Shown here one piece after another: positions 1 to 64,000 of a stretch of DNA of 64,000 nt (position 1 is its first letter; each line of letters starts with the position of its first letter). Source of the DNA: an uncultured Lachnospiraceae bacterium (GTDB taxonomy: Bacteria; Bacillota; Clostridia; Lachnospirales; Lachnospiraceae); assembly GCA_902780385.1 (NCBI GenBank), contig CACZFF010000005.1:62001-126000 (forward strand). Reading direction: 5' to 3'. Position numbers and translations under genes: made by a program. The notes beneath the pieces were generated by a model. That model saw nothing but the letters and a program-made list of their open reading frames with translations. It ran no database searches and was not told where the DNA came from.

Positions 1-708
1 CTTCCCTTCCGCGACGGAACGGCGGAACTTCTGCCTGCGCCGCACCTGACCAGGCGAGAGGCTCATCCAGCTGCGGGAACGCATGTACAAAAGGACAACG
101 TTCAAAAGCGCTGCAGCGATCACGAAACGCTCGGCGCTGTTTCCTGTGATCATACTCAACACCAGAAAACCGGCATCGACCCAGCCCAGATACTTGACCT
201 TGATCGGAAGGACAAAAAACAGATACACCTGCGCCTCCGGGAAAGTCAGGGCAAAAGCCAGGAAGATAGACATATTAATATAGTAGGTGCTGAAATAGGA
301 AGCGCCGTATTTGCTCAGCGTCGCAAGCTCGATCCCCGACAGACCGCTCAGCCTAAGGAAGATCATCCAGCAGAAGGCGCTCAGGATCGTCAGGAAAATG
401 CCCAGGAAAATATAAACATTATATTTATAGTCTCCCCAGACTCTCTCCAGCGAAACACCGATACTGTAGTAAAAATACAGCATGATCGCGACAAAGAAGA
501 GATTTCCTCCGCCCTCCGGCGGGACCAGCAGCCATGATAAAATACGCCAGAACTGTCCGTGCAGAAGAGCCGTCACATCCAATACAAGCAGAGAAAAAAT
601 CTCCGGCCGCACATAATACAGTACATATCCGATGATATAGAGAACTACCAGCTTCAGCGACAGATTGCTGACAGCATACCTGCCGAATTTCTTTTCAAAA
701 TTACTCAT
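1..708 (-). CDS. Rhomboid-like multispanning membrane protein (3' end outside window)
   Basis: The reading frame is open from an ATG at 708 to the window edge (236 codons, no stop). CGGAGG sits just upstream of the ATG. At least five hydrophobic segments are visible. The N-terminal stretch LLHGQFWRILSWLLVPP resembles the region after the first helix of rhomboid-fold proteins, and VLPIKVKYLGWVDAG resembles the matching loop of Clostridia rhomboid-like proteins. No GxSG catalytic serine motif is visible, so it may be a non-proteolytic rhomboid relative. It diverges from the activase gene. The family assignment is inferred from overall pattern only. Confidence 0.55.
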   Translation of the reverse strand, partial: MSNFEKKFGRYAVSNLSLKLVVLYIIGYVLYYVRPEIFSLLVLDVTALLHGQFWRILSWLLVPPEGGGNLFFVAIMLYFYYSIGVSLERVWGDYKYNVYIFLGIFLTILSAFCWMIFLRLSGLSGIELATLSKYGASYFSTYYINMSIFLAFALTFPEAQVYLFFVLPIKVKYLGWVDAGFLVLSMITGNSAERFVIAAALLNVVLLYMRSRSWMSLSPGQVRRRQKFRRSVAEGK

Positions 709-798
709 CAGTTTCCTCCGAAACAAATTGTCCGCGCCTTTTTTACCGGCACATTGTCTTACAGCATTTTATCATCCGGCATTGGGATTGTAAATGCC

Positions 799-836
799 GG
801 GGAGACAGGGGACGGTTCTATGTCTCCCTGTCTCCC
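799..836. repeat. GGGACGGT-family palindromic repeat
   Basis: Arms GGGAGACAGGG (800-810) and CCCTGTCTCCC (826-836) form a perfect 11-bp inverted repeat around GACGGTTCT. The same GGGACGGT core recurs at 31.6, 37.6, 40.4 and 61.6 kb. It lies between two divergent genes. Confidence 0.6.
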
Positions 837-855
837 GGAATCAAAATGTGTATCG

Positions 856-884
856 TTGATTTTTGGAGGTTAATACATTATAAT
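856..884 (+). promoter_or_regulatory. Sigma-A type promoter for the activase gene
   Basis: TTGATT (856-861) and TATAAT (879-884) are separated by 17 bp. The leader to the TTG start is about 145 nt and contains a small hairpin at about 959-983. Confidence 0.55.
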
Positions 885-1033
885 CATAAGTTCAGAAATA
901 ATCACAGAAAATATCATAAGCAAAGAATCAACTCCCGGCGAATGATGCTTCTTATGTGTTCAGTACCCCTGAAGGGTCCTGAATATTTATATTTGCGATA
1001 CTTCTTAAACTTGACCGAAAGGAGCCATCACCT

Positions 1034-4000
1034 TTGATTGCAAAAGATTTCACACTTGGAATAGATATCGGATCCACGACCGTCAAAATTGCCATTCTGG
1101 ACCCGTCTTATAAAATCATGTTTGCCGATTACCGCCGGCATCATGCGGACATCCAGGGAACCCTGCGTGCACTGGTACAGGACGCCCATGAAAAGCTGGG
1201 TGATATCACCGTCCATCCCGTCATCACGGGTTCCGGCGGACTGACACTGGCGACACATCTTCAGGTCCCCTTTGTCCAGGAAGTCGTGTCTGTATCCACC
1301 GCCCTGGAGAAGATCGCGCCCAAAACCGACGTGGCGATCGAGCTGGGCGGCGAGGACGCCAAGATCATCTATTTTGAAAACGGCAGCATCGAGCAGCGAA
1401 TGAACGGTATCTGCGCAGGCGGCACCGGCTCCTTCATCGACCAGATGGCCAGTCTTCTGCAGACTGACGCGGCGGGACTCAACCGCTACGCCCGCGGCTA
1501 CCGCTCTCTCTATACCATCGCGGCCCGCTGCGGTGTTTTCGCCAAATCCGACATCCAGCCCCTGATCAATGAAGGCGCCACCAAGGAAGACCTGGCCGCC
1601 TCAATTTTCCAGGCGGTTGTCAATCAGACCATCAGCGGCCTGGCCTGCGGCAAGCCCATCCGCGGACACGTCGCTTTCCTGGGCGGCCCCCTTCACTTCC
1701 TGCCGGAACTGAAGGCTGCCTTCGTGCGCACTCTGAATCTGGACGACGAGCACACCATCGATGTGGACAACTCCCATCTTTTTGCCGCCATGGGCAGCGC
1801 CATGAACGCTCAGGAGGACAATTTTGTTCTCCTCTCCGAAATGGCAGAGCGTCTCTCCGGAAAGCTCCACATGGAGTTCGAGATCGGGCGCATGGATCCT
1901 CTTTTCTCCTCGCAGGAGGAGTACGATGAATTCTGCCGCCGCCATGAAAAGGCCCGCGTACAGCGCGCGGACCTCTCCGATTACCACGGAAACTGCTTCC
2001 TGGGTATCGATGCCGGCTCCACGACCACCAAGCTTGCCCTGGTCGGCGAGGACGGCTCTCTCCTTTACTCTTTTTACAGCAATAATAACGGCAGCCCGGT
2101 CAGGACTGCGATTTCTTCCATGGCGGAGATCCACCGCCTGCTGCCTCCGGACGCGAGAATTGTCCGCAGCTGCTCCACAGGCTACGGTGAAGCCCTGCTC
2201 AAGGCAGCCTTCCTTCTGGACGAAGGAGAGGTCGAGACCATCGCCCACTACTATGCGGCCGCTTTCTTTGACCCTGAAGTCGACTGCATCCTGGATATCG
2301 GCGGACAGGACATGAAGTGCATCCGCATCAAAAACCATGCGGTCGACAATGTCCTGCTCAATGAGGCATGCTCCTCGGGCTGCGGTTCCTTTATCGAGAC
2401 CTTCGCCAAATCCCTCAACTTCTCAGTCCAGGATTTCGCAAAGGCCGCCCTGTTCGCAGAGCATCCCATCGATCTGGGAACCCGCTGCACCGTTTTCATG
2501 AACTCCCGCGTCAAACAGGCGCAGAAGGAAGGCGCGGATGTCTCCGACATCTCCGCAGGCCTTGCCTATTCTGTCATCAAAAACGCCCTCTTCAAGGTCA
2601 TCAAGGTATCCGATGCCTCCCAGCTGGGCAAAAACATCGTCGTCCAGGGCGGCACCTTCTACAATGACGCCGTCCTGCGCAGCGTGGAGACCATCTCCGG
2701 CGGACAGGTCACCCGTCCCGACATTGCCGGCATCATGGGTGCCTTCGGTGCGGCCCTGATCGCCCGCGAGCGCTATAACGGCAGGCAGAAGACAAGCATG
2801 CTGTCCTTTGAGGAGATCGAGAATCTCCAGTTTGAGACGACACTTACGACCTGCGGGCGCTGCACCAACAACTGCAGACTGACCATCAACCACTTCCTGC
2901 GCGGTGAGAGCACTGACATGACAGACAACGCCTCTGTCTTTGAGGAGTCCGTCCCCGTCACCGGCGAGGGCGCAGGCCGCAAAAAGGAGGCCGGCCTCGC
3001 AGCCCGTGCCCTGGAGACAGGCCGCGGCGTAGCGGACCGCGCTGCAAAGGCCATTGAGGAGAGCGCCATCGGCGAGGCTGCAGGGCGTGCAAAAGACTCT
3101 GCCTTTGAGACGGCCGGGCGTGCGAAAGATTCCGCCCTGGAGACCGCCGGACGCGCTGCAAAGGCCATTGAAGAAAGTGCCATCGGCGGTGCTGCTACCA
3201 GAGCCTTCGAAACGGCGGGACGTGCCAGGGAAACCGCCCTGGAGACTGCCGGACGCGCAAGGGAAACTGCTCTGGAGACTGCCGGAAGAGCAAAGGAAAC
3301 TGCCCTGGAGACCGCCGGAAGAGCCAGGGAAACCGCCCTGGAGACCGCAGAGCGCGCCAAAGACACTGCTCTGGAGACTGCCGGACGCGCTGCAAAGGCG
3401 CTGGGAGTCGAGTCCTTCGACGACAGCGATGCCAGACATACCGGCGAAGATAAGCGGAATAAGGAAAGCAGAAAGTCCAAAGAGGACAGAAAAGCCAAAG
3501 AAGAAAAGAAAAACAAGGAAGACAGAAAGAACCGGGATGGCAGAAAGGAAAAAGCTGCTCCTGCCCAGGAGCGCCTGTTTATTTCCGGCAACCGGTGTGA
3601 GCGCGGTCTGGGTAAAGAAGCGACACAGAACAACATGCCCAACCTCTACAAATATAAGCTGGGCAGGATTTTCGGCTATCGCCCTCTTTCTGTCAGCGAG
3701 GCTCACCGCGGAACAGTCGGAATCCCCCGTGTCCTGAACATGTACGAAGACTACCCCTTCTGGGCGACCTTCTTTACAAAGCTGGGCTACAGGGTGGTCC
3801 TCTCCCCGCTGTCAACACACAGGATCTACGAGATGGGTATCGAGTCCATACCCAGCGAGTCCGCCTGCTATCCGGCCAAGATTGCCCACGGGCATGTCAT
3901 GTGGCTCATCGAAAAGGGCGTGGATTTCATCTTCTATCCGTCCCTCTTCTACGAGCGCCCGGAGTTTGCCTCCTCGGACAACCACTACAACTGCCCGATC

Positions 4001-6172
4001 GTCACCTCCTACCCGGAGAACATCCGCAACAACGTCGAGGAGATCACGGACGGCAAGGTCAGATTCCGCAATCCCTTCATGGCCTTCACCAGCGTTCATA
4101 CCATTACAGACGCGATGGTAAAGGAATTCGGGGATGAGATCCCTGCTGAAGAGATCCGGGCCGCCTGTGCCGCCGGCTGGGAAGAGCTCGAGCAGTCACG
4201 CAGAGATATCCGCAAAAAGGGCGAGGAAGTCCTCAAATACATGGAGGAAAACCACGTCAAGGGTATCGTCCTGGCCGGCCGCCCCTATCATATCGACCCT
4301 GAGATCAACCACGGCATCCCGGAGATGATCACCTCCTACGGTATTGCAGTCCTCTCCGAGGACTCCATCTCCCACCTGTCCACACCGGACCGGCCCATCA
4401 CCGTCCTGGATCAGTGGATGTATCACTCCCGTCTGTATGCAGCCGCCAACTATGTGCGCCTGCGCGACGACCTGGAAATGATCCAGCTCAACTCCTTCGG
4501 CTGCGGTATTGACGCCGTCACGACAGACCAGGTCAACGACATCCTGGCAGGCTCCGACAAGATCTACACCTGCCTCAAGATCGACGAGGTCAACAACCTG
4601 GGCAGTGCCCGCATCCGCGTGCGCTCCCTGATCGCCGCCATCCGCATCCGCGATGAAAAGAACACCAGACGCAGCATCCGCTCTACGGCCATCAAAAAGG
4701 TCCCCTTCACGGTGGAAATGCGCAAAAATTACACCATCCTCTGCCCGCAGATGTCGCCCATCCACTTCGACCTTCTCGAACCGGCTGTGCGGGCCTGCGG
4801 CTACAACCTGGTGATCCTGCCCAACGACAACCGCCGCGCCGTCGATTTCGGCCTCAAGTATGTCAATAATGACGCCTGCTATCCGTCCCTCTTCGTCGTC
4901 GGGCAGATCATGGAGGCACTTGACTCCGGCAAATATGATCTGGACAGGACAGCCGTTCTGATGACCCAGACCGGCGGCGGCTGCCGCGCCTCCAACTATG
5001 TCGGCTTTATCCGCCGCGCACTGACAAAGGCCGGTATGGGCCAGATTCCCGTTGTCTCGGTCAACATGTCCGGCCTTGAGGAGAACCCCGGCTTCAAGCT
5101 TGACCTCAAACTTATCACACGCGCGGCCTATGCCATCGTCTTCGGTGATGTCATGATGCGCTGTGTCTACCGCATGCGCCCCTATGAACTGAAAAAGGGC
5201 AATGTGGAAGCCAAACATCAGAAATGGGTGCAGATCTGCACTGATTTCCTGACAAAGACAAACGGTCTCAACCTGCCCAAGGTCCAGCGCCTTGCCGTTC
5301 AGATGATCCGTGACTTCGACTCGATCCCGATCCGCGAAGAGCGCAAGCCCCGCGTCGGCATCGTCGGTGAGATCCTGGTCAAGTATGCGCCCGCGGCCAA
5401 CAACTATCTGGTAGACCTCCTTGAGAAGGAAGGTGCGGAGGCCACTGTTCCCGACCTGATGGGCTTCATGCTCTACTGCTTCTACAATCAGGTTTACAAG
5501 GCGGAATACCTGGGCACCAGCAAAAAGACTGCGCAGAAGAGTACGCTGGGCATCCGTGCCATCGAAGCGGCTCTGCGCCCCATCTACAGGGCCTATGAAA
5601 AGAGCGTCCACTTCGACGCTCCCGCCAGCATCTACGAACTGGTAAAATTCGCCGAGCCCATCGTCTCCATCGGAAATGAGACCGGTGAAGGGTGGTTCCT
5701 GACCGGCGAGATGATCGAGCTGATCAAAGACGGTGTCGAGAACATCGTCTGCATACAGCCCTTCGGATGCCTTCCCAACCACGTGGTCGGCAAGGGCGTC
5801 ATCAAAGCCATCCGCAGAGAATACCCGCTGGCAAACATCGCTGCCATAGACTATGATCCGGGTGCCAGCGAAGTCAACCAGCTCAACCGCATCAAGCTCA
5901 TGCTCGCCACTGCCCAGAAGAACATGGAGAAAAAGAAAGCCGGGATCCTTCCCGGCGCCGGCGCTGCATCAGATGCCTCTTCGGATTACAGGCCGGATGA
6001 ACGTGTCGCCATGGAGACCGCACCCGAGATTGACAGCGAAAACGCCTCCATCGGCTGTGTTCCCGATACAGACGCAGACAGAGCACAGGCAGACAGCAGC
6101 TCTTCCGCAAAGAAGAGTTCCCGCACCAGCCGCAAAAAACGCGGTCTGGCCGGCTTTTTCTTCAGAAAATAA
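1034..6172 (+). CDS. 2-hydroxyacyl-CoA dehydratase activase, double ATPase plus DUF2229 fusion
   Basis: This 1712-residue protein starts at TTG 1034, with AAAGGAG at 1018-1024. Residues about 8-260 and 325-575 are two BadF/BadG/HgdC-type ATPase domains (GIDIGSTTVK and GIDAGSTTTK). The first has Cys127 and Cys166, the positions that hold the [4Fe-4S] cluster in the known HgdC activator. The second keeps the pair in EACSSGCGSF and GTRCTVF. From about residue 860 the protein matches the DUF2229/COG3580-3581 region common in these large activases. Residues about 640-845 are an inserted low-complexity linker: alanine-rich 11-mers followed by a K/E-rich tract. Family members use ATP to reduce a partner dehydratase. 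No dehydratase is encoded nearby, so the substrate is unknown. An Asp/Ser-rich tail ends in a basic patch. Confidence 0.85.
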   Translation: MIAKDFTLGIDIGSTTVKIAILDPSYKIMFADYRRHHADIQGTLRALVQDAHEKLGDITVHPVITGSGGLTLATHLQVPFVQEVVSVSTALEKIAPKTDVAIELGGEDAKIIYFENGSIEQRMNGICAGGTGSFIDQMASLLQTDAAGLNRYARGYRSLYTIAARCGVFAKSDIQPLINEGATKEDLAASIFQAVVNQTISGLACGKPIRGHVAFLGGPLHFLPELKAAFVRTLNLDDEHTIDVDNSHLFAAMGSAMNAQEDNFVLLSEMAERLSGKLHMEFEIGRMDPLFSSQEEYDEFCRRHEKARVQRADLSDYHGNCFLGIDAGSTTTKLALVGEDGSLLYSFYSNNNGSPVRTAISSMAEIHRLLPPDARIVRSCSTGYGEALLKAAFLLDEGEVETIAHYYAAAFFDPEVDCILDIGGQDMKCIRIKNHAVDNVLLNEACSSGCGSFIETFAKSLNFSVQDFAKAALFAEHPIDLGTRCTVFMNSRVKQAQKEGADVSDISAGLAYSVIKNALFKVIKVSDASQLGKNIVVQGGTFYNDAVLRSVETISGGQVTRPDIAGIMGAFGAALIARERYNGRQKTSMLSFEEIENLQFETTLTTCGRCTNNCRLTINHFLRGESTDMTDNASVFEESVPVTGEGAGRKKEAGLAARALETGRGVADRAAKAIEESAIGEAAGRAKDSAFETAGRAKDSALETAGRAAKAIEESAIGGAATRAFETAGRARETALETAGRARETALETAGRAKETALETAGRARETALETAERAKDTALETAGRAAKALGVESFDDSDARHTGEDKRNKESRKSKEDRKAKEEKKNKEDRKNRDGRKEKAAPAQERLFISGNRCERGLGKEATQNNMPNLYKYKLGRIFGYRPLSVSEAHRGTVGIPRVLNMYEDYPFWATFFTKLGYRVVLSPLSTHRIYEMGIESIPSESACYPAKIAHGHVMWLIEKGVDFIFYPSLFYERPEFASSDNHYNCPIVTSYPENIRNNVEEITDGKVRFRNPFMAFTSVHTITDAMVKEFGDEIPAEEIRAACAAGWEELEQSRRDIRKKGEEVLKYMEENHVKGIVLAGRPYHIDPEINHGIPEMITSYGIAVLSEDSISHLSTPDRPITVLDQWMYHSRLYAAANYVRLRDDLEMIQLNSFGCGIDAVTTDQVNDILAGSDKIYTCLKIDEVNNLGSARIRVRSLIAAIRIRDEKNTRRSIRSTAIKKVPFTVEMRKNYTILCPQMSPIHFDLLEPAVRACGYNLVILPNDNRRAVDFGLKYVNNDACYPSLFVVGQIMEALDSGKYDLDRTAVLMTQTGGGCRASNYVGFIRRALTKAGMGQIPVVSVNMSGLEENPGFKLDLKLITRAAYAIVFGDVMMRCVYRMRPYELKKGNVEAKHQKWVQICTDFLTKTNGLNLPKVQRLAVQMIRDFDSIPIREERKPRVGIVGEILVKYAPAANNYLVDLLEKEGAEATVPDLMGFMLYCFYNQVYKAEYLGTSKKTAQKSTLGIRAIEAALRPIYRAYEKSVHFDAPASIYELVKFAEPIVSIGNETGEGWFLTGEMIELIKDGVENIVCIQPFGCLPNHVVGKGVIKAIRREYPLANIAAIDYDPGASEVNQLNRIKLMLATAQKNMEKKKAGILPGAGAASDASSDYRPDERVAMETAPEIDSENASIGCVPDTDADRAQADSSSSAKKSSRTSRKKRGLAGFFFRK
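3107..3402 (+). repeat. In-frame 33-bp tandem repeats coding LEA-like 11-mers
   Basis: Within the activase gene, residues 692-790 hold about nine units related to ETAGRARETAL, encoded by similar 33-bp units. Two units are spaced out by an AKAIEESAIG segment. A strongly basic K/E/R/D stretch follows. The composition (Ala, Lys/Arg, Glu, Thr) resembles group 3 LEA 11-mers and predicts an amphipathic helix. Confidence 0.85.
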
Positions 6173-6219
6173 AACACATACAAAAAACATACCAGATAGA
6201 AACATATTGATCTACACAC

Positions 6220-6256
6220 AAAAAAAGCTCCGGCGGTCACAGCCTGGGCTTTTTTC
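6220..6256 (+). terminator. Intrinsic terminator after the activase gene
   Basis: AAAAAAGCTC pairs with GGGCTTTTTT, giving a 10-bp stem with a T-run. Confidence 0.6.
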
Positions 6257-6275
6257 ATTGCTTACGCGCACAAAG

Positions 6276-6336
6276 AAGGAAGAGTATTCATCTGCCGTCT
6301 TTTCCAACGGTCTTACTACGACGAATACTCTTCCTT
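6276..6336. repeat. 14-bp perfect inverted repeat
   Basis: AAGGAAGAGTATTC (6276-6289) and GAATACTCTTCCTT (6323-6336) are exact reverse complements around a 33-nt loop. There is no T-run, so it is not a standard terminator. Confidence 0.7.
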
Positions 6337-7130
6337 AGAAAACACCATCCAATGGACTTTCCTCCTTTTTGTCTGGCTGCCCGCTCTCTTTCCTCTTCAT
6401 CTTTTGTACTGATTGTACTGTGATGCCCGCATTCAGATCTACGCTGCACTCTCTGGTGCTTTCTCCGGATCTACAGCTGCTTTCCTGGATTACAATCCTT
6501 CAGAAACTTACCTTCCAACGTCCTTCCTCTACTGTCTGATCGATGCGATGATCCGAAAGAGGACTGTCCCATCCTGTTTCCCATCCTGCATCTTTCCGGT
6601 TTCCGATTTCAGATTATGTCGGGTTTTTATTCATCCGGTGAATCCGCTCTTCAGATCTGTGATCTTTCAAAATATCCGATGCTGTGATTCATCACTTCTC
6701 TTTGTGTACTCAATTGCGGAACTTATTCAATTGTAACTGATTAATGGAGCTGTTAATAACTGCTTTCGGTGGCATTTACCTCCCTTTCTCTTCTTTTTTT
6801 CCGCCTCCTGACTGCCTGTCGGGATGTTCGAAATATGTGGGAGAAACCGGCGGCTGTCTGCCTTCCTGATTTCATCCTGCGAAACTGCTCTTTGAAGCAG
6901 CTTCCATGCGGAGAGTCCTTTGAGACTGTCCGGTTATTCGAAGCGGTCTCCGCTGGCGTCTGTGCCTGTTTAAAAGAAGATTGATCGGTGAGCTTCTCGT
7001 CACCTTCTCTTGAAGTACTTTATGTGTTTATTATAGCGACTAACCTGTTATTTGTCAATCAATTACAGAAAAATAATATTAATTATCGGATTATTCAGTC
7101 AATTATATACAATTTATCTTGCTTCCGCTT
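6337..7130. other. Gene-poor stretch, pyrimidine-rich on the plus strand
   Basis: The open frames here (107 and 71 codons, plus strand) lack ribosome binding sites and look random in composition. On the minus strand an AAAAGGAGGAAAG precedes a ten-codon frame at about 6341-6310, which is too short to call. No known RNA family was recognised. Confidence 0.4.
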
Positions 7131-7132
7131 TC

Positions 7133-7224
7133 AATAAGGCAGAAGCGGCCACGCCGCCCTCCAGCCCCCGACCGGCCCGTATCCGCCGTAACCCGGAAAG
7201 TTTCATTACACATGCCGTGTCATG
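7133..7224 (+). repeat. Dispersed intergenic repeat A, copy 1
   Basis: The segment from AAGGCAGAAGCGGC through CCGGCCCGTATCCGCCG aligns along its length with 22491-22602. The copies differ mainly by a long hairpin insert in the second. Its function is unknown. Confidence 0.55.
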
Positions 7225-7225
7225 T

Positions 7226-7257
7226 AAAAAACGGCACCGCTTTCTGAAACGGTGCCG
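7226..7257 (-). terminator. Intrinsic terminator of glyA
   Basis: Read on the minus strand, CGGCACCG and CGGTGCCG form an 8-bp stem followed by TTTTTT, downstream of the glyA stop. Confidence 0.8.
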
Positions 7258-7305
7258 CATAAAGTAAATATTTACCAGTCAGTTCGCTGTCTTCTTAAGA
7301 TGTGA

Positions 7306-8544
7306 TCAATCCAGAGGGTACTTGGCAGTAATCTTTGCGATGATGGCCTTTGCGGGCTCAATGCCTGCCTCTTTGTTCTTGATGACAAGAGAGATTGCCT
7401 CAGCGACCTGATCCATATCTTCTTCCTTGAGGCCGCGGGTTGTGGCAGCAGGAGAACCAAGACGGATGCCGCTGGTCACGAAAGGAGAACGCTGCTCATT
7501 GGGGATGGTGTTCTTGTTGGCAGTGATATGTGCCTCGTCAAGCCACTTCTCGACTTCCTTGCCTGTGAGATCCTGCTTTGTGAGGTCAACGAGCATCAGA
7601 TGGTTGTCAGTGCCGCCGGATACAATATCAACGCCTCTCTTCTTGAGGCCTTCGCAGAGAGCAGCCGCATTGTTGATGACCTGCTGCTGATAGACCTTGA
7701 AGGAAGGATCCAGAGCCTCTTTGAAGCAGACAGCCTTGGCTGCAATGACATGCTCGAGAGGGCCGCCCTGGGTGCCGGGGAAGACGCACTTATTGAAGTT
7801 GTACTTCTTGGCGGTCTCTTCCATGGCAAGGATCATGCCGCCTCTGGGGCCGCGCAGAGTCTTGTGGGTTGTCGTTGTAACAACATCTGCATAGGGGAAG
7901 GGACTCGGATGAAGGCCGGCAACAACCAGACCTGCGATGTGTGCGATGTCAGCCATCAGGACTGCGCCGCAGGCATCAGCTGCTTCACGGAACTTCTTGA
8001 AATCAATGGTCCTGCAGTAAGCGGAAGCGCCTGCAATGATCATTTTGGGCTTTGCTTCAACAGCGATTCTCTTGAGCTCGTCATAATCGATGAAGCCGTT
8101 CTCATCTACTCCATAAGGCACGATATTGTAATAGGTACCGGAGATATTTGCGGCACTGCCGTGAGTGAGGTGTCCGCCCTGGTTGAGATTCATGCCCATC
8201 AGGGTATCGCCGGGCTTAAGGATCGCAAACTCGACTGCAAGGTTTGCAGAAGCGCCGGAGTGAGGCTGCACGTTTGCATAGGTGCATCCGAAAAGTTCTT
8301 TTGCGCGCTCGATGGCGATGGTCTCGACAACATCGATCACCTGGCATCCGCCGTAATAGCGCTTGCCTGAATAGCCTTCCGCGTATTTGTTGGTAAGAGG
8401 GCTTCCCATCGCGGCCATGACAGCCTTGCTGGTCCAGTTCTCGGACGCGATCAGCTCAATATGGTCATTCTGGCGCTGAACTTCCTGTTCGATAGCAACA
8501 GCAATTTCCGGATCAATCCTTCTGACTTCCTCGATTGAATACAT
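7306..8544 (-). CDS. glyA: Serine hydroxymethyltransferase
   Basis: This 412-residue PLP enzyme interconverts serine and glycine while passing the one-carbon unit to tetrahydrofolate. The sequence is typical throughout: [10 protein letters not shown] near the N-terminus, the PLP-lysine region [17 protein letters not shown], and a normal length. The ATG at 8544 is preferred over a longer open frame because AGAAGGGAG precedes it at good spacing and the protein then starts like other GlyA ([13 protein letters not shown]). It appears to be monocistronic, with its own terminator. Confidence 0.97.
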
Positions 8545-8965
8545 CTGATTCTCCCTTCTGTTACATATATATAGATGTCTATGATCGGATATAAATGCAA
8601 ACATTGCGATGATTTCAAAATATTTACCGTCACAGATTCAAAGTATAGCAAGAAGACTCTCTTTGTGCAAGCGAAAAAAATCCTTAATATATCGGCAATT
8701 TTTCATTTGTTTTTGACGTTTTAATGAATTTTCCTCAAATCTGACCTGTTTGACCTCCGGCCGGACCGGTCTGTTCAGCAGCATCCGGACAAAAAAGCCT
8801 TCCCGCAGTTTTCCCGAAAGGCACATACAATGCCCAATATTATGAACAATTTATAAAGGATGAAAAAAAAATATTGCCATTTTTCTGTCAAAGTTGTAAC
8901 ATGCCTTTAACCATGAAACAGCTGTTTTTTGTCTGACATCAGGTTATGGCATGAGGTTATGATTT
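8545..8965. other. Divergent intergenic region, no gene seen
   Basis: This AT-rich region lies between glyA (minus) and the PAP2-like gene (plus) and should hold both promoters, but no convincing -35/-10 pair stood out. A tetrahydrofolate riboswitch was looked for and not seen. Confidence 0.4.
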
Positions 8966-9715
8966 ATGGTAAAAAGAATGATTACTTCTGCAGGGGGGCG
9001 TTTCACAAAAGCCTTCCCGCTCAGCAAGATCAGAACTGTACGTCCGATGTTCTGCTATATGATCGCTTATCTGGTCTGCTTCGGACTCATAGAGCAATGG
9101 AACCGTCTGCATTACACTGTGATCCATACCGTCGTGGACGATGTGATCCCGTTTTCACCGGTCTTCGTCATACCATATATACTCTGGTTCCCTTATGTGA
9201 CGGTCTTCGCGCTCTTCCTATTGATGAAAAACGAGGACGCCTATCACAGGCTCTGCACGACGCTGGCGATCGGAATGACGGTGTTCATCATCGTTTCCAT
9301 CATCTATCCCAACATCCATCTGCTGCGTCCGGAGACAATGCCGGTTGACAATGTGTTCACACGCATGATTTCAAAGCTCTATCTGGTGGATACGCCGACC
9401 AACCTGACACCCAGCATCCATGTATTCAACAGCCTGGCAATCATTGCCTCAGCCTGGAACTGGAACTGGACAACTGACGACGGGAAGGTCTTCTCCAACA
9501 GGATCCGCAGCCTCTGCCGCGTCTTCCTCACTGTACTCGGAGCCCTGATCACACTGTCCACCATGCTGATTAAACAGCATTCGTTCTCTGATGTAGTGAT
9601 TGCGATCGCACTGTACTTGCTCACACACTTCCTTGTCTACCGTCTGGATTTTGTCTTTATCGGCGGAAAGCGTGTGCGCCGCCCCGCACTTCGTCCGAGG
9701 TCAGCGCGTTCATAA
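8966..9715 (+). CDS. PAP2-family membrane phosphatase-like protein
   Basis: This 249-residue protein has about six hydrophobic segments. It carries two recognisable PAP2 catalytic motifs: NLTPSIHV (PSxH type) at about residues 150-157, and STMLIKQHSFSDVV (xxxxxxHxxxD type) at about residues 198-211. Family members remove phosphate from lipid phosphates such as phosphatidate or undecaprenyl pyrophosphate at the membrane. The first lysine-arginine motif of classical PAP2 enzymes is not obvious, so an inositol-phosphoceramide-synthase-like subtype is possible. Only a weak GAGGT precedes the ATG. A bidirectional terminator separates it from the LCP gene. Confidence 0.75.
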   Translation: MVKRMITSAGGRFTKAFPLSKIRTVRPMFCYMIAYLVCFGLIEQWNRLHYTVIHTVVDDVIPFSPVFVIPYILWFPYVTVFALFLLMKNEDAYHRLCTTLAIGMTVFIIVSIIYPNIHLLRPETMPVDNVFTRMISKLYLVDTPTNLTPSIHVFNSLAIIASAWNWNWTTDDGKVFSNRIRSLCRVFLTVLGALITLSTMLIKQHSFSDVVIAIALYLLTHFLVYRLDFVFIGGKRVRRPALRPRSARS

Positions 9716-9813
9716 GATCCATGTTCATCAATGCTTGATCATATATCTGACTATATATGATCAGACGATATAATCTGACCGCATATAAAAATTTTACTGC
9801 GGGAAAATCCCAT

Positions 9814-9849
9814 AAAAAAAGGATTGCCGTTTGGCCGGCAATCCTTTTT
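9814..9849. terminator. Bidirectional intrinsic terminator
   Basis: AAAAAAGGATTGCCG and CGGCAATCCTTTTT flank a short loop between convergent genes. There is an A-run on one side and a T-run on the other. Confidence 0.85.
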
Positions 9850-9877
9850 CTTTTATTCCCCGGGTCTCTCATTTCTT

Positions 9878-11401
9878 TTATTCTGCGGGTCTCTCATCGA
9901 AGATGATGTTAATACGGGCTTTATTCTTTTTGACGCTGTATTCATCCGGCCATGTGACGGACGCAAGGCCGGCGGAATATGTCTGCTCCATTCCGCCTCC
10001 GCCGCTGTCAGCAGCCTGACGCAGGATGATCCAGTCTGTGCCCTCTGAGAGCTGCTGGTTGATGAGCTCCGCGATCTTGGACTCGGGCAGGTCTGTCTGG
10101 AAGGAGCCCTTCATGCTGTCCAGAAGAGCGCTGGCATTGACGATCAGGGCGGGAGATGTCACTTTCTCGATGATCGCCTTGAGGACAGCCTCCTGGTCCT
10201 TGCCTCGCTGGTTATCACCGTCGGGGAAGCTGTACCGCTCACGGCAGAAGGCCAGAGCCTGACGGCCGTTGAGATGGTTCCATCCCTTGTTGATATAGAC
10301 TTTACTGTCCGTGAAGCACTCAAATTCGTAATCGGACCATACATCGACGCCGTCGATGGCGTCCACAATGTCGATCAGAGTCGTGAAGTTGACGCGCACA
10401 TAGTAGGTGATATCAATACCATAGAGATTTTCCAGAGTACGGATCGAGGCGTCCTCTCCGTAGATACCGGCATGTGTCAGCTTGTCGCGCATGCCGTTGG
10501 ACACTTCGGGGATCTCTACGTAGTAATCGCGGGGTGTCGTAGTCATCAGGATCTTTTTTGTCTTGGGGTTGATGGTGACGATAATGTTGACATCGCTGCG
10601 GCTGGCCTGTGAGATATCTCCCTTGACATCGATTCCGCTGATCAGCAGGTTGAAGGGCTCTCCGGGTTCAACACTCTCATACTCCATCTCTGTCCGGATC
10701 TCATAGTTCTCAACGACACGGATCCGGTCCGCATAGGAATCAATGACTTCTTCCAGGACAGAACCATAAGACTCCCTGTAGACAGCAGCGTCCACTTCTT
10801 TATCCAGAAGGCCGTTGGACGCTTCAAGGGCGGAGCTGTAGGATTTGTAATGAATATCCTCCACACTGTCCGCTCCTGTCTCCTTTCGGATCGTTTCCAG
10901 AAGCGTTTCCTTTTCATCTTTGGAAAGATCGTCAACAAGGCCGAACTGATACCCGTCTGTATCGGCGAGCTCCTGTGCCGGATCATCGGAACGTACGACT
11001 ATGTTCAGATAATCTGTCTTGTATGAGCTCTCGGCATCTTTGAGCAGATGCATGGTCCGATAGAGATAGTTGCACCCTATTCCCTGGACAATGATCATCA
11101 GGGCGCTGATCACGATCGCCGCGATCCTGGTCCTTTTGCTGCGGATACTGACCAGCAGCACCACGAGCAGCACTGTAGCCGAAAGGATGGCAAAGGCGGT
11201 CATGATATACTTCCACGGAATCATTCCCGTCCCGTTGAGCAGATAAATGAACAGACCCGCAGAGACTGCTTCCACAAGAGAAAGCACTGCACCCGCCGAA
11301 CGGAGTTTGGTTATTGAAACAGTGCTTTTCGATTTTTTCTGAGGAGATTTAATGTCCGTTTCTGCCTGTAATTTGGAATTATTTTTTTCTTTTTTTGACA
11401 T
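9878..11401 (-). CDS. LytR-CpsA-Psr (LCP) family cell wall transferase
   Basis: This 507-residue protein has a charged cytoplasmic start, three membrane segments at about residues 29-117, and then an extracellular part. Residues about 250-420 are the LCP domain, with the arginine/aspartate pattern SRSDVNIIVTINP, MTTTPRDYYVEIP and HLNGRQALAFCRERY. LCP proteins move polymers such as teichoic acid or capsule from lipid carriers to peptidoglycan. The region between the helices and the LCP domain resembles a small periplasmic binding fold. It fits with the dlt-like operon and other envelope genes nearby. Confidence 0.92.
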   Translation of the reverse strand: MSKKEKNNSKLQAETDIKSPQKKSKSTVSITKLRSAGAVLSLVEAVSAGLFIYLLNGTGMIPWKYIMTAFAILSATVLLVVLLVSIRSKRTRIAAIVISALMIIVQGIGCNYLYRTMHLLKDAESSYKTDYLNIVVRSDDPAQELADTDGYQFGLVDDLSKDEKETLLETIRKETGADSVEDIHYKSYSSALEASNGLLDKEVDAAVYRESYGSVLEEVIDSYADRIRVVENYEIRTEMEYESVEPGEPFNLLISGIDVKGDISQASRSDVNIIVTINPKTKKILMTTTPRDYYVEIPEVSNGMRDKLTHAGIYGEDASIRTLENLYGIDITYYVRVNFTTLIDIVDAIDGVDVWSDYEFECFTDSKVYINKGWNHLNGRQALAFCRERYSFPDGDNQRGKDQEAVLKAIIEKVTSPALIVNASALLDSMKGSFQTDLPESKIAELINQQLSEGTDWIILRQAADSGGGGMEQTYSAGLASVTWPDEYSVKKNKARINIIFDERPAE

Positions 11402-11528
11402 TCTCCATTACCTTTAAATGCCCTGTAAATATTTTTGTGAGGGAACAGCATCTGCCCGGTCATGCATTCTGCATTCCGGTGCCCGCATAAAGTACCGCGC
11501 AACGGGCAGCTGCCACAATCTTCATTGC

Positions 11529-12224
11529 CTATTTTTCTACACTTGATTTTACGGATGTGACAAGGAAGGTGTCGTCGCCGCGGATCACCATGCCTGTCAG
11601 CCGGTTTCCGAAGACGCACCCCGTGTCCAGAGCTATCATACCTGTTTCAGGCAGTACTGTCCAGACGTCTTCCTGAATTTTCCCATACTGGCCGCCCATA
11701 AAATACAGCGGAATACGATAGGGGGTGTGGCCGGTCATCACAATTTTACCGGTATAATCCGTACTGCGGCCCCAGATCAGTGTCTCCACCTCATTCCTGG
11801 CCGGGTCGGGATCGATCATTGAGGCATGCACGCAATTGAACTTTTCAGTCTCGTAGTAAAAGGGCATGTCCATATACCAGTCGATGAATTCCTGTATCCG
11901 ATGCTTGTGGTGGAGGAAGGAATACACAGTCTTGCCGCCGCTGTTATAATACCATAAATCCTTATCACTGCCGCCGTTCTCGATGGCGTCGAGCATCATC
12001 TGCTCGTGATTTCCCCGGATCAGAATACAACTATCCCCCATCCTCTCTTTCAAATCCCTGAGGAAAGTAAAAGTCTCGTATATTTTCGGCCCCCGGTCAA
12101 TGGTATCTCCCAGATTGATCAGTGTATCATTCTCCTCGTCGAAGGCCATTTTATCCAGGAGTTGGATGCATTCATCATAGCAGCCATGTAAATCTGTAAT
12201 GATAAGTGTTCTTTTCTCTCCCAC
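11529..12224 (-). CDS. Metallophosphoesterase (Ser/Thr phosphatase / Ap4A hydrolase type)
   Basis: This 231-residue protein starts at GTG with AAAGGAGGAG immediately upstream. The dinuclear metal motifs are in order: DLHGCYDE, GDTIDRGP, RGNHEQM and, later, a GHTPYR histidine motif. These place it in the PPP-like calcineurin phosphoesterase superfamily near PrpE/ApaH-type enzymes. Substrates may be phosphoproteins or dinucleotide polyphosphates; the sequence does not decide. It follows the barnase/barstar pair by 66 bp on the same strand and may share their transcript. Confidence 0.88.
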   Translation of the reverse strand: MGEKRTLIITDLHGCYDECIQLLDKMAFDEENDTLINLGDTIDRGPKIYETFTFLRDLKERMGDSCILIRGNHEQMMLDAIENGGSDKDLWYYNSGGKTVYSFLHHKHRIQEFIDWYMDMPFYYETEKFNCVHASMIDPDPARNEVETLIWGRSTDYTGKIVMTGHTPYRIPLYFMGGQYGKIQEDVWTVLPETGMIALDTGCVFGNRLTGMVIRGDDTFLVTSVKSSVEK

Positions 12225-12290
12225 TGCCTCCTCCTTTCAAATACTTGCGCCGGAAACAGGCTGAAAATCTGCAGGTTGACCGGTCTGCTG

Positions 12291-12734
12291 TCACGTGCGG
12301 AAAAAGGAATCATCTTCGCCCCCGCCGCAGCCGGGCGCTGAACCTTCCCCTTCTTCCTCTTCTTCCTCTTCTTTCACTGCCCCTTCTTTCCCCGGCTCTG
12401 CCTCCTCTGCCTCTTCAGCAGATTCGCAGGCAGATCCGTCAGCAGAATCTTCCTCCGAAAAGAGGAAACTGCTGCCGGGAAGCTCTGCCCTTATGGCCTG
12501 AAGAACGGACCGGAACATCTTGAAATAGGCGGGATCCGCCTCCTCCATTTCCTTCCAGGCGGTAAAACAGATATGGATGGGTCCGGGGGCATCTGTCAGG
12601 GCGTCATAGAGAGCATCCAGATTTCTTCCGTACCAGGACGGCAGCGTGAGCGATTCCTGCAGCCGGTCATGAAGAGAGTTCCGGTCGCAGACACCGGACA
12701 GATCAACAGTTTGATAGCTCATTTCTCTTTTCAT
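12291..12734 (-). CDS. Barstar-like ribonuclease inhibitor with acidic tail
   Basis: Residues about 1-95 of 147 match barstar: a conserved LPSWYGRNLDALYDALTD segment, then the second helix and strand FTAWKEM. Barstar binds and blocks barnase in the cytoplasm. The ATG overlaps the stop codon of the barnase gene by 4 bp (ATGA), and GGGAG lies 6 bp upstream, so the two are translationally coupled. The C-terminal 50 residues are unusual: a Glu/Ala stretch ending in EEEEEEEGEG and a Gly/Cys tail, which barstar itself lacks. The tail may be disordered. Confidence 0.85.
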   Translation of the reverse strand: MKREMSYQTVDLSGVCDRNSLHDRLQESLTLPSWYGRNLDALYDALTDAPGPIHICFTAWKEMEEADPAYFKMFRSVLQAIRAELPGSSFLFSEEDSADGSACESAEEAEEAEPGKEGAVKEEEEEEEGEGSAPGCGGGEDDSFFRT

Positions 12735-13402
12735 TTTTCGCTCCCGTAAAGAAGTATAAAGGTTTCATAATGATCCTTAGTATAGTAGATCCTGCCGTCG
12801 TCGGAATATACGATCCTCTCTGCGCCTCTGCGCGATCTGCCGAGTGTGTTGATGTCACACTCGTGATAATTTCCCTCGGGGAGGATCCCCTCATAGTTTC
12901 CGAACCGGTCGCCGCCGATGCACATGCCGGGAGCATAATCCTCCAGAGAGCCGCCGGACCAGCCCAGAGACCTGGCCTGACTTTTCTTCATGAAATTCAG
13001 AGGAAGCTTTCCGTAGGTGTGGATATAGAGGGCCACGTCCTCCATAGTCGTATATACACCGTTGATGTCGATCTTTCCGTCCGAGTCCTGACTTCCGTTT
13101 CCGGCAGAATAGTCCCCGGATCCATCGTCGGAATCATACGAATCGTCGGTCTGCTCTCCTCCGTAATCGGACTCGGGATCATAATAATCTCCGCCCTCGT
13201 CCGAATCGGTATCCTGCTGATCATCGAACCCGTCTTGCGCCGGATTGTCGGCCGCGGCTTCGATCAAGTGCAGCTCCTGCTCTTCCTCCTTCTGTGTGCT
13301 GTCAGCTGACCCTTTGCCGCCGCAGCCTCCTGCCATCACCAGCAGGACACAGAGAAGAGGGATCAGAAACCATTTTTTCCATCTCTTGTATCGGATTTTC
13401 AT
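12731..13402 (-). CDS. Barnase-like ribonuclease, lipoprotein-anchored
   Basis: This 223-residue protein has a basic start, a hydrophobic stretch and a lipobox-like AGGCG at about residues 24-28, so it is probably a lipoprotein. A Ser/Asp/Glu/Tyr-rich linker follows to about residue 108, then a complete barnase domain. Residues equivalent to barnase Lys27 (KKSQARSLGW), Glu73 (HECDIN), Arg83/Arg87 (RRGAERIVYS) and His102 (TKDHYETF) are all present, so it should be active on RNA. AAGGAGAGG precedes the start. The inhibitor gene overlaps its stop codon. The target may be RNA outside the cell or in neighbouring bacteria (inference). Confidence 0.92.
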   Translation of the reverse strand: MKIRYKRWKKWFLIPLLCVLLVMAGGCGGKGSADSTQKEEEQELHLIEAAADNPAQDGFDDQQDTDSDEGGDYYDPESDYGGEQTDDSYDSDDGSGDYSAGNGSQDSDGKIDINGVYTTMEDVALYIHTYGKLPLNFMKKSQARSLGWSGGSLEDYAPGMCIGGDRFGNYEGILPEGNYHECDINTLGRSRRGAERIVYSDDGRIYYTKDHYETFILLYGSEK

Positions 13403-13483
13403 ATCAGCTTGTCCTCTCCTTTTCCCGGGTATGTCCGCCGAAATACCTGCAGACTCCTGCTATCCTCTGCTGTCATTACATTG

Positions 13484-16228
13484 TCATATCTTCCTTTTGC
13501 GCAGTGTAATCCTGCCGTGTGCTTGCAGGACAGGCGTCAGCGTCCGGATCACCTTCTCTGTCTCGATGGGCTTGGGGATAAAAGCATCCATGCCGGCCTC
13601 AAGGCATTTACGCATATCTTCCTCGAACACGTTGGCAGTCATGGCCACGATCGGAATACCCGCGTGGTCGAGATCCTGCATGCTGCGGATCCTCGAAGTC
13701 GCCTCATAGCCGTCCATGACAGGCATCTGGACGTCCATCAGAATCGCGTCATAGTAGCCCTTCTGAGATACTGCGACCATGCGGACCGCTTCGCGTCCGT
13801 TGACCGCACGTTCAATTTCAAAGCCTGCCTCTTCTAAGAGCTCGCAGGCAATCTCCATATTGAGTTCATTGTCCTCGACGACCAGGAGCCTCTTTCCGTG
13901 GGGGTCGAGTTCCACAAAGAGTTCAGGAAAAGCAAAGTCTCTGTCCTGGTCATAGGGTGTGCCCTGCCTGCCGTCTTTGTCCGCACTGCTGTCTCCCTGC
14001 GCGCGGCCTGTCTGGTCTGATCCTGCCGAAGCAGAGACATTCTGCCTGTTTTCCAATGCTTCCCGACGGTCTCTGGATCTGCTTTCCATGGTTTCCCTGT
14101 CAGCGGAATCTTCTGCCTTCTCATCCTGTTCCTGCAGACGCAGGGAAAGGTGGATCTCAACTTCCGTTCCGACACCCTGCTCGGTGTTGACATCTATGGT
14201 GCCGCCCATAGTCTCGACAATGCCCTTGCAGATTGCCATTCCCAGACCATTTCCGGGCACTTTACTGAGTGTTGAATTATATTCTCTTTCAAATGGTTCA
14301 AAAATATGGCCGACAAAATCTTCGCTCATGCCGATACCATTATCGCGGACACAGATCCGAAGAGCAGCATAACCTTTGGGAGAAGGCTCTTCCTCTTCGA
14401 TCTCCAGAGTGATCTTGCCGCCGTTATCTGTAAATTTGACCGCATTGCTCAGCAGGTTCAAAAGGAGCTGACGCATGACCAGGGGATCGTAATGGTAGCG
14501 CATGTCTGAACCCGTACTCATGACGACCGAAATATCCTGATGCTTGTTCCTGATCTGGGGAAGCAGGGCATCCTGTACGAAGTTGACCGTATCCTCCAGT
14601 GCGCAGTCAATCTCATGCAGTTCCATCCGTCCGCTCTCGATCCTGCTCATATCCAGGATGTTATTGATCAGCTCCAGAAGATGATCGCCCGAATCGAGGA
14701 TCTTTTCAAGGCAGTCCTGCACACGCTCCCTCTCGTCGAGGTGATTGAGCGCAATCCGCGTAAAACCCAGGATGGCGTTCATCGGCGTCCTGATGTCGTG
14801 GGACATATTTGTCAGGAACATACTCTTGGCCCGGTCGGCATTTCTTGCCCTCTCGAGAGCATTTTCCAGAAGACGCCTCTGCTGCTGTTCTACACGGCGC
14901 TCGTCCTCTATGCAGGCAAAACCAATGACCAACTCGCGCAGAGGCTCATTTCTGCTTCCGACCCGGACGATCTTTGCCCTGTAATACATAGGCCCCCGTG
15001 ATCTTCCGGCGCGGAATGTGAAGGTAAACAGATCCTTCCCCTCCAGATTCCTGCGGAGTGTGTCCGCCTCCAGAAAATATTGAAATTCTTTCCCGTCCTG
15101 TTCATGGATGACATTTTCCGAAAACAAACGCACCGAATCACTGAATTTGGGAGCAAAGCAATCGGCATAAGTGGACATAATATGCTCGTTGCGGCGGTAA
15201 ACCTCATAGGCATCTGAATCCAGGCTCAGGAAAAAGACGGTCGAATAGTCGATGGAGAGGGCCGCGATCATATTCATACGCCGCCGGTTTTCTATCTCGA
15301 CGGACTTCTGCTCCGTGATATCCCGCATGAAAACCAGTCCGGTCACGTCTCCGGAATTAACATCCTTTGTCAGCAGTATAGTCTCGCGAATGTAAACATC
15401 TCTGTTCAGTTTGTCTTTGACCTGATAGGTGAGGACAACCTTGTCATTGCCCCTTCTAAAGGTTTCCAGAAGTGCCTCGCGATTGACCGTACGGGCATGG
15501 ATTTCCCGGTCTGTCTTGTCGACCACCCGTTTATTCCAGTTCTCTGACAGATTATTGAAGGGACCGGGCAGATCGACTCCGGGCACGTAATAAAACAGAT
15601 CCGGATTATCCAATTCCGAAGCATAAATGATATTCTTTGTTACATTCACCTCAAAGACGCCTGCTGCGTCCTCAAGCACGGCTCCCTTATATCTTTTTTC
15701 CTGCTCAAGACGGCGGCGAAGCACGTCCAGGCTGTTCTCGATTGCCTCGGAAAATGGTGCTTTCTGCGGTACTGCAAAAGAGATGCCGGAAGAGCTGCGG
15801 TCAGGCCCGGGTTTAGCCATCAGGACCCGGACCGGCTCTCCGTCCCTTTCCTCAAGGAGACGCACTTCGACCTTCATCCAGCTGTCCATCCCGCAGCGGG
15901 GGAAAACAAAGCTGAAACAATCCTGCATCTTGAGCATGCTGCGGATGTTCTCACGGCTGCCCGCCACTTCACGCCAGGCAGTAAAAGCCGGTTCCGGAAG
16001 CAAGCGGCTGTTCAGCTTGTTAAAAGCGGAATACTTATCCGTCTGCCTGATGATCTCTGAGAGAACAGGGTCTTCCTCCCTCTCGAACAGCAATTCATAA
16101 GTGTCCTGTTCAAGGTCTACAATGAAAGCCCTTATATAATCCGACATAAATGAATGCAGGAGCAGTTCCTTCGGGACAGAACGATCCAGCCTGTATTTAT
16201 TTTTTTCGTTTCTGTTATCTTCCTGCAT
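13484..16228 (-). CDS. Cytoplasmic hybrid sensor histidine kinase with receiver domain
   Basis: This 914-residue protein starts at ATG 16228 after AGGAGG; the longer open frame has no such site. No membrane segment is visible. The N-terminal half has PAS-like sensor regions. It is followed by HisKA with the phospho-acceptor MSHDIRTPMNA at about residue 472, HATPase_c (NAVKFTDNGGKI, DNGIGM, GNGLGMAICKG), a polar linker, and a C-terminal receiver domain with the Asp in ILMDVQMPVMDG at about residue 830. It would relay phosphate to an unlinked partner, since no output domain or response regulator gene is adjacent. The signal is unknown. Confidence 0.92.
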   Translation of the reverse strand: MQEDNRNEKNKYRLDRSVPKELLLHSFMSDYIRAFIVDLEQDTYELLFEREEDPVLSEIIRQTDKYSAFNKLNSRLLPEPAFTAWREVAGSRENIRSMLKMQDCFSFVFPRCGMDSWMKVEVRLLEERDGEPVRVLMAKPGPDRSSSGISFAVPQKAPFSEAIENSLDVLRRRLEQEKRYKGAVLEDAAGVFEVNVTKNIIYASELDNPDLFYYVPGVDLPGPFNNLSENWNKRVVDKTDREIHARTVNREALLETFRRGNDKVVLTYQVKDKLNRDVYIRETILLTKDVNSGDVTGLVFMRDITEQKSVEIENRRRMNMIAALSIDYSTVFFLSLDSDAYEVYRRNEHIMSTYADCFAPKFSDSVRLFSENVIHEQDGKEFQYFLEADTLRRNLEGKDLFTFTFRAGRSRGPMYYRAKIVRVGSRNEPLRELVIGFACIEDERRVEQQQRRLLENALERARNADRAKSMFLTNMSHDIRTPMNAILGFTRIALNHLDERERVQDCLEKILDSGDHLLELINNILDMSRIESGRMELHEIDCALEDTVNFVQDALLPQIRNKHQDISVVMSTGSDMRYHYDPLVMRQLLLNLLSNAVKFTDNGGKITLEIEEEEPSPKGYAALRICVRDNGIGMSEDFVGHIFEPFEREYNSTLSKVPGNGLGMAICKGIVETMGGTIDVNTEQGVGTEVEIHLSLRLQEQDEKAEDSADRETMESRSRDRREALENRQNVSASAGSDQTGRAQGDSSADKDGRQGTPYDQDRDFAFPELFVELDPHGKRLLVVEDNELNMEIACELLEEAGFEIERAVNGREAVRMVAVSQKGYYDAILMDVQMPVMDGYEATSRIRSMQDLDHAGIPIVAMTANVFEEDMRKCLEAGMDAFIPKPIETEKVIRTLTPVLQAHGRITLRKRKI

Positions 16229-16426
16229 AGACCGCAGCCTCCTGAAAATACTCTGCGATGACATATAAGCTGCATGTACACGCCCTCGACAGGGCAGTAT
16301 TAAAGCACTTATAAGCAGCTTCCGCTTGACATCCGGCAACCGCGGTGATTATTCTAATAATCAGCACGTCAATGCCAAAACCTGCTCACAATCGGTATAA
16401 CTCCGAACGGAACAATAGGAAAAAAC

Positions 16427-16870
16427 ATGAAAAAAATCACAATAGAAGGAACCTACACAACGCCCAACGCTGTGTTCTATGACACATATGTGAAAATCGG
16501 CCGTCAGAAATACGATTATGATGACATCACGGATGTACGGTCTGTCTCTGCTCCCGCCCGCCTTGTCAACGGCCTGGTCCAGCTTTCCCTGAGGAATGGC
16601 GAAGTCCTGCACGTGACATATTTTCTGCGGGATGTCGAGAGAATGCGCGAAGCGATGCAGCTGGTAATGCCCTATGTCCGCCGCAACAGGGAATCCGAAG
16701 CCGGTTCCGCCTTCCTTGAGAGCGATCTGTTCGAAAAACACGGCAGACAGGAAAGTAAAGATTTCAGCATTGCGGATGAGATCGTCAAGCTCACACATCT
16801 GCGGGACAATGGAGACATCTCACAAGAGGAATATGATCTTCTCAAGGCCCGTCTCATCAAAAAAGCATAA
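16427..16870 (+). CDS. SHOCT-domain protein with PH-like N-terminus
   Basis: This 147-residue soluble protein has residues about 5-85 forming a beta-rich segment resembling the small PH-like domain of QacE/YcxB-type proteins. Residues 117-146 are a SHOCT motif (IVKLTHLRDNGDISQEEYDLLKARLI), a short helix pair often found at protein ends and thought to mediate oligomer contacts. It stands alone on the plus strand between two minus-strand genes and has its own terminator. The function is unknown. Confidence 0.75.
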   Translation: MKKITIEGTYTTPNAVFYDTYVKIGRQKYDYDDITDVRSVSAPARLVNGLVQLSLRNGEVLHVTYFLRDVERMREAMQLVMPYVRRNRESEAGSAFLESDLFEKHGRQESKDFSIADEIVKLTHLRDNGDISQEEYDLLKARLIKKA

Positions 16871-16895
16871 GGGAATCTGCAGAACCACAACACCT

Positions 16896-16922
16896 GGACC
16901 CGCCTGCGGGTCCTGTTTTTTT
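16896..16922 (+). terminator. Intrinsic terminator after the SHOCT gene
   Basis: GGACCCGC and GCGGGTCC form an 8-bp stem with a 2-nt loop, followed by TGTTTTTTT. Confidence 0.85.
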
Positions 16923-17013
16923 GCTCCTGCAGCTTTGCAAATCATCCTCCCTGCAGGCTTGCGAATCATTGCTCCTGCAGGCTTGTGAATCATTCCTCCT
17001 GCAGCCTTATGAT
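16923..17013. repeat. Imperfect 26-27 bp tandem repeats
   Basis: About four units related to CTCCTGCAGGCTTGTGAATC occur in a row. The last overlaps the 3' end of the carrier protein gene, so repeat units extend from coding into non-coding sequence. Confidence 0.7.
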
Positions 17014-17205
17014 CAGTGCCAGGATCGCATCTGCAGAGTTGAAATTCTCCGGCAGAAGATCATTTACATTGATACTGATGTCAAATATATCGTTGATCTC
17101 ACTGACAATAGAGATTATATCGAATGAATCGAGCAGCTGATCATCGATCAGGGCTGTCTCGGTCTCAAAATCGATCTCCGGCCGGGTTCCTTGCAGGATC
17201 TCCAT
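16990..17205 (-). CDS. dltC: Acyl/D-alanyl carrier protein (DltC-like)
   Basis: This small acidic carrier protein has the phosphopantetheine serine in LLDSFDIISIVSEI. DltC and ACPs carry an activated acyl or aminoacyl group as a thioester. The chosen ATG gives about 71 residues, close to DltC length. An in-frame ATG at 17283 would add 26 mostly basic residues that are not part of this fold; neither start has a strong binding site. It is last in an operon with adenylation, MBOAT and SGNH genes, which argues for DltC over a fatty-acid ACP. The gene's end lies in tandem repeats. Confidence 0.75.
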   Translation of the reverse strand: MEILQGTRPEIDFETETALIDDQLLDSFDIISIVSEINDIFDISINVNDLLPENFNSADAILALIIRLQEE

Positions 17206-17392
17206 GAGATCTTTTCTTTCTCTTCTGTACTTTTTATTCTTTCTATTCTTACTTCCGGCCTTATTCATCGAAGCTTTTTGCATAATTGTATCTATAGGTA
17301 CGTGCCTGCAGACATGTATGATGAAAACTGCGCGCTGCTCTGCTCCAGGTGCGCTCTCACAAAGCTTCAGGCATTCGGATTTATGCTCATTT

Positions 17393-17429
17393 AGCGCTTA
17401 AGGCGCACCTGTTCTTCGCCTTAAGCGCT
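17393..17429 (-). promoter_or_regulatory. Strong intercistronic hairpin between adenylation and carrier genes
   Basis: AGCGCTTAAGGCG (17393-17405) and CGCCTTAAGCGCT (17417-17429) form a perfect 13-bp stem right after the stop codon. No T-run follows on the minus strand, so it more likely stabilises or processes the mRNA than terminates it. Confidence 0.65.
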
Positions 17430-17430
17430 G

Positions 17431-18942
17431 TCACATTTGATATAGTTTTTTCCGGTCGATCTTTCCGTTCGCATTGTGCGGCATCACATCCAGGCGTATA
17501 TATTGAGACGGGAACATGTATTTGGGCAGCTTTAAACGCACCTGTTTTCCGATCTCCTTTTTCAGATCCTTTTGCGCCTGATAGAAAAAAACGATTTTCT
17601 TATTTTCCTCATTGTAGATACAGCAGCACTCCCGGATTCCCTCGATGGCACCCAGTACGGTCTCGATCTCACTGAGTTCGATCCTGTATCCCATGCGTTT
17701 GACCTGGAAATCTCTGCGGGATATCCAGCATATATTTCCGTCGGCATCGTAGACCGCAATGTCTCCGGTCTTATACATGATCTCCCGATATGCCGCAAAG
17801 GGATTCTGTACGAACACCTCTTCCGTCATCTCCGGCCTGCCGTAATACCCCATGGACAAGGTGCTGCTGACCACGCAGATCTCTCCCTGCTCTCCCGGTC
17901 CCTGTACCAGACTTCCGTCCTCTTTGAGAAGGAAGACCTTTGTGTCGGGAAAGGGAAAGCCGGTGGGAAGTCTGCGGTCTTCTGGTAATATTTTATCATA
18001 AATATAGTATAAAAAGTTACCTGCCGTCTCGGTTGTTCCGTAAATATTAATAAATTCAGCCTCCGGCATGAGGTTTTTCCAATAGTTGAGCTGCCTGACA
18101 GGCATCTGTTCACCGACAAAAAACACCTTTTTGAGGGCGGCGGGGATCCCGAACACATTCAGGCTGTCCGTATCGGCCACCAGAGACAGGGCGGAAGGCA
18201 CCCAGATGATCTTCGTGATCTTCTCGCTGATCAGATATCTGACCAGAAACTGCGGGAAGGAAAAATACTTTGCGGGAATTATGTGTACCGTAAGCCCGCA
18301 TTTCAGGCAGCAGAACAGGTCCTTGGATGACGCGTCAAAATAAAAGGGAAGCTGACTGCCCAGGATATCTGTCTCCTCAAACCCGAACATCTGCGTGAAC
18401 ATATCGATAAACCTGATCATGGCGTCGTGGCTCTTGACCACCAGCCTGGGTTCGCCGGTCGTTCCCGATGTAAAAATGCCGTACAGGGGATCAAAGGAGC
18501 AGGTCTTCCCGAAACTGCCGGGATCTGCCGGAGCGCAGCTGTCAGCCGCAGTCTGTCCGCACATATCCGGCTTATATACATCCGAGAAAAGGAGTCTGTC
18601 ATCCTCATACCGCTCCCCGCCGCAGCAGACCGCACCGATCAGGTCGACTCCGTCCAGCATCTTTTTGATTCGGTCCTTTGGAAGAGAGGGATCCACAGGC
18701 ACATAGAAATTGCCGCTGTATACACAGGCCAGCATGCAGACCAGGGTATCAATATTCCTTTCTCCGATCACACAGACAGGACGCAGTGTCGCATGCTGCG
18801 CCATCTCTGCGATCCGCATGCCATAGGCCGCTGCCCTGCTGCGCAGCTCCGAAAACGTGATCCTGTCGTCTCCGCAGACGAAAGCAGCCTTGTCCGGCAC
18901 TCTTTTTGCAGTTTTCTCAAGGTATTCCAGTATATTTCTCAT
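17431..18942 (-). CDS. dltA: AMP-binding D-alanine--carrier protein ligase (DltA-like)
   Basis: This adenylate-forming enzyme of about 503 residues activates an amino or carboxylic acid with ATP and loads it on the carrier protein. The core motifs are visible: YGIFTSGTTGEPR (P-loop), INIYGTTETAG, MYKTGDIA, SRRDFQVKRMGYRIELSEIE, and the C-terminal lysine in NANGKIDRKKL. The ATG at 18942 is chosen because MRNILEYLEKTAKRVPDKAA lines up with the DltA start. The frame is open to an ATG at 18978. Neither ATG has a clear binding site, and an insertion-element scar sits just upstream. D-alanine as substrate is inferred from the operon. Confidence 0.85.
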   Translation of the reverse strand: MRNILEYLEKTAKRVPDKAAFVCGDDRITFSELRSRAAAYGMRIAEMAQHATLRPVCVIGERNIDTLVCMLACVYSGNFYVPVDPSLPKDRIKKMLDGVDLIGAVCCGGERYEDDRLLFSDVYKPDMCGQTAADSCAPADPGSFGKTCSFDPLYGIFTSGTTGEPRLVVKSHDAMIRFIDMFTQMFGFEETDILGSQLPFYFDASSKDLFCCLKCGLTVHIIPAKYFSFPQFLVRYLISEKITKIIWVPSALSLVADTDSLNVFGIPAALKKVFFVGEQMPVRQLNYWKNLMPEAEFINIYGTTETAGNFLYYIYDKILPEDRRLPTGFPFPDTKVFLLKEDGSLVQGPGEQGEICVVSSTLSMGYYGRPEMTEEVFVQNPFAAYREIMYKTGDIAVYDADGNICWISRRDFQVKRMGYRIELSEIETVLGAIEGIRECCCIYNEENKKIVFFYQAQKDLKKEIGKQVRLKLPKYMFPSQYIRLDVMPHNANGKIDRKKLYQM

Positions 18943-18998
18943 AATTGTGGCCATGGGCGGGTGCCCGCAAACATACATGAAAGTGTCACAATCCGGCT

Positions 18999-19014
18999 GC
19001 GGGTCTGAACTGTA
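18999..19014 (+). repeat. IS66-like terminal-repeat remnant
   Basis: GGGTCTGAACTGTAAC is identical to the right terminal sequence of the IS element at 26.4-29.0 kb. It lies in the 83-bp gap between the MBOAT stop and the adenylation enzyme start. Confidence 0.6.
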
Positions 19015-19025
19015 ACTAAAACCGG

Positions 19026-20648
19026 TCAGAACTTCGCATAAATGAAGGAAGAAACATTGAATTCCGGACCGTACATGCCGAAGACGATCACAGCGGCAAT
19101 GGCAGTGAGGTAGACGATCCAGCGGAAGGGGAACTGCTGTCCGGCGATGACAGCGCGGACTGTCTGCCCCCTTTCGTTGATGATGTCCACGGCAGCGACC
19201 AGCAGGATCATGAGGAGCAGGAGCCCGAAATTGCGTTCGTCAATCCCCATATTATAAAGACTTCCGTCGAAGAAGATCCAGGGATTGAAAGAAGAGAAGG
19301 TCGCCTTCAGAGCGCGGAAGACAGCGGGCATATCCGGCACCACATCGACATAGCGGCCGATGGACAGAATCGCCAGTGTCCGAACCATCTGGAAGAGCTT
19401 CCACCCCATGGCCTCTTCCCGGATACGGCAGATCCGTCTCAGATAGGCATAGGGCTTTTCAAACAATGTCTCTGTTGAGACAAAGACCGCCTGATAAATA
19501 CCATAAAAAACAAATTTCCACTGAGCCCCGTGCCAGATACCGACCAGAACGAACACGATAAAGGACGCCAGGAAGGAAGGAAAGACCTTTCCGAAATATG
19601 GATTGACCTTTCTTTTGAGCGCCTTCTGCATTTTTGCAAAAGACCTGGAGAGGGCAATGGGATAAAAGACATAGTCCCTCATCCAGCTGCCCAGAGAAAT
19701 ATGCCACCTCTGCCAGAATTCGGAAACGCTCCGCGCCATGTAGGGCTGGCGGAAATTTTCCCTGAGATCCACGCCGAACATGCGGGAAGCTCCGAAGACA
19801 ATGTCCATGCCGCCGCTGAAATCACAGTAAAGCTGCATGCTGTAGAGAAGGATCCCGACGACCATGGTAAAACCGGTATAACGGTTTGTCTCGAAATTTC
19901 CGAAGATCTCCTGCACAATGATGACGGCGCGCTCCGCGATGATCATCTTTTTGAAATATCCCCACAGCATGCGGAGGATCCCCTCGCGAAAATTCTGATC
20001 ATCGAATCGATGGGGCCTGAAAAGCCGGGGACCCAGATCATCAAAACGGTTGATCGGTCCCTGCAGGACAGAGGGAAAATAGGTCGTGAACAGAGCCAGA
20101 CGCAGGATATTCCTCTCGGCGGCATATTTTCCGCGATAGACATCGATCAGATAGCCCATGGTCTGGAAAGTGTAGAAGGAAAGACCCAGAGGGATCAAAA
20201 AGTCCATCTCCGAAAGGTGCCCTGATGAATGGGCTCCCTTCAGCAGGCTGTTCAGATTGGAGGCAAGGAAATTGCCGTATCTGAGAACGACCAGGATCCC
20301 GAAGTTGATCACAAGAACGATCACCAGGACAGCTTTCTTTCTCTTCTGTCCTGCGGACTTGAGCCGCCTTTTCTCTTCGCGGGAGAGCCCTGCTGTTCCC
20401 TGTCCCCGTCTCCTGCCCTTCAGCTGCCGGTCTGTCTGCCTCTGTATATTATTTATGATGACCGCGCCGGCATAGGTGGTCACGATCGTGACCAGCACAT
20501 AAATACAGGCTTTCAGGCCTCCGCCTGCGGCGTAATACCAGGCACTGGAAACCAGAAGGACCAGCCACTTGAACCTGCCGGGCACTATATAGTAGACAGC
20601 GAGCGACACTGCCAGAAACAGTATAAACTGCCATGAAAAAAATGCCAT
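19026..20648 (-). CDS. dltB: MBOAT acyltransferase (DltB-like)
   Basis: This 540-residue multispanning membrane protein starts MAFFSWQFILFLAVSLAVYY, with GGGAGG 5 bp before the ATG. The MBOAT signature is present: a central SEFWQRWHISLGSWMRDYVFYP segment and the active-site histidine in VGIWHGAQWKFVFYG at about residue 367. Such proteins pass an acyl or D-alanyl group across the membrane to cell wall polymers or polysaccharides. It follows the SGNH gene by 18 bp. MBOAT/SGNH pairs also acetylate polysaccharides, but the carrier and ligase downstream favour a Dlt-type system. Confidence 0.88.
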   Translation of the reverse strand: MAFFSWQFILFLAVSLAVYYIVPGRFKWLVLLVSSAWYYAAGGGLKACIYVLVTIVTTYAGAVIINNIQRQTDRQLKGRRRGQGTAGLSREEKRRLKSAGQKRKKAVLVIVLVINFGILVVLRYGNFLASNLNSLLKGAHSSGHLSEMDFLIPLGLSFYTFQTMGYLIDVYRGKYAAERNILRLALFTTYFPSVLQGPINRFDDLGPRLFRPHRFDDQNFREGILRMLWGYFKKMIIAERAVIIVQEIFGNFETNRYTGFTMVVGILLYSMQLYCDFSGGMDIVFGASRMFGVDLRENFRQPYMARSVSEFWQRWHISLGSWMRDYVFYPIALSRSFAKMQKALKRKVNPYFGKVFPSFLASFIVFVLVGIWHGAQWKFVFYGIYQAVFVSTETLFEKPYAYLRRICRIREEAMGWKLFQMVRTLAILSIGRYVDVVPDMPAVFRALKATFSSFNPWIFFDGSLYNMGIDERNFGLLLLMILLVAAVDIINERGQTVRAVIAGQQFPFRWIVYLTAIAAVIVFGMYGPEFNVSSFIYAKF

Positions 20649-20666
20649 GCAAACCTCCCGAAGCGG

Positions 20667-22214
20667 TCAGTGATTGTTGTGATAACAACTCAGTTCCTGA
20701 CTGAAGATATCCAGCCAGCAGGCGTCCATCAGCTCTCCGTCCGATTTGTCAAATACTGCGAAATGAAGTCCGCGTTGGTCGGATGCGTACTCCATGGAAT
20801 TGACCCTGATCGAAGCATCGCTCAGGATCTTTCCGGTCCCTTCCTCTGCCCTTCCGCTCGTCACGATATAACGGAGACCTCCTGCAGTTCCCTCAAAGGA
20901 ATCTGCAGCCTCCTCCCCGCCGGAGACCGTCTCATACACAAGCCTGCCGCCATCGATCACAGCGAGCCAGGAATGGCCTTCCAGCCTGCTCAGATCCTGT
21001 TTGACGCCAAAGTCCCGGATGATCTCTGCCTGCTCCGGTGTCAGGATCCGGTCATCGACCTTGCCATTGAGGGTGATCAGGACCAGTGCATCCTCCACAG
21101 GTTCTCCTTCCGCTTCACTGGCATCGCTTTTGAGCGTCGCTGCATAGTCCTGCAGACACGAGGCCCTGCGAAGTGAATCCCGCATGCGGCTGACCGGATA
21201 TTTTTCCAGATCCCTGTCGATCACATCATATGCTCCGCCGCTCCCTCTTCTGTCCGGCAGATCATAGTGTTCCTTTATATAACTGCCGATGACAGCGGTA
21301 AAACGGGCAGCTCCCCAGCGGTTTAAGTGCTCTCCGTCCATGGATTCCTTTTCCAGGTCAAAGCCAAGCTCATCCCACGCCGAGAAAAAATCGAGGTAGG
21401 GGATATCGTTTTGGGCGGCCAGCTTTCCCACCTCCTGAGAAACAGTCCAGCGTGTGTTAAACCCCGACTGGCCGAAAAACATATTTTTGCCCAAGGGCGG
21501 AATATTGATCAGCAGAAGTTTTGTATCGTTCTCTTTACACAGATCGATCGTCTTCTGCAGATATTCGGCAGAAGTCCCGGGCAGAAGCACACCCTCCTCC
21601 TTTTCGGGATCTGAAAAAGGGATCGCGGCCTGAACCCGGCTTGTCACCTTGCAGCCGTAAACCATGTCCTTGGCCTGGGGGAGCCAATCCTCATAAGTCA
21701 GCTCCTGCCATCTGCTGTGATAGGCGATCAGCGGGAACAGGAGCGGCTTTAGATCCTCTCCCTCCGCTGCCAGATTCCTGATCATCTCCAGACGGTTCTT
21801 CGATAGATAAGGCATTGTATCCGTGATGAAGTGTATATACTCCGTTTTCATGGTCTCCTGACCCGTCCAGGCCATATTGCAGTCCATGACGATCAGAGCC
21901 GGATGGTCCTTCTCGATCGACTCCCTGGCAAGATAATACGACGCCTCGATCGACTGATTGCCAGTAGCCAGGTTGTAGGAGGCGATCCCGAAATCCCTGT
22001 AAAGCTCCATCGGATAAATGGCGTTGAGAGGAAAGGAAGACCCCAGGAAGGTCACATCAAAAGTGTCGTCCGGATATTCATAGTAGCGGCCGCACAGATT
22101 ATACTCTTGAACCAGCTTTAACGCACTGTCCAGACGCAGTACCATCGCAGTCAGAATCGCGAGAAATACGGCAGTGCCCGCAGCGCGTCTGAGCCAGGTT
22201 TTCAGGTTCTCCAT
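20667..22214 (-). CDS. Membrane-anchored SGNH hydrolase, DltD/AlgJ-like, with extra C-terminal domain
   Basis: This 515-residue protein starts after AAAAGGAGGATAA. It has an N-terminal membrane anchor (about residues 11-28) and an extracellular SGNH fold: the nucleophile region VTFLGSSFPLNA at about residue 57, a GNQS block at about residue 84, and the late catalytic pair in DGEHLNRWG at about residue 293. DltD or AlgJ/X-like partners work with MBOAT proteins to finish transfer onto the polymer. The last roughly 185 residues (from about 330) are beyond the usual hydrolase core and are not recognised. It is the first gene of the operon, whereas classical dltD is last. Confidence 0.78.
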   Translation of the reverse strand: MENLKTWLRRAAGTAVFLAILTAMVLRLDSALKLVQEYNLCGRYYEYPDDTFDVTFLGSSFPLNAIYPMELYRDFGIASYNLATGNQSIEASYYLARESIEKDHPALIVMDCNMAWTGQETMKTEYIHFITDTMPYLSKNRLEMIRNLAAEGEDLKPLLFPLIAYHSRWQELTYEDWLPQAKDMVYGCKVTSRVQAAIPFSDPEKEEGVLLPGTSAEYLQKTIDLCKENDTKLLLINIPPLGKNMFFGQSGFNTRWTVSQEVGKLAAQNDIPYLDFFSAWDELGFDLEKESMDGEHLNRWGAARFTAVIGSYIKEHYDLPDRRGSGGAYDVIDRDLEKYPVSRMRDSLRRASCLQDYAATLKSDASEAEGEPVEDALVLITLNGKVDDRILTPEQAEIIRDFGVKQDLSRLEGHSWLAVIDGGRLVYETVSGGEEAADSFEGTAGGLRYIVTSGRAEEGTGKILSDASIRVNSMEYASDQRGLHFAVFDKSDGELMDACWLDIFSQELSCYHNNH

Positions 22215-22272
22215 TTATCCTCCTTTTCAGTCCCGCAGAGTACTGCGGTACCGGGAAATAACATCAAAAGGC

Positions 22273-22341
22273 GTTACACTCGGGTTTTGCGCGAAAAAGC
22301 CACGCAAATCACCTCGAATTCCAGGTGGGTCTGTATAAAAC
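22273..22341 (+). repeat. Partial copy of the IS66-related MITE
   Basis: The segment from GTTACACTCGGGTTTTGCGC to CCAGGTGGGTCTGTATAAAAC aligns with the 3' half of the 169-bp element at 57472-57640. No target duplication is evident. Confidence 0.55.
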
Positions 22342-22490
22342 TATAAGACCACCTGCGCTTCCCCTAAAATTGTGTATTTCAGAATATTTGTACAATGCGA
22401 TTGAAAGCACACAGACATACAAAAGTTTACAATTACAGTTCTTTGTTTTCAATGCCTTATCAGTATTATATCTATAATAATAGGGCTTTT

Positions 22491-22730
22491 TAATAGGGCA
22501 GAGGCGGCAATGAACTGCGATGCAGTTCATTGCCGCCTTCCGCCCCCCGGCCGGTCCGTGTCTGCCGCAAAGCGGAAAAAACCATTCACAGGCTGCATCA
22601 CAAGAAAGAGTCTCGCTTGCGAGACTCTCGCGCCGAGCGCGGTCGCTTCAGCGACATAATTCCTTGCGCGCGAGTGCGCATCCTCCCGGAGGGGTTTTAT
22701 CTCATAGGAAATCGCAATTTCCTATGAGAT
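22491..22730. repeat. Repeat A copy 2 and a cluster of strong hairpins
   Basis: The first 110 bp align with 7133-7224 but carry a 16-bp perfect hairpin with a 3-nt loop at 22503-22537. Further hairpins follow: GAGTCTCGC/GCGAGACTC at about 22610-22630, GTCGC/GCGAC, a CCTCC/GGAGG stem, and an 18-bp perfect stem beginning TTTTATCTCATAGG that runs to about 22734. No open frame in this stretch looks real. Confidence 0.7.
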
Positions 22731-22765
22731 AAAAAGAGCCCCGGCAGCACGGCCGGAGCTCTTCT
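22731..22765 (-). terminator. Intrinsic terminator of the galT-galE unit
   Basis: On the minus strand GAGCTCCGGC pairs with GCCGGGGCTC and is followed by TTTTT. It lies about 120 bp past the galE stop. Confidence 0.75.
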
Positions 22766-22882
22766 GATCATTATTCATGCAGTTTATGTTTTTTTCAGGA
22801 TTCTTTCCGGTCACGCAGCTCGTAAGAGCGGCTTCGAGGAGATAGATCCCGGGCAGAAAAACGCCATCAGGTGTTTTTTCAC

Positions 22883-23899
22883 TTATTCAACATATCCGTC
22901 AGGATTATTGGACTGCCATCTCCATGCATCCGTGCACATATCCTGAAGATTCTTTTCGGCGGACCAGCCGAGGATCTCCCTTGCCTTGGAGGGATCGGAG
23001 TAGCAAGTGGCGATGTCGCCGGGACGGCGGGGATCGATGACATAGGGAAGTTCTTTTCCGCAGGCTTCGGAGAAGGCGCGGATGATGTCAAGAACACTGT
23101 AGCCGATACCGGTGCCGAGGTTGAAGACATTGACGCCCTCCAGCTTCTGCATGCCTTCAATCGCCTTGACATGGCCCTTGGCCAGATCGACGACATGGAT
23201 ATAATCGCGGACGCCGGTGCCGTCGGGTGTGTCGTAATCATTGCCGAATACATGGACCATTTCCAGCTTGCCGGAAGCGACCTGGGCAACATAGGGCAGC
23301 AGGTTGTTGGGGATGCCCTTGGGGTCCTCGCCGATGAGACCGCTCACATGGGCGCCGATGGGATTGAAATAGCGCAGCAGCATCACTCGCCACTCATTAT
23401 CCGCGCGCCAGATATCGGTCAGGATGCGCTCCTGCATGGATTTTGTCTCACCGTAGGGATTGGTCGTAATACCCTTGGGGCACTCCTCGGTGATCGGTAC
23501 AAAGGCAGGATCGCCGTACACAGTCGCAGAAGAGGAAAAGACCAGCTTCTTGCAGCCGTGATTTCTCATGACATCGCAGAGAGTCAGTGTGGAATCCAGA
23601 TTGTTGCGATAGTATTCGATCGGCATGCGGGTGGATTCACCGACAGCCTTATAGCCCGCAAAATGGATCACAGCCTCGATCTGCTCTTTTTCAAAAATCG
23701 CCTCCAGACCCGCGCGGTCGCAGATGTCCTGCTTATAGAATATGGGACGCTTTCCCGAGATCTTTTCGATGCGGTCTACCACCATCTCTTTCGCGTTGTA
23801 GAGATTGTCCGCGATCACAACTTCATACCCTGCATCCAGAAGCTCCACAACCGTGTGGCTTCCGATAAATCCTGCTCCGCCTGTTACAAGAATAGCCAT
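22883..23899 (-). CDS. galE: UDP-glucose 4-epimerase
   Basis: This 338-residue short-chain dehydrogenase starts MAILVTGGAGFIGSHT, the Rossmann motif of GalE, with AAGGAAA before the ATG. Family features continue through a Ser-Ser-Ala-Thr-Val-Tyr segment, the Tyr-x3-Lys of NPYGETKSMQE, and DYIHVVDLAKGH. It interconverts UDP-galactose and UDP-glucose with bound NAD in the Leloir pathway. The frame is open 72 codons further upstream, but that part has no GalE similarity. It lies downstream of galT on the same strand. Confidence 0.96.
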   Translation of the reverse strand: MAILVTGGAGFIGSHTVVELLDAGYEVVIADNLYNAKEMVVDRIEKISGKRPIFYKQDICDRAGLEAIFEKEQIEAVIHFAGYKAVGESTRMPIEYYRNNLDSTLTLCDVMRNHGCKKLVFSSSATVYGDPAFVPITEECPKGITTNPYGETKSMQERILTDIWRADNEWRVMLLRYFNPIGAHVSGLIGEDPKGIPNNLLPYVAQVASGKLEMVHVFGNDYDTPDGTGVRDYIHVVDLAKGHVKAIEGMQKLEGVNVFNLGTGIGYSVLDIIRAFSEACGKELPYVIDPRRPGDIATCYSDPSKAREILGWSAEKNLQDMCTDAWRWQSNNPDGYVE

Positions 23900-24218
23900 A
23901 TTTTCCTTCCGGCGCCTCTTTCGCCCCGCTTCTTCTTCCAATTGAAAAGTCCTGGAAACCTGCTTTTTGAAAAGTCTTGAAAACCTGCTTTCCGGAATAT
24001 ACCGGAAAATCCTTTCCACAGGCCGATGTGCCGGGCGGCAGACGCCTTGCTCCTTTCCCGATTTGAACTGTCCTGCTGTGTCTATTGAAGCAATTGACTG
24101 CTTACTTGTTATCATGGTCAGGCGCCCGCTGAGGTCTCACGACCGCCATTGTCTCCCGACTGCCCGGAAGAGCCCGGCATCTGCGGCCGCCCTGCCCGCT
24201 GTTTATGTATAGCTTAGT
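23900..24218. other. 319-bp gap between galT and galE
   Basis: No gene is seen. The minus strand happens to stay open into galE for part of this stretch. It contains two near-identical short segments around AAACCTGCTTT (23955-23995). The spacing leaves room for a second promoter or a processing site. Confidence 0.4.
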
Positions 24219-25946
24219 TTACACTGTTCCCGCAAAATGTTCAAATTGAATATGTCCTTCTTCCGTATCCGCAAATACAGCACAGTGTTCCAGGACTTTT
24301 GCGAAGACCAGTCCGATCTCCTCCTCAATGATACGGTCCAGTTCATTGCGAAGTGCGGCACGGGAATCTTCGTCCCTGACCCCGGCCAGCTTTTCAGGAG
24401 CATAGTCGGGATACTTTTTCAAAAATGCTTCCGTCCAGTCCGCGTGAGAAGCGGTCCTTTCGTCCTCCCTGAGATCCCGCGGAGTTTTTCCGTCCATGAT
24501 CGAGGCGGCGAGGACATCCATCTCCGACAGAAGGCGGGCCGGGAGCACGGCAAGTCCCATGACTTCGATCAGGCCGATGTTTTCCTTTTTAATATGGTGC
24601 AGCTCCTGGTGGGGATGGAAAATGCCCAGCGGATACTCCTCTGACGTGCGGTTGTTGCGCAGGACGAGATCCAGTTCGTAAACAAGATCCTGGCCGCCGC
24701 AGTCCTGTGTGACCGCTTTTCCGGGTACTTCGATCCCGCAGGCGGCAGCATCCCGCATTCTGGCGATAGGAGTGATCGTATTGTGGGGCGTTCCATCCGT
24801 AAACGCGTAGACTCCCGCGGATTCATCTGTATATCCGCGCCAGGCAGTGAGGATCCTGTCCGCAAGCTCCACAAGCCTTTCGGGATCCCTGCCGTCCAGG
24901 CGGATAACAGACATAGGCCAGTCCACAATGCCGGCAGCGATATCAGGGAAGTCCGCAAAGCGGATCGTCTGTCTGCAGGCCGCCCTGGCCATGGCAAAGG
25001 TATAATTGCCGCCCTGATAGTGCTCATGGGTCAGGATCGATCCGCCGACGATGGGAAGATCCGCATTGGATCCGATAGTGTAATGAGGGAACTTCTGCAG
25101 GAACTGAAGGAGCCTCTCGAAGGTCCTGCGCTCGATCTTCATCGGGCGGTGCTCAGCAGAGAGGACGATGCAGTGCTCATTATAGTAGACATAGGGAGAA
25201 TACTGCATGTACCACTGCTCTCCCGCCAGAGACAGAGGGATCAGACGGATATTCTGCCTGGCCGGGTGGTCCAGACGTCCCGCATAACCGACGTTCTGGC
25301 TGCAAAGCAGGCATCTGGGATACTTGTCACCCTGCTTTGCGGTCAGGGCCGCTGCAATGGCCTTGGGATCCTTTTCGGGCTTGGAGAGGTTGATCGTGAT
25401 ATCCAGATCTCCGTAGCGGGTCGGCGCGATCCATTTTCTGTCCTTTACGATGCGGTAGCGGCGGATATAGTCCACATCCTGACTCAATTTGTAAAAATAA
25501 TCCGTTGCCAGGCGGGGGGATTTCCGGTATTTGGCAGCCATTATGCGGACCACCTCGGAAGGACGGGGTGTCAGGCATCCCATGATCTTCGTATCAAAGA
25601 GATCCCTGCTCGTGATCCCGCTGTCGATGATCCCGCGTGAGACGGCATCGTCCAGAAGCACTTTCAGGATGGAGGCAAGCTCCGAACCGTCGTCAAAATG
25701 CCTGCTGTCCTCTCCATCTGCTGTATCCGGAACAGCTGTAAAATCCTCCGGTGCGCCTTCTTCCAGAGGCATATATTCTCCGGACGGATCCATCTGCATC
25801 AGGTCAAAAATACTGTTTGCCGCAAAAACCGCATCATCCCCGGTGATGAGGCCTCTACTTACTCCATAGCGCACCAGCGCGGTCACGGCCGCAGCGGTGC
25901 TGTCTTTTTCCATCGTTTCCATAACTGTGCAGATGTTCTCAGCCAT
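24219..25946 (-). CDS. galT: UDP-glucose--hexose-1-phosphate uridylyltransferase, type 2
   Basis: This 575-residue protein matches the Firmicutes type 2 GalT family (COG4468), which differs from the short E. coli form. Visible features include an all-helical N-terminus, RCLLCSQNVGYAGR with a CxxC, and the HEHYQGGNYTF and HPHQELHHIKKENIGLIEVMG histidine regions. It exchanges UMP between UDP-glucose and galactose-1-phosphate. No galactokinase gene is adjacent. The ATG follows GGAGGAAGG. Confidence 0.95.
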   Translation of the reverse strand: MAENICTVMETMEKDSTAAAVTALVRYGVSRGLITGDDAVFAANSIFDLMQMDPSGEYMPLEEGAPEDFTAVPDTADGEDSRHFDDGSELASILKVLLDDAVSRGIIDSGITSRDLFDTKIMGCLTPRPSEVVRIMAAKYRKSPRLATDYFYKLSQDVDYIRRYRIVKDRKWIAPTRYGDLDITINLSKPEKDPKAIAAALTAKQGDKYPRCLLCSQNVGYAGRLDHPARQNIRLIPLSLAGEQWYMQYSPYVYYNEHCIVLSAEHRPMKIERRTFERLLQFLQKFPHYTIGSNADLPIVGGSILTHEHYQGGNYTFAMARAACRQTIRFADFPDIAAGIVDWPMSVIRLDGRDPERLVELADRILTAWRGYTDESAGVYAFTDGTPHNTITPIARMRDAAACGIEVPGKAVTQDCGGQDLVYELDLVLRNNRTSEEYPLGIFHPHQELHHIKKENIGLIEVMGLAVLPARLLSEMDVLAASIMDGKTPRDLREDERTASHADWTEAFLKKYPDYAPEKLAGVRDEDSRAALRNELDRIIEEEIGLVFAKVLEHCAVFADTEEGHIQFEHFAGTV

Positions 25947-26190
25947 TCCTTCCTCCTCTTTTCACCTGATCCGATTGTCTTTTACTGCTTTTTCCTGTTA
26001 AGCTGCTGATCTGACTTTTTCATAATGATCCGGAATGCCCCCGCCGCTCCGGTCTGAGACGGTCTGGGAGACAGACCCGGATTTCTTATAATTCATTCTG
26101 CAATCGGCTCCCTTAAAAGACAATGAACAAAAGAATTCTATATATGTATATTTGTAACAAGTTTATTTTCCGGTGCAAAAATCAGCATAA
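25947..26190. other. Upstream region of galT
   Basis: No gene is seen. It should hold the galT promoter on the minus strand. Confidence 0.35.
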
Positions 26191-26362
26191 CTTACTGTGC
26201 AGGCCTGCCTGAAAAGCGAGGCGTTTTTCGCGTCTTTTTCGCGAAAAACCGACTTGTACGGCGGCGCGGCGCGCGTGAAGCGCATTGACAACAATGCGAA
26301 GCTTTGTCAGCGCCGCGCGCAGCGTTACAGAACGCTCCCTTCGAGAGGGCGTGTTCTTTATC
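26191..26362 (-). mobile_element. Old copy of the IS66-related MITE
   Basis: Its reverse complement aligns along its length with 57472-57640, including the shared core GTAACGCTGCGCGCGGCG and ACAAAGCTTCGCATTGT. The ends are degenerate (CTTACTGTGCAGG on the left), and the flanks CAGCATAA and AAGCACAA match at 6 of 8 bases. This suggests an aged insertion. It lies 5 bp from the target duplication of the complete IS element. Confidence 0.65.
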
Positions 26363-26431
26363 AAGCACAAAAATTGTTACAGTTCAGGCCCTACTGAAAA
26401 AGTGAACATATAAATCTGCAACCTCCCCTGT

Positions 26432-26542
26432 GGGCAGCAGCGGCTAAATCGCCCCTGCTGCCCTGAATACAAAAGCCAGCGTCGGTTCTTACGGTTGACT
26501 TTGTGGTTTTCTTTTGCCGACTGGCATGCCAGCCGGCAAAAG
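26432..26542. repeat. Left subterminal hairpin pair of the IS element
   Basis: The outer hairpin 26432-26463 has GGGCAGCAG/CTGCTGCCC arms. The inner hairpin 26511-26542 has TTTTGCCG/CGGCAAAA arms around CTGGCATGCCAG. They mirror a pair at the other end. Confidence 0.75.
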
Positions 26543-26564
26543 CCTGATGTTATCAGCGGCCCTG

Positions 26565-28256
26565 CTATGCCGGTTTGTTTCTGTTAAATACTTCAGTGGT
26601 TGATTCAAACATATTTCCAGACTCCTTTGAATAGGTGAGGAGGATGCTGAGACTATCACAAAGCTCGATCAGGGAATCCATGCTCCTGAATGAGATCACC
26701 TGAGCAGCCTTCCTTTTGACGATCCTGGCAAGTCTCTCGGCCAGATTATTGTCATAGGGGACCTTGATGTCGTGCAGGAAGAGCAGGTGACTGTTTTTGT
26801 ATTCCCGCATCCTTTTATAGAGGTTGTACCCGTCCCTGTAATACTTTGTCGGAGGGTAGTCTATATACTCATTTTCTGCCAGATCCAGAATCTCCTGGTA
26901 TCTTCTCTCGAAGTCTGCAACGACATCCGGTTCAGGCTCTGTTCCCGGCTCGAGGGATTTCCTGTAGTGGATGGACTCACGGAGAAGTTCCCGCATTTTT
27001 CCAGCCCAGGTAAGATCTGTCTCATTCTGGACGCTGGCCAAAAGGTATCGCAGGACATGCGACAGGCATTCCTGATGACTGCTCCCATAGTTATAGAGGG
27101 TGCGGTCATGGTCGTGGACAAGGGTGTTGAGGAAGTGCTCGACCGGTGTCCCCTTGATCCCTTCGTGTCCTTTGTGCTCTCTGGCCTGGATGAGGATATC
27201 TCCATCTTCATTCCCGCACAGATGGACATGAACGTTATTACCGTTTATCTTTGCGGTGGTAAAGTCTGTATGGAGCGCATAAGACTTGACGAGCCTGTCA
27301 AACAGTTCATCCCTTTCTCTCCTTGACTTATTCGAGAATTCACGGGCGAGGCTGTTGATCATCCCTTTGGAGATAGTGAGTTTCCCGCCGGTGATCTCCG
27401 AGAGAAGATCCCTGGTCTTGTCGATGGAGACGTTGCAATAGTTGTTAAGGATAAAAGCAAACGCCTTCACGGTTCCGTCGTAATTCACATCATTGACGGC
27501 CCATTCGGGGAAGGGGGCATGTACATACTGTCTTGTCTTCCTGTTGAGGAACAGATTGGCGCAGTACTGCTGTACCACGAGTTCCACCCGCAGGCCGACG
27601 ACCTGGTGATAAACATAGTCGCCCGTTGGCTTGTACTGGTCAGGGTTTTGTGTAAATTCCTCCGGGTCAGGGATCCAGATGTCCTCTTCTGTCGGCTCCT
27701 GGAGTTTTGCTGTATGTCCCTTGTGTCCGGGCTGGGCTCCCCGGGGTCTGTCAGACTTTTCGCGGCTGTTTTCGATCTTTTTGTGGTTCGGGCACTGGGA
27801 GGAAGGCCTGGATGAATTCTCATAGTTGCAGTTGACCTGAGCAGTGAGCTTTGTGATCCGGCCCTCGAGTTCTTCGATTCGCTCGTATGCCTCATCCAGT
27901 TTCTTCTGCTTCTGGCTGAGCCGGTCCATGACCTCGTCGATCCGGGCTTCCGCCTTATATCTGCACTCCTGTTCCTTTTTGAGCTTGCGTTCCATCTTCA
28001 GCTGGAGAGCGTCCTTTTCCTTTAGGACGTCCTCCATGGCTTCCATGAAATGGTTGCGGTTGGTGATGATACGGGCATTTGCCGAAGCCAGTTCTTTTTT
28101 GAGGCGGCTGATCAAAGCGTCCTTTTTCCGGATCTCAGCGTCATGCTGTTTTTTGAGTTTTGTGTACCGCTCCCCCGATTCAAACTCTCTGATCCTCAGC
28201 TTCTGGGCGCGGACCTTATATTCAAGATTTGTGACGTGATCGTAATCAAACCGCAT
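26565..28256 (-). CDS. IS66 family transposase (TnpC-like, DDE)
   Basis: This 563-residue protein begins with a long coiled coil (about residues 5-135). A basic hinge with RGAQPGHKGHTA, typical of IS66 transposases, follows. Then comes the catalytic core: Asp in LHTDFTTAKING, Asp in VHDHDRTLYNYGSSHQECLSHVLRYL, and Glu in VPYDNNLAERLARIVKRKAAQ. The ATG at 28256 follows GGAG at 7-8 bp; an in-frame ATG at 28271 has no such site. It is encoded 42 bp downstream of the accessory gene. No TnpA/TnpB partners of classical IS66 are present, so it belongs to a reduced subgroup. Confidence 0.92.
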   Translation of the reverse strand: MRFDYDHVTNLEYKVRAQKLRIREFESGERYTKLKKQHDAEIRKKDALISRLKKELASANARIITNRNHFMEAMEDVLKEKDALQLKMERKLKKEQECRYKAEARIDEVMDRLSQKQKKLDEAYERIEELEGRITKLTAQVNCNYENSSRPSSQCPNHKKIENSREKSDRPRGAQPGHKGHTAKLQEPTEEDIWIPDPEEFTQNPDQYKPTGDYVYHQVVGLRVELVVQQYCANLFLNRKTRQYVHAPFPEWAVNDVNYDGTVKAFAFILNNYCNVSIDKTRDLLSEITGGKLTISKGMINSLAREFSNKSRRERDELFDRLVKSYALHTDFTTAKINGNNVHVHLCGNEDGDILIQAREHKGHEGIKGTPVEHFLNTLVHDHDRTLYNYGSSHQECLSHVLRYLLASVQNETDLTWAGKMRELLRESIHYRKSLEPGTEPEPDVVADFERRYQEILDLAENEYIDYPPTKYYRDGYNLYKRMREYKNSHLLFLHDIKVPYDNNLAERLARIVKRKAAQVISFRSMDSLIELCDSLSILLTYSKESGNMFESTTEVFNRNKPA

Positions 28257-28298
28257 GTGACCGCTCCGCATATACCCGGATAGATATGATCGTCCTCA

Positions 28299-28673
28299 TC
28301 ATTCCAGAGCGCCTGCCGATGTGCGCTTGTGGATATCCGAGATGATGTTCCTGAATGTACTGCATTGCTTTAGAAGCCGGGCATTTTCCCTTTTGACCGC
28401 TTCGAGTTCTTCTCTGCATCGGGCAAGTTCCTCCCTGCATGCGGAAAGTTCGGCGGCACTGTTATCTATAGTGGATCCTTCGGCCGGAACCTCTTGCTTT
28501 TTGGGCCGTCCCCGCCGCCCGTTGGTCGGGATGATGGACTGTGTCTCCTCATCCCACCTGCCCAGGTAAGTACGCGTGGGGCGTGCCTGGCCTTTTTCGG
28601 GATCCCACTTCGGTGTTGATTCGTAACAGTAGATGATGCCGGTTTTTGGATTTTTGTATTTGACGATTCCCAT
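28299..28673 (-). CDS. IS66-element accessory protein
   Basis: This 124-residue protein is encoded directly upstream of the transposase with a strong AAAGGAGG. Residues 1-45 look like a small beta-rich domain (GIVKYKNPKTGIIYCYES). An RRGRPKKQ basic motif similar to an AT-hook follows, and the rest is a coiled coil (about residues 72-110). The exact role is unknown. Because palindromes cover the promoter and the AT-hook-like motif could bind DNA, it might act as the element's repressor or a transposase partner (inference). Confidence 0.75.
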   Translation of the reverse strand: MGIVKYKNPKTGIIYCYESTPKWDPEKGQARPTRTYLGRWDEETQSIIPTNGRRGRPKKQEVPAEGSTIDNSAAELSACREELARCREELEAVKRENARLLKQCSTFRNIISDIHKRTSAGALE

Positions 28674-28692
28674 AATGGAACCTCCTTTCTTA

Positions 28693-28770
28693 CATAGGCA
28701 TATTTTACCACAATATGATGCCTATGTCAACAAAATTATAGGCATATTATTGCACAATAAATATGCCTAT
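28693..28770 (-). promoter_or_regulatory. IS promoter overlapped by two operator-like palindromes
   Basis: On the minus strand TTGACA (28730-28725) and TAAAAT (28707-28702) are 17 bp apart. Palindrome 1 (CATAGGCAT 28693-28701 with ATGCCTATG 28718-28726) spans the -10 and reaches the -35. Palindrome 2 (28738-28748 with 28760-28770) lies just upstream. All four half-sites share ATAGGCAT, which suggests repressor dimers on the promoter. Confidence 0.8.
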
Positions 28771-28823
28771 TAGGGGTGTAAAATTAGGGAGTTTTTATGC
28801 ACTATGACGAAGGTTAGAACTTT

Positions 28824-28934
28824 GTTTTTGCTGTCCGGGAACCGGTCAGCAAAAACGGGAAAATAATGACTTGGACCCTGTTGCAATGTGCGATATACAG
28901 AAAAATGCAGCAGGGGCGAAAGCCGCTGCTGCAT
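28824..28934. repeat. Right subterminal hairpin pair of the IS element
   Basis: The inner hairpin 28824-28856 has GTTTTTGCTG/CAGCAAAAAC arms with an inner CCGG/CCGG. The outer hairpin 28905-28934 has ATGCAGCAG/CTGCTGCAT arms. Their order and distances from the end match the left pair in mirror image. Confidence 0.75.
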
Positions 28935-29036
28935 TAGTAAAAAAAGGGTTTAGTTTATGTTGGGGTTATTGGTATCTATTTTCAGATGGGTCTGAACTGT
29001 AACCAAAAATTACACATGTAGTTTTGATGGAACTGC

Positions 29037-29065
29037 TTGACAAATGCCCTTGCCTTACATATTAT
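29037..29065 (+). promoter_or_regulatory. Sigma-A type promoter of the PTS IIC-like gene
   Basis: A consensus TTGACA (29037-29042) and TATTAT (29060-29065) are 17 bp apart, only 33 bp outside the IS right end. The leader is about 150 nt. Confidence 0.75.
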
Positions 29066-29221
29066 TTACATCGACACGGCAGGTGACAAGACAGCTGTTT
29101 TTACAATACCTGCCCGCTGTAAAATGATTTTCTATCAAAGATGTAAAAAGGATTTCAGAAGCAATCACCCACAGACTGTTCAAATGAATCGAAAGTCAAT
29201 CGAAAGGAAAAGGAAAAAGAA

Positions 29222-30283
29222 ATGGCAAAAGAAAAACAGGGTTTCCTGGCCCGCAAAAATGTCGTGATTTCTGCGCGGCGCTACGGAATTGACGCACTCG
29301 GTGCTATGGCTCAGGGTCTCTTCGCGTCCCTCCTGATCGGAACAATCCTGAACACGATTGGCTCACAGCTGGGGATCGAGGCCATCGTCAACGTAGGCAA
29401 ATACGCCTCGTCCATGAGCGGTCCCGCGATGGCGGTCGCCATCGGATTTGCCTTGCAGGCTCCTCCGCTGGTGCTTTTCTCTCTGGCCACCGTCGGTACA
29501 GCGGCAAATGAACTGGGCGGTGCAGGCGGTCCTCTGTCCGTTCTGATTATTGCCATCATAGCCGCTGAGCTGGGCAAGATCGTCTCCAAAGAGACCAAGA
29601 TCGATATTCTGGTCACTCCCCTCGTGACCATCCTCTCCGGTGTCGGACTGGCATCACTGATCGCTCCCGCCATCGGCAAAGCGGCTTCCAGTGTCGGAGC
29701 CATCATCATGTGGGCGACCAACCAGCAACCCTTCCTCATGGGTATCCTGGTCTCCGTCATTGTCGGAATCGCTCTGACCCTGCCCATCTCCTCCGCAGCC
29801 ATCTGCGCAGCCCTCAGCCTGACCGGACTTGCCGGCGGCGCCGCCGTCGCGGGATGCTGTGCACAGATGATCGGCTTTGCTTTCATGTCCTTTAAGGAAA
29901 ACAAATGGGGCGGCCTTGTCTCCCAGGGCATCGGCACCTCCATGCTGCAGATGGGCAACATCGTCCGCAATCCCATGATCTGGCTCCCCCCGATCATCAC
30001 CTCCGCCATCACCGGTCCCATCGCCACCTGCCTTTTCAAAATGCAGATGAACGGCGCACCCGTTGCATCCGGCATGGGCACCTGCGGACTGGTCGGACAG
30101 ATCGGCGTCTACACCGGCTGGATCAATGATATCGCCAAAGGCACCAAATCCGCCATCACTGCGGGAGACTGGATCGGTCTCGTCCTGATCTGTTTCGTTC
30201 TCCCCGCAGTCCTGACCCCTCTGATCGCGATCCCCTTCCGCAAAGCCGGAATGATCAAGGACGGCGACCTCAAACTCGACTAA
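29222..30283 (+). CDS. PTS EIIC-like membrane transporter (PTS_EIIC_2 family)
   Basis: This 353-residue, very hydrophobic protein has about nine to ten membrane segments. Its pattern (ISARRYGIDALGAMAQGLFASLLIGTI near the start; MWLPPIITSAITGPIATCLFKM later) fits the PF13303 group of stand-alone PTS IIC proteins. These lack attached IIA/IIB domains, and none is encoded nearby, so neither sugar nor phosphorylation route is known. GGAAAAGGAAAAAG precedes the ATG. Confidence 0.85.
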   Translation: MAKEKQGFLARKNVVISARRYGIDALGAMAQGLFASLLIGTILNTIGSQLGIEAIVNVGKYASSMSGPAMAVAIGFALQAPPLVLFSLATVGTAANELGGAGGPLSVLIIAIIAAELGKIVSKETKIDILVTPLVTILSGVGLASLIAPAIGKAASSVGAIIMWATNQQPFLMGILVSVIVGIALTLPISSAAICAALSLTGLAGGAAVAGCCAQMIGFAFMSFKENKWGGLVSQGIGTSMLQMGNIVRNPMIWLPPIITSAITGPIATCLFKMQMNGAPVASGMGTCGLVGQIGVYTGWINDIAKGTKSAITAGDWIGLVLICFVLPAVLTPLIAIPFRKAGMIKDGDLKLD

Positions 30284-30292
30284 GGCGTCATC

Positions 30293-30337
30293 AAAAAAAC
30301 CTCCCCCGCAGCTCACATTGCGGTGGAGGTTTTTTTT
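30293..30337. terminator. Bidirectional intrinsic terminator
   Basis: AAAAAAACCTCC and GGAGGTTTTTTT flank an inner GCAG/TTGC stem between convergent genes. Confidence 0.85.
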
Positions 30338-30387
30338 AATCGATTATAAACGATTATTATTTTTGAGGACACAAGCGACTGTCTTAC

Positions 30388-31512
30388 TTACTCTTCGAGC
30401 GCGCGGAGCTGGCCGGCGGCCTCTTCCAGAGACTGGCCGAAGCGTCCGTACTGCTGGACGAGTTCCTGCATGGTGCCGCGCACACGCGCCGCGGCCTGCA
30501 GGCGGTTATTCTCCTGCTCCTGCAGAAGGGCGAGGTCCTCACGGGTCTTCTCGAGTTCCTCACGTGCATTCTGCGTCTCCAGGCGGTACTGTTCCGTATT
30601 GGCAGCAAGCTTGTCCGCAAAATTCTTTTCAACGGCGGCAAGCTTCTTTTTGATATTCTCACCGTTCAAAAGAGCGATATCCAGCTGAGATTTGAGCTTT
30701 TTGTTCTCCTCAGAAGCGGTATTCAAAGACTTCTGCAGAGTTTCCGCCTCTGCTCTTGCAGCTTCCAGCTGTCCGGTGAGGTCTTTCTTTGTGTCGGCAA
30801 GTTCGCGCTGCAGGGAGCTTTCGCGGTCTTTCAGGGCCTTTGCGCTGTCTGCATTGCGCGCATTCATCTCCTGGCGGTGAGAGCTCTGCAGATCCTGCAC
30901 TTCCTTTTTGCGCTGGGCCTCAGAGGCGGCAAGCTGCTGTTCAAGACCGGTCTTTGTTCTGTTCAGTTCGCCCTGCATGGTCTCCCGTGTCTGCGCAAGC
31001 TCTTTGCGCAGACGTTCGACGGCTTTGTCCGACTCCGCCTTACTCTTGCGGAGGGCTTCCAGCTCCTCTGCCAGCTTGTCTGCGCGGCTCTTCTCGGCCC
31101 CGAAACGCTTTGACGCGGAATTCTCCGCAGCGGCTGCGCGCTGCGCCTTGTCGCGCAGAGCTACCGCATCCGATTCCAGTGCAATGATCCTGGACGATGA
31201 TTCCTGAGCAGCCTTCTGCATCTCATCCAGTTCCTGCAGGGCGCGGTCGCGGTGCGATTCCAGATCCTGCACCTGCCCGGCCAGCTCTTCCACACGGCTT
31301 CTCTCCTTGAAATAATCGTCCGCCAGATTGAGCTGCAGCATCACATTGCGCATATCGTTGGGCAGCTTCCAGTAAGCTGCATCATCTGAAAAGTTTCTCA
31401 GTTTTTCATTCAAATAGGAGGCCACTTCGCGCAGATAAGCCTCGCTCTCCACGCCGCTGAGTGTGAACGTCTTCCCTCCGATCGTGATATCGATATCATT
31501 TTTAGCTGCCAT
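30388..31512 (-). CDS. zapA: ZapA-type cell division protein with very long coiled coil
   Basis: Residues 1-70 match ZapA (DIDITIGGKTFTLSGVESEAYLREVASYLNEKL), the FtsZ-ring stabiliser. ZapA normally has about 90-130 residues; here the protein has 374, because residues about 70-365 form an almost unbroken Ala/Glu/Lys/Gln/Arg coiled coil. GGGAGG lies 9 bp before ATG 31512; the frame is open further upstream without similarity. The long rod could bridge FtsZ filaments over a greater distance or bind other divisome parts (inference). Confidence 0.82.
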   Translation of the reverse strand: MAAKNDIDITIGGKTFTLSGVESEAYLREVASYLNEKLRNFSDDAAYWKLPNDMRNVMLQLNLADDYFKERSRVEELAGQVQDLESHRDRALQELDEMQKAAQESSSRIIALESDAVALRDKAQRAAAAENSASKRFGAEKSRADKLAEELEALRKSKAESDKAVERLRKELAQTRETMQGELNRTKTGLEQQLAASEAQRKKEVQDLQSSHRQEMNARNADSAKALKDRESSLQRELADTKKDLTGQLEAARAEAETLQKSLNTASEENKKLKSQLDIALLNGENIKKKLAAVEKNFADKLAANTEQYRLETQNAREELEKTREDLALLQEQENNRLQAAARVRGTMQELVQQYGRFGQSLEEAAGQLRALEE

Positions 31513-31850
31513 AGACCATGTCCTCCCGGAATCCATAATACAAGCGGCTGCCGCCCGCCATAAAGGCGGCTTTGCCGCAACTATTGTAACATACCTCGGA
31601 GTACTTTCACAGACTCTTTTCGGGGGAGACAGGGGGAGACAGGGGACGGTATTGAATTTACATAAAGATAACATTGCAGCGTTCTTTTTCCATTGACGCT
31701 CAACCCTGTTGCTGTTATGTTTAAATATGATTTTTATAATTTTTCATCATAAATAGTATGGGGTAGTTTCGGCTATCACGAAAAATTGTAAAAAACATAT
31801 CGGAATCTTCCGTATCAAGCCTAAACTATAAAGGCAAAAAAGGAGAAATT
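31513..31850. other. Divergent intergenic region with GGGACGGT repeat
   Basis: A tandem GGGGGAGACA unit followed by GGGGACGGTATTG lies at 31622-31650, upstream of zapA. A likely promoter for the plus-strand transporter has TTGACG (31693-31698) and TATGTT (31716-31721) 17 bp apart. Confidence 0.5.
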
Positions 31851-33704
31851 ATGAATTTTTTCAGCGCATTGACGCTACTGGGCGGTCTTGCCATGTTCCT
31901 CTATGGCATGCGCCTGATGGGCGACGGACTCAAGGAAAGCTCCTCCGGCACGCTCAAACAGATCATGGAACGAGTGACCAACAATTCCTTTAAGGCATTC
32001 CTTCTGGGAGTTGCCGTCACGGCCATCATCCAGTCTTCTACAGCAACGATCGTTATCACATCCGGCCTTGTCGGAGCCGGTCTGCTCACACTCCGGCAGT
32101 CCCTGGGCATCATCATCGGTGCCAACGTCGGTACTACTGTCACCGGCCAGATCATCCGACTTCTCGATATGGATGCCGGCGGTTCCTGGCTGCAGATCTT
32201 CCAGCCCTCTTCCCTCGCACCTATTGCCCTCATCATCGGTATTGTGATGATCATGGGCATGGACAAAAAGCTCCGCAATGCCCGCCAGATCGGCAACATC
32301 GCCATCGGCTTCGGCATTCTCTTTTCCGGACTTCTGAACATGACTTCCGCGGTGAGTGCCCTCTCGGACTCTCCCTTTATCCAGAATCTCTTTGCCAGCA
32401 TCGGTGAAAATCCTCTTGCGGGCTATGCCGCCGGTACCGGCGTCGCTTTTGTCCTGCAGAGTTCTTCTGCCACGATCGGTATCCTGCAGGCATTCTCGTC
32501 CTCAGGCCTTCTGATCTGGCACGGCGTCTATCCCATCATCGTCGGTGTCTATCTGGGAGACTGCGTGACGACAGCTATCGTATGTTCCATCGGTGCCAGC
32601 CCGGATTCCCGCCGCGTAGGTACTATCAACATCGCCTACAACCTGATCAAGTCTGCCTATGTCCTGATCGGAGTCGCGATCGCTCATTATGCAGGCTTTC
32701 TGGATGGTCTCTGGAATAAGGTGGTCAACTCCAGTCTGATCGCCAACACCAATACCATCTTCAATGTGGTCTGCGCCCTGCTCATCCTCCCCGTGATCCC
32801 GCTTCTGGAGAAGCTCAGCTATCGACTTGTCAAGGATGAGCCGGCGGAAGCCGAGAAATATCAGGAGAAGTTCGAGGCCCTCAACCCCAATTTCTTCAAT
32901 ACACCTGCCATCGCCCTGAGCAGCTGCTACGATCTGCTTTTGACACAGTTCCAGCTTGCCAAAAAGAATATCATCCTGGCTTACGGACTGCTCTCTGATT
33001 ACGATGAAAAGATCTACAATGAGATCCAGGAGGACGAGGTCTATATCGATAAGTTCGCGGACCGCATCAGTGCCTATCTGGTATCTCTGCTGCCCCACTT
33101 GAAGGATGACCTGCATACGAGCATCCTCGATGAGTATTACAGGGTCTTCACGGAGTTCGAGCGCCTGGGCGACCATGCTGTCAATATTTCCGATAACGCA
33201 AGGGGGCTTGCCGACAAAAACATGGCCTTTTCTGCTACCGCCATGGGCGATCTGGACGTCCTGATGAAACTTTTGGAGCAGATCCTGGATGAGACTGAGC
33301 TGGCCTTCAAAAAGCGCGACATCAATGCAGCTTACCGGATCCAGCCTCTGCGCAAGGTCGCCGCGGATATGGTCCTGGAGCTCAAGGAAAGCCACCTTGC
33401 CCGCATGGGAAGCGGCGCCTGCAACGTCTTCCTCGACCCCAACTTCGAGAACCTGCTCTCCGACATGACCCGTATCGCGGATGTCAGTTCCAATGTCGGC
33501 GAGGCCGTCATCGTCCGTGTCCGTCCTGAAGTCGCAAGCCGGGAGCACACCTACTTCGCAGACCTGCGTCACGAGAACGAAGATTACAACAGGATCTATC
33601 AGGAATCCCGTGAGAAATACTTCGGCATGCTTCCTGAAAACTCCTACGGCGAAAGCGGTTCTGAGCGCAAACATAATACGCTGCCCCGTTTCAATGACGC
33701 CTGA
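31851..33704 (+). CDS. Na+/phosphate cotransporter with PhoU-like domain
   Basis: This 617-residue protein has an N-terminal part (about residues 1-315) with two inverted Na/Pi cotransporter repeats, marked by FLLGVAVTAIIQSSTATIVITSGLVGAG and FVLQSSSATIGILQAFSSSGL. Residues about 345-560 are a helical PhoU-like domain (EYYRVFTEFERLGDHAVNISDNA). Such proteins import phosphate using the sodium gradient, and the PhoU part is thought to regulate this. AAAAAGGAGAAATT precedes the ATG. Confidence 0.93.
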   Translation: MNFFSALTLLGGLAMFLYGMRLMGDGLKESSSGTLKQIMERVTNNSFKAFLLGVAVTAIIQSSTATIVITSGLVGAGLLTLRQSLGIIIGANVGTTVTGQIIRLLDMDAGGSWLQIFQPSSLAPIALIIGIVMIMGMDKKLRNARQIGNIAIGFGILFSGLLNMTSAVSALSDSPFIQNLFASIGENPLAGYAAGTGVAFVLQSSSATIGILQAFSSSGLLIWHGVYPIIVGVYLGDCVTTAIVCSIGASPDSRRVGTINIAYNLIKSAYVLIGVAIAHYAGFLDGLWNKVVNSSLIANTNTIFNVVCALLILPVIPLLEKLSYRLVKDEPAEAEKYQEKFEALNPNFFNTPAIALSSCYDLLLTQFQLAKKNIILAYGLLSDYDEKIYNEIQEDEVYIDKFADRISAYLVSLLPHLKDDLHTSILDEYYRVFTEFERLGDHAVNISDNARGLADKNMAFSATAMGDLDVLMKLLEQILDETELAFKKRDINAAYRIQPLRKVAADMVLELKESHLARMGSGACNVFLDPNFENLLSDMTRIADVSSNVGEAVIVRVRPEVASREHTYFADLRHENEDYNRIYQESREKYFGMLPENSYGESGSERKHNTLPRFNDA

Positions 33705-33795
33705 TGCAGGACAACATGCAGGGATCATCGATCATTCAGGGATGATCATTTTTGAAACAAATCATTATTGAAATAAATCATTATTGAAATAAATA

Positions 33796-33840
33796 AAGAA
33801 CGTCTCTTCAGCCTGCAGTCGCATGGAAGAGACGTTCTTT
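33796..33840. terminator. Bidirectional intrinsic terminator
   Basis: AAAGAACGTCTCTTC and GAAGAGACGTTCTTT form a 15-bp stem between convergent genes. Confidence 0.88.
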
Positions 33841-33860
33841 TATATTTCTTATATTTCCGT

Positions 33861-34430
33861 TCAGAACAGCTGCTCCGGGACAGAAAACCTGCCTTCTGAC
33901 AGTTCCGCTGTATATACCGCGCAGTTGCCGATATGTTTTGACCAGTAGCTTCCCTTTGAAGCGGGGGTCAGATATTCCAGAAGGCCTTTCATAAGAAGGG
34001 CATGGGTGGAGATCAGGATATTACCGTCCAAATGCCGGATCCCTTCCAGAAACCTGCCTGCCCTCTCAACGACTGCAGGCAGCTGTTCCATTCCTTCCGG
34101 CGCCGGATTGTGCACAAAATCGCTGAAAAAGCTGATGAGTTCCTCCGGCAGATGCGTCAGGTCTGTTCCCTCAAAGGGACCGTAATCCATCTCGATCAGG
34201 AGCTCATCGACCACCGGCTCCAAACCCGGCACAACAATTTCAGCAGTCTCCACGGCGCGGCCGAGCAGACTGGTAAAAACATAGTCAAAGCGGATATCCC
34301 GCAGCCTGTCCGCGGCCTCCCGGGCCTGGCGGATCCCCTCTTCATTGAGGGGTATATCGCTACTCCCCTGCAGAAGATTGGCATGATTCATTGCGGTTTT
34401 TCCATGCCGGATAATATAGATCATCCCCAT
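33861..34430 (-). CDS. Histidine phosphatase (phosphoglycerate mutase-like)
   Basis: This 189-residue protein opens with the catalytic motif IYIIRHGKTAMN. The second arginine is in FDYVFTSLLGRAVETAEIV and the second histidine in NILISTHALLMKGLL. The family includes phosphoglycerate mutases, alpha-ribazole phosphatases and sugar phosphatases; the substrate cannot be told from sequence. It follows the M18 peptidase gene by 34 bp on the same strand, so they probably form an operon. Confidence 0.9.
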   Translation of the reverse strand: MGMIYIIRHGKTAMNHANLLQGSSDIPLNEEGIRQAREAADRLRDIRFDYVFTSLLGRAVETAEIVVPGLEPVVDELLIEMDYGPFEGTDLTHLPEELISFFSDFVHNPAPEGMEQLPAVVERAGRFLEGIRHLDGNILISTHALLMKGLLEYLTPASKGSYWSKHIGNCAVYTAELSEGRFSVPEQLF

Positions 34431-34464
34431 TTTTTCACCCCCGCTGCTGTATCCGAAAAGTCCC

Positions 34465-35880
34465 TCAGAATCTCAAATTGTATTTTCCGTCTCCGGTATT
34501 TTCCACAGAACCCGAAAAGAAAACCCGCGCCGCTTCCACAAGGAAGGCAGTATCTCTGGCACCCGCTGTCTCACAGGCGGAATGCATGGCGAGCTGAGCC
34601 AGTCCTATGTCGACGGCATTGAGGGACACCTGTCCCTGGGCGATATTGCCCAGAGTGGAACCGCCGGCCAGATTGGACCGGTTTGTAAAGGTCTGACAGG
34701 GAACACCTGCTTTTTTGCACAGGGCGCGGAAAATCGCTCCGGAGACCGCATCCGTGACATATTTCTGGCTGGCATTGTACTTGATCACGATCCCCTCGTT
34801 CATATAGGGCCGGTTGGTGGGATCGGATTTATCCGGATGATCGGGATGGACGGCATGGGCATTGTCCGCGGAGACCATAAAGCTTGAGGCGACGGCGCGC
34901 AGATAGTCTTCTTCCCTACGGCCGAGTGACGCATTGATCCTGTGCAGAACGTCGTAAAGGAAGGTTCCGCCTGCGCCCTGCTTTGACCCGCTTCCGACCT
35001 CTTCATTGTCAAAGACACAGTGGACCGCGACGCTCCCGGAGGGCTCTGCCAGCAGGATACCCTGCAGTGAAGAGAAAGCACACTGCAGATCATCCAGCCG
35101 CCCGCTCACGATATACTCGTTTTCCATACCGACATGGCAAGCCCTGGTCCTGCTGTAAAGATAGAGGTCTGTATCCAGGATCTGGTCCGGACGGACACCG
35201 GCCTCTTTTGCAATAAGTCTCAGAAAACGATCTTTGGGCTTATCTCCTTGGCTGCGGGCTGTATCGACATCGGGCCTTTCTCCCAAAGACTCCTGCTGTC
35301 CCCCGGAAAAATCCGATATTTCCCCCAGCAGAGGCAGCATGTCTTTCTGGACATTGAATTTATATCCCTCGTTTACCTGACGGTTGAAATGAATGGCCAG
35401 ATTAGGAATGATCAGAAGATCCCTGTCAATATTTACAAGCTTTGCCTCGATCCCGTCTTCTGTCTCGACCACCACTCTCCCGGCGGCAGACAGGGGCCGG
35501 TCCAGCCAGGACGCATACAGAGCGCCGCCGTATTTTTCCACGTTCAGCTTGACATATTTGTTTTCAACCGTGATATCCGCATTTGGCTTGATCTTGAAAA
35601 CAGGAGAATCACAATGGCTTGCCATGATCTGAAAGCCTGTAAAATCCTTTCGGGGAATCCTGAACGCGATCAGGGCCGAATCATTGCGGGTCACAAAATA
35701 GGCCCCGCCTGCTTCCAGCTGCCAGCGGGCACTCTCATAAAGCTCCGTAAAACCGGCTTCCTGCAGGGCGGTCTTCATATTTTTGACCGCAAAGAAAGGG
35801 ACCGGGCTGTGATCCAGAAAATCAAACAGCTTCGCATTTATTTTTTCAAAATCCAGGTTCCCGATCAGATCCTTGTTCAT
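34465..35880 (-). CDS. M18 family aminopeptidase
   Basis: This 471-residue cytoplasmic zinc peptidase is related to aspartyl aminopeptidase. Metal and catalytic regions are in order: IMASHCDSPVFKIKP, a central CVFDNEEVGSGSKQG, SADNAHAVHPDHPDKSDP, and a C-terminal IGLAQLAMHSACE. It removes N-terminal residues from peptides. The ATG at 35880 has GGAGGG 6-7 bp upstream; two earlier ATGs in frame are too close to that site. Confidence 0.93.
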   Translation of the reverse strand: MNKDLIGNLDFEKINAKLFDFLDHSPVPFFAVKNMKTALQEAGFTELYESARWQLEAGGAYFVTRNDSALIAFRIPRKDFTGFQIMASHCDSPVFKIKPNADITVENKYVKLNVEKYGGALYASWLDRPLSAAGRVVVETEDGIEAKLVNIDRDLLIIPNLAIHFNRQVNEGYKFNVQKDMLPLLGEISDFSGGQQESLGERPDVDTARSQGDKPKDRFLRLIAKEAGVRPDQILDTDLYLYSRTRACHVGMENEYIVSGRLDDLQCAFSSLQGILLAEPSGSVAVHCVFDNEEVGSGSKQGAGGTFLYDVLHRINASLGRREEDYLRAVASSFMVSADNAHAVHPDHPDKSDPTNRPYMNEGIVIKYNASQKYVTDAVSGAIFRALCKKAGVPCQTFTNRSNLAGGSTLGNIAQGQVSLNAVDIGLAQLAMHSACETAGARDTAFLVEAARVFFSGSVENTGDGKYNLRF

Positions 35881-36006
35881 ATCCATCCCTCCAGTCAATG
35901 CTCTACTGCATTTCTGTGTGTTAAAAATATTTATAGATGAAAGTCAAATCATGCCGGCACAGCTTTTCTGAGGACACCAGTCATCTGTTATCAGACAGGC
36001 AGGATG

Positions 36007-36555
36007 TCACCAGATGCGCAGGATGTATCCTCCCGCAATATCGACCAGAAAAAGGACAGCCGGGATCAGGCAGATCGCGCGGAAGGCTTTTTCCGGAATC
36101 CTTTCCTGCAGTCTTCCGATCATGGGCAAGGCAGCATAGATCAGAAAGACGCCCGCGAAAGCAAACAGGAGGATGGAACGAAGACAGATGTATCCGTTGA
36201 TATTGCCCCAGTTCCAGATTTCCGTGTTATAGTCCCAGAGGCGCAGTCCGTCAAAAAAAGTGTACAGAACCCAGCCGGTCAGATATTCAACGACACCGCT
36301 GACCAGGGCACTCATGAGAAAAACCGCCGGCATGGACTTTCGAAAACGTATGGCAAAAAGGCAGATGAACACGGCGCCGAAGCCATAAATCGGAAGCCAT
36401 GGTCCCAGACCCTGCCCCCGTTCCACAAACATACCGTCATTTATGCGGTAAAACAGCATCTCATATATCCATCCGACAATTCCGAAAACCGTAAAGATCA
36501 GAGCCAGACAGCAGATCGTATCACCCTTTCGCAAGTCTTTCAAATCCAGTTCCAT
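36007..36555 (-). CDS. ABC_trans_CmpB-family membrane protein
   Basis: This 182-residue protein has about five membrane segments and the family's conserved stretches: GWIYEMLFYRINDGMFVERG, PWLPIYGFGAV, SGVVEYLTGWVLYTFFDGLRLWDY and WGNINGYICLRSILLFA. The family is often labelled a putative ABC permease, but no ABC ATPase is nearby and its function is not known. AAAAAGGAGAAAAA precedes the ATG. Confidence 0.85.
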   Translation of the reverse strand: MELDLKDLRKGDTICCLALIFTVFGIVGWIYEMLFYRINDGMFVERGQGLGPWLPIYGFGAVFICLFAIRFRKSMPAVFLMSALVSGVVEYLTGWVLYTFFDGLRLWDYNTEIWNWGNINGYICLRSILLFAFAGVFLIYAALPMIGRLQERIPEKAFRAICLIPAVLFLVDIAGGYILRIW

Positions 36556-36691
36556 TTTTTCTCCTTTTTAATAAATTCAGACAGCAGTCTTTAACATTAT
36601 AGCGCAGATACCTCGTTTTCAGGCATATCAGTCTGGTATTTTTTATAATTTGTGCTACAATGTCATTTGCTGTGTACAGGAGGGATAATAC

Positions 36692-37609
36692 ATGAAGAAC
36701 AACTCTATATTACAGGATAACCGTTTCAAAGTGTTTTTTGCCGTGTTTGTCATGATCGGATGGTCCCTGGCCTATCCCCTGATCAAACTCGGCTACCAGG
36801 AATTCCAGATCGACGGCAGGGACCTCGGCGGCAAGATCCTCTTTGCCGGTGTGCGCTTTTTCTGCGCAGGCACTGCGGTGACACTCTACGCCCATTTTAA
36901 AAAAATAAAATCCAATATCACCGACATGAGTGACATGGGATGGCTGGTACTTCTGGGCATCGTAAACACTGCGCTGCATTACATGTTCGCCTACATCGGA
37001 CTGGGCTACAACAGCAGCGCGCGATCCACCATCCTCGATTCCATGGGCGGCTTTATCCTGATCCTGCTCTCGACCCTAATCTTTCCTGATGACAAAATGA
37101 ACTGGAGAAAGGCTCTGGGAATCATTCTGGGAATCGCCGGTATCATCTCCATCAACATTCAGCCGGGGGCTGATTTCTTTTCGGATATCACATTTATGGG
37201 AGACGGCATGATCCTGCTCAATGCCTGCTGTACAGCATTCGGCGGCCTGATCACCAGGGTCGTATCCCGCAGGATGGACATCACCCGGGCGACCGGTTAC
37301 AGCATGCAGATCGGCGGCGGTCTCCTGCTTCTGACCGCACTTTTAGTCCGTCCGAAGACAGCATGGGTATTTACCGTCAAAGGTGTCTTTATCCTTATCT
37401 GCCTGATCACGATCTCCGCAGTGTGCTTTGCCATCTACAATGCGCTTTTGTCTTATCATCCGATCAGCCAGATCGCCATCTACAATGCCCTGATCCCGGT
37501 TCTGGGTGTCATCTTCGCCGCCCTCCTTCTGCACGAAGAACTCAGGATCCAGTACATCATCGCCGTCATACTGGTCGCGATCGGAATACATGTCGTCAAC
37601 AGCAAATGA
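36692..37609 (+). CDS. EamA/DMT family transporter
   Basis: This 305-residue protein has ten predicted membrane segments in two EamA repeats (about residues 12-140 and 160-302). RSTILDSMGGFILILLSTLIF and YHPISQIAIYNALIPVLGVIFAALLLHEEL are the usual conserved stretches at the end of each half. Members export amino acids, nucleosides or other metabolites; the substrate is unknown. The stop codon lies inside the first unit of a GGGACGG repeat, which gives a duplicated AAATGAG. Confidence 0.9.
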   Translation: MKNNSILQDNRFKVFFAVFVMIGWSLAYPLIKLGYQEFQIDGRDLGGKILFAGVRFFCAGTAVTLYAHFKKIKSNITDMSDMGWLVLLGIVNTALHYMFAYIGLGYNSSARSTILDSMGGFILILLSTLIFPDDKMNWRKALGIILGIAGIISINIQPGADFFSDITFMGDGMILLNACCTAFGGLITRVVSRRMDITRATGYSMQIGGGLLLLTALLVRPKTAWVFTVKGVFILICLITISAVCFAIYNALLSYHPISQIAIYNALIPVLGVIFAALLLHEELRIQYIIAVILVAIGIHVVNSK

Positions 37610-37720
37610 GAAGGGGACGGCAAATGAGAAGGGGACGGTCCTTTTGTTTCTGTCCCCTTGTTCCTATTCAGGACAAGGGGACAGAAACAAAAGGACCGTC
37701 CCCAAGATTTCCCGTCCCCA
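37603..37720. repeat. GGGACGGT-family repeat with 30-bp perfect palindrome
   Basis: CAAATGAGAAGGGGACGG occurs twice in tandem (37603-37620 and 37621-37638), the first covering the EamA stop codon. The second leads into a perfect 30-bp arm (37631-37660) whose reverse complement is 37674-37703. Confidence 0.85.
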
Positions 37721-37810
37721 AGATTTCACTTGTTTTTGCCTGATGACCGCAGTATAATAGTTGACATCAGGACATAAAATGCAAATCGTCCATATCTAAA
37801 ACAAAATACA

Positions 37811-37892
37811 GACGGGAGCTTGTGTTACAGGCTGAGAGGAAGGCAGAACCTTCGACCGATAACCTGATTTGGATAATGCCAACGTAGGGATG
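37811..37892 (+). ncRNA. TPP riboswitch (THI element)
   Basis: The conserved parts are in order: ACGGGAGCT, GGCTGAGAGGAAGG, CCTTCGACCGATAACCTGAT, TTGGATAATGCCAACGTAGG. These are the two thiamine pyrophosphate binding arms. A terminator follows within 30 nt, as in transcription-controlling riboswitches. No thiamine gene lies downstream on this strand. Confidence 0.92.
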
Positions 37893-37921
37893 ACTGGTTC
37901 AGATTAATAATCGGTTAAAAG

Positions 37922-37947
37922 AAGCTGCCGCTGTGGCAGCTTTTTTT
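37922..37947 (+). terminator. Terminator of the TPP riboswitch
   Basis: AGCTGCC and GGCAGCT form the stem, followed by seven T. This is the expected expression platform. Confidence 0.88.
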
Positions 37948-38160
37948 CATGCAATATGTCGGCTGACCTCCTGCCTGGGAGCCCCCCTTCTGCATACGGG
38001 GACACCTGCATCACGCAGGGTAAATTCTGTACTGTCCCCCTCGTAAAATAAGACCTTTCCGGTGAATACATCGACATCATGCAGTTACTCAATTTTATAT
38101 GTATTCCCGATAAAGGAGGCTGTGAAGAAACCATCATATTTCTTCACAGCCATTTTCAGA
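37948..38160. other. Region behind the riboswitch, no intact gene
   Basis: The first plus-strand ATG (37949) gives only five codons. On the minus strand a 42-codon frame containing GKVLFYEGDSTEFTLRDAGV has no start and may be a gene remnant. A 13-bp hairpin (GGCTGTGAAGAAA 38118-38130 with 38139-38151) lies just past the small minus-strand gene. Confidence 0.4.
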
Positions 38161-38376
38161 TCAGATTTCCTGCACAGTCCCTTGCAAAGGCCAGGGAGAT
38201 CCTTCGTCGATCCCCTTTTCATAGAGCCAGTCGTCTTCGACCAGAACTTCGCTCAGTTTTCCGGCAGCATCTTCCAGGGTAACGATGACCTTCACCTTTT
38301 CCCCATCAGGTCTCTCTTCGCAGCCAAAGTCTGCTTCCTGAATCCGTTTCACGATCCACTTCTTATCAGTCTTCAT
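38161..38376 (-). CDS. Small protein of unknown function (71 residues)
   Basis: This acidic small protein (MKTDKKWIVKRIQEADFGCEERPDGE at the start, ending GTVQEI) has a plausible soluble alpha/beta composition and no recognised domain. Its ATG overlaps the stop of a nine-codon frame, so translation could be coupled. It is followed by a strong hairpin that could end the transcript. It lies between a riboswitch and a pseudogene fragment, so it could also be a relic. Confidence 0.5.
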   Translation of the reverse strand: MKTDKKWIVKRIQEADFGCEERPDGEKVKVIVTLEDAAGKLSEVLVEDDWLYEKGIDEGSPWPLQGTVQEI

Positions 38377-38402
38377 AGGTCACTTACGCCCTCTTTTTGC
38401 AT

Positions 38403-38559
38403 CTATCCCGCCAAAACGATCTTCCGCAGCTGCTCTATCGCGGCCGGAAGATCTTCGGGGGAGCCCATCCGGATCCGTCGGTTTTCCGGCACAGCCAGGT
38501 TGAATTCACTGGTACAGGCGATCGGGCAGCCATGGATGATCAGAATCGTCCCCGATGAC
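38403..38559 (-). pseudogene. C-terminal fragment of a PLP-dependent aminotransferase
   Basis: An open frame without a start ends at TAG and reads FNLAVPENRRIRMGSPED followed by LPAAIEQLRKIVLAG. This is the pattern of the last strand and helix of class I aminotransferases, where an Arg in IRM binds the substrate carboxylate. Nothing upstream continues it. The rest of the gene appears deleted. Confidence 0.4.
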
Positions 38560-38565
38560 AATCCG

Positions 38566-38610
38566 CAAAAACGCTTTGAGAAATCACCAGGTTTCTCAAA
38601 GCGCTTTTTT
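38566..38610. terminator. Intrinsic terminator, both directions
   Basis: AAAAACGCTTTGAGAAA and TTTCTCAAAGCGCTTTTTT form a long stem past the DUF805 gene stop. Confidence 0.85.
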
Positions 38611-38635
38611 GTCTGAAGTTCAGTTTTCGATTGTG

Positions 38636-39286
38636 TTATGCGGGATACTTAGGGCTCATTCCATACATATTTTCTCCGGGCTGGCTGTCCGTGCACTCAA
38701 ATACGAGCAGAACAACCTGTCCGATGCAGGGAACCAGGTTCAGGAAAAACCACAGGCCGGTCCTTCCGATGTCATGCATCCTGCGCCAGAAAACTGCAAG
38801 TGAGGGAATCATTATTGCCAGGGAGAAGATGTTCTGCAGAATATTCGTTCCGCTCTCCGGTGCGCCAAAAATCATATTTCCCACAATTCCCAAAGCCAAC
38901 TGGATAATGCCTACAAACAGAGTATAGAACCAGTACTCGCTTCTGCGTGCGCGTCCGCTGAAATCCGCATATTTGGAAAAACAGGTCTGCACCGCCTCCA
39001 TAAAGCCCATCATAGGAAGAGGCCCGGATATATTTCCGGTGGAATAGGTATTGTAGGTATTTCCGGTGTTATAGGTGTTCCCTGAACTGTATGTGCTGCC
39101 GCCCGCGTAGGAAGAAGTATCGTACTGCTGTTCCGGCTGCCCGTAGGAATAGGCTTCCGTCTGCCCTGCCTCTGAAGTATTTTTGGCAGCCTCTCTGGCA
39201 ACCGCCTGCATACGGGGAGCACCGCAGTTCTCACAGAATTTCGAATCATCAGGAATCTGCATTCCGCAATTTTCGCAAAAAGCCAT
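38636..39286 (-). CDS. Zinc-ribbon DUF805 membrane protein
   Basis: This 216-residue protein has an N-terminal zinc ribbon (CENCGMQIPDDSKFCENCGAPR) with two CxxC pairs. A Ser/Thr/Tyr/Asn-rich linker with NTYNTGNTYNTYSTGN repeats follows. Then comes a DUF805 membrane domain with SGRARRSEYWFYTLF, MHDIGRTGLWFFLNLVPCIG and about three to four helices. The DUF805 family occurs in many bacteria without known function. AAAGGA precedes the ATG. Confidence 0.88.
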   Translation of the reverse strand: MAFCENCGMQIPDDSKFCENCGAPRMQAVAREAAKNTSEAGQTEAYSYGQPEQQYDTSSYAGGSTYSSGNTYNTGNTYNTYSTGNISGPLPMMGFMEAVQTCFSKYADFSGRARRSEYWFYTLFVGIIQLALGIVGNMIFGAPESGTNILQNIFSLAIMIPSLAVFWRRMHDIGRTGLWFFLNLVPCIGQVVLLVFECTDSQPGENMYGMSPKYPA

Positions 39287-39538
39287 AGTTTATAATCCTT
39301 TCCGTCAATAAAAATATTCCGGCTGTTTCAAATCCGGCTTTTAGACTGTCTGAGCATCAATGACCATCCCGCCCGAACTTGTTCTGATGTCCGGTTCCAA
39401 TGACAGGATTCTGCCTGATACCATAGCATCTTACCACTAAATCCCGGCAATAAAAAGAGAGATCAAGGCTAAATTCAGGATTATTTCACATATTTAATAC
39501 CAGATAAAATGTATTTAATATCAAATAAAATGTGAATA

Positions 39539-40351
39539 TTATTCGTGCGTGCCCCTCAGCCGTTTAAGGCGCTTAGCGGTGTATTGCTCGATTTCCTTCC
39601 AGAGGCTGTGGAGCTGTCTCTTGTGTGCACAGAGTTTCTCCGTGCAGTTCCCGCAGTGCAGATAGCCGTTCGTCACAGGTGAGAACCGTTCCGGATGCAG
39701 GTAAAATGTGATCTCCCAGCGGAGCATCAGGATGATGGACATGGCCAGCAGCGTCCATGAATAGGTCTTGCGGACAAAAAACATGGGCGTAAAAATCATG
39801 GCATAGTCCCAGTTGTAGATGCGGCAGGAACTGCAGCACTTGTTTTTCATGAACCAGCTCTGAAAGGGACAGAAAAACAGGATGCAGATCATGTCGCAGA
39901 CGGAATACATACAGCTGATGATGATCATGATCCCGTCATCAAAAATACCGCACATGTGCAGTGCCCCGAAAACAGCATTGAAACAAATCCAGATCAGGGC
40001 GACCAGCATGGTTCCGTTGTTGTCCGGAATCTGTATGTTTGTCTCACCCGTGCGGATATAGTTTCTGGCAAACTGCTTCTGACTTCCCGGGCTTTCCAGC
40101 CTGGCCGGGAAAAAGCGCAGGACCATCTCCACCGCAAAGACCAGCCACAGGATTCCCAGGACCACCGGCCTGCCCTCCAGAAGCTTTGTGATCTCTGCTC
40201 CCGAACCGCCCATATTCAGCCTGTACCGAATATAGAAAATAAGGACTGCCAGCAAAAGCACCGATCGATAAACAAGCCGAAAATAGTGATAGGTACTCAC
40301 CGGTGTCAGTCTCACGCGCCTTTTTCCCCTGCGCGCATCTTTTTTTGCCAT
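39539..40351 (-). CDS. Membrane protein with two Cys-rich motifs, unknown function
   Basis: This 270-residue protein starts at ATG 40351 after GGGAGG. It has a basic N-terminus, about six membrane segments, and two conserved-looking cysteine groups: NKCCSSCRIYNWDYAMIF at about residue 175 and HCGNCTEKLCAHKR at about residue 245. Both sit in loops and could bind metal or iron-sulfur. No family was recognised with confidence. It is the first gene after GH32 on the same strand but is separated by a repeat, so co-transcription is uncertain. Confidence 0.7.
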   Translation of the reverse strand: MAKKDARRGKRRVRLTPVSTYHYFRLVYRSVLLLAVLIFYIRYRLNMGGSGAEITKLLEGRPVVLGILWLVFAVEMVLRFFPARLESPGSQKQFARNYIRTGETNIQIPDNNGTMLVALIWICFNAVFGALHMCGIFDDGIMIIISCMYSVCDMICILFFCPFQSWFMKNKCCSSCRIYNWDYAMIFTPMFFVRKTYSWTLLAMSIILMLRWEITFYLHPERFSPVTNGYLHCGNCTEKLCAHKRQLHSLWKEIEQYTAKRLKRLRGTHE

Positions 40352-40429
40352 TATGTCCTCCCGACTGCAGCTTATTCCTTCTTTGACATCAATCACGACA
40401 ATCACGAGCAGACTTGAAGCTTCAACCGA

Positions 40430-40453
40430 AAAACCGTCCCCGATGACTCATCA
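40430..40453 (-). repeat. GGGACGGT-family repeat at the GH32 stop codon
   Basis: On the minus strand the gene's TGA is followed at once by TGAGTCATCGGGGACGGTTT. This is nearly the same as the unit at the LysR gene end. Confidence 0.65.
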
Positions 40454-42082
40454 GACCAGGATGTCGTATTTCACAATATTGCGGAATACTGCGCTTCCGC
40501 CCTCTGCAAAGAACTGCACGCCTGTGTCGGCATCCAGATCGGGATAAACGTTTCCGGTCATGACATGGCGGCCGCCGTCAATAAAGACTTCAATAGTGCT
40601 GATATCCAGGAAGAAATGGAGATCTATGGATTCTTTGTCTCCGATCACACAGACTCTGTGATCAACATCTTTTTCCTGACCAGAGAAAGGGATCCCGGAT
40701 CTGCTGCGGTCAAACATGATCTGACCGGCTTCCTTGTCATAGTAGACCAGGGTCTCGTGCTCACTGCCGCAGAAAAGCTTCACACCGGCCCTGGAAGCGC
40801 TTCCGGGCTCTACGGTGACCTTGAGTTCAATAGTGCTTCCGCATATTCCCTCGACAGAAAGGCTGCTGTCGGTAACCTCCAGAGTATCGGCTGTCACTTT
40901 ATTTTGACGGTAATTGCAGATCTCACGGACAGGTCTCTGGATAAAGCATCCGTCCTCGAAAGACAGCTCGCGGGGAAGCGAATAGGTGCCGGCCCAGCCC
41001 TCTTCCCGGGTGGGGAAGTTGCGGTCCCACATTTCCTTCCAGGAAATCATGATGACACGGTCATCCGGCATCCTGAGCGTCTGGGCGGCATAGAAGTCAA
41101 AGCCGTTGTCGAGTTCCCCGATCTCATCGATCCTGAAACGACCGTTTTCAAAATTCATCTCTCCCAGCAGGTAAACACCGGAGTGTACGTTCTGATAGGA
41201 CGTGCCGATCTGCGGGAGATTCTGGGGGCTGGTCAGTACGACCTCCTGCCCGTTCAGGACAATATAATCAGGGCACTCATAGGCGCCGTCCAGGCAGTAG
41301 AAAGCATGGTCCAGGTGAATCTGCCCTTCTGTTTCTTCATCAAGCAGATGTCCGACATATTCCCAGTGCAGGAGATCTTTGCTGCGCGCCAGGATCATGT
41401 TCCCAAAGCCGGCCTTCTGCTCTTCTTCCTGCTTGTCGGAGACCGGATCCATGGAAGGAGGTATCACGCCCAAAACAGTTCCCGATGCGTGAACGACCCC
41501 TTCAAAACTTTCTGCTCCTTCTCCTGACGGTTTCCCGCCTTTTTCACATTTTGCGCCGGACGCCTCCGCCTGAGCCCTGGCCTCCTTCAGCTCTTCCTTT
41601 GTCAAAACACGCGCGCCGGCAATAAAGTAATAATATCCGTCTTTCCGGAAGATACGCGGGTCGCGGCAGTCAGTCTCCGTGACCTCGAGGTCCAGCATGG
41701 CAGATGTCAGGATCGGATTGTCTTTGTTTTTCTCAAAATGTATGCCGCCGTCTTTGGAGACAGCAAGGCACTGCCTCTGGCGCTCCGGCTGGGCCGCAGT
41801 ATAGATCAGCCATAAATCTCCGTCCTTCTCGACGGTGCTGCCCGAACAGCATCCGCAGACCACTTCATATTCCTGGTCCGGGACCAGCGCAAGGGGGAGC
41901 GTCTCCCATTTCACAAAATCCGTGGTCGTAAAATGTCCCCAGTGCATGGTTCCCCACTCTGCCTTATGCGGATAATGCTGAAAAAACAGGTGGGCTTTTC
42001 CCTTATAAAAGATCATTCCGTTCGGGTCATTTGACCAGCCTGAGGGTACACTTGCATGGTATGTCGGCCTGTAGCTCTGCAT
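40451..42082 (-). CDS. Glycoside hydrolase family 32, sucrose-6-phosphate hydrolase / fructosidase
   Basis: This 543-residue protein starts at ATG 42082 after AAGGAGA and has no signal peptide, so it is cytoplasmic. The GH32 catalytic motifs are in place: nucleophile Asp in GWSNDPNGMIF, stabiliser in TDCRDPRIF, and acid/base Glu in GAYECPDYIVL. A C-terminal beta-sandwich follows, with DISTIEVFIDGG. It splits fructose from sucrose, sucrose-6-phosphate or short fructans. No sucrose transporter is adjacent. An unusual acidic/glycine insert (about residues 180-215) lies between the second and third blades. Confidence 0.93.
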   Translation of the reverse strand: MQSYRPTYHASVPSGWSNDPNGMIFYKGKAHLFFQHYPHKAEWGTMHWGHFTTTDFVKWETLPLALVPDQEYEVVCGCCSGSTVEKDGDLWLIYTAAQPERQRQCLAVSKDGGIHFEKNKDNPILTSAMLDLEVTETDCRDPRIFRKDGYYYFIAGARVLTKEELKEARAQAEASGAKCEKGGKPSGEGAESFEGVVHASGTVLGVIPPSMDPVSDKQEEEQKAGFGNMILARSKDLLHWEYVGHLLDEETEGQIHLDHAFYCLDGAYECPDYIVLNGQEVVLTSPQNLPQIGTSYQNVHSGVYLLGEMNFENGRFRIDEIGELDNGFDFYAAQTLRMPDDRVIMISWKEMWDRNFPTREEGWAGTYSLPRELSFEDGCFIQRPVREICNYRQNKVTADTLEVTDSSLSVEGICGSTIELKVTVEPGSASRAGVKLFCGSEHETLVYYDKEAGQIMFDRSRSGIPFSGQEKDVDHRVCVIGDKESIDLHFFLDISTIEVFIDGGRHVMTGNVYPDLDADTGVQFFAEGGSAVFRNIVKYDILV

Positions 42083-42357
42083 CAGTTCTCTCCTTTTCCG
42101 GCTTCTGGTGGTGGCAGTCACGCTGCCATGGCAGTTTTCTGTGAAAACAGGGCAGAAAACCTCTGCCCTGTCATCATAGCAAACACTTTTTACGTTTTTA
42201 CCCCAGTTTCTCCCGGCAGCTGCGATCACAGCCCCGGGAATATGGACTGAAGCTGATCAGCTTAAGCACCTTTCAGCTGAAGTATCCTGCACCTTGAGAT
42301 TCTTACACCTTCAGAATCTATCAGCTTATGCATCATCCCCATGAATCATCTTGCAGC

Positions 42358-42615
42358 TCAGGCATCGTCCCAGTTGTGAATCGCGTCCGCGATCCTGCTG
42401 AAGCGGGGATACTCTGTTCCTTCAAACTCGACTGCCTCATTCCACATGGATGCAGGTCTTACCCAGACATCCTCATCGCCGTACAGCGCGCGATAGACAA
42501 CCATAGGCTCTGAGGTCTCCGAATGTCTGGCGACGTAAAGAACCTCGTACTCTTTTCCCTTGAAATGCCGGTATTTACCCGGAAGGATCGTATTTACTGC
42601 CTGTTCAAAGTCCAT
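42358..42615 (-). CDS. DUF1653 family protein
   Basis: This 85-residue protein starts at ATG 42615, with AAAGGAG at proper spacing. It has the full DUF1653 pattern: PGKYRHFKGKEYEVLYVARHSET, PMVVYRALYGDEDVWVRP, then a closing PRFSRI. The family is a small beta-rich fold found widely in bacteria and has no assigned function. Confidence 0.9.
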   Translation of the reverse strand: MDFEQAVNTILPGKYRHFKGKEYEVLYVARHSETSEPMVVYRALYGDEDVWVRPASMWNEAVEFEGTEYPRFSRIADAIHNWDDA

Positions 42616-42864
42616 ACTCTTCTCCTTTCTCTTGTAAATGACCACCAAAATGACGAATGAATACTGCCCGGCACGGATCCTTTGCTGTCCCGCGCCATAA
42701 TAGATAAGCGGTGAAATACAAACTGCCGAAACACCTCTCCTGTGTTTTTATATACAATAATCTTAACTATATTACGCACAAAAATCAATAGCGTGACCAG
42801 TGGGACGACCATGTCAATTCCATTTTGAGTTAGCTGCAGCCATCCCGGGTATCACGCATTTTAT

Positions 42865-43335
42865 TCATGCATCAGCCTTCTTTGTCAGTTCCAGGTATCG
42901 CTCAAAGACCGGCCGGATGGGCGGGGATATCTCTTCGATCCTGATCTCACCGGGAGAAAAATAACGGATCTCTTCAATCTCATCTTCCTGCGGAACAGGT
43001 TCTCCGCTGTAATCCCTGCAGATGTAGATGATCTCAACGTTGGAGACCTCGTCCCCGTTGGGATAGACATAGTGAGTCTCGGGGCCTGAATTAATATAAA
43101 AAAGCTCCAGTCTCCCCGCAGTGATCCCCATTTCCTCGAACAGTTCACGCCTTGCGCAGTCTTCTACGTGCTCGTCGATCTCGACAGCTCCGCCGGAATA
43201 TCCCCACAGGTGATTGTCGGTCCGTTTCCCCAGCAAAAGCTGCCCCTTCTCATTCACGCAAATAATGCTGGCCGCGCACTGGATCAATGTCCTGTGTCCG
43301 ACGATCTGCCGCAGTTCCTGGATATATCCGCTCAT
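42865..43335 (-). CDS. Nudix hydrolase
   Basis: This 156-residue protein has a complete Nudix box (GGAVEIDEHVEDCARRELFE followed by EMGI) at about residues 48-70, which binds metal and diphosphate. The family hydrolyses nucleoside diphosphates linked to other groups; the substrate is not evident. It diverges from the SIMPL lipoprotein gene. Confidence 0.93.
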   Translation of the reverse strand: MSGYIQELRQIVGHRTLIQCAASIICVNEKGQLLLGKRTDNHLWGYSGGAVEIDEHVEDCARRELFEEMGITAGRLELFYINSGPETHYVYPNGDEVSNVEIIYICRDYSGEPVPQEDEIEEIRYFSPGEIRIEEISPPIRPVFERYLELTKKADA

Positions 43336-43467
43336 TTATCAATTCTTCCTTTCTTGATCATCAGGGCGTAACGGTTTATTTTCTTTCACGTCATTAAGTA
43401 TAAAGAAACGGTATGTCATTTTTCAAGTTGTTTATATAAGGACGAGTTTCACGTCAAGGAGGTAATG

Positions 43468-44289
43468 ATGAAAAGAAGATTTTTCAATAAGCCAAAGGTC
43501 TTCACTGCTGCGCTCACTGCTATTGTGTGTGCGGCGGTATTAGGGATTCCCGGGTGTTCATCGGCAGACAGTTCTTCTGAAAAAAGCAGTGTCACAACCA
43601 CAGTGGCACAGGCACAGGAAACTTCCACGGCGTCAGAAGCAGGCTCTTCCCAGGACACGGTGACAGTAACCGCCAGGGGAAATACCCGGGCTGTTCCTGA
43701 CAGGGCAGAACTTCGCTTCGGAGTACGCACACAGGCTGATACCGCTGAAGAAGCACAGCAGGCAAACAGCAAAAATGTTGACGCAGTTGTCAAGGTACTG
43801 AAAAAGAACGGGATCAAAGAAGAGAACATCCAGACCAGTATGTATGATGTCAGCCCCCAGTATGACTGGAATACGGGAGATGGCAGCAATATCATAGGCT
43901 ACAGCGCATTCAGCAATCTGTCTGTCAAAGATGTCCCGATCGATGATGCCGGCAAGCTGATCACAGCCTGCACCAATGCCGGCGCAAACGAGTTCAACGG
44001 CCTCTCCTACAGCAGCACACAGTATGAAGCACTGTACGCCGAGGCTCTAAAGAAAGCGGTTGCTGCCGCGGAAGCAAAGGCAAACATTCTGGCAGAAGCA
44101 GCCGGCAGGAAGTTGGGCCATGTAAAGATGATCACAGAAGGATATCAGGACATGACCTATGCCAATACCAGTGAAAAAGTATACGCAGGAGGAATGGGCG
44201 CAGCGGAAGACAGTGCATCAGCTGCAAATATCCTGCCCGGACAGGCAGAGATCACAGCAAATGTCACTGTGACCTATACACTTCAGTAA
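43468..44289 (+). CDS. SIMPL-domain lipoprotein
   Basis: This protein of about 273 residues has a basic start, a hydrophobic stretch and a lipobox LGIPGC, so it is a probable lipoprotein. A Ser-rich spacer follows, then a SIMPL (DUF541) domain from about residue 70 (TVTARGNTRAVPDRAELRFGVRTQ to the end, with ITANVTVTYTL). The second of two adjacent ATGs is used because AAGGAGG is five bases from it. SIMPL proteins resemble BP26/YggE and may form ring-like oligomers outside the membrane. The exact role is unknown. Confidence 0.9.
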   Translation: MKRRFFNKPKVFTAALTAIVCAAVLGIPGCSSADSSSEKSSVTTTVAQAQETSTASEAGSSQDTVTVTARGNTRAVPDRAELRFGVRTQADTAEEAQQANSKNVDAVVKVLKKNGIKEENIQTSMYDVSPQYDWNTGDGSNIIGYSAFSNLSVKDVPIDDAGKLITACTNAGANEFNGLSYSSTQYEALYAEALKKAVAAAEAKANILAEAAGRKLGHVKMITEGYQDMTYANTSEKVYAGGMGAAEDSASAANILPGQAEITANVTVTYTLQ

Positions 44290-44311
44290 TAACTAATCTA
44301 TAAAGCAGAGT

Positions 44312-44361
44312 CCCTGCCAGGGCTGCGTCACCCAAAGACACAGCACCGGCAGGGATTTTTG
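44312..44361 (+). terminator. Intrinsic terminator after the SIMPL gene
   Basis: CCCTGCC pairs with GGCAGGG across a loop with internal pairing, followed by ATTTTTGCTTTTT. Confidence 0.75.
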
Positions 44362-44522
44362 CTTTTTCTATGGGTAGAATAGTTATATATATGATATACT
44401 TTTGTTGCGAATTATCGCAGTATTCCGCAGAAGTAACTTTTTTCTTAACAAGGAACTTTCTTCCGGCGGACACAGCAGCAATCTGCTGTATAACAAAAAA
44501 AACGAGACGGAGTTTTTAGAAA

Positions 44523-47500
44523 ATGAAAACAAATGAGATGAATCTTCTTCCTGCCGGCACGCTTGTCGCGGGCCGCTATGAAATACTAGAGGTGATAGGT
44601 CAGGGCGGCTTCGGTATTACCTATAAAGGATACGATTCGGTACTGGACGTGCCGGTTGCGATCAAGGAGTACTATCCGTCCGGTATTGCCAGCCGCTACC
44701 ATGAACAGTCCCTGGATGTACAGGTGGGAGGAAGCGAAAACAAGAAGTTCTTTGAGGAAGGAAAGAAGAAATTCCTGGAGGAAGCACGTGTACTCGCCAG
44801 ATTTTCAGAGGATCCCAACGTGGTCGGCGTACGTGATTTCTTTGAAGACAATCAGACAGTTTATATTGTGATGCAGTTTCTGCAGGGCGAGAGCCTGAAG
44901 GAATATATAGAAAAGAACGGTCTGATTTCCTTTGATGAGGCATACAATCTGCTTCGCCCGGTCATGCAGTCACTTGGCCGCATACATGCAAATGGTCTGA
45001 TCCATCGCGACATCAGTCCCTCCAATCTCATCCGCATGCGCGGAGGGAAAGTCAAACTGATCGATTTCGGAACCGCGAGAGAATTCAGCACAGACGGGGA
45101 GAAAAGTCTTTCTGTTGTACTGAAACCCGGATATGCGCCTGCAGAACAGTATCAGACCCGTGGTATGCAGGGACCGTGGACAGATGTCTATGCTCTCTGC
45201 GCTTCCATTTACAAGCTGATCACAGGCATCACTCCGGAGAATTCCCTGAATCGTATGCTGGAAGATGAACTCAGGCTGCCATCAGAATGCGGAGCCATCA
45301 TCACTGCCGCACAGGAAAAGGTCCTGATGCAGGGACTCGCTGTGCAGGAATCCGAGCGGATCCACAGCATGGAATCCCTGGAGGAAAAGTTTGACGCCGC
45401 TTCCCGGATCATCGAGGCAGTTAACAGCGATAACACGGCTGCATATGACGATGAACGCACCGTCATGGGACCTTCCGGAGTTCCTTCCTTTGAAAAGAGC
45501 CGGGTTCCTCAGAATCCTGTAAATGATCATGAGCAGATGCCTACGAACAATCAGATGTCCGCAAACGCTCATGCGCAGATGCCTGCGAACAATCAGATGT
45601 CCGCAAACAATCATCCGCAGGTGCCTGTGAATGATCAGCAGGTGCTGGCCCGGCACCCGGAAGAATCTTTCTCTGACAGACAAAAGGCCGCTTCTTTCAA
45701 GAGTCAGGAATCTCCCGCCCGCGATGAACAGTCGAATCATTATCAACCCGGAAAAGTGCAGGAGAATCCGGCACAGAGTTTGAAAAAGGGAAAAAAATCC
45801 GGGGACAGCCGCAAAAAACCTGCCGCAAAGATCGGAAAAAGAGTCATTATCATACCAATCCTCGTCTGTATACTGGCAGCTGCCTCCCTGATCGGTATTC
45901 TGCATTTAAGATCTAACGGAAGCGGAGGCGGAGAGATCAAACCCTGGATCGGGGAAAGCAAGGTCGTTGAATTTGGTTCTATCAATGAAAATGTTACTGT
46001 CAGCAAATCTATGCTGGACAGCATCGACCGCAACAAGGACGTAGCTGCACTGAGGTTTAGTAATTGCACCCTCAGTGATGAGATCATTGAAAGACTTGCC
46101 TCCATGAAGCGGATCCGCCATGTTGAGTTCTCCGGCTGTTCCGGTTTTTCCACTCTGACTCCTCTTTCAAAGATGGATCCGCTGCGTGAGTTAATCCTCA
46201 GGGGATCATACGCGGTTGAAGAAACCATTTTCGACGGTTCAGCAATGTTTACGGCAGATATTCCACAGCTGACAGATTTTAACCTGGGTAATTACCGTCT
46301 GGAAAACGGGTTTGGTTTTCTGGAGCGTTTCTCCGGACTGGAGGATCTGTATGTCTATTCACTGAAACGGGACGCGGGATCCGACCGGATTCCGGAAAAT
46401 CCGGCACTGAAATCTGCCTCGATCATTCAAACCGATCTGACAGGCGTGGATCTTTCTGCCTTCGGCAATGAACCCTATCTGGAAAATCTGACTCTGAACG
46501 AAGTTCATCTGACAGATTTGACCTTTTTAAGTACAGCATCTGCATTGATAAATGTATACGCGACAGACAATCAGCTGACAAGTCTGAACGGACTGCAGGA
46601 AAAAGAACACTTGAGCGTTCTGGATGTACATAATAATCAGATCCGGGATATTTCCGCAATAAAGGCCAGCGAAAAATTATACCAGCTTGACGCTGATAAT
46701 AACCAGATTGAAGATATTTCCGTGCTGGAGAACTGTAAGGATATCATGCTTCTTATGCTGGGCAGTAATCAGATCTCGGATATCTCCCCTCTTTCAGCAT
46801 GTACAAAGCTTTACACACTGGAATTACAGGACAACCAGATTCAGGATGTGACTCCTCTGTCCGATTGTCACGATCTGGCATACCTTAATCTGGACGGAAA
46901 CCGGATTGCTGATCTGTCCTGCTTATCGGGGTGCGAAAATCTGAAATCACTTTCTTTCAGAAGAAATTCTGTCAGCGATCTGAAGTTCTGTGAAAACATG
47001 CTTGTTCTGGAGTCACTGAGAGCTTCCGACAACCAGATCAGCACCCTTGACGGCCTCCAGAATGTCACACAGCTCAAAGAAGTCCGTCTCGACAAGAACA
47101 GAATTTCAGATATTTCACTGCTTGCCAAAAATGAAGAACACCTGGAGGTAGCAGTACTCGATGATAATCAGATATCGGATCTCACTCCCCTGGAGGCATG
47201 TACAAGTCTGAAGGGGCTGTCTGTAAATAATAATCAGCTGACGACGCTCAGAGGATTACAGGAATGCCACAAGCTCTATTTCCTTTCGGCTTCCGGCAAC
47301 AGGATCAGCGATATTTCCGCATTGGAGTCCTGTCTTGAGCTTTATATGGCAGATCTCGGTGAAAACCAGATCACAGATGTATCTGCACTCGGGGCATCGA
47401 CTGTACAGAAGATGGCACTGCTGCTCCAGAATAATAAGATAAAGGATATCTCAGCCCTTATCGGAAAGAAAGATTACGTCTATCTGTCCCTCTATAACAA

Positions 47501-47819
47501 TGAGATCACAGATATTTCAGGCATGCCTGCAATGACGAGTATCGGGATGGTCAGCAGACTTTATCTGGACTGGTGGGAGGCTCTGGATCCGGTTACTCTG
47601 TCAGAGGTTCCCTTCGGAACCCCTCGTCTGGTCGACACACCGCCTGACAGACAGGTGAACCTGCTGAACACCTTCCAGGAGACACGCAGAGAAGCCGGTA
47701 CATTCACAGGCGGCATCGAATATTTGACAAAAGAAGAGGCGGATGAAGAGATCAGACAGATCCGCTCGGATGCACGAGTTTCAGCAGGCATTGATGAGAG
47801 AGATGAAGAAACGGAATGA
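44523..47819 (+). CDS. Transmembrane Ser/Thr protein kinase with leucine-rich-repeat ectodomain
   Basis: This 1098-residue receptor-like kinase has a Hanks-type kinase domain at about residues 18-290: glycine loop GQGGFGITYKG, lysine in VAIKEYYP, HRDISPSN and KLIDFGTARE. A Gln/Asn/Pro/Met-rich linker with NNQMSAN repeats follows (about 338-370), then a basic stretch and a single membrane helix IIIPILVCILAAASLIGIL (about 441-460). Outside lie about 14 internalin-type 22-residue leucine-rich repeats (about 660-1000, NQISDISPL type) and an acidic end. The LRR part would sense a ligand and the kinase would phosphorylate Ser/Thr inside. The FHA-ABC gene starts 85 bp downstream, a likely phosphothreonine-binding partner. 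Confidence 0.92.
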   Translation: MKTNEMNLLPAGTLVAGRYEILEVIGQGGFGITYKGYDSVLDVPVAIKEYYPSGIASRYHEQSLDVQVGGSENKKFFEEGKKKFLEEARVLARFSEDPNVVGVRDFFEDNQTVYIVMQFLQGESLKEYIEKNGLISFDEAYNLLRPVMQSLGRIHANGLIHRDISPSNLIRMRGGKVKLIDFGTAREFSTDGEKSLSVVLKPGYAPAEQYQTRGMQGPWTDVYALCASIYKLITGITPENSLNRMLEDELRLPSECGAIITAAQEKVLMQGLAVQESERIHSMESLEEKFDAASRIIEAVNSDNTAAYDDERTVMGPSGVPSFEKSRVPQNPVNDHEQMPTNNQMSANAHAQMPANNQMSANNHPQVPVNDQQVLARHPEESFSDRQKAASFKSQESPARDEQSNHYQPGKVQENPAQSLKKGKKSGDSRKKPAAKIGKRVIIIPILVCILAAASLIGILHLRSNGSGGGEIKPWIGESKVVEFGSINENVTVSKSMLDSIDRNKDVAALRFSNCTLSDEIIERLASMKRIRHVEFSGCSGFSTLTPLSKMDPLRELILRGSYAVEETIFDGSAMFTADIPQLTDFNLGNYRLENGFGFLERFSGLEDLYVYSLKRDAGSDRIPENPALKSASIIQTDLTGVDLSAFGNEPYLENLTLNEVHLTDLTFLSTASALINVYATDNQLTSLNGLQEKEHLSVLDVHNNQIRDISAIKASEKLYQLDADNNQIEDISVLENCKDIMLLMLGSNQISDISPLSACTKLYTLELQDNQIQDVTPLSDCHDLAYLNLDGNRIADLSCLSGCENLKSLSFRRNSVSDLKFCENMLVLESLRASDNQISTLDGLQNVTQLKEVRLDKNRISDISLLAKNEEHLEVAVLDDNQISDLTPLEACTSLKGLSVNNNQLTTLRGLQECHKLYFLSASGNRISDISALESCLELYMADLGENQITDVSALGASTVQKMALLLQNNKIKDISALIGKKDYVYLSLYNNEITDISGMPAMTSIGMVSRLYLDWWEALDPVTLSEVPFGTPRLVDTPPDRQVNLLNTFQETRREAGTFTGGIEYLTKEEADEEIRQIRSDARVSAGIDERDEETE

Positions 47820-47904
47820 TCGTCACAGTACCCTTCCTGTAAAGGATGTGTACATGCAGTAATAACCCATACATGTTTGTGAGGGGGAGGTCACAATCAC
47901 AACT

Positions 47905-49497
47905 ATGCTTGAAGAAACTATTTTATTTCAGCAGAAAGACAATACACCGCATCTGACCGTGATCAGCGGACACGAACTTCACACATACATACTGCAAGGC
48001 GAGCAGACCCTCGGCCGGGTCTCACGCAGCAGCAAGCCTGATCTTCCGATCCACTCAGGTGTTGCTTCACGGAAGCACGGTCTTTTTACCACGAATGCCG
48101 CAGGATGCCGATATACTGATGCAGGGAGTATGAACGGAACGATCTGCTGCGGGACCATGCTCGCAGCCGGAGAAGGGAAAACCCTGTCCGACGGAGATAT
48201 CCTGCGGATCCATGGAAAGCAGGATCCGAATGCGGACATGGATGTGATTCTGATCTATTCGACGGCGCCGCAAGAGAATCGGACCTGGAGACGGATCTCG
48301 CTTGCAGATGCCGCAGAAGTCGTCATAGGCAGAAATGAGCGGCTTCGCCTGCGCGAAGAAAGCGTCTCCAGGCGGCATGCTTCCCTGTTTCGTGCCCAAA
48401 AAGGCTGGGCACTTTTGGACCACGGCAGTCTGAATGGCGTATACCTCAATGCGGCCCGCATTGAAGAGCCGGTATATCTTCAGAAAAACGACGTGATCAG
48501 GATTGCAGATTATTATTTCGTGTTTCTGGAAGATGAACTGCTCTGCTATGTAGATTGCTATGCAGATGCAGATATACCGAAAAAAGCTGAATCTGATTCC
48601 GTCACGGCCGAACTGGACGACGCCAAAGAAGTCAAACCTTCCATACCTGCCATACCACAAAACAAAGGGGCGGCTGATGACAGCCGTGAAGGCCTCTCTG
48701 TCTGGATTGAAGAGCGAAATGTCTGGCTGCGCGCTAAAAAGAAGACCCTTCTCAGGGATATCCGGCTGAATATTCTGCCCGGCAGCATGGTCTTGATCCT
48801 GGGCGGATCCGGTGCCGGAAAGACCACCTTCATGAATGCCGTCATGGGATATGAACCCGCGGAAGGTGAGATCCGCTATAAAGGAACGGATATCTACCAG
48901 GAATATGAACGCATGAAATATGAGATCGGTTATGTTCCTCAGGAAGATCTTCTGCGCAAGAACGATTCCGTCTATGATACACTGCTCAATGCAGCCAAGA
49001 TGCGGCTTCCGGTCATGGAAAAAGAAGAATATGACAGACATGTCGAAGAGACACTGCACATGCTCGGGCTTGAACGTCTGCGGGACGCACTTGTCGTAAA
49101 ACTCAGCGGAGGACAGAGAAAACGGCTCAGCATTGCTGTGGAATATGTCGGAAATCCTTCTCTGTTTTTCCTCGACGAACCGGACTCCGGTCTGGATGGG
49201 ACCATGGCTCGTCAGCTGTGGGAAAATCTGCGCTCAATTGCGGATCAGGGCAAGATCGTCATGGTCATCTCCCATAGCCCTGACCGCGCATTCAAATTAT
49301 TTGACAAAATAATTGTGCTCGCAAAGAACAGCGAAGAGGAAGGGCGCCTGGTCTATTACGGTTCTCCTAAAGACGCATGTGCCTTTTTTGAAGTTGATGA
49401 TCTGGAAGGGATCATGCGGCGAATCAATTATACGGAAGAAGGCGGAGAAGGACTGGCGGATTACTATATTGACAAGTACAAAAACCTATCTTTATAA
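47905..49497 (+). CDS. ABC transporter ATPase with two N-terminal FHA domains
   Basis: This 530-residue protein has FHA domains at about residues 30-95 (LGRVSRSSKPDLPIHSGVASRKH) and 140-205 (IGRNERLRLREESVSRRHAS, then GSLNGVYLN). Both keep the Arg, Ser and His that read phosphothreonine. Residues about 275-500 are an ABCG-like ATPase: Walker A GGSGAGKTTF (about 302), a Q-loop region YVPQEDLL, signature KLSGGQRKRLSI (about 400) and Walker B LFFLDEPDSGLDG. It would power the permease encoded next. The layout matches the soluble half of mycobacterial Rv1747. GGGGAGG lies 14 bp before the ATG, which is longer than usual. Confidence 0.92.
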   Translation: MLEETILFQQKDNTPHLTVISGHELHTYILQGEQTLGRVSRSSKPDLPIHSGVASRKHGLFTTNAAGCRYTDAGSMNGTICCGTMLAAGEGKTLSDGDILRIHGKQDPNADMDVILIYSTAPQENRTWRRISLADAAEVVIGRNERLRLREESVSRRHASLFRAQKGWALLDHGSLNGVYLNAARIEEPVYLQKNDVIRIADYYFVFLEDELLCYVDCYADADIPKKAESDSVTAELDDAKEVKPSIPAIPQNKGAADDSREGLSVWIEERNVWLRAKKKTLLRDIRLNILPGSMVLILGGSGAGKTTFMNAVMGYEPAEGEIRYKGTDIYQEYERMKYEIGYVPQEDLLRKNDSVYDTLLNAAKMRLPVMEKEEYDRHVEETLHMLGLERLRDALVVKLSGGQRKRLSIAVEYVGNPSLFFLDEPDSGLDGTMARQLWENLRSIADQGKIVMVISHSPDRAFKLFDKIIVLAKNSEEEGRLVYYGSPKDACAFFEVDDLEGIMRRINYTEEGGEGLADYYIDKYKNLSL

Positions 49498-49539
49498 GTG
49501 ATGCATCCAATACCGCAGGCAAAAAAGGAGCGTATTAAA

Positions 49540-50355
49540 ATGGCAGAACGAAGAATCTCCGGCCAGGGACAGATCGCCGTTTATCTCGGTAAATGTTTCC
49601 GTCTGTTTCGAAATGAAAAACAGTGGAAAAACTTTCTGTCTTCATTCATCATTATCGTGATCATCTCCATGGTAACCGGACCGGACATGTTCAATACATA
49701 CGATGCAACAAATAAAGGAGCCTTTGCGGTAATATCCGCCTGCATCTGGTCAGGACTTTTTAATTCGATCCAGTCAATCTGCAGGGAAAGGGCGATCATA
49801 AAAAGAGAATACCGGACCGGTCTGCGCATCTCCTCTTATATTCTGGCGCATGTGATTTATGAAATGTTCCTCTGTGCGGGAGAATCTCTGATCGTGCTGA
49901 TTGTCGTCCTTGTTCGCAACCATTCCCACCTTCCTCCCAGCGGACTGGTGCTGCCGATGTTTATTGAGCTGTATCTGACCATTTTTCTGACGACTTTCTG
50001 TGCAGATATGATCGCAATGCTGGTCTCTTGTATCGTCAGGAATGAGATGTCTGCCATGATGATCATGCCGTTTATCCTTGTGGTACAGCTGGTCATGGCC
50101 GGTGTCGTATTTGATCTGACAGGAATAACTGAATTAATCTCCTATTTGACTGCCAGCCGCTGGGGAGTCCAGGCGATCATCTCTATCGCCCGTACAAATT
50201 CATCCGTCAACTTACAGGCAGAATGGTTGGCTAATGCCGGTGAGGGCGGTGCAGGCATGCTGATGAAGGACTGGCTATTACTCCTGGTTTTCTGCCTGAT
50301 CTACATTATAGCGGCTATCATAATGCTCGGATTTGTTGATAAAGATGAGCGCTGA
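49540..50355 (+). CDS. ABC-2 type permease partner of the FHA-ATPase
   Basis: This 271-residue membrane protein starts at ATG 49540 after AAAAAAGGAG; an upstream in-frame ATG touching the previous stop lacks a site. About six membrane segments are visible, in the ABCG/ABC-2 order, with a short coupling helix region ERAIIKREYRTGLRISSYILAHV and a final WLLLLVFCLIYIIAAIIMLGF. It directly follows the ATPase gene, so the two form one exporter. A strong terminator follows. The substrate is unknown; a lipid or glycolipid is possible by analogy with Rv1747. Confidence 0.9.
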   Translation: MAERRISGQGQIAVYLGKCFRLFRNEKQWKNFLSSFIIIVIISMVTGPDMFNTYDATNKGAFAVISACIWSGLFNSIQSICRERAIIKREYRTGLRISSYILAHVIYEMFLCAGESLIVLIVVLVRNHSHLPPSGLVLPMFIELYLTIFLTTFCADMIAMLVSCIVRNEMSAMMIMPFILVVQLVMAGVVFDLTGITELISYLTASRWGVQAIISIARTNSSVNLQAEWLANAGEGGAGMLMKDWLLLLVFCLIYIIAAIIMLGFVDKDER

Positions 50356-50431
50356 TAAATATTTATTGACGAAGATAAGTGAAGTCAAGACAAATCAGGC
50401 AACGACAGACAAAATAAGTAAAGACAAAGGA

Positions 50432-50485
50432 AGCCTCTGTCCCGTAAGCGTTGTTGAACACGATGCCGGACAGAGGCTCTTTTTA
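50432..50485 (+). terminator. Intrinsic terminator of the kinase-ABC operon
   Basis: AGCCTCTGTCC and GGACAGAGGCT form an 11-bp stem, then CTTTTT. The rest of the gap to 50660 holds a small GTGGGC/GCCCAC hairpin and a TATAAT (50601-50606) without a clear -35. Confidence 0.85.
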
Positions 50486-50660
50486 ATACTTCGTAATCTT
50501 AAACCTTGTTTCTTTTCACTTTTTCTACTATTACTCTTCTATCCTCTTCTGATTGTTTTATAGTGGGCTCCGTGCCCACCGTTTCCTGCCTCTGTTTTAG
50601 TATAATGACCTTTGAAAAGCATCAGTAAAGACAATACTGTCGATCAACAGGAGGATGGAA

Positions 50661-53321
50661 ATGAAAAACCACAAAAAGAAAAGAATAAAGATTATGGCAA
50701 TAATTCTATCGACAATCATCACTACAGTCTCATTATCCGGATCTGTTTTCGGAGCACAGACTTCTACAGATTCTGAAGAACCTGTTGCAGTTAAGTCAGA
50801 GGAAATATTTGAAGAGTCTGTAGAGAGTGGAGAATCCAGAAGTTTAGAAACCGTCGATGAAGAATACAATACTGAGGAGATAGACCCTGATGCTTCAGAA
50901 ATGGAGGAAAGTGGTTCTGAGCCAGATTCAGATTCTGATACAGTTTTAGATTCTGATAAAAATATAGGGGCTGAAGAAAAATCTGATTCCACAGAAACAA
51001 TTGAATCCATGGATGATGATAATTTTACTGAAGCTGAACAGCCCCCTGCAGGAAGATCTACAGAAACGACTGAATCTGCTTCCCAGGGACAAACACATCA
51101 AATCCCATCATCAGATGAAGGAATAGCAGATTCGAAGAATTATAATGGTGAATCCTATGATGATGCAGTAGAGGAAACTATAGATGTTCCTAATACTCCA
51201 CCTGCAGATGAAACAGTCACAACAGATTCTCAAAATGCGATTTCTCCTGATTTTGTCATCGAGGACGGTATACTGGTCCAATATATAGGCAAAGATGAAG
51301 TGATAACTGTTCCCCAAGGGATAACAGGAATAGCTGCTGGTGCTTTTCGCAACTGCCGTACAGCCACGAATATCCTTTTGCAGGATGGCATAACCTATAT
51401 CGGTGATAATGCATTTGAAGATTGTACCAGGCTATATTCAATCTGGCTTCCGCAAAGCATAACCAAGATTGGAAGAGAAGCGTTTTTAAGATGCAACAGC
51501 CTGGAACTAATCAATCTCCCGGACAGTATAGAAGAGATTGGTTACCATGCTTTTTATGGATGCATCATGTGCACGATTTATTGTTCCTCCGATGCAAGAT
51601 ATATAATTAATTACGCATATGAAAATGGTATTTCATATTATGGCAAGTACCCGTTTACAATTTCAGGTAAAAAGCTGATATCTTATAACCGAAGCGACGG
51701 CAGTGTTGAAGTGCCGGATGATGTGAAGGTGATAGGTACGGGCGCTTTTTCAAAATGTCCTGGAATAACGGATGTCAAATTACCCGCCTCTGTTACCATT
51801 ATTGAAGATGGAGCTTTTTTAGGTTGCCGCAAGCTGGAACGTATCACGTTACCCGGAGTAAAAGAAATCGGAGAGTCTGCTTTTCAAAAATGTTCTGCTT
51901 TAAAAAGTATTACAATACCAGAGGACGTAGCAGCTATTAAAAACAACACATTCAATTATTGTTACAAGTTATCGAGTATTTATCTACCAACGAGTATAAA
52001 AAGCATTGGACAAAGAGCTTTTTTCAGATGCTCGAACTTAAAAAGCATTAGACTGCCAAACACTGTGACACAGATCTCAGATGAAGCATTTGAAAGCAGT
52101 GGACTTGAGAGTATCTCAATTCCTTCTTCCTTGAAAGAAATAGGCAACGGTGCTTTTTCAAACTGTACAGAACTGAAAAATGTAACAATACCAGCGGGCG
52201 TGACTACAATAGCAAAATATGCATTCTCCGGATGCAATAGTCTGAGTAATATTGAACTGCCAACGGGGATGAACAGCATTGGGACAAGAGCGTTCAACAA
52301 CTGCTCCAGTCTGACAAGTATTACTATTCCTGCAAGTGTATCATTTATAGGTGACTATGCCTTTAGCAAAACACCGAATGTTGTTATTCACTGCCCAGCA
52401 AGCGCCAAATATGTTATTGAATATGCAGAGAAATGGAATATTCCCTATGAAACGGATTCAGCCCTTGTTGAAAAAATCACTCTTAACAAAAAATCTGCAA
52501 CAGTAAATATTGGTAAATCTATTTCTCTGAAGGCAACTGTTTTGCCTGATTATGCGACTGACAGGGCCGTTACCTGGATCAGTTCCAATGAAAAGATTGC
52601 AAAAGTGAATTCTGTTGGAACTGTCACAGGCGTTGCAAAAGGAAGTGCAACGATTACCGCAACAGCCAGGGATGGCTCCGGAGTTACGGCTGCTTGTACC
52701 ATAACAATAGTCCCCACTATGAAAAAGCCCGGAAACTGTCACTTTGCAAAATGGAACAATGTAAAATACAGCAGCTGTCAGATTGTCTGGAATAAAGTTG
52801 ATAATGCAGAGGGTTACCAAACCCTTCTCTCATGGACAGATGGAAGCCATGCAAGCACGACCATAGTCAAGTCCAATATTCTATATAGGAACTGTACTGT
52901 TGCGGTCAACCATGTCAGTCAAATGAAGGTCAGGGCATTTTACACCTTGAATGGTGAGCGTATCTATAGCCCTTGGTCAAATGTTGAATACATTACACCT
53001 TCTCCGTCAAAACTGACCTGCAAAAATCCAAGTACCGGTGATAATCTAAAGGAAAAGATCTCTTGGAATATCATCTACGGGTGCAATGGCTATAATGTAT
53101 TTATTACAACAAACCCGAATGGAAATTGGTACTGGAATCAGTCAACACCTGAATATGCAACTGAGACTAATGCAGTTATTCAAAAATACAGAGGTTCCAA
53201 GCTCAAACGAAATACAAGGTATTACGTCCGTATCGTTACAAGACGTAAACGAAATGGTGTTTTCTGCACGGTTCCGATGCCGTCAAGCAGCACATATGTC
53301 GGATCCTTTATCATCAAATAA
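50661..53321 (+). CDS. Secreted BspA-type leucine-rich-repeat protein with Big_2 domain
   Basis: This 886-residue protein starts at ATG 50661 with AGGAGG 6 bp upstream. A signal peptide (about residues 1-33, basic start then ILSTIITTVSLSGSVFGA) is followed by a long Ser/Glu/Asp-rich stretch to about residue 195. BspA-like LRR_5 repeats (about 205-600, units like ITIPASVSFIGDYAFS) follow, then one bacterial Ig-like Big_2 domain (about 603-685) and two fibronectin-like segments to the end. No LPXTG or choline-binding anchor is visible. BspA-type proteins bind host or matrix proteins. Base composition is clearly richer in A+T than the neighbours, suggesting recent transfer. Confidence 0.9.
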   Translation: MKNHKKKRIKIMAIILSTIITTVSLSGSVFGAQTSTDSEEPVAVKSEEIFEESVESGESRSLETVDEEYNTEEIDPDASEMEESGSEPDSDSDTVLDSDKNIGAEEKSDSTETIESMDDDNFTEAEQPPAGRSTETTESASQGQTHQIPSSDEGIADSKNYNGESYDDAVEETIDVPNTPPADETVTTDSQNAISPDFVIEDGILVQYIGKDEVITVPQGITGIAAGAFRNCRTATNILLQDGITYIGDNAFEDCTRLYSIWLPQSITKIGREAFLRCNSLELINLPDSIEEIGYHAFYGCIMCTIYCSSDARYIINYAYENGISYYGKYPFTISGKKLISYNRSDGSVEVPDDVKVIGTGAFSKCPGITDVKLPASVTIIEDGAFLGCRKLERITLPGVKEIGESAFQKCSALKSITIPEDVAAIKNNTFNYCYKLSSIYLPTSIKSIGQRAFFRCSNLKSIRLPNTVTQISDEAFESSGLESISIPSSLKEIGNGAFSNCTELKNVTIPAGVTTIAKYAFSGCNSLSNIELPTGMNSIGTRAFNNCSSLTSITIPASVSFIGDYAFSKTPNVVIHCPASAKYVIEYAEKWNIPYETDSALVEKITLNKKSATVNIGKSISLKATVLPDYATDRAVTWISSNEKIAKVNSVGTVTGVAKGSATITATARDGSGVTAACTITIVPTMKKPGNCHFAKWNNVKYSSCQIVWNKVDNAEGYQTLLSWTDGSHASTTIVKSNILYRNCTVAVNHVSQMKVRAFYTLNGERIYSPWSNVEYITPSPSKLTCKNPSTGDNLKEKISWNIIYGCNGYNVFITTNPNGNWYWNQSTPEYATETNAVIQKYRGSKLKRNTRYYVRIVTRRKRNGVFCTVPMPSSSTYVGSFIIK

Positions 53322-53399
53322 GTATTTAGGAAGATATTATGGAGTATTTGTTATAATATCTCAACGAACTTCTACTTTTTTCTAAAGTCCCTAAACTCC

Positions 53400-53440
53400 A
53401 AAAAAGGAACACTTGACCTGGTTGCCAAGTGTTCCTTTCT
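53400..53440. terminator. Bidirectional intrinsic terminator
   Basis: AAAAGGAACACTTG and CAAGTGTTCCTTT form the stem between convergent genes. Confidence 0.85.
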
Positions 53441-53491
53441 TATAATAGTTTTAAATAAGAGATTTCTAAATTGTGTAAGGTTCTCCCAGCT

Positions 53492-54043
53492 TTACCAGCG
53501 ATTGAAGCTGCAGATTTCTTCAGTGGTCTTGCGGATTTTCTTGCGGGGAGCCTTTTCCTCCGCGCTGTATCCAACTGCAAGGACAATACGGACTTCACTG
53601 CCTTCGGGGATTCCAAAATACTCTTCCATCTTCTTCTGATCGTTCAGACCCAGGATACATGTGGAAAGTCCCAGTTCCAGGGCCTGATAACACATATTCA
53701 TCGCCGCCATGCCGATATCGCCCTGGGCAAACCTCTGTGTATCCCCATAGTGAGCTTTCACAAAGGGCACCACCTTTGCCGGCTGTTCTACAAGAATGAT
53801 GTAGGCCGGAACCTGCTCCCGGAAAGGAACACCTGTCGCACCGCCTTCTACCACAAGGGCATCGCAAAGTTTCTTTTTCGCTTCAGGATCGTCAACAACG
53901 ATAAATTTCCAGGGCTGGGCATTGCACCCGCTGGGTGAAAGGCGTCCTGCCTCCACAAGTTTCATAAGATCCTCTCTCGACACAGGGCGGTCAGAATAGG
54001 CCCTGCAGCTCTCTCTTCTTTCAAGCATTTCCTGAAATGTCAT
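53492..54043 (-). CDS. Nitroreductase family protein
   Basis: This 183-residue FMN-dependent oxidoreductase starts at ATG 54043 after GGAGG. It begins MTFQEMLERRESCRAYSDRPVS, the FMN-phosphate arginine motif, then RLSPSGCNAQPWKFIVVDD and a C-terminal VRIVLAVGYSAEEKAPRKKIRKT. Family members reduce nitro groups, quinones or flavins with NAD(P)H. The substrate is not predictable. It is preceded by an AT-rich gap of about 215 bp. Confidence 0.92.
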   Translation of the reverse strand: MTFQEMLERRESCRAYSDRPVSREDLMKLVEAGRLSPSGCNAQPWKFIVVDDPEAKKKLCDALVVEGGATGVPFREQVPAYIILVEQPAKVVPFVKAHYGDTQRFAQGDIGMAAMNMCYQALELGLSTCILGLNDQKKMEEYFGIPEGSEVRIVLAVGYSAEEKAPRKKIRKTTEEICSFNRW

Positions 54044-54259
54044 TCTGGTAATCCTCCATTGTTGTAATTGCTTAATTTGCATTTCTTTTGCTCAAGCAAA
54101 TGCTTTTCCAAACAAATTCTTGATTCTTGCGATCAAGGTATATTTTACAAATCATTCTATTTGTTCGCAAGCATATCCAAATTCTAATGATTTCAGCAAA
54201 TCATCTTCTTTACTCACCTTTTAATAGCGTGAATGCAGCATGAATCTAAACAGGCATTT

Positions 54260-55438
54260 TTAGCAGAGCCCGGCAGTAAATCCGGCTATCCTGTCGACTG
54301 CAATCTTCAGATTCTCCAGTGAATTGGCGAAGGAAAGCCGGAAATGTCCTTCACCGTATGATCCGAAAGATGTGCCCCATGCAGCGGCAACGCCCGCCTC
54401 CCTCAGGAGTCTGGTACAGAATGTGTGGCTGTCCAGGCCAAAGGACTCTATATTCGGGAAGGCATAAAAAGCGCCGCCCGGTGTGGGGCAGGTGATTCCC
54501 TGGATCTCATTGAGGGCAGGTACCACCCAGTCCCGTCTTTCCCTAAATTCATCCCGCATCCTGCTCACGTCGTCCTGAGGTCCGGTTACAGCCGCAAGGG
54601 CGGCCCTCTGTGTAAAGGAAGCGGTACATGAATTGGAGTTGACCATCAGCATTTCGACTCCCTTTGCCAGTTCCGGATGCATGATCCCGTATCCGATCCG
54701 CCAGCCGGTCATGGCATAGGCCTTGGAAAAGCCGTCCAGGATTATAGTGCGATCTTTAAAACCAGGGACTGCAGCAATGGAAAAAGGCTTTTCCCCATAT
54801 ACCAGCCGGTCATAGATTTCGTCTGACAGGATCATAATATCAGGTCTGTCCCGCAGAACCGAGGCAAGTTCCTCGATATCTTTGCGCGTCATCAATCCTC
54901 CGGTGGGATTTCCCGGATTGTTGATGATCACCAGCTTTGTTTTGGGCGTGATACTTGCCCGGAAATGATCCAGATCAATCCGGAAATCATTTTTATCGAG
55001 AAGGGGAACAGGAACCGGGGTTCCGCCTGCAAACCGGATGCAGGACTCATAGATTGGAAAGCCCGGATTGGGATACAGGACCTCATCTCCAGATGATACC
55101 AGCATCAGCATTGTAAAAAACATGATCGGTTTGCCGCCCGGCACAATAATGATATTTTCAGGAGAAAGATCCAGACCTTTCCGCTCCCCTGCTTCCCGGG
55201 CAATCGCAGCCCGGACATCCGGATAGCCCGGAGCAGGACTGTATCCGGTATAACCGGCCTTCATAGCTTCATATGCCGCTTTGATGATGTGGTCCGGTGT
55301 GGCAAAGTCGGGCTGCCCGATCTCACAATGGATCACACTGCGCCCCTGCGCCTCCAGCGCATTGGCCTCCGCTAAAATCTGAAAGGCAGATTCTGCATGA
55401 AGTCTCTCCATACGTTCTGCAATAATATTCTCAAACAT
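54260..55438 (-). CDS. Class I PLP-dependent aminotransferase
   Basis: This 392-residue protein has the features of aspartate/aromatic-type aminotransferases: IGQPDFATPDHI, GYSPAPGYPDVRAAIA, NNPGNPTGG, the PLP lysine in LDGFSKAYAMTGWRIGYG at about residue 236, and the substrate arginine in GHFRLSFANSLENL. It moves an amino group between an amino acid and a 2-oxo acid; the exact pair is not clear. TGGAGG precedes the ATG. Confidence 0.93.
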   Translation of the reverse strand: MFENIIAERMERLHAESAFQILAEANALEAQGRSVIHCEIGQPDFATPDHIIKAAYEAMKAGYTGYSPAPGYPDVRAAIAREAGERKGLDLSPENIIIVPGGKPIMFFTMLMLVSSGDEVLYPNPGFPIYESCIRFAGGTPVPVPLLDKNDFRIDLDHFRASITPKTKLVIINNPGNPTGGLMTRKDIEELASVLRDRPDIMILSDEIYDRLVYGEKPFSIAAVPGFKDRTIILDGFSKAYAMTGWRIGYGIMHPELAKGVEMLMVNSNSCTASFTQRAALAAVTGPQDDVSRMRDEFRERRDWVVPALNEIQGITCPTPGGAFYAFPNIESFGLDSHTFCTRLLREAGVAAAWGTSFGSYGEGHFRLSFANSLENLKIAVDRIAGFTAGLC

Positions 55439-55698
55439 CTTCTACCTCCAGCTCAGTGTCAACTCAAAAAAAGCGGCATGTAACCAAACCTCCGCCGCAG
55501 CCGGTAAACCGGCAGGTTTTCTGATCCTGCAGTATCGTCTATGATTTTCCGATCACTCATTGATGAAACTTTAAACAATAAACACTGACATCAATAAATA
55601 ATCCGTAACACAGTCCTGTACGCTAAACAAACACCGGAACTGTAACCTCGGAAAGAAAAGGATTTAAAAATGACACTGCACAGATCATGGAAAGTGGA

Positions 55699-56205
55699 TC
55701 AAAAGCTAATCTCCAACTGACCCGAGTTATTGATCACATCGAGTGCCGTCTGGGCCCTGGCCAGTTCATCGGATACCCTGGTGAGATCATCAGCTGCCTT
55801 CTCGAGGTCATAGTTGGTATAGGTATACTCAATAATCTTGGTCGCCTGATATCCGTTTGAGACTCTTTCCTTGGGAAGGAAAGAAGCCATTTCCGTAAGC
55901 TTCCGTTTTCTCTCGCTCAGCTGGGGGATGTATACCAGCATCTCGTCAATTGTCATATCAAATTCCGGGATCAAGGTGTTGATATTGAAGCAGTTGATGG
56001 CATGCTTTACCTTCCGGATCTTCGCTTCGATCCGGCGCTGCTCCTCCTGTGTCTGCAGATAATCGTACACGGGCCTTGCAGACTCAAGATCTTCATCTAC
56101 CGCAGCTGTGAAGCGGTATCCTTTCTCTTCCTTGGCCCGCAATACTTTCAGATCTTCATTCAGCTTCCTTAATATTTTTGCAGCCTCTGCGCATGTATAA
56201 AACAT
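55699..56205 (-). CDS. Coiled-coil protein of unknown function (DIP1984-like?)
   Basis: This 168-residue soluble, charged protein is mostly helical: residues about 5-80 form a long coiled coil, then INTLIPEFDMTIDEMLVYIPQLSERKRKL, then a second helix. The middle resembles the DIP1984/septicolysin group, but the match is weak. A purine-rich GGAGGGGGGG tract precedes the start. There are no informative neighbours; the lipoprotein gene upstream is on the same strand. Confidence 0.6.
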   Translation of the reverse strand: MFYTCAEAAKILRKLNEDLKVLRAKEEKGYRFTAAVDEDLESARPVYDYLQTQEEQRRIEAKIRKVKHAINCFNINTLIPEFDMTIDEMLVYIPQLSERKRKLTEMASFLPKERVSNGYQATKIIEYTYTNYDLEKAADDLTRVSDELARAQTALDVINNSGQLEISF

Positions 56206-56296
56206 AGTTGCCCCCCCTCCTTTATGTTTGGCCCATTCAGTTATTGTCCTTCATATTTGGTCAAACCTGGGTTTTTCTTTTTGATCAAGCTGATAT

Positions 56297-57391
56297 TCAT
56301 TCCTCCTCGACAGGAAGCCACTCAAACACCATATCATTGCCGGTCTCGGACTGGTCTTCGTGCCATGTAAAGGTTCCATTTTCATTAAATATGATGGTTC
56401 CGGTACCATCCTCATACTCCGGCTCGTCACTCTCAACATCGCCTTCTTCATTATAAACGACATGAGACTTTGTGCAGCCGGTATACTCGATGGTCATTGT
56501 CTCCGGATCAAGCCGTCCTGCGATATCCCAGCGCGCCAGTTCTGAAGCACTGCCTGCCCATGTAATCGTGATCCATGCCTCATCATTTCCAAAGCATTCG
56601 ACCTGAGCATGCGCCCTGTCGCACTGATATTGGCCGACGAAATTCATCACCGGGTTCTGCCAGTCAGGATCCTCTTCAAATACAGCGACATAGTCTGCGC
56701 TTTCATCCAGAAGCACGGTAATCATTGCATCCTTTGAGAAATCTTCACCGTTTCTGGTCCACTTGACGAATACATTTCCTGCCTGCGGCCATGCGACAAA
56801 GGTATGGGTTGTGGGCTCCGCAAGATTGATCTGTGCAGACTGGGAAGGATACTCTGTGTCAATTTCGGGAGCCTCCTCACCCTCTGCATACTCGATATTA
56901 CCCTGGCCCTCTGTATTGATGGTCACGATAATGCTGGCATCCTCCATACCTTCCATAGGAGTAAAGTGATAAGTCTGGCCTCCATCAACAACAAGAAGAA
57001 TACCGTCCTCACCCTCTTCTGAAACAGTGACAGTAAGTTCATCCTGGCTGCCGGAAGGAAGCAGTGTACCTTGCAGGGTATTTCCCTCCGCCTTAAGCGT
57101 GCCGCCCCAGGAGTCTTCTTCGAAGTCTTCGCCAAGCATACATCCTACATACCAGCCGGGGTCATCGATGTCATCCATCCAGGTGATCGAGACCATATTA
57201 TCGCTTTCGTCTGAAAAATATCCATCACGGGTCCATCCTTCAGATTCGCCCTCCCCGGTATTCCCGGTTGCTGCTTCTGTACTTGCAATCTTTGCATCTG
57301 TTTTTTCATCCGTTTTCTTGCTGCCGCAGCCTGCCAGGGCAAAAATCAGCAGAATAGACAACAAAAAACATATCATCTTTTTCATCTTCAT
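56297..57391 (-). CDS. Lipoprotein of unknown function with internal repeat
   Basis: This 364-residue protein has a signal peptide ending in a lipobox FALAGCG (about residues 17-23), after AAAGGAG. A short Thr/Glu-rich spacer is followed by two similar beta-rich parts: about residues 50-135 (WTRDGYFSDESDNMVSITW) and about 255-360 (ITITWAGSASELARWDIAGR). Between them is an InlB-like beta-repeat segment (THTFVAWPQAGNVFVKWTRN). This suggests a surface-exposed binding protein. No named family was recognised for the duplicated part. Confidence 0.75.
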   Translation of the reverse strand: MKMKKMICFLLSILLIFALAGCGSKKTDEKTDAKIASTEAATGNTGEGESEGWTRDGYFSDESDNMVSITWMDDIDDPGWYVGCMLGEDFEEDSWGGTLKAEGNTLQGTLLPSGSQDELTVTVSEEGEDGILLVVDGGQTYHFTPMEGMEDASIIVTINTEGQGNIEYAEGEEAPEIDTEYPSQSAQINLAEPTTHTFVAWPQAGNVFVKWTRNGEDFSKDAMITVLLDESADYVAVFEEDPDWQNPVMNFVGQYQCDRAHAQVECFGNDEAWITITWAGSASELARWDIAGRLDPETMTIEYTGCTKSHVVYNEEGDVESDEPEYEDGTGTIIFNENGTFTWHEDQSETGNDMVFEWLPVEEE

Positions 57392-57471
57392 AACGTTTTC
57401 TCCTTTCTATGATGTGCCGCCCCGGAAAGAGCTGATGATCCGTCGCCCGGGGGCACTTCATCAGTTCTTTC

Positions 57472-57640
57472 GTTACAGTTCACGCCCCCTCTAAGGGCGT
57501 GAACATGTAACGCTGCGCGCGGCGATTCCAACAAAGCTTCGCATTGTCTGCGTTTTACGCGCGCCGCGCACCGTTCAACTCGGGTTTTGCGCAAAAAGCG
57601 CGCAAAACATCTCGCGTTTCAGGTGGGTCTGTACTGTAAC
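57472..57640 (+). mobile_element. 169-bp IS66-related MITE with exact target duplication
   Basis: It starts GTTACAGTTCACGCC and ends GGTGGGTCTGTACTGTAAC, matching the ends of the IS66-like element at 26.4-29.0 kb. GTTCTTTC lies directly outside both ends (57464-57471 and 57641-57648), an exact 8-bp target duplication. The inside has no gene but several stems, for example GTTCACGCC/GGGCGTGAAC and a TTTGCGC/GCGCAAA stem. It sits 80 bp upstream of a lipoprotein start and could affect its expression. Confidence 0.92.
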
Positions 57641-57777
57641 GTTCTTTCCGAGGTGACACATTAACTTTCTTTGTTTTTTATGGCGTCATTGTACAGTACA
57701 GAATATCATAGAACTGTCACAGAAATGATCACATGTATCTTTTATCAAAATCGCCGGAATCACAATCTCCTGAATTA

Positions 57778-57807
57778 CCGGAATCTCCCGGAATCACCCG
57801 GAATCTC
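57778..57807. repeat. Short 10-bp tandem repeat, three units
   Basis: CCGGAATCTC, CCGGAATCAC and CCGGAATCTC occur in a row just past the CLC gene stop. Related looser units occur at 57753-57777. Confidence 0.8.
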
Positions 57808-57818
57808 TGCCTTCGAAA

Positions 57819-59081
57819 TCACAATGTCCGTTTGTCGATATATGACAGGCGGAATTTGGAATAAATAATCTTCTGACTCGTATACAGGCCGTAATAGCCG
57901 GAGACGACATAGCTGATCACACAGGCGAGAAGGAAGTAGGCCGATCCCTCAAACCCGAACATCTCACAGCAGATGATAAAGGACGAGATTGGACTGTTGG
58001 TGACTCCGCAGAAGACTGCTCCCATACCGACTGCGGCGCTGAGCGCAGGTGAAAATCCGGACAGGGCGCCAAAGAGCCTTCCAAACGCTGCGCCGATAAA
58101 GAAGGACGGCACGATCTCACCGCCTTTATATCCGGCACAAATGGACAGGATGGTAAAGACCATCTTAAATAAAAAGGCCGTTTTCGCGCCTTCTCCGGCA
58201 ATAAAGGACATAATGTGACCGCTGCCTGCTCCGTTGTAGACCTGTCCGCGGGAAAGCCAGGTGTATATGAGCAAAACAGAGCCCAGGATCAGAGCGCGTA
58301 CATAACCGTTTTTCAGAAATTTTTCAGCAATGTGTTCTCCTGCCTGCAGGGTCGCACAGAAAATCCATGACAAAAAGCCGGAGAGCAGGGCAAGGATCAG
58401 CACGTTCACGCAGGACTTGATGCCGAGGGCAGGGATCTTTCCCAGTTCATAAAAGGGAGAAGTTCCGCCCATCTTCACAGCGACGCCATAGGCAACAAAC
58501 GAGGCGATCGTGCAGGGAAGCAGCGAGGAATAATGCATGATTCCCACGCTGACCACTTCCATGGGAAAAACCGCCGCCGCAAGCGGTGTCCCGAACATGG
58601 CGGAAAAGGCAGCAGACATGCCGGTCATGATCAATGTCTTCCGGTCCCTCTCCGAAAAACGAAAAGCAGATGCAATGTAGTGGCCGATCGATCCGCCCAG
58701 CTGAAGCGCGGCACCTTCCCGTCCGACAGAAGCTCCTGCCAGGTGGGAGATCGTCGTTGCGATAAAAATCAGCGGTGCCATACGAAGCGGAACTGTCTCT
58801 CCGCTCTGGATCGAGGAGATAATGAGGTTGGTGCCTCCCTCTGCGCCGCGTCCGGTCCGGCGGTAAAGAAACAGGATCAGCACAGCCCCGACAGGCAGCA
58901 GCAGCAAAATCTGCGGATGAGCCATCCTCAACTCTGTCACATAATCTATGCACTCATGAAAAAGTACTCCAATGACTCCGATCAAAAGTCCGCACAAAAT
59001 CGCGAAAACAATAAACTGGAAAGTGTGGATCGTTCTTTCAGTGTTGTGCTGTATTTTATGAACTGCTGTCTTTTTATCCAT
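57819..59081 (-). CDS. CLC-F type fluoride/proton antiporter
   Basis: This 420-residue membrane protein has the CLC fold and features of the fluoride-specific branch: the segment GGTNLIISSIQSGETVPLRMAPLIFI, gating glutamate in ASVGREGAALQLGGSIGHY (about residue 120), and GYKGGEIVPSFFIGAAFG in place of the chloride-type GIFAP motif. CLC-F proteins expel fluoride in exchange for protons. GGAG lies six bases before the ATG. No fluoride riboswitch was recognised upstream, so the substrate is inferred from sequence type only. Confidence 0.8.
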   Translation of the reverse strand: MDKKTAVHKIQHNTERTIHTFQFIVFAILCGLLIGVIGVLFHECIDYVTELRMAHPQILLLLPVGAVLILFLYRRTGRGAEGGTNLIISSIQSGETVPLRMAPLIFIATTISHLAGASVGREGAALQLGGSIGHYIASAFRFSERDRKTLIMTGMSAAFSAMFGTPLAAAVFPMEVVSVGIMHYSSLLPCTIASFVAYGVAVKMGGTSPFYELGKIPALGIKSCVNVLILALLSGFLSWIFCATLQAGEHIAEKFLKNGYVRALILGSVLLIYTWLSRGQVYNGAGSGHIMSFIAGEGAKTAFLFKMVFTILSICAGYKGGEIVPSFFIGAAFGRLFGALSGFSPALSAAVGMGAVFCGVTNSPISSFIICCEMFGFEGSAYFLLACVISYVVSGYYGLYTSQKIIYSKFRLSYIDKRTL

Positions 59082-59319
59082 GGTAATCTCCAGTCCGTAA
59101 GGTCCTGCACCATGGCTATACTCGATACCCGTTTTTCAAGCAAAGAATACTTGAAAACACTTTGGACCCGGTGCAGATGCGGCTTGTGACGCGCATTTTA
59201 TGTAAAATAGTATTTCTCAATTAATCTTTATCTAATGTAAATCTAATGTATAAAGATACAATATTATACCATAAGATTTTTGATCAATACAGTCTGTTAC
59301 ATTACACGGGCCGTGTCAT

Positions 59320-59369
59320 AAAAAAAGAGCCTGCTGCCTGGCTGAGAAACTCAGCCAAGCAGCAGGCCC
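59320..59369 (-). terminator. Intrinsic terminator of the antiporter gene
   Basis: On the minus strand GCCTGCTGC-type arms with an inner TGGCTGAG/CTCAGCCA stem are followed by a run of T (A on the plus strand at 59320-59326). Confidence 0.85.
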
Positions 59370-59381
59370 GTGATCAGGTCA

Positions 59382-60587
59382 TCAGACACTGGCATAATCA
59401 TTGAGAGCAACAGCCTGTTTTTCATCCGCTGCGTAGATCGATTTTAACAGAACAGGTGTCAGTATGGAACTGACAACGATCAGAAGGATGACAGCCGTGA
59501 AATATTTGCTGTCAATGATCCCGGTTTTGAGTCCTCTCTGAGCAACGATCAGGGCGACCTCGCCCCGGGTCATCATGCCGATCCCGATCTTGAGGCTGTC
59601 TGAATTGTCAAAACGCAGCAGCTTTGACACAAGACCGCAGCCGATCACTTTGCCCAGAAGTCCCACCACTACAAAGGCGGCGGAGAAAGCCAGGACGGTC
59701 ATATCGACTGTTCTCAGATTTGTCTGCAGACCCACACTTGCAAAAAAGACAGGACCGAAGATCATATAGGAACTGATGTCCATTTTTCTGTCAATGTAGG
59801 AGGAGTCCTCCAGGGAACTCAGGATGATTCCTGCCACATAGGCACCTGTGATGTCTGCAACGCCGAAATATCTGTCAGAAATATATGCCATGATGAAAGC
59901 CAAGCTCATTCCGATAATAGGGATCCTTCTGGTGTGAGGCCATCTGCGGTCCACGATCTTCATGACCCGGAATATGATCACTCCGACAACAACAGACAGG
60001 ACAAAAAACGTAATCGTCTTGATGCAGACTGCCCCGAGATTGGCGCTTGGATCCCGGAGTCCCAGTACTGCCGTGAGCACCACAATTCCGATCACATCAT
60101 CAATGATCGCGGCACTCATGATGGTAGTGCCGACTTCGGTGGAAACCTTTCCCAGTTCCTTCAGTACCTGGACAGTGATGCTGACAGATGTTGCTGTAAG
60201 AATCGTTCCGATAAAGACAGCCTGGATAAATCCGGCTGTTCCGGGAGCGGAGAATCCATAAAAGCCCATGTAAAGAAGGGTTCCAAGTACAAGCGGGATC
60301 GAAACGCCGGCGACCGCAATGACCGCTGCCTTCAGTCCTGATTTTTTCAGCTTGTCGATATCCGTTTCCAGGCCTGCGCTGAACATGAGCAGGATCACTC
60401 CGATCTCGGCCATGCCTGCCAGGAAGTCATTTTGTGAAACCAGATTCAACAATGACGGTCCTATCAAAAGTCCCGCTATAATCTCTCCGGCGACCTGCGG
60501 AGCCTTCAGATCACGCGCCAGCAGGCCGAATATTTTCGAGCTGATAATAATGATAGCCAGAGTTTTCAGAATTTCCAGAGTATCCAT
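59382..60587 (-). CDS. CPA2-type cation/proton antiporter
   Basis: This 401-residue protein has about twelve membrane segments, starting LEILKTLAIIIISSKIFGLLARDLKAPQVAGEIIAGLLIGPSLL in two parts typical of KefB/NhaS3-like antiporters. The ion-binding region is SAAIIDDVIGIVVL (Asp-Asp) at about residue 160, and late IGMMTRGEVALIVAQRG is conserved. It exchanges Na+ or K+ for protons. It lacks the C-terminal RCK domain of KefB/C. It diverges from a LysR-type gene that may control it. Confidence 0.92.
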   Translation of the reverse strand: MDTLEILKTLAIIIISSKIFGLLARDLKAPQVAGEIIAGLLIGPSLLNLVSQNDFLAGMAEIGVILLMFSAGLETDIDKLKKSGLKAAVIAVAGVSIPLVLGTLLYMGFYGFSAPGTAGFIQAVFIGTILTATSVSITVQVLKELGKVSTEVGTTIMSAAIIDDVIGIVVLTAVLGLRDPSANLGAVCIKTITFFVLSVVVGVIIFRVMKIVDRRWPHTRRIPIIGMSLAFIMAYISDRYFGVADITGAYVAGIILSSLEDSSYIDRKMDISSYMIFGPVFFASVGLQTNLRTVDMTVLAFSAAFVVVGLLGKVIGCGLVSKLLRFDNSDSLKIGIGMMTRGEVALIVAQRGLKTGIIDSKYFTAVILLIVVSSILTPVLLKSIYAADEKQAVALNDYASV

Positions 60588-60739
60588 CTCTATCCTTTCT
60601 CCACGTTTAATTTCCTTACAAAATAAATATCTTGACTTTTTCCTTACAACTGTGACATTATACTTCTTACTTTTTGATAATCAAAATAATATATTTTAAC
60701 CATATAAATAAGTAATTCGATATAAGAAAGGAAATAAAC

Positions 60740-61609
60740 ATGACTCTGCGTCATATGATCATCTTCCGGACCGTCTGCGAGTCAGATTGCAATTCTACCA
60801 GGGCAGCCAATCGCCTGCACATGACACAGCCAGCTATCAGTCTTGCCATCAAAGAACTGGAGCAGTATTACGGTGTGCGCCTGTTCGACCGCATCGGCCG
60901 GCGTCTGAAGATCACGGATTCCGGAAAACTGTTTCTGCAATATGCCATCCATATCACCGACCTTTTTGAAGATATGGAAACAGGCCTGCGCGACTGGGAT
61001 TCCAAAGGCATCCTGCGCGTCGGCGCCAGTATTACCATCGGCTCACAGTTCCTGCCCGGGTATGTAAAAGCCTACGCGGAGATCTGCCCCGGGATCGATG
61101 TACGGGTCGTTGTGGAGCAATCTGACAGTCTGGAGCATAAGATCCTGACCAACGACCTGGACTTCGCCCTGATCGAAGGCATCCCCCGCGATCCCAGAAT
61201 CATTGCAGAAGCATACATGCAGGATCAACTCTGCGTTCTGTGCTCCGCAGACAAGGGCTGGAAAGATGGACAAACCATCTCACGCGACGAATTCAAAAAA
61301 CAGCGCTTCCTGCTCCGCGAAAAAGGAAGCGGCACCAGAGATGTCTTTGACCATGTCACCGCTCAGGCCGGAATCCACATCATCCCTGCATGGGAAGCCA
61401 TGAGTACCAGCACCCTGATCAATGCAACGATAACCGGATTGGGAATTGCGGTCCTGCCCCGCCGCATGATCCAGCCTGCACTAGACAGCGGTCAGATCAT
61501 AACCGTGAACGTCGAAGGTCTGGATTTCAGGCGCAACTTTTATATCATCCATCACAAAGACAAATTCCTGATGCCGTCGGCCAGGAAATTCATTTCCTTA
61601 TGCAAATGA
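60740..61609 (+). CDS. LysR family transcriptional regulator
   Basis: This 289-residue protein has an N-terminal winged helix-turn-helix (about residues 1-60, NSTRAANRLHMTQPAISLAIKELEQYYGVRLFDR). A linker helix and a periplasmic-binding-like effector domain follow (about 90-289, LRVGASITIGSQFLPGYVKAYAE). LysR proteins usually control a divergent gene, here the antiporter, across a 152-bp shared region. AAAGGAAATAAAC precedes the ATG. The stop codon falls inside a GGGACGGT repeat. Confidence 0.95.
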   Translation: MTLRHMIIFRTVCESDCNSTRAANRLHMTQPAISLAIKELEQYYGVRLFDRIGRRLKITDSGKLFLQYAIHITDLFEDMETGLRDWDSKGILRVGASITIGSQFLPGYVKAYAEICPGIDVRVVVEQSDSLEHKILTNDLDFALIEGIPRDPRIIAEAYMQDQLCVLCSADKGWKDGQTISRDEFKKQRFLLREKGSGTRDVFDHVTAQAGIHIIPAWEAMSTSTLINATITGLGIAVLPRRMIQPALDSGQIITVNVEGLDFRRNFYIIHHKDKFLMPSARKFISLCK

Positions 61610-61680
61610 GTCACGAGGGACGGTTCTGACTGACTCACTTTATTCTCTGAGTCAAGAGGGACGGTTCTGACTGACTCACT
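61608..61680 (+). repeat. Two direct 32-bp GGGACGGT-family repeats
   Basis: 61608-61639 and 61649-61680 differ at one base. Each begins GAGTCA, holds GAGGGACGGTTCTGAC and ends TGACTCACT, so the GAGTCA/TGACTC ends are inverted. The first overlaps the LysR stop codon. Confidence 0.85.
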
Positions 61681-61721
61681 CCTGCTCCGGCTAAAAATGC
61701 GTCGACAGGAACAGTTATTTC

Positions 61722-62657
61722 TCACTCCAATTCTATCTCCTCTCCATCCTCTATGACCAACAGATCCGGTACATCAAACTGTTCTGCCCGGCTTCTGTCA
61801 AACAGTGCCCCGCTGTCAGCTGCGGCCATATGGTAGGGGATATTGTGCTTTGCTCCGACCAGCTTTGCGCACTGCGCGGCTTCCTCAAGATCCATGTTGT
61901 AAATACCGTCGCAGCAGAAAAAGGCGTAATCAATTTCCTTCTCTGCCAGTGAGGACATCTGCTGTGTCGTCGAGGTGTCCCCGGTGACATAGACGGAGGT
62001 GCCGTCCGCCAGGGTCACTATATATCCCACACATTCATCCAGACTGTGATACTGGTTATTGCCGGCTTCTACTGCCTCCACAGAGGCAAAGTCCAGATCA
62101 AAAGTCTGATAGGCACCGTCCGAAAGGGCTTCCTGCCAGGTGATGATCCTGCAGTCAGGATTCCTGTCAGCGACTTTGTCCAAATCGTAGTGGTCATAAT
62201 GCCCGTGGGTCACCAGAATGAGATCCGCGGCAGGCTCGTATCCCTCCTGACCCGCGAAAGGATCAATATAGATGACCTTTCCTTCAGGCGTTGTGATCCT
62301 AAGGCTGGCATGCCCCATGTACAGGAGACGTCCCTTTGCATCTGTCTCATCGGGAACCGCATCTTCTGCAGTTGTGCCGGATTCCGATGCCGTTCCTGCA
62401 GACGTCATTTGTGTGCTCTCACTGCTTCCATCTTCGGAAACAGTCATCTGTCCGCTTTTCTTTTCTTCTGCTTCTGCAGATGCCGCCTGTGTGTTTTCAC
62501 TTTCGTCTGCTTCAGCAGAAGCTGTCTGTACACTTTCACTGCCCTCTGTTTCTGCAGCTTCCGTCGGTGCACTTTCACTGCTGTCTGCTTTCCCTCCGCA
62601 GGATATCAGCATTGCCATCAGGCAGAACACTGCAAAAAGGCATGCAATCTTTTTCAT
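61722..62657 (-). CDS. Metallo-beta-lactamase-fold lipoprotein (UlaG-like)
   Basis: This 311-residue protein has a signal peptide with lipobox AMLISCG (about residues 15-21). A low-complexity Ser/Glu/Ala/Thr stretch with repeated ESxxTQxASAEA units follows (about 25-95), then an MBL-fold hydrolase. The metal motif THGHYDHYDLD is at about residue 150, with a second metal site in VYVTGDTSTT and a late NIPYHMAA histidine. UlaG-like members hydrolyse lactones or phosphodiesters. A surface-anchored form is less common. Substrate unknown. Confidence 0.87.
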   Translation of the reverse strand: MKKIACLFAVFCLMAMLISCGGKADSSESAPTEAAETEGSESVQTASAEADESENTQAASAEAEEKKSGQMTVSEDGSSESTQMTSAGTASESGTTAEDAVPDETDAKGRLLYMGHASLRITTPEGKVIYIDPFAGQEGYEPAADLILVTHGHYDHYDLDKVADRNPDCRIITWQEALSDGAYQTFDLDFASVEAVEAGNNQYHSLDECVGYIVTLADGTSVYVTGDTSTTQQMSSLAEKEIDYAFFCCDGIYNMDLEEAAQCAKLVGAKHNIPYHMAAADSGALFDRSRAEQFDVPDLLVIEDGEEIELE

Positions 62658-62731
62658 CTCTTAAACCATTTCCTTTCTTCTATATTCACACACTGCGAAT
62701 CCACAAGCATCAAATGGGCTTTTCTGCGCGA

Positions 62732-64000
62732 TCAGAGATTTGCCGCTCCGATCATGCCTGCACTGCTGCCCAGTTCCGCCACCGCGATCTCAGGAATCAT
62801 GCCGTGCCGGCCGCCGAAACAGTCTCTCTCCATCATTTCCCGGACAGGGCCGGTCATCTCCTCTGCATACTCGGACAGGATCCCGCCGAGAAGGATCAGC
62901 TGCGGACGGAACATATTGACAATGTTGACGACGCCGATTCCCAGCATTTCCTCGTACTGCTCCACGATCTCCTGCAGATCGATATTGCCCTTGGCTGCTC
63001 CGCGGAAGATCTCAGCCGGAGCAAGCTTTCTGCCGGTGGCTTCCTCCGCTGCGCGCACCAGAGCAGGCACCGATACATATGCCTCCAGGCACCCGCGCCG
63101 CCCGCAGGTGCAGAGCCTGCCCTTGGCCCGGACAACCTGGTGACCCACTTCGCTGCCGCCCATGATGCCGCCCTCGAAGACCTGGCCGTTCAAAATGATG
63201 CCGCCGCCGACGCCTCCGCCGAGTGTAAACATGACAACATCGGAATAATCCTTTCCGGCTCCCGCTGCCGCCTCGCCGAGCGCCGCACAGTCCGCATCGT
63301 TTGCAATCCGCACCGGGCAGGGAATGACCCGGCCAAGTATTTCCACTAGATCGACGTTCTCCCACCGCAGGTTGTTTGAATAAAGGACCTTCCCCTTTCG
63401 CCTGTCGATCGTGCCCGGTACACCCACGCCGACACCGATACACTGATCCAGAGGCACATTCTGTTCTTCCAAAAGATCCAGCGTGCTTTGTGCCACTTGC
63501 GCAATAAAAGCATCTGCCCCTTTCTCCGAATCAGTCGGGAAGGCTCGCTGGGCGATGATCTGCTGCCGGTCATTCACAAGACCGATCTGCGTCTCGGAGC
63601 TGCCTATGATAATACCCACACGTATCGGGCTCGCCTTCTCCCGTATCGTAGTGAGCAGGGCATCGCATTTTCCTTCTATCTGCCAGTCTCCGCTGCCTGC
63701 CGCCAGAAAGAAACTGTCCCCCTTGCGATAGGACACCGATTCGCCTTTGCAGCTGATCACGCCCTCACCGTCCAGGATCAGGATACTCAGGAAAGAGGCC
63801 TCACTCACTGTCCCCTGCATCCTGTAGGTGAGCACTCCGTCCAGATTCAGCTTGTCGACAGTGAAATAATCACAGTCCGCCACATGCGGATACTGGCTGC
63901 CGCTCTTCAAAATCGGCACACGGCTTGTCACAGCCAGAGCCTTTTCGATATGGAGATCTCTTTTTTTACCGTCCTTACCGACTCTCCCGTAATCATAGAC
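62732..64000 (-). CDS. Mannose-6-phosphate isomerase / ROK sugar kinase fusion (5' end outside window)
   Basis: The frame is open to the window edge (422 codons shown). The first part reads YDYGRVGKDGKKRDLHIEKAL, a typical type I ManA C-terminal region, and continues with a cupin-like end to about residue 120 of the visible part. From there it is a ROK kinase: GVGVGVPGTIDRRKGKVLYSNNLRW, DADCAALGEA, LGGGVGGGIILNG, and the zinc motif LCTCGRRGCLEA. The fusion would phosphorylate a hexose such as mannose or fructose and interconvert mannose-6- and fructose-6-phosphate. A GTG codon at 63931 could be mistaken for the start, but the upstream ManA similarity argues against that. Confidence 0.88.
   Translation of the reverse strand, partial: VYDYGRVGKDGKKRDLHIEKALAVTSRVPILKSGSQYPHVADCDYFTVDKLNLDGVLTYRMQGTVSEASFLSILILDGEGVISCKGESVSYRKGDSFFLAAGSGDWQIEGKCDALLTTIREKASPIRVGIIIGSSETQIGLVNDRQQIIAQRAFPTDSEKGADAFIAQVAQSTLDLLEEQNVPLDQCIGVGVGVPGTIDRRKGKVLYSNNLRWENVDLVEILGRVIPCPVRIANDADCAALGEAAAGAGKDYSDVVMFTLGGGVGGGIILNGQVFEGGIMGGSEVGHQVVRAKGRLCTCGRRGCLEAYVSVPALVRAAEEATGRKLAPAEIFRGAAKGNIDLQEIVEQYEEMLGIGVVNIVNMFRPQLILLGGILSEYAEEMTGPVREMMERDCFGGRHGMIPEIAVAELGSSAGMIGAANL

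Follow-up and report, generated by a model that had tools for sequence, protein, structure and literature searches.

A receptor kinase gene beside a double-FHA ABC transporter in an uncultured Lachnospiraceae bacterium: a candidate phosphorylation-controlled exporter

Within the 64 000-nucleotide stretch of Lachnospiraceae DNA that was analysed (the window), a receptor-type Ser/Thr kinase, an FHA–FHA–ABC ATPase and an ABCG-type permease are encoded in that order on the same strand, with a terminator-like hairpin on either side (Table 1). In our view, the best reading of this unit is a variant of the PknF–Rv1747 kind, and with a probability of roughly 0.6 we interpret it as a one-operon exporter controlled by phosphorylation, with control passing from the sensor kinase to the FHA–ABC pump. 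The parts, their intact catalytic and phosphothreonine-binding residues, their linkage and the conservation of this linkage can all be read in the sequence.

Table 1. Features of the three-gene unit and its boundaries (window coordinates).
Feature	Position	Strand	Basis
Terminator-like hairpin, 5' of the unit, after a SIMPL-family gene	44302–44365	+	Fold −38.9 kcal/mol, z −8.24, 0/200 shuffles as good
Receptor-type Hanks Ser/Thr kinase, 1098 aa	44523–47819	+	Pfam, residue check, repeat count, solved-structure comparison
FHA–FHA–ABC ATPase, 530 aa	47905–49497	+	Pfam, residue check, structure model
Conserved acceptor-like tail motif LEETILF, residues 2–8, Thr5	47908–47928	+	Thr conservation; tail disordered in model
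ABC-2 permease, ABCG type, 285 aa (GTG 49498) or 271 aa (ATG 49540)	49498–50355	+	Pfam, profile match
Terminator-like hairpin at the end of the unit	50426–50483	+	Fold −29.7 kcal/mol, z −5.49, 0/200 shuffles as good

The three genes named in a preliminary description of this region are all present as co-directional open reading frames, which would share a single transcript, and the terminator described after them was found. The hairpin on the 5' side is absent from that description. A consensus terminator scan found seven terminator-like sites compared with 5.3 expected and listed neither flanking hairpin, because its loop limit is 8. Four neighbouring genes scanned with Pfam encode SIMPL, GH32, BspA-type LRR and aminotransferase proteins. 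The BspA-like LRR_5 protein (50655–53321) was considered as a further part of the system and rejected, because the terminator separates it from the unit and the 5 kb following the related copy in locus L070 does not contain it.

The kinase gene encodes a PpkA-like kinase domain (residues 19 to about 281), a low-complexity linker, a hydrophobic segment and an LRR domain, with Pfam matches to Pkinase (19–240, E = 2e-34) and LRR_4 (2e-45). The catalytic residues are intact (G-loop 26–31, Lys48, Asp163 of HRD, Asn168 and Asp181 of DFG). The Hanks kinase with one membrane helix that had been described is borne out by the Pkinase match and by one hydrophobic segment, which starts at about residue 433, past the kinase domain; with the topology taken from hydrophobicity alone, the LRR domain probably faces outside. 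The presence of LRRs also stands, but their number was put at about 14, and we count 16 contiguous repeats of 22–23 residues (653–1006) plus an isolated match at 554, giving 17 in total; 300 shuffles of the ectodomain averaged 3.1 and never exceeded eight. The best sequence match of the LRR domain is InlA (E = 3e-52), and its structure matches are a Roco LRR and InlA. Pfam matched no PASTA repeats in this kinase. Among solved structures, which were the only ones compared, PpkA is by far the nearest to the kinase domain (174 bits, PDB entry 5hnv, E = 4e-50), the next scoring 88 bits.

In the ATPase, an N-terminal tail containing Thr5 is followed by FHA domains at about 36–106 and 140–207, a linker (220–260) and an ABC nucleotide-binding domain (NBD) at about 265–505. 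Pfam matches FHA in two stretches (3e-21) and ABC_tran (7e-28). As described earlier, both FHA domains keep the phosphothreonine-reading residues of the GR, SxxH and SxNG motifs (Arg38, Ser55, His58 and Asn77 in FHA1; Arg143, Ser155, His158 and Asn177 in FHA2). Rv1747 is the best solved match for both (PDB entries 6ccd and 6cah), with E = 7e-6 for FHA2 and only 0.003 for FHA1, and GarA and OdhI come next. In the structure model residues 1–11 and 220–260 are disordered, with a mean pLDDT of 33 over the first ten residues. The best structure match of the modelled NBD is LptB, with ABCG5 and ABCG25 close behind.

The preliminary description looked to the ATPase linker for phosphosites. The sequence points elsewhere: the stretch between the two FHA profile matches is short (34 residues), and the conserved acceptor-like threonine is instead in the N-terminal tail. 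A threonine falls within residues 2–8 in 11 of 14 sequences compared with 3.7 expected, in a post hoc test among related sequences; the three without one include L058, the paralogue in the same genome. A conserved threonine in a disordered tail suggests a tail phospho-switch like that of GarA and OdhI. Two other threonine motifs were discarded. The pattern T[VI]x[hydrophobic] was first noticed by eye in the kinase linkers of L022, L078 and the window, and as an FHA ligand it was rejected, occurring in six of 28 kinase linkers near FHA–ABC genes and three of 14 far from them. In the tails of fused ATPases it occurs in eight of 24, and six of these eight fall, by eye, in FHA strand 1.

The third gene is an ABC-2 permease, as had been described (ABC2_membrane, 5e-17), and a profile built from 13 permeases matches ABCG2 (E = 1.1e-6). 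Its true start may be ATG 49540, which is preceded by AGGAG. We consider the pump a likely exporter rather than an importer.

Comparison with relatives was the check proposed for this unit, and kinases were indeed found adjoining FHA–ABC genes in several Clostridia genera. To enter the locus set, an ATPase had to be fused to a permease or have a permease match within 600 nt on its downstream side. This excluded L074, which sits at a contig end, among others; L025 was omitted because it appears to be the contig of L080 again (equal length, same 827-residue gene), and L168 was counted twice, having two ATPases on one contig. Initially there were 47 FHA-bearing loci, of which 27 had a kinase somewhere in the flank, and 48 FHA-less loci, two of which (L098 and L106) had one; L081, cut at its start, was then dropped, leaving 47 of each. 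Some kinase lies directly upstream in 11 of the 47 FHA-bearing loci (window counted) and within 6 kb in 26, and a PP2C phosphatase lies in the flank in 14 (two, in L024, confirmed by Pfam), compared with none of the 47 FHA-less loci in each case. A hydrophobic N-terminal region takes the place of the FHA pair in 44 of the 48 FHA-less homologues, so the kinase linkage follows the FHA module and not the pump. Only two changes in FHA presence map onto the ATPase tree; the contrast therefore represents few independent events, a paired test is powerless and the Fisher p of 1.2e-10 for the kinase contrast is not relied on.

A kinase–LRR gene is directly upstream in five of the 47 FHA-bearing loci (window counted), with a sixth cut by a contig end, and the three-gene order is repeated in L022, L023, L072, L073 and, cut, in L070. 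Kinases from far-apart groups adjoin this one transporter family, and their ectodomains vary (LRR, lectin, NPCBM, discoidin, PASTA and PDZ); one of the two kinases in L024 has four PASTA repeats, and the L022 kinase has three hydrophobic segments compared with one in the window kinase. The LRR sensor distinguishes the window kinase from the mycobacterial case, as claimed, but is not a constant feature of the relatives. Likewise, the permease is split from the ATPase here, but this is common: of 41 double-FHA loci, 17 have a split permease and 24 a fused one. By kinase-domain score L022 and L023 are nearest to the window, whereas by LRR score (L070 aside) L072 and L073 are nearest; these scores point to different relatives, and sensors may have been exchanged between kinases. 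On the kinase tree LRR kinases require three changes in the best tree and at least one is forced, so that a single origin is neither shown nor rejected.

No kinase was found in the flank examined at 20 of the 47 FHA-bearing loci, where several contigs are short; in L070, one of the 20, the contig is cut exactly at the expected kinase-domain position. These loci count in favour of a different arrangement, as does the window's own genome with its 17 matches to Pkinase and 11 to FHA: the phosphothreonines bound by the FHA pair would come from other kinases in the cell, for instance those encoded in a type VII secretion-like island (contig C1), and the LRR kinase would be only one input among several or insulated from the pump. 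Another phosphoprotein, Rv2623, binds FHA-I of Rv1747, according to one report (PMC5549992). We nevertheless regard this arrangement as unlikely, as the unit is terminator-bounded with the kinase gene first, and upstream kinases are confined to the FHA-bearing loci.

The preferred reading, control by the linked kinase, is as follows. That a ligand is sensed, Thr5 phosphorylated and phosphothreonine bound by the FHA domains is inferred, as are the direction of control and a transported substrate. An outside ligand would bind the internalin-like LRR ectodomain and alter the activity of the inside kinase, which would phosphorylate its own threonines, Thr5 in the disordered ATPase tail, or both. 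The FHA domains would bind these phosphothreonines in cis (the tail on its own FHA domain) or in trans (on a neighbouring ATPase or kinase), and this binding would switch or cluster the ABCG-type pump.

Like PknF–Rv1747 of Mycobacterium tuberculosis, the unit places a receptor Ser/Thr kinase gene ahead of a transporter whose NBD is preceded by two FHA domains, and these FHA domains find their best solved match in Rv1747. The earlier analogy with that system holds for the FHA domains and the conserved neighbourhood but not for kinase kinship, PpkA being nearest. Further differences are the separate permease (NBD and TMD are one polypeptide in the Rv1747 type), the LRR ectodomain and the tail threonine motif. 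The phosphoacceptor residues of Rv1747 are in its inter-FHA linker. PknF and Rv1747 form a two-gene operon for which positive modulation is reported in PMC3908365, and a review (PMC9312465) describes the linker as disordered and PknF phosphorylation as making the N-terminal part of Rv1747 condense more readily. The FHA pair might accordingly localise or cluster the transporter, as in Rv1747 condensates, and not gate it on and off. We think this improbable for the window, in which the short inter-FHA stretch is not disordered in the model and the Rv1747 linker has no counterpart.

Other known systems share single elements. The PpkA–PppA–Fha pathway of type VI secretion resembles the unit in its kinase, in the pairing of a kinase with an FHA reader acting on an export machine (PpkA–Fha control is covered in PMC5995506) and in the PP2C of some relatives such as L024; in contrast, the window unit lacks PP2C, fuses its FHA pair to an ATPase and has an ABCG-type pump as output instead of a type VI apparatus. 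In the GarA/OdhI switch a threonine likewise lies in a tail ahead of the FHA domain, and structures of GarA and OdhI, including one with the label Rv1827 pThr 22, are among the matches of FHA2, although in the window two FHA domains are joined to an ABC ATPase in one protein. GarA has an N-terminal tail motif and undergoes self-inhibition. Internalins such as InlA have the same 22-residue LRRs, but as free-standing surface proteins and not as the ectodomain of a membrane kinase. The ABCG exporters ABCG2 and ABCG25 are near the permease profile and the NBD model, respectively, the latter also being near ABCG5, whereas here NBD and TMD are in separate genes and FHA domains precede the NBD. PASTA-type PknB/PrkC kinases differ by the repeats that the window kinase lacks.

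Matches to defence systems were also considered. PADLOC matches the kinase to PD-T4-6 (9e-46) and mad6 (6e-45), as would fit an anti-phage kinase system of the PD-T4-6 or MADS type; it also matches the ATPase weakly to mad3 and mad8. Such a system is very improbable: among the 25 of 34 kinase matches listed the best stretches are in residues 7–467, which cover the kinase domain and the linker and would be matched in any Hanks kinase. The matches of the ATPase are confined to the NBD (280–490), and the permease has no PADLOC match. That three unrelated genes are chance neighbours, as the kinase-rich genome and the further LRR-type protein directly downstream might suggest, is scarcely credible, since the gene order is conserved between distant sets with 43–52% kinase-domain and 53–61% NBD identity.

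More tentatively, it is possible that Clostridia hold a modular class in which kinases with swappable sensors (LRR, lectin, NPCBM, discoidin or PASTA) act directly on an ABCG-type exporter: they would phosphorylate the N-terminal tail of the ATPase, and the ATPase's own FHA pair would read it. Sister exporters would carry a membrane-embedded module instead of the FHA pair and have no kinase link. To our knowledge, the best-studied kinase–FHA–ABC pump belongs to a slow-growing, dangerous organism. The substrate of Rv1747 is still given as unproven in PMC5549992. In gut- and rumen-type Clostridia the arrangement is compact, with three genes, and offers a candidate acceptor in Thr5, natural sensor swaps and a natural FHA-less control group. 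It thereby puts within direct experimental reach the question whether a bacterial kinase can gate an exporter by way of FHA domains. The repeated pairing of kinase and pump in the relatives suggests that these bacteria may switch the pump in response to an outside signal.

The three open reading frames of the unit are present as the preliminary description had them. According to Pfam, the first encodes a protein kinase domain (residues 19–240) and LRR_4 repeats, the second two FHA stretches and an ABC nucleotide-binding domain (NBD), and the third an ABC2_membrane domain. The kinase catalytic residues (K48, D163, N168 and D181) are all intact, as are the phosphothreonine-reading residues attributed earlier to both FHA domains of the ATPase (R38, S55, H58 and N77; R143, S155, H158 and N177). 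The kinase ectodomain contains 16 contiguous LRRs of 22–23 residues each (residues 653–1006) and one isolated match, a total of 17; 300 shuffles gave 3.1 on average and never more than 8. A strong hairpin lies on either side of the unit; the consensus terminator scan missed both because loops longer than 8 fall outside it. The scan also showed no sigma-70-like match on the + strand in the stretch from the first hairpin to the start of the kinase gene, and the region has no more promoter-like sites than shuffled sequence (8, compared with 9.0). We note a BspA-type surface protein directly behind the terminator; it was not found in the 5 kb behind the copy of the unit at locus L070.

Positions of features, and Pfam domains of kinases at FHA–ABC loci (L numbers, homologous loci)
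Feature	Locus	Position	Remark
Hairpin before unit, T-rich stretch after	window	44302–44365	beats 200/200 shuffles
Kinase–LRR gene	window	44523–47819	1098 residues
FHA–FHA–ATPase gene	window	47905–49497	530 residues
Permease gene	window	49498–50355	
Hairpin behind unit, T-rich stretch after	window	50426–50483	beats 200/200 shuffles
BspA-type surface protein	window	50655–53321	888 residues; LRR_5, Big_2
Fused FHA–FHA–ABC–permease protein	L080	8883–11366	827 residues
Receptor kinase beside FHA–ABC gene	L024	4795–6756	
Receptor kinase beside FHA–ABC gene	L137	12347–14317	
Type VII secretion-like island	L058–L061, contig C1	about 7.5–78 kb	own genome
FHA-less exporter paralogue	L062, contig C41	about 6.5–9 kb	own genome
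Kinase, C-type lectin	L117		Pfam
Kinase, NPCBM	L167		Pfam
Kinase, PDZ	L175		Pfam
Kinase, DUF6273	L179		Pfam
Kinases, F5/8 type C/NADase-translocation domains	L142, L144		Pfam
Second kinase, four PASTA	L024		Pfam
First kinase, solute-binding-protein match (SBP_bac_8)	L024		Pfam, sub-threshold

Among solved structures the kinase domain is most similar to PpkA, the type VI secretion kinase (174 bits), with StkP next (88 bits). The ectodomain matches internalin A in sequence (E 3e-52), and its AlphaFold model (mean pLDDT 91) matches Roco LRR and internalin A structures and, lower down, plant receptor-kinase ectodomains. FHA2 of the ATPase best matches the FHA domains of Rv1747 (E 7e-6), followed by GarA and OdhI; Rv1747 is also the top match of FHA1 alone, but weakly so (E 0.003). 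The ATPase model (mean pLDDT 80.5, pTM 0.51) is β-rich to residue 217 with the NBD thereafter, and disordered at 1–11 and 220–260; the structure matches listed for it are ABC NBDs, headed by LptB and including ABCG proteins. The permease profile matches ABCG2 (E 1e-6).

Homologues were drawn from a named-contig scan (seven loci, of which L021–L025 are close relatives), from 117 relatives, from 391 genomes of the class (permease at E ≤ 1e-20 in 17, own included) and from 392 genomes of the order (permease in 27, own included, some of which were already in the class draw). Gene neighbourhoods were taken for the best matches only. Once a permease match was required, the ATPase was FHA-bearing at 47 loci and FHA-less at 48. 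The proposed conserved adjacency of the three families holds: kinase–LRR, FHA–FHA–ATPase and permease genes occur in that order in the window, in L022 (a Clostridia MAG), L023 (a Eubacterium sp. MAG), L072 and L073, and also in L070, where the kinase domain is lost at the contig end. Between distant sets, identities are 43–52% for the kinase domain, 53–61% for the NBD and 40–46% for the permease, with 25–33% for the FHA part and 20–32% for the ectodomain. The triad looks rare in the genus, occurring in three genomes and a cut one among best-match loci from 62 genomes, own included. L080 (apparently L025), from the same genus, encodes a fused protein laid out like Rv1747; its available flank contains no kinase.

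Two further members of the exporter family lie in the genome of the window. The island on contig C1 encodes a 1624-residue FtsK/SpoIIIE protein with FHA, a WXG100 protein, vWA, PP2C, several kinases, FHA proteins and a second FHA–FHA–ATPase with permease (L058). In the paralogue on contig C41 a stop interrupts the ATPase frame (ORFs of 371 and 128 residues), which is either a pseudogene or an assembly error.

Of the 47 FHA-bearing ATPases, 26 have a kinase within 6 kb, compared with 0/47 FHA-less ones (L081, cut at its start, being left out). The contrast is 15/24 versus 0/27 where both 6 kb flanks are present, 7/15 versus 0/34 inside the genus and 19/32 versus 0/13 outside it; PP2C phosphatases flank 14/47 and 0/47, respectively. 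In 44 of the 48 FHA-less ATPases the N-terminal region contains between one and five hydrophobic segments (L081, L176 and L178 are short at the N-terminus, and L086 is under the cut), and the five members scanned received no Pfam name there; in L082–L116 and L140–L163 a hydrophobic module with a WWA[FL]IPG-like motif replaces the FHA pair. Kinase linkage therefore tracks the FHA module and not the pump. FHA presence undergoes just two changes on the NBD tree, compared with 14 for kinase presence, so that Fisher p-values for the contrast overstate independence; an independent-pairs test found two pairs and has no power. The directly upstream kinases come from at least two far-apart groups, one PpkA-like with HRD[IV]SP and one comprising L145, L166 and L179 (a 100/100 branch on the kinase tree, where the tree tool flagged long branches), which argues that kinases and FHA–ABC genes may have been paired repeatedly. 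Clustering of FHA genes with kinases and phosphatases is already known from M. tuberculosis (PMC1262709).

Ten kinases at FHA–ABC loci, the LRR set excluded, were scanned with Pfam; outside the kinase domain those of L145 and L166 gave nothing above cut-off, and those of L142, L144 and L024 lie near the FHA–ABC gene, not directly upstream. Four of the six named kinds of extracellular domain usually bind ligands or glycans, and by this analogy a sensor role for the LRRs of the window kinase is supported, although not proven. The extracellular parts of the receptor kinases at L024 and L137 look like solute-binding proteins of ABC importers, for L137 by resemblance to the L024 kinase; the L024 gene run also holds two PP2C genes, an FHA protein and a PASTA kinase. 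In 2005, PMC1262709 drew attention to prokaryotic kinases that carry LRRs (P. aeruginosa) or a solute-binding domain (S. coelicolor).

The N-terminal tail of the ATPase has the consensus [D/E]-E-T-[V/I]-L-[Y/F] across 14 aligned split FHA-ATPases. A threonine falls within residues 2–8 in 11 of the 14, compared with 3.7 expected from their own composition (p 2e-4, a post hoc value from related sequences). The exceptions are L071, L024 and L058 (from its called start), but L058 has a longer tail, one threonine of which still aligns in the same column. FHA recognition discriminates at +3, and the aromatic residue there would fit it. A tail threonine ahead of an FHA domain recalls GarA and OdhI, which work as phospho-switches, and the GarA structure matched by FHA2 carries the label pThr 22. 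In Rv1747, by contrast, the FHA domains are joined by a disordered linker (review PMC9312465), which has no counterpart in the window ATPase. Threonine motifs in kinase linkers do not differ between kinases near to and far from FHA–ABC genes.

The literature describes Rv1747 and pknF as one operon whose transporter is positively modulated by the kinase (PMC3908365), Rv1747 FHA-I bound to a phosphorylated protein, PIM export by Rv1747 as proposed, not proven (both PMC5549992), and PpkA–Fha control (PMC5995506). By title or start of abstract, none of the matches listed, mostly open-access and with preprints outside, describes the triad in Clostridia; we do not claim its absence from print. Its function beyond that of a kinase–FHA–ABC exporter is something we infer. 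The triad itself is real and conserved, and is best read as a variant of such an exporter in which the kinase is PpkA-like, the sensors are exchangeable and the ATPase tail holds a candidate phospho-switch.
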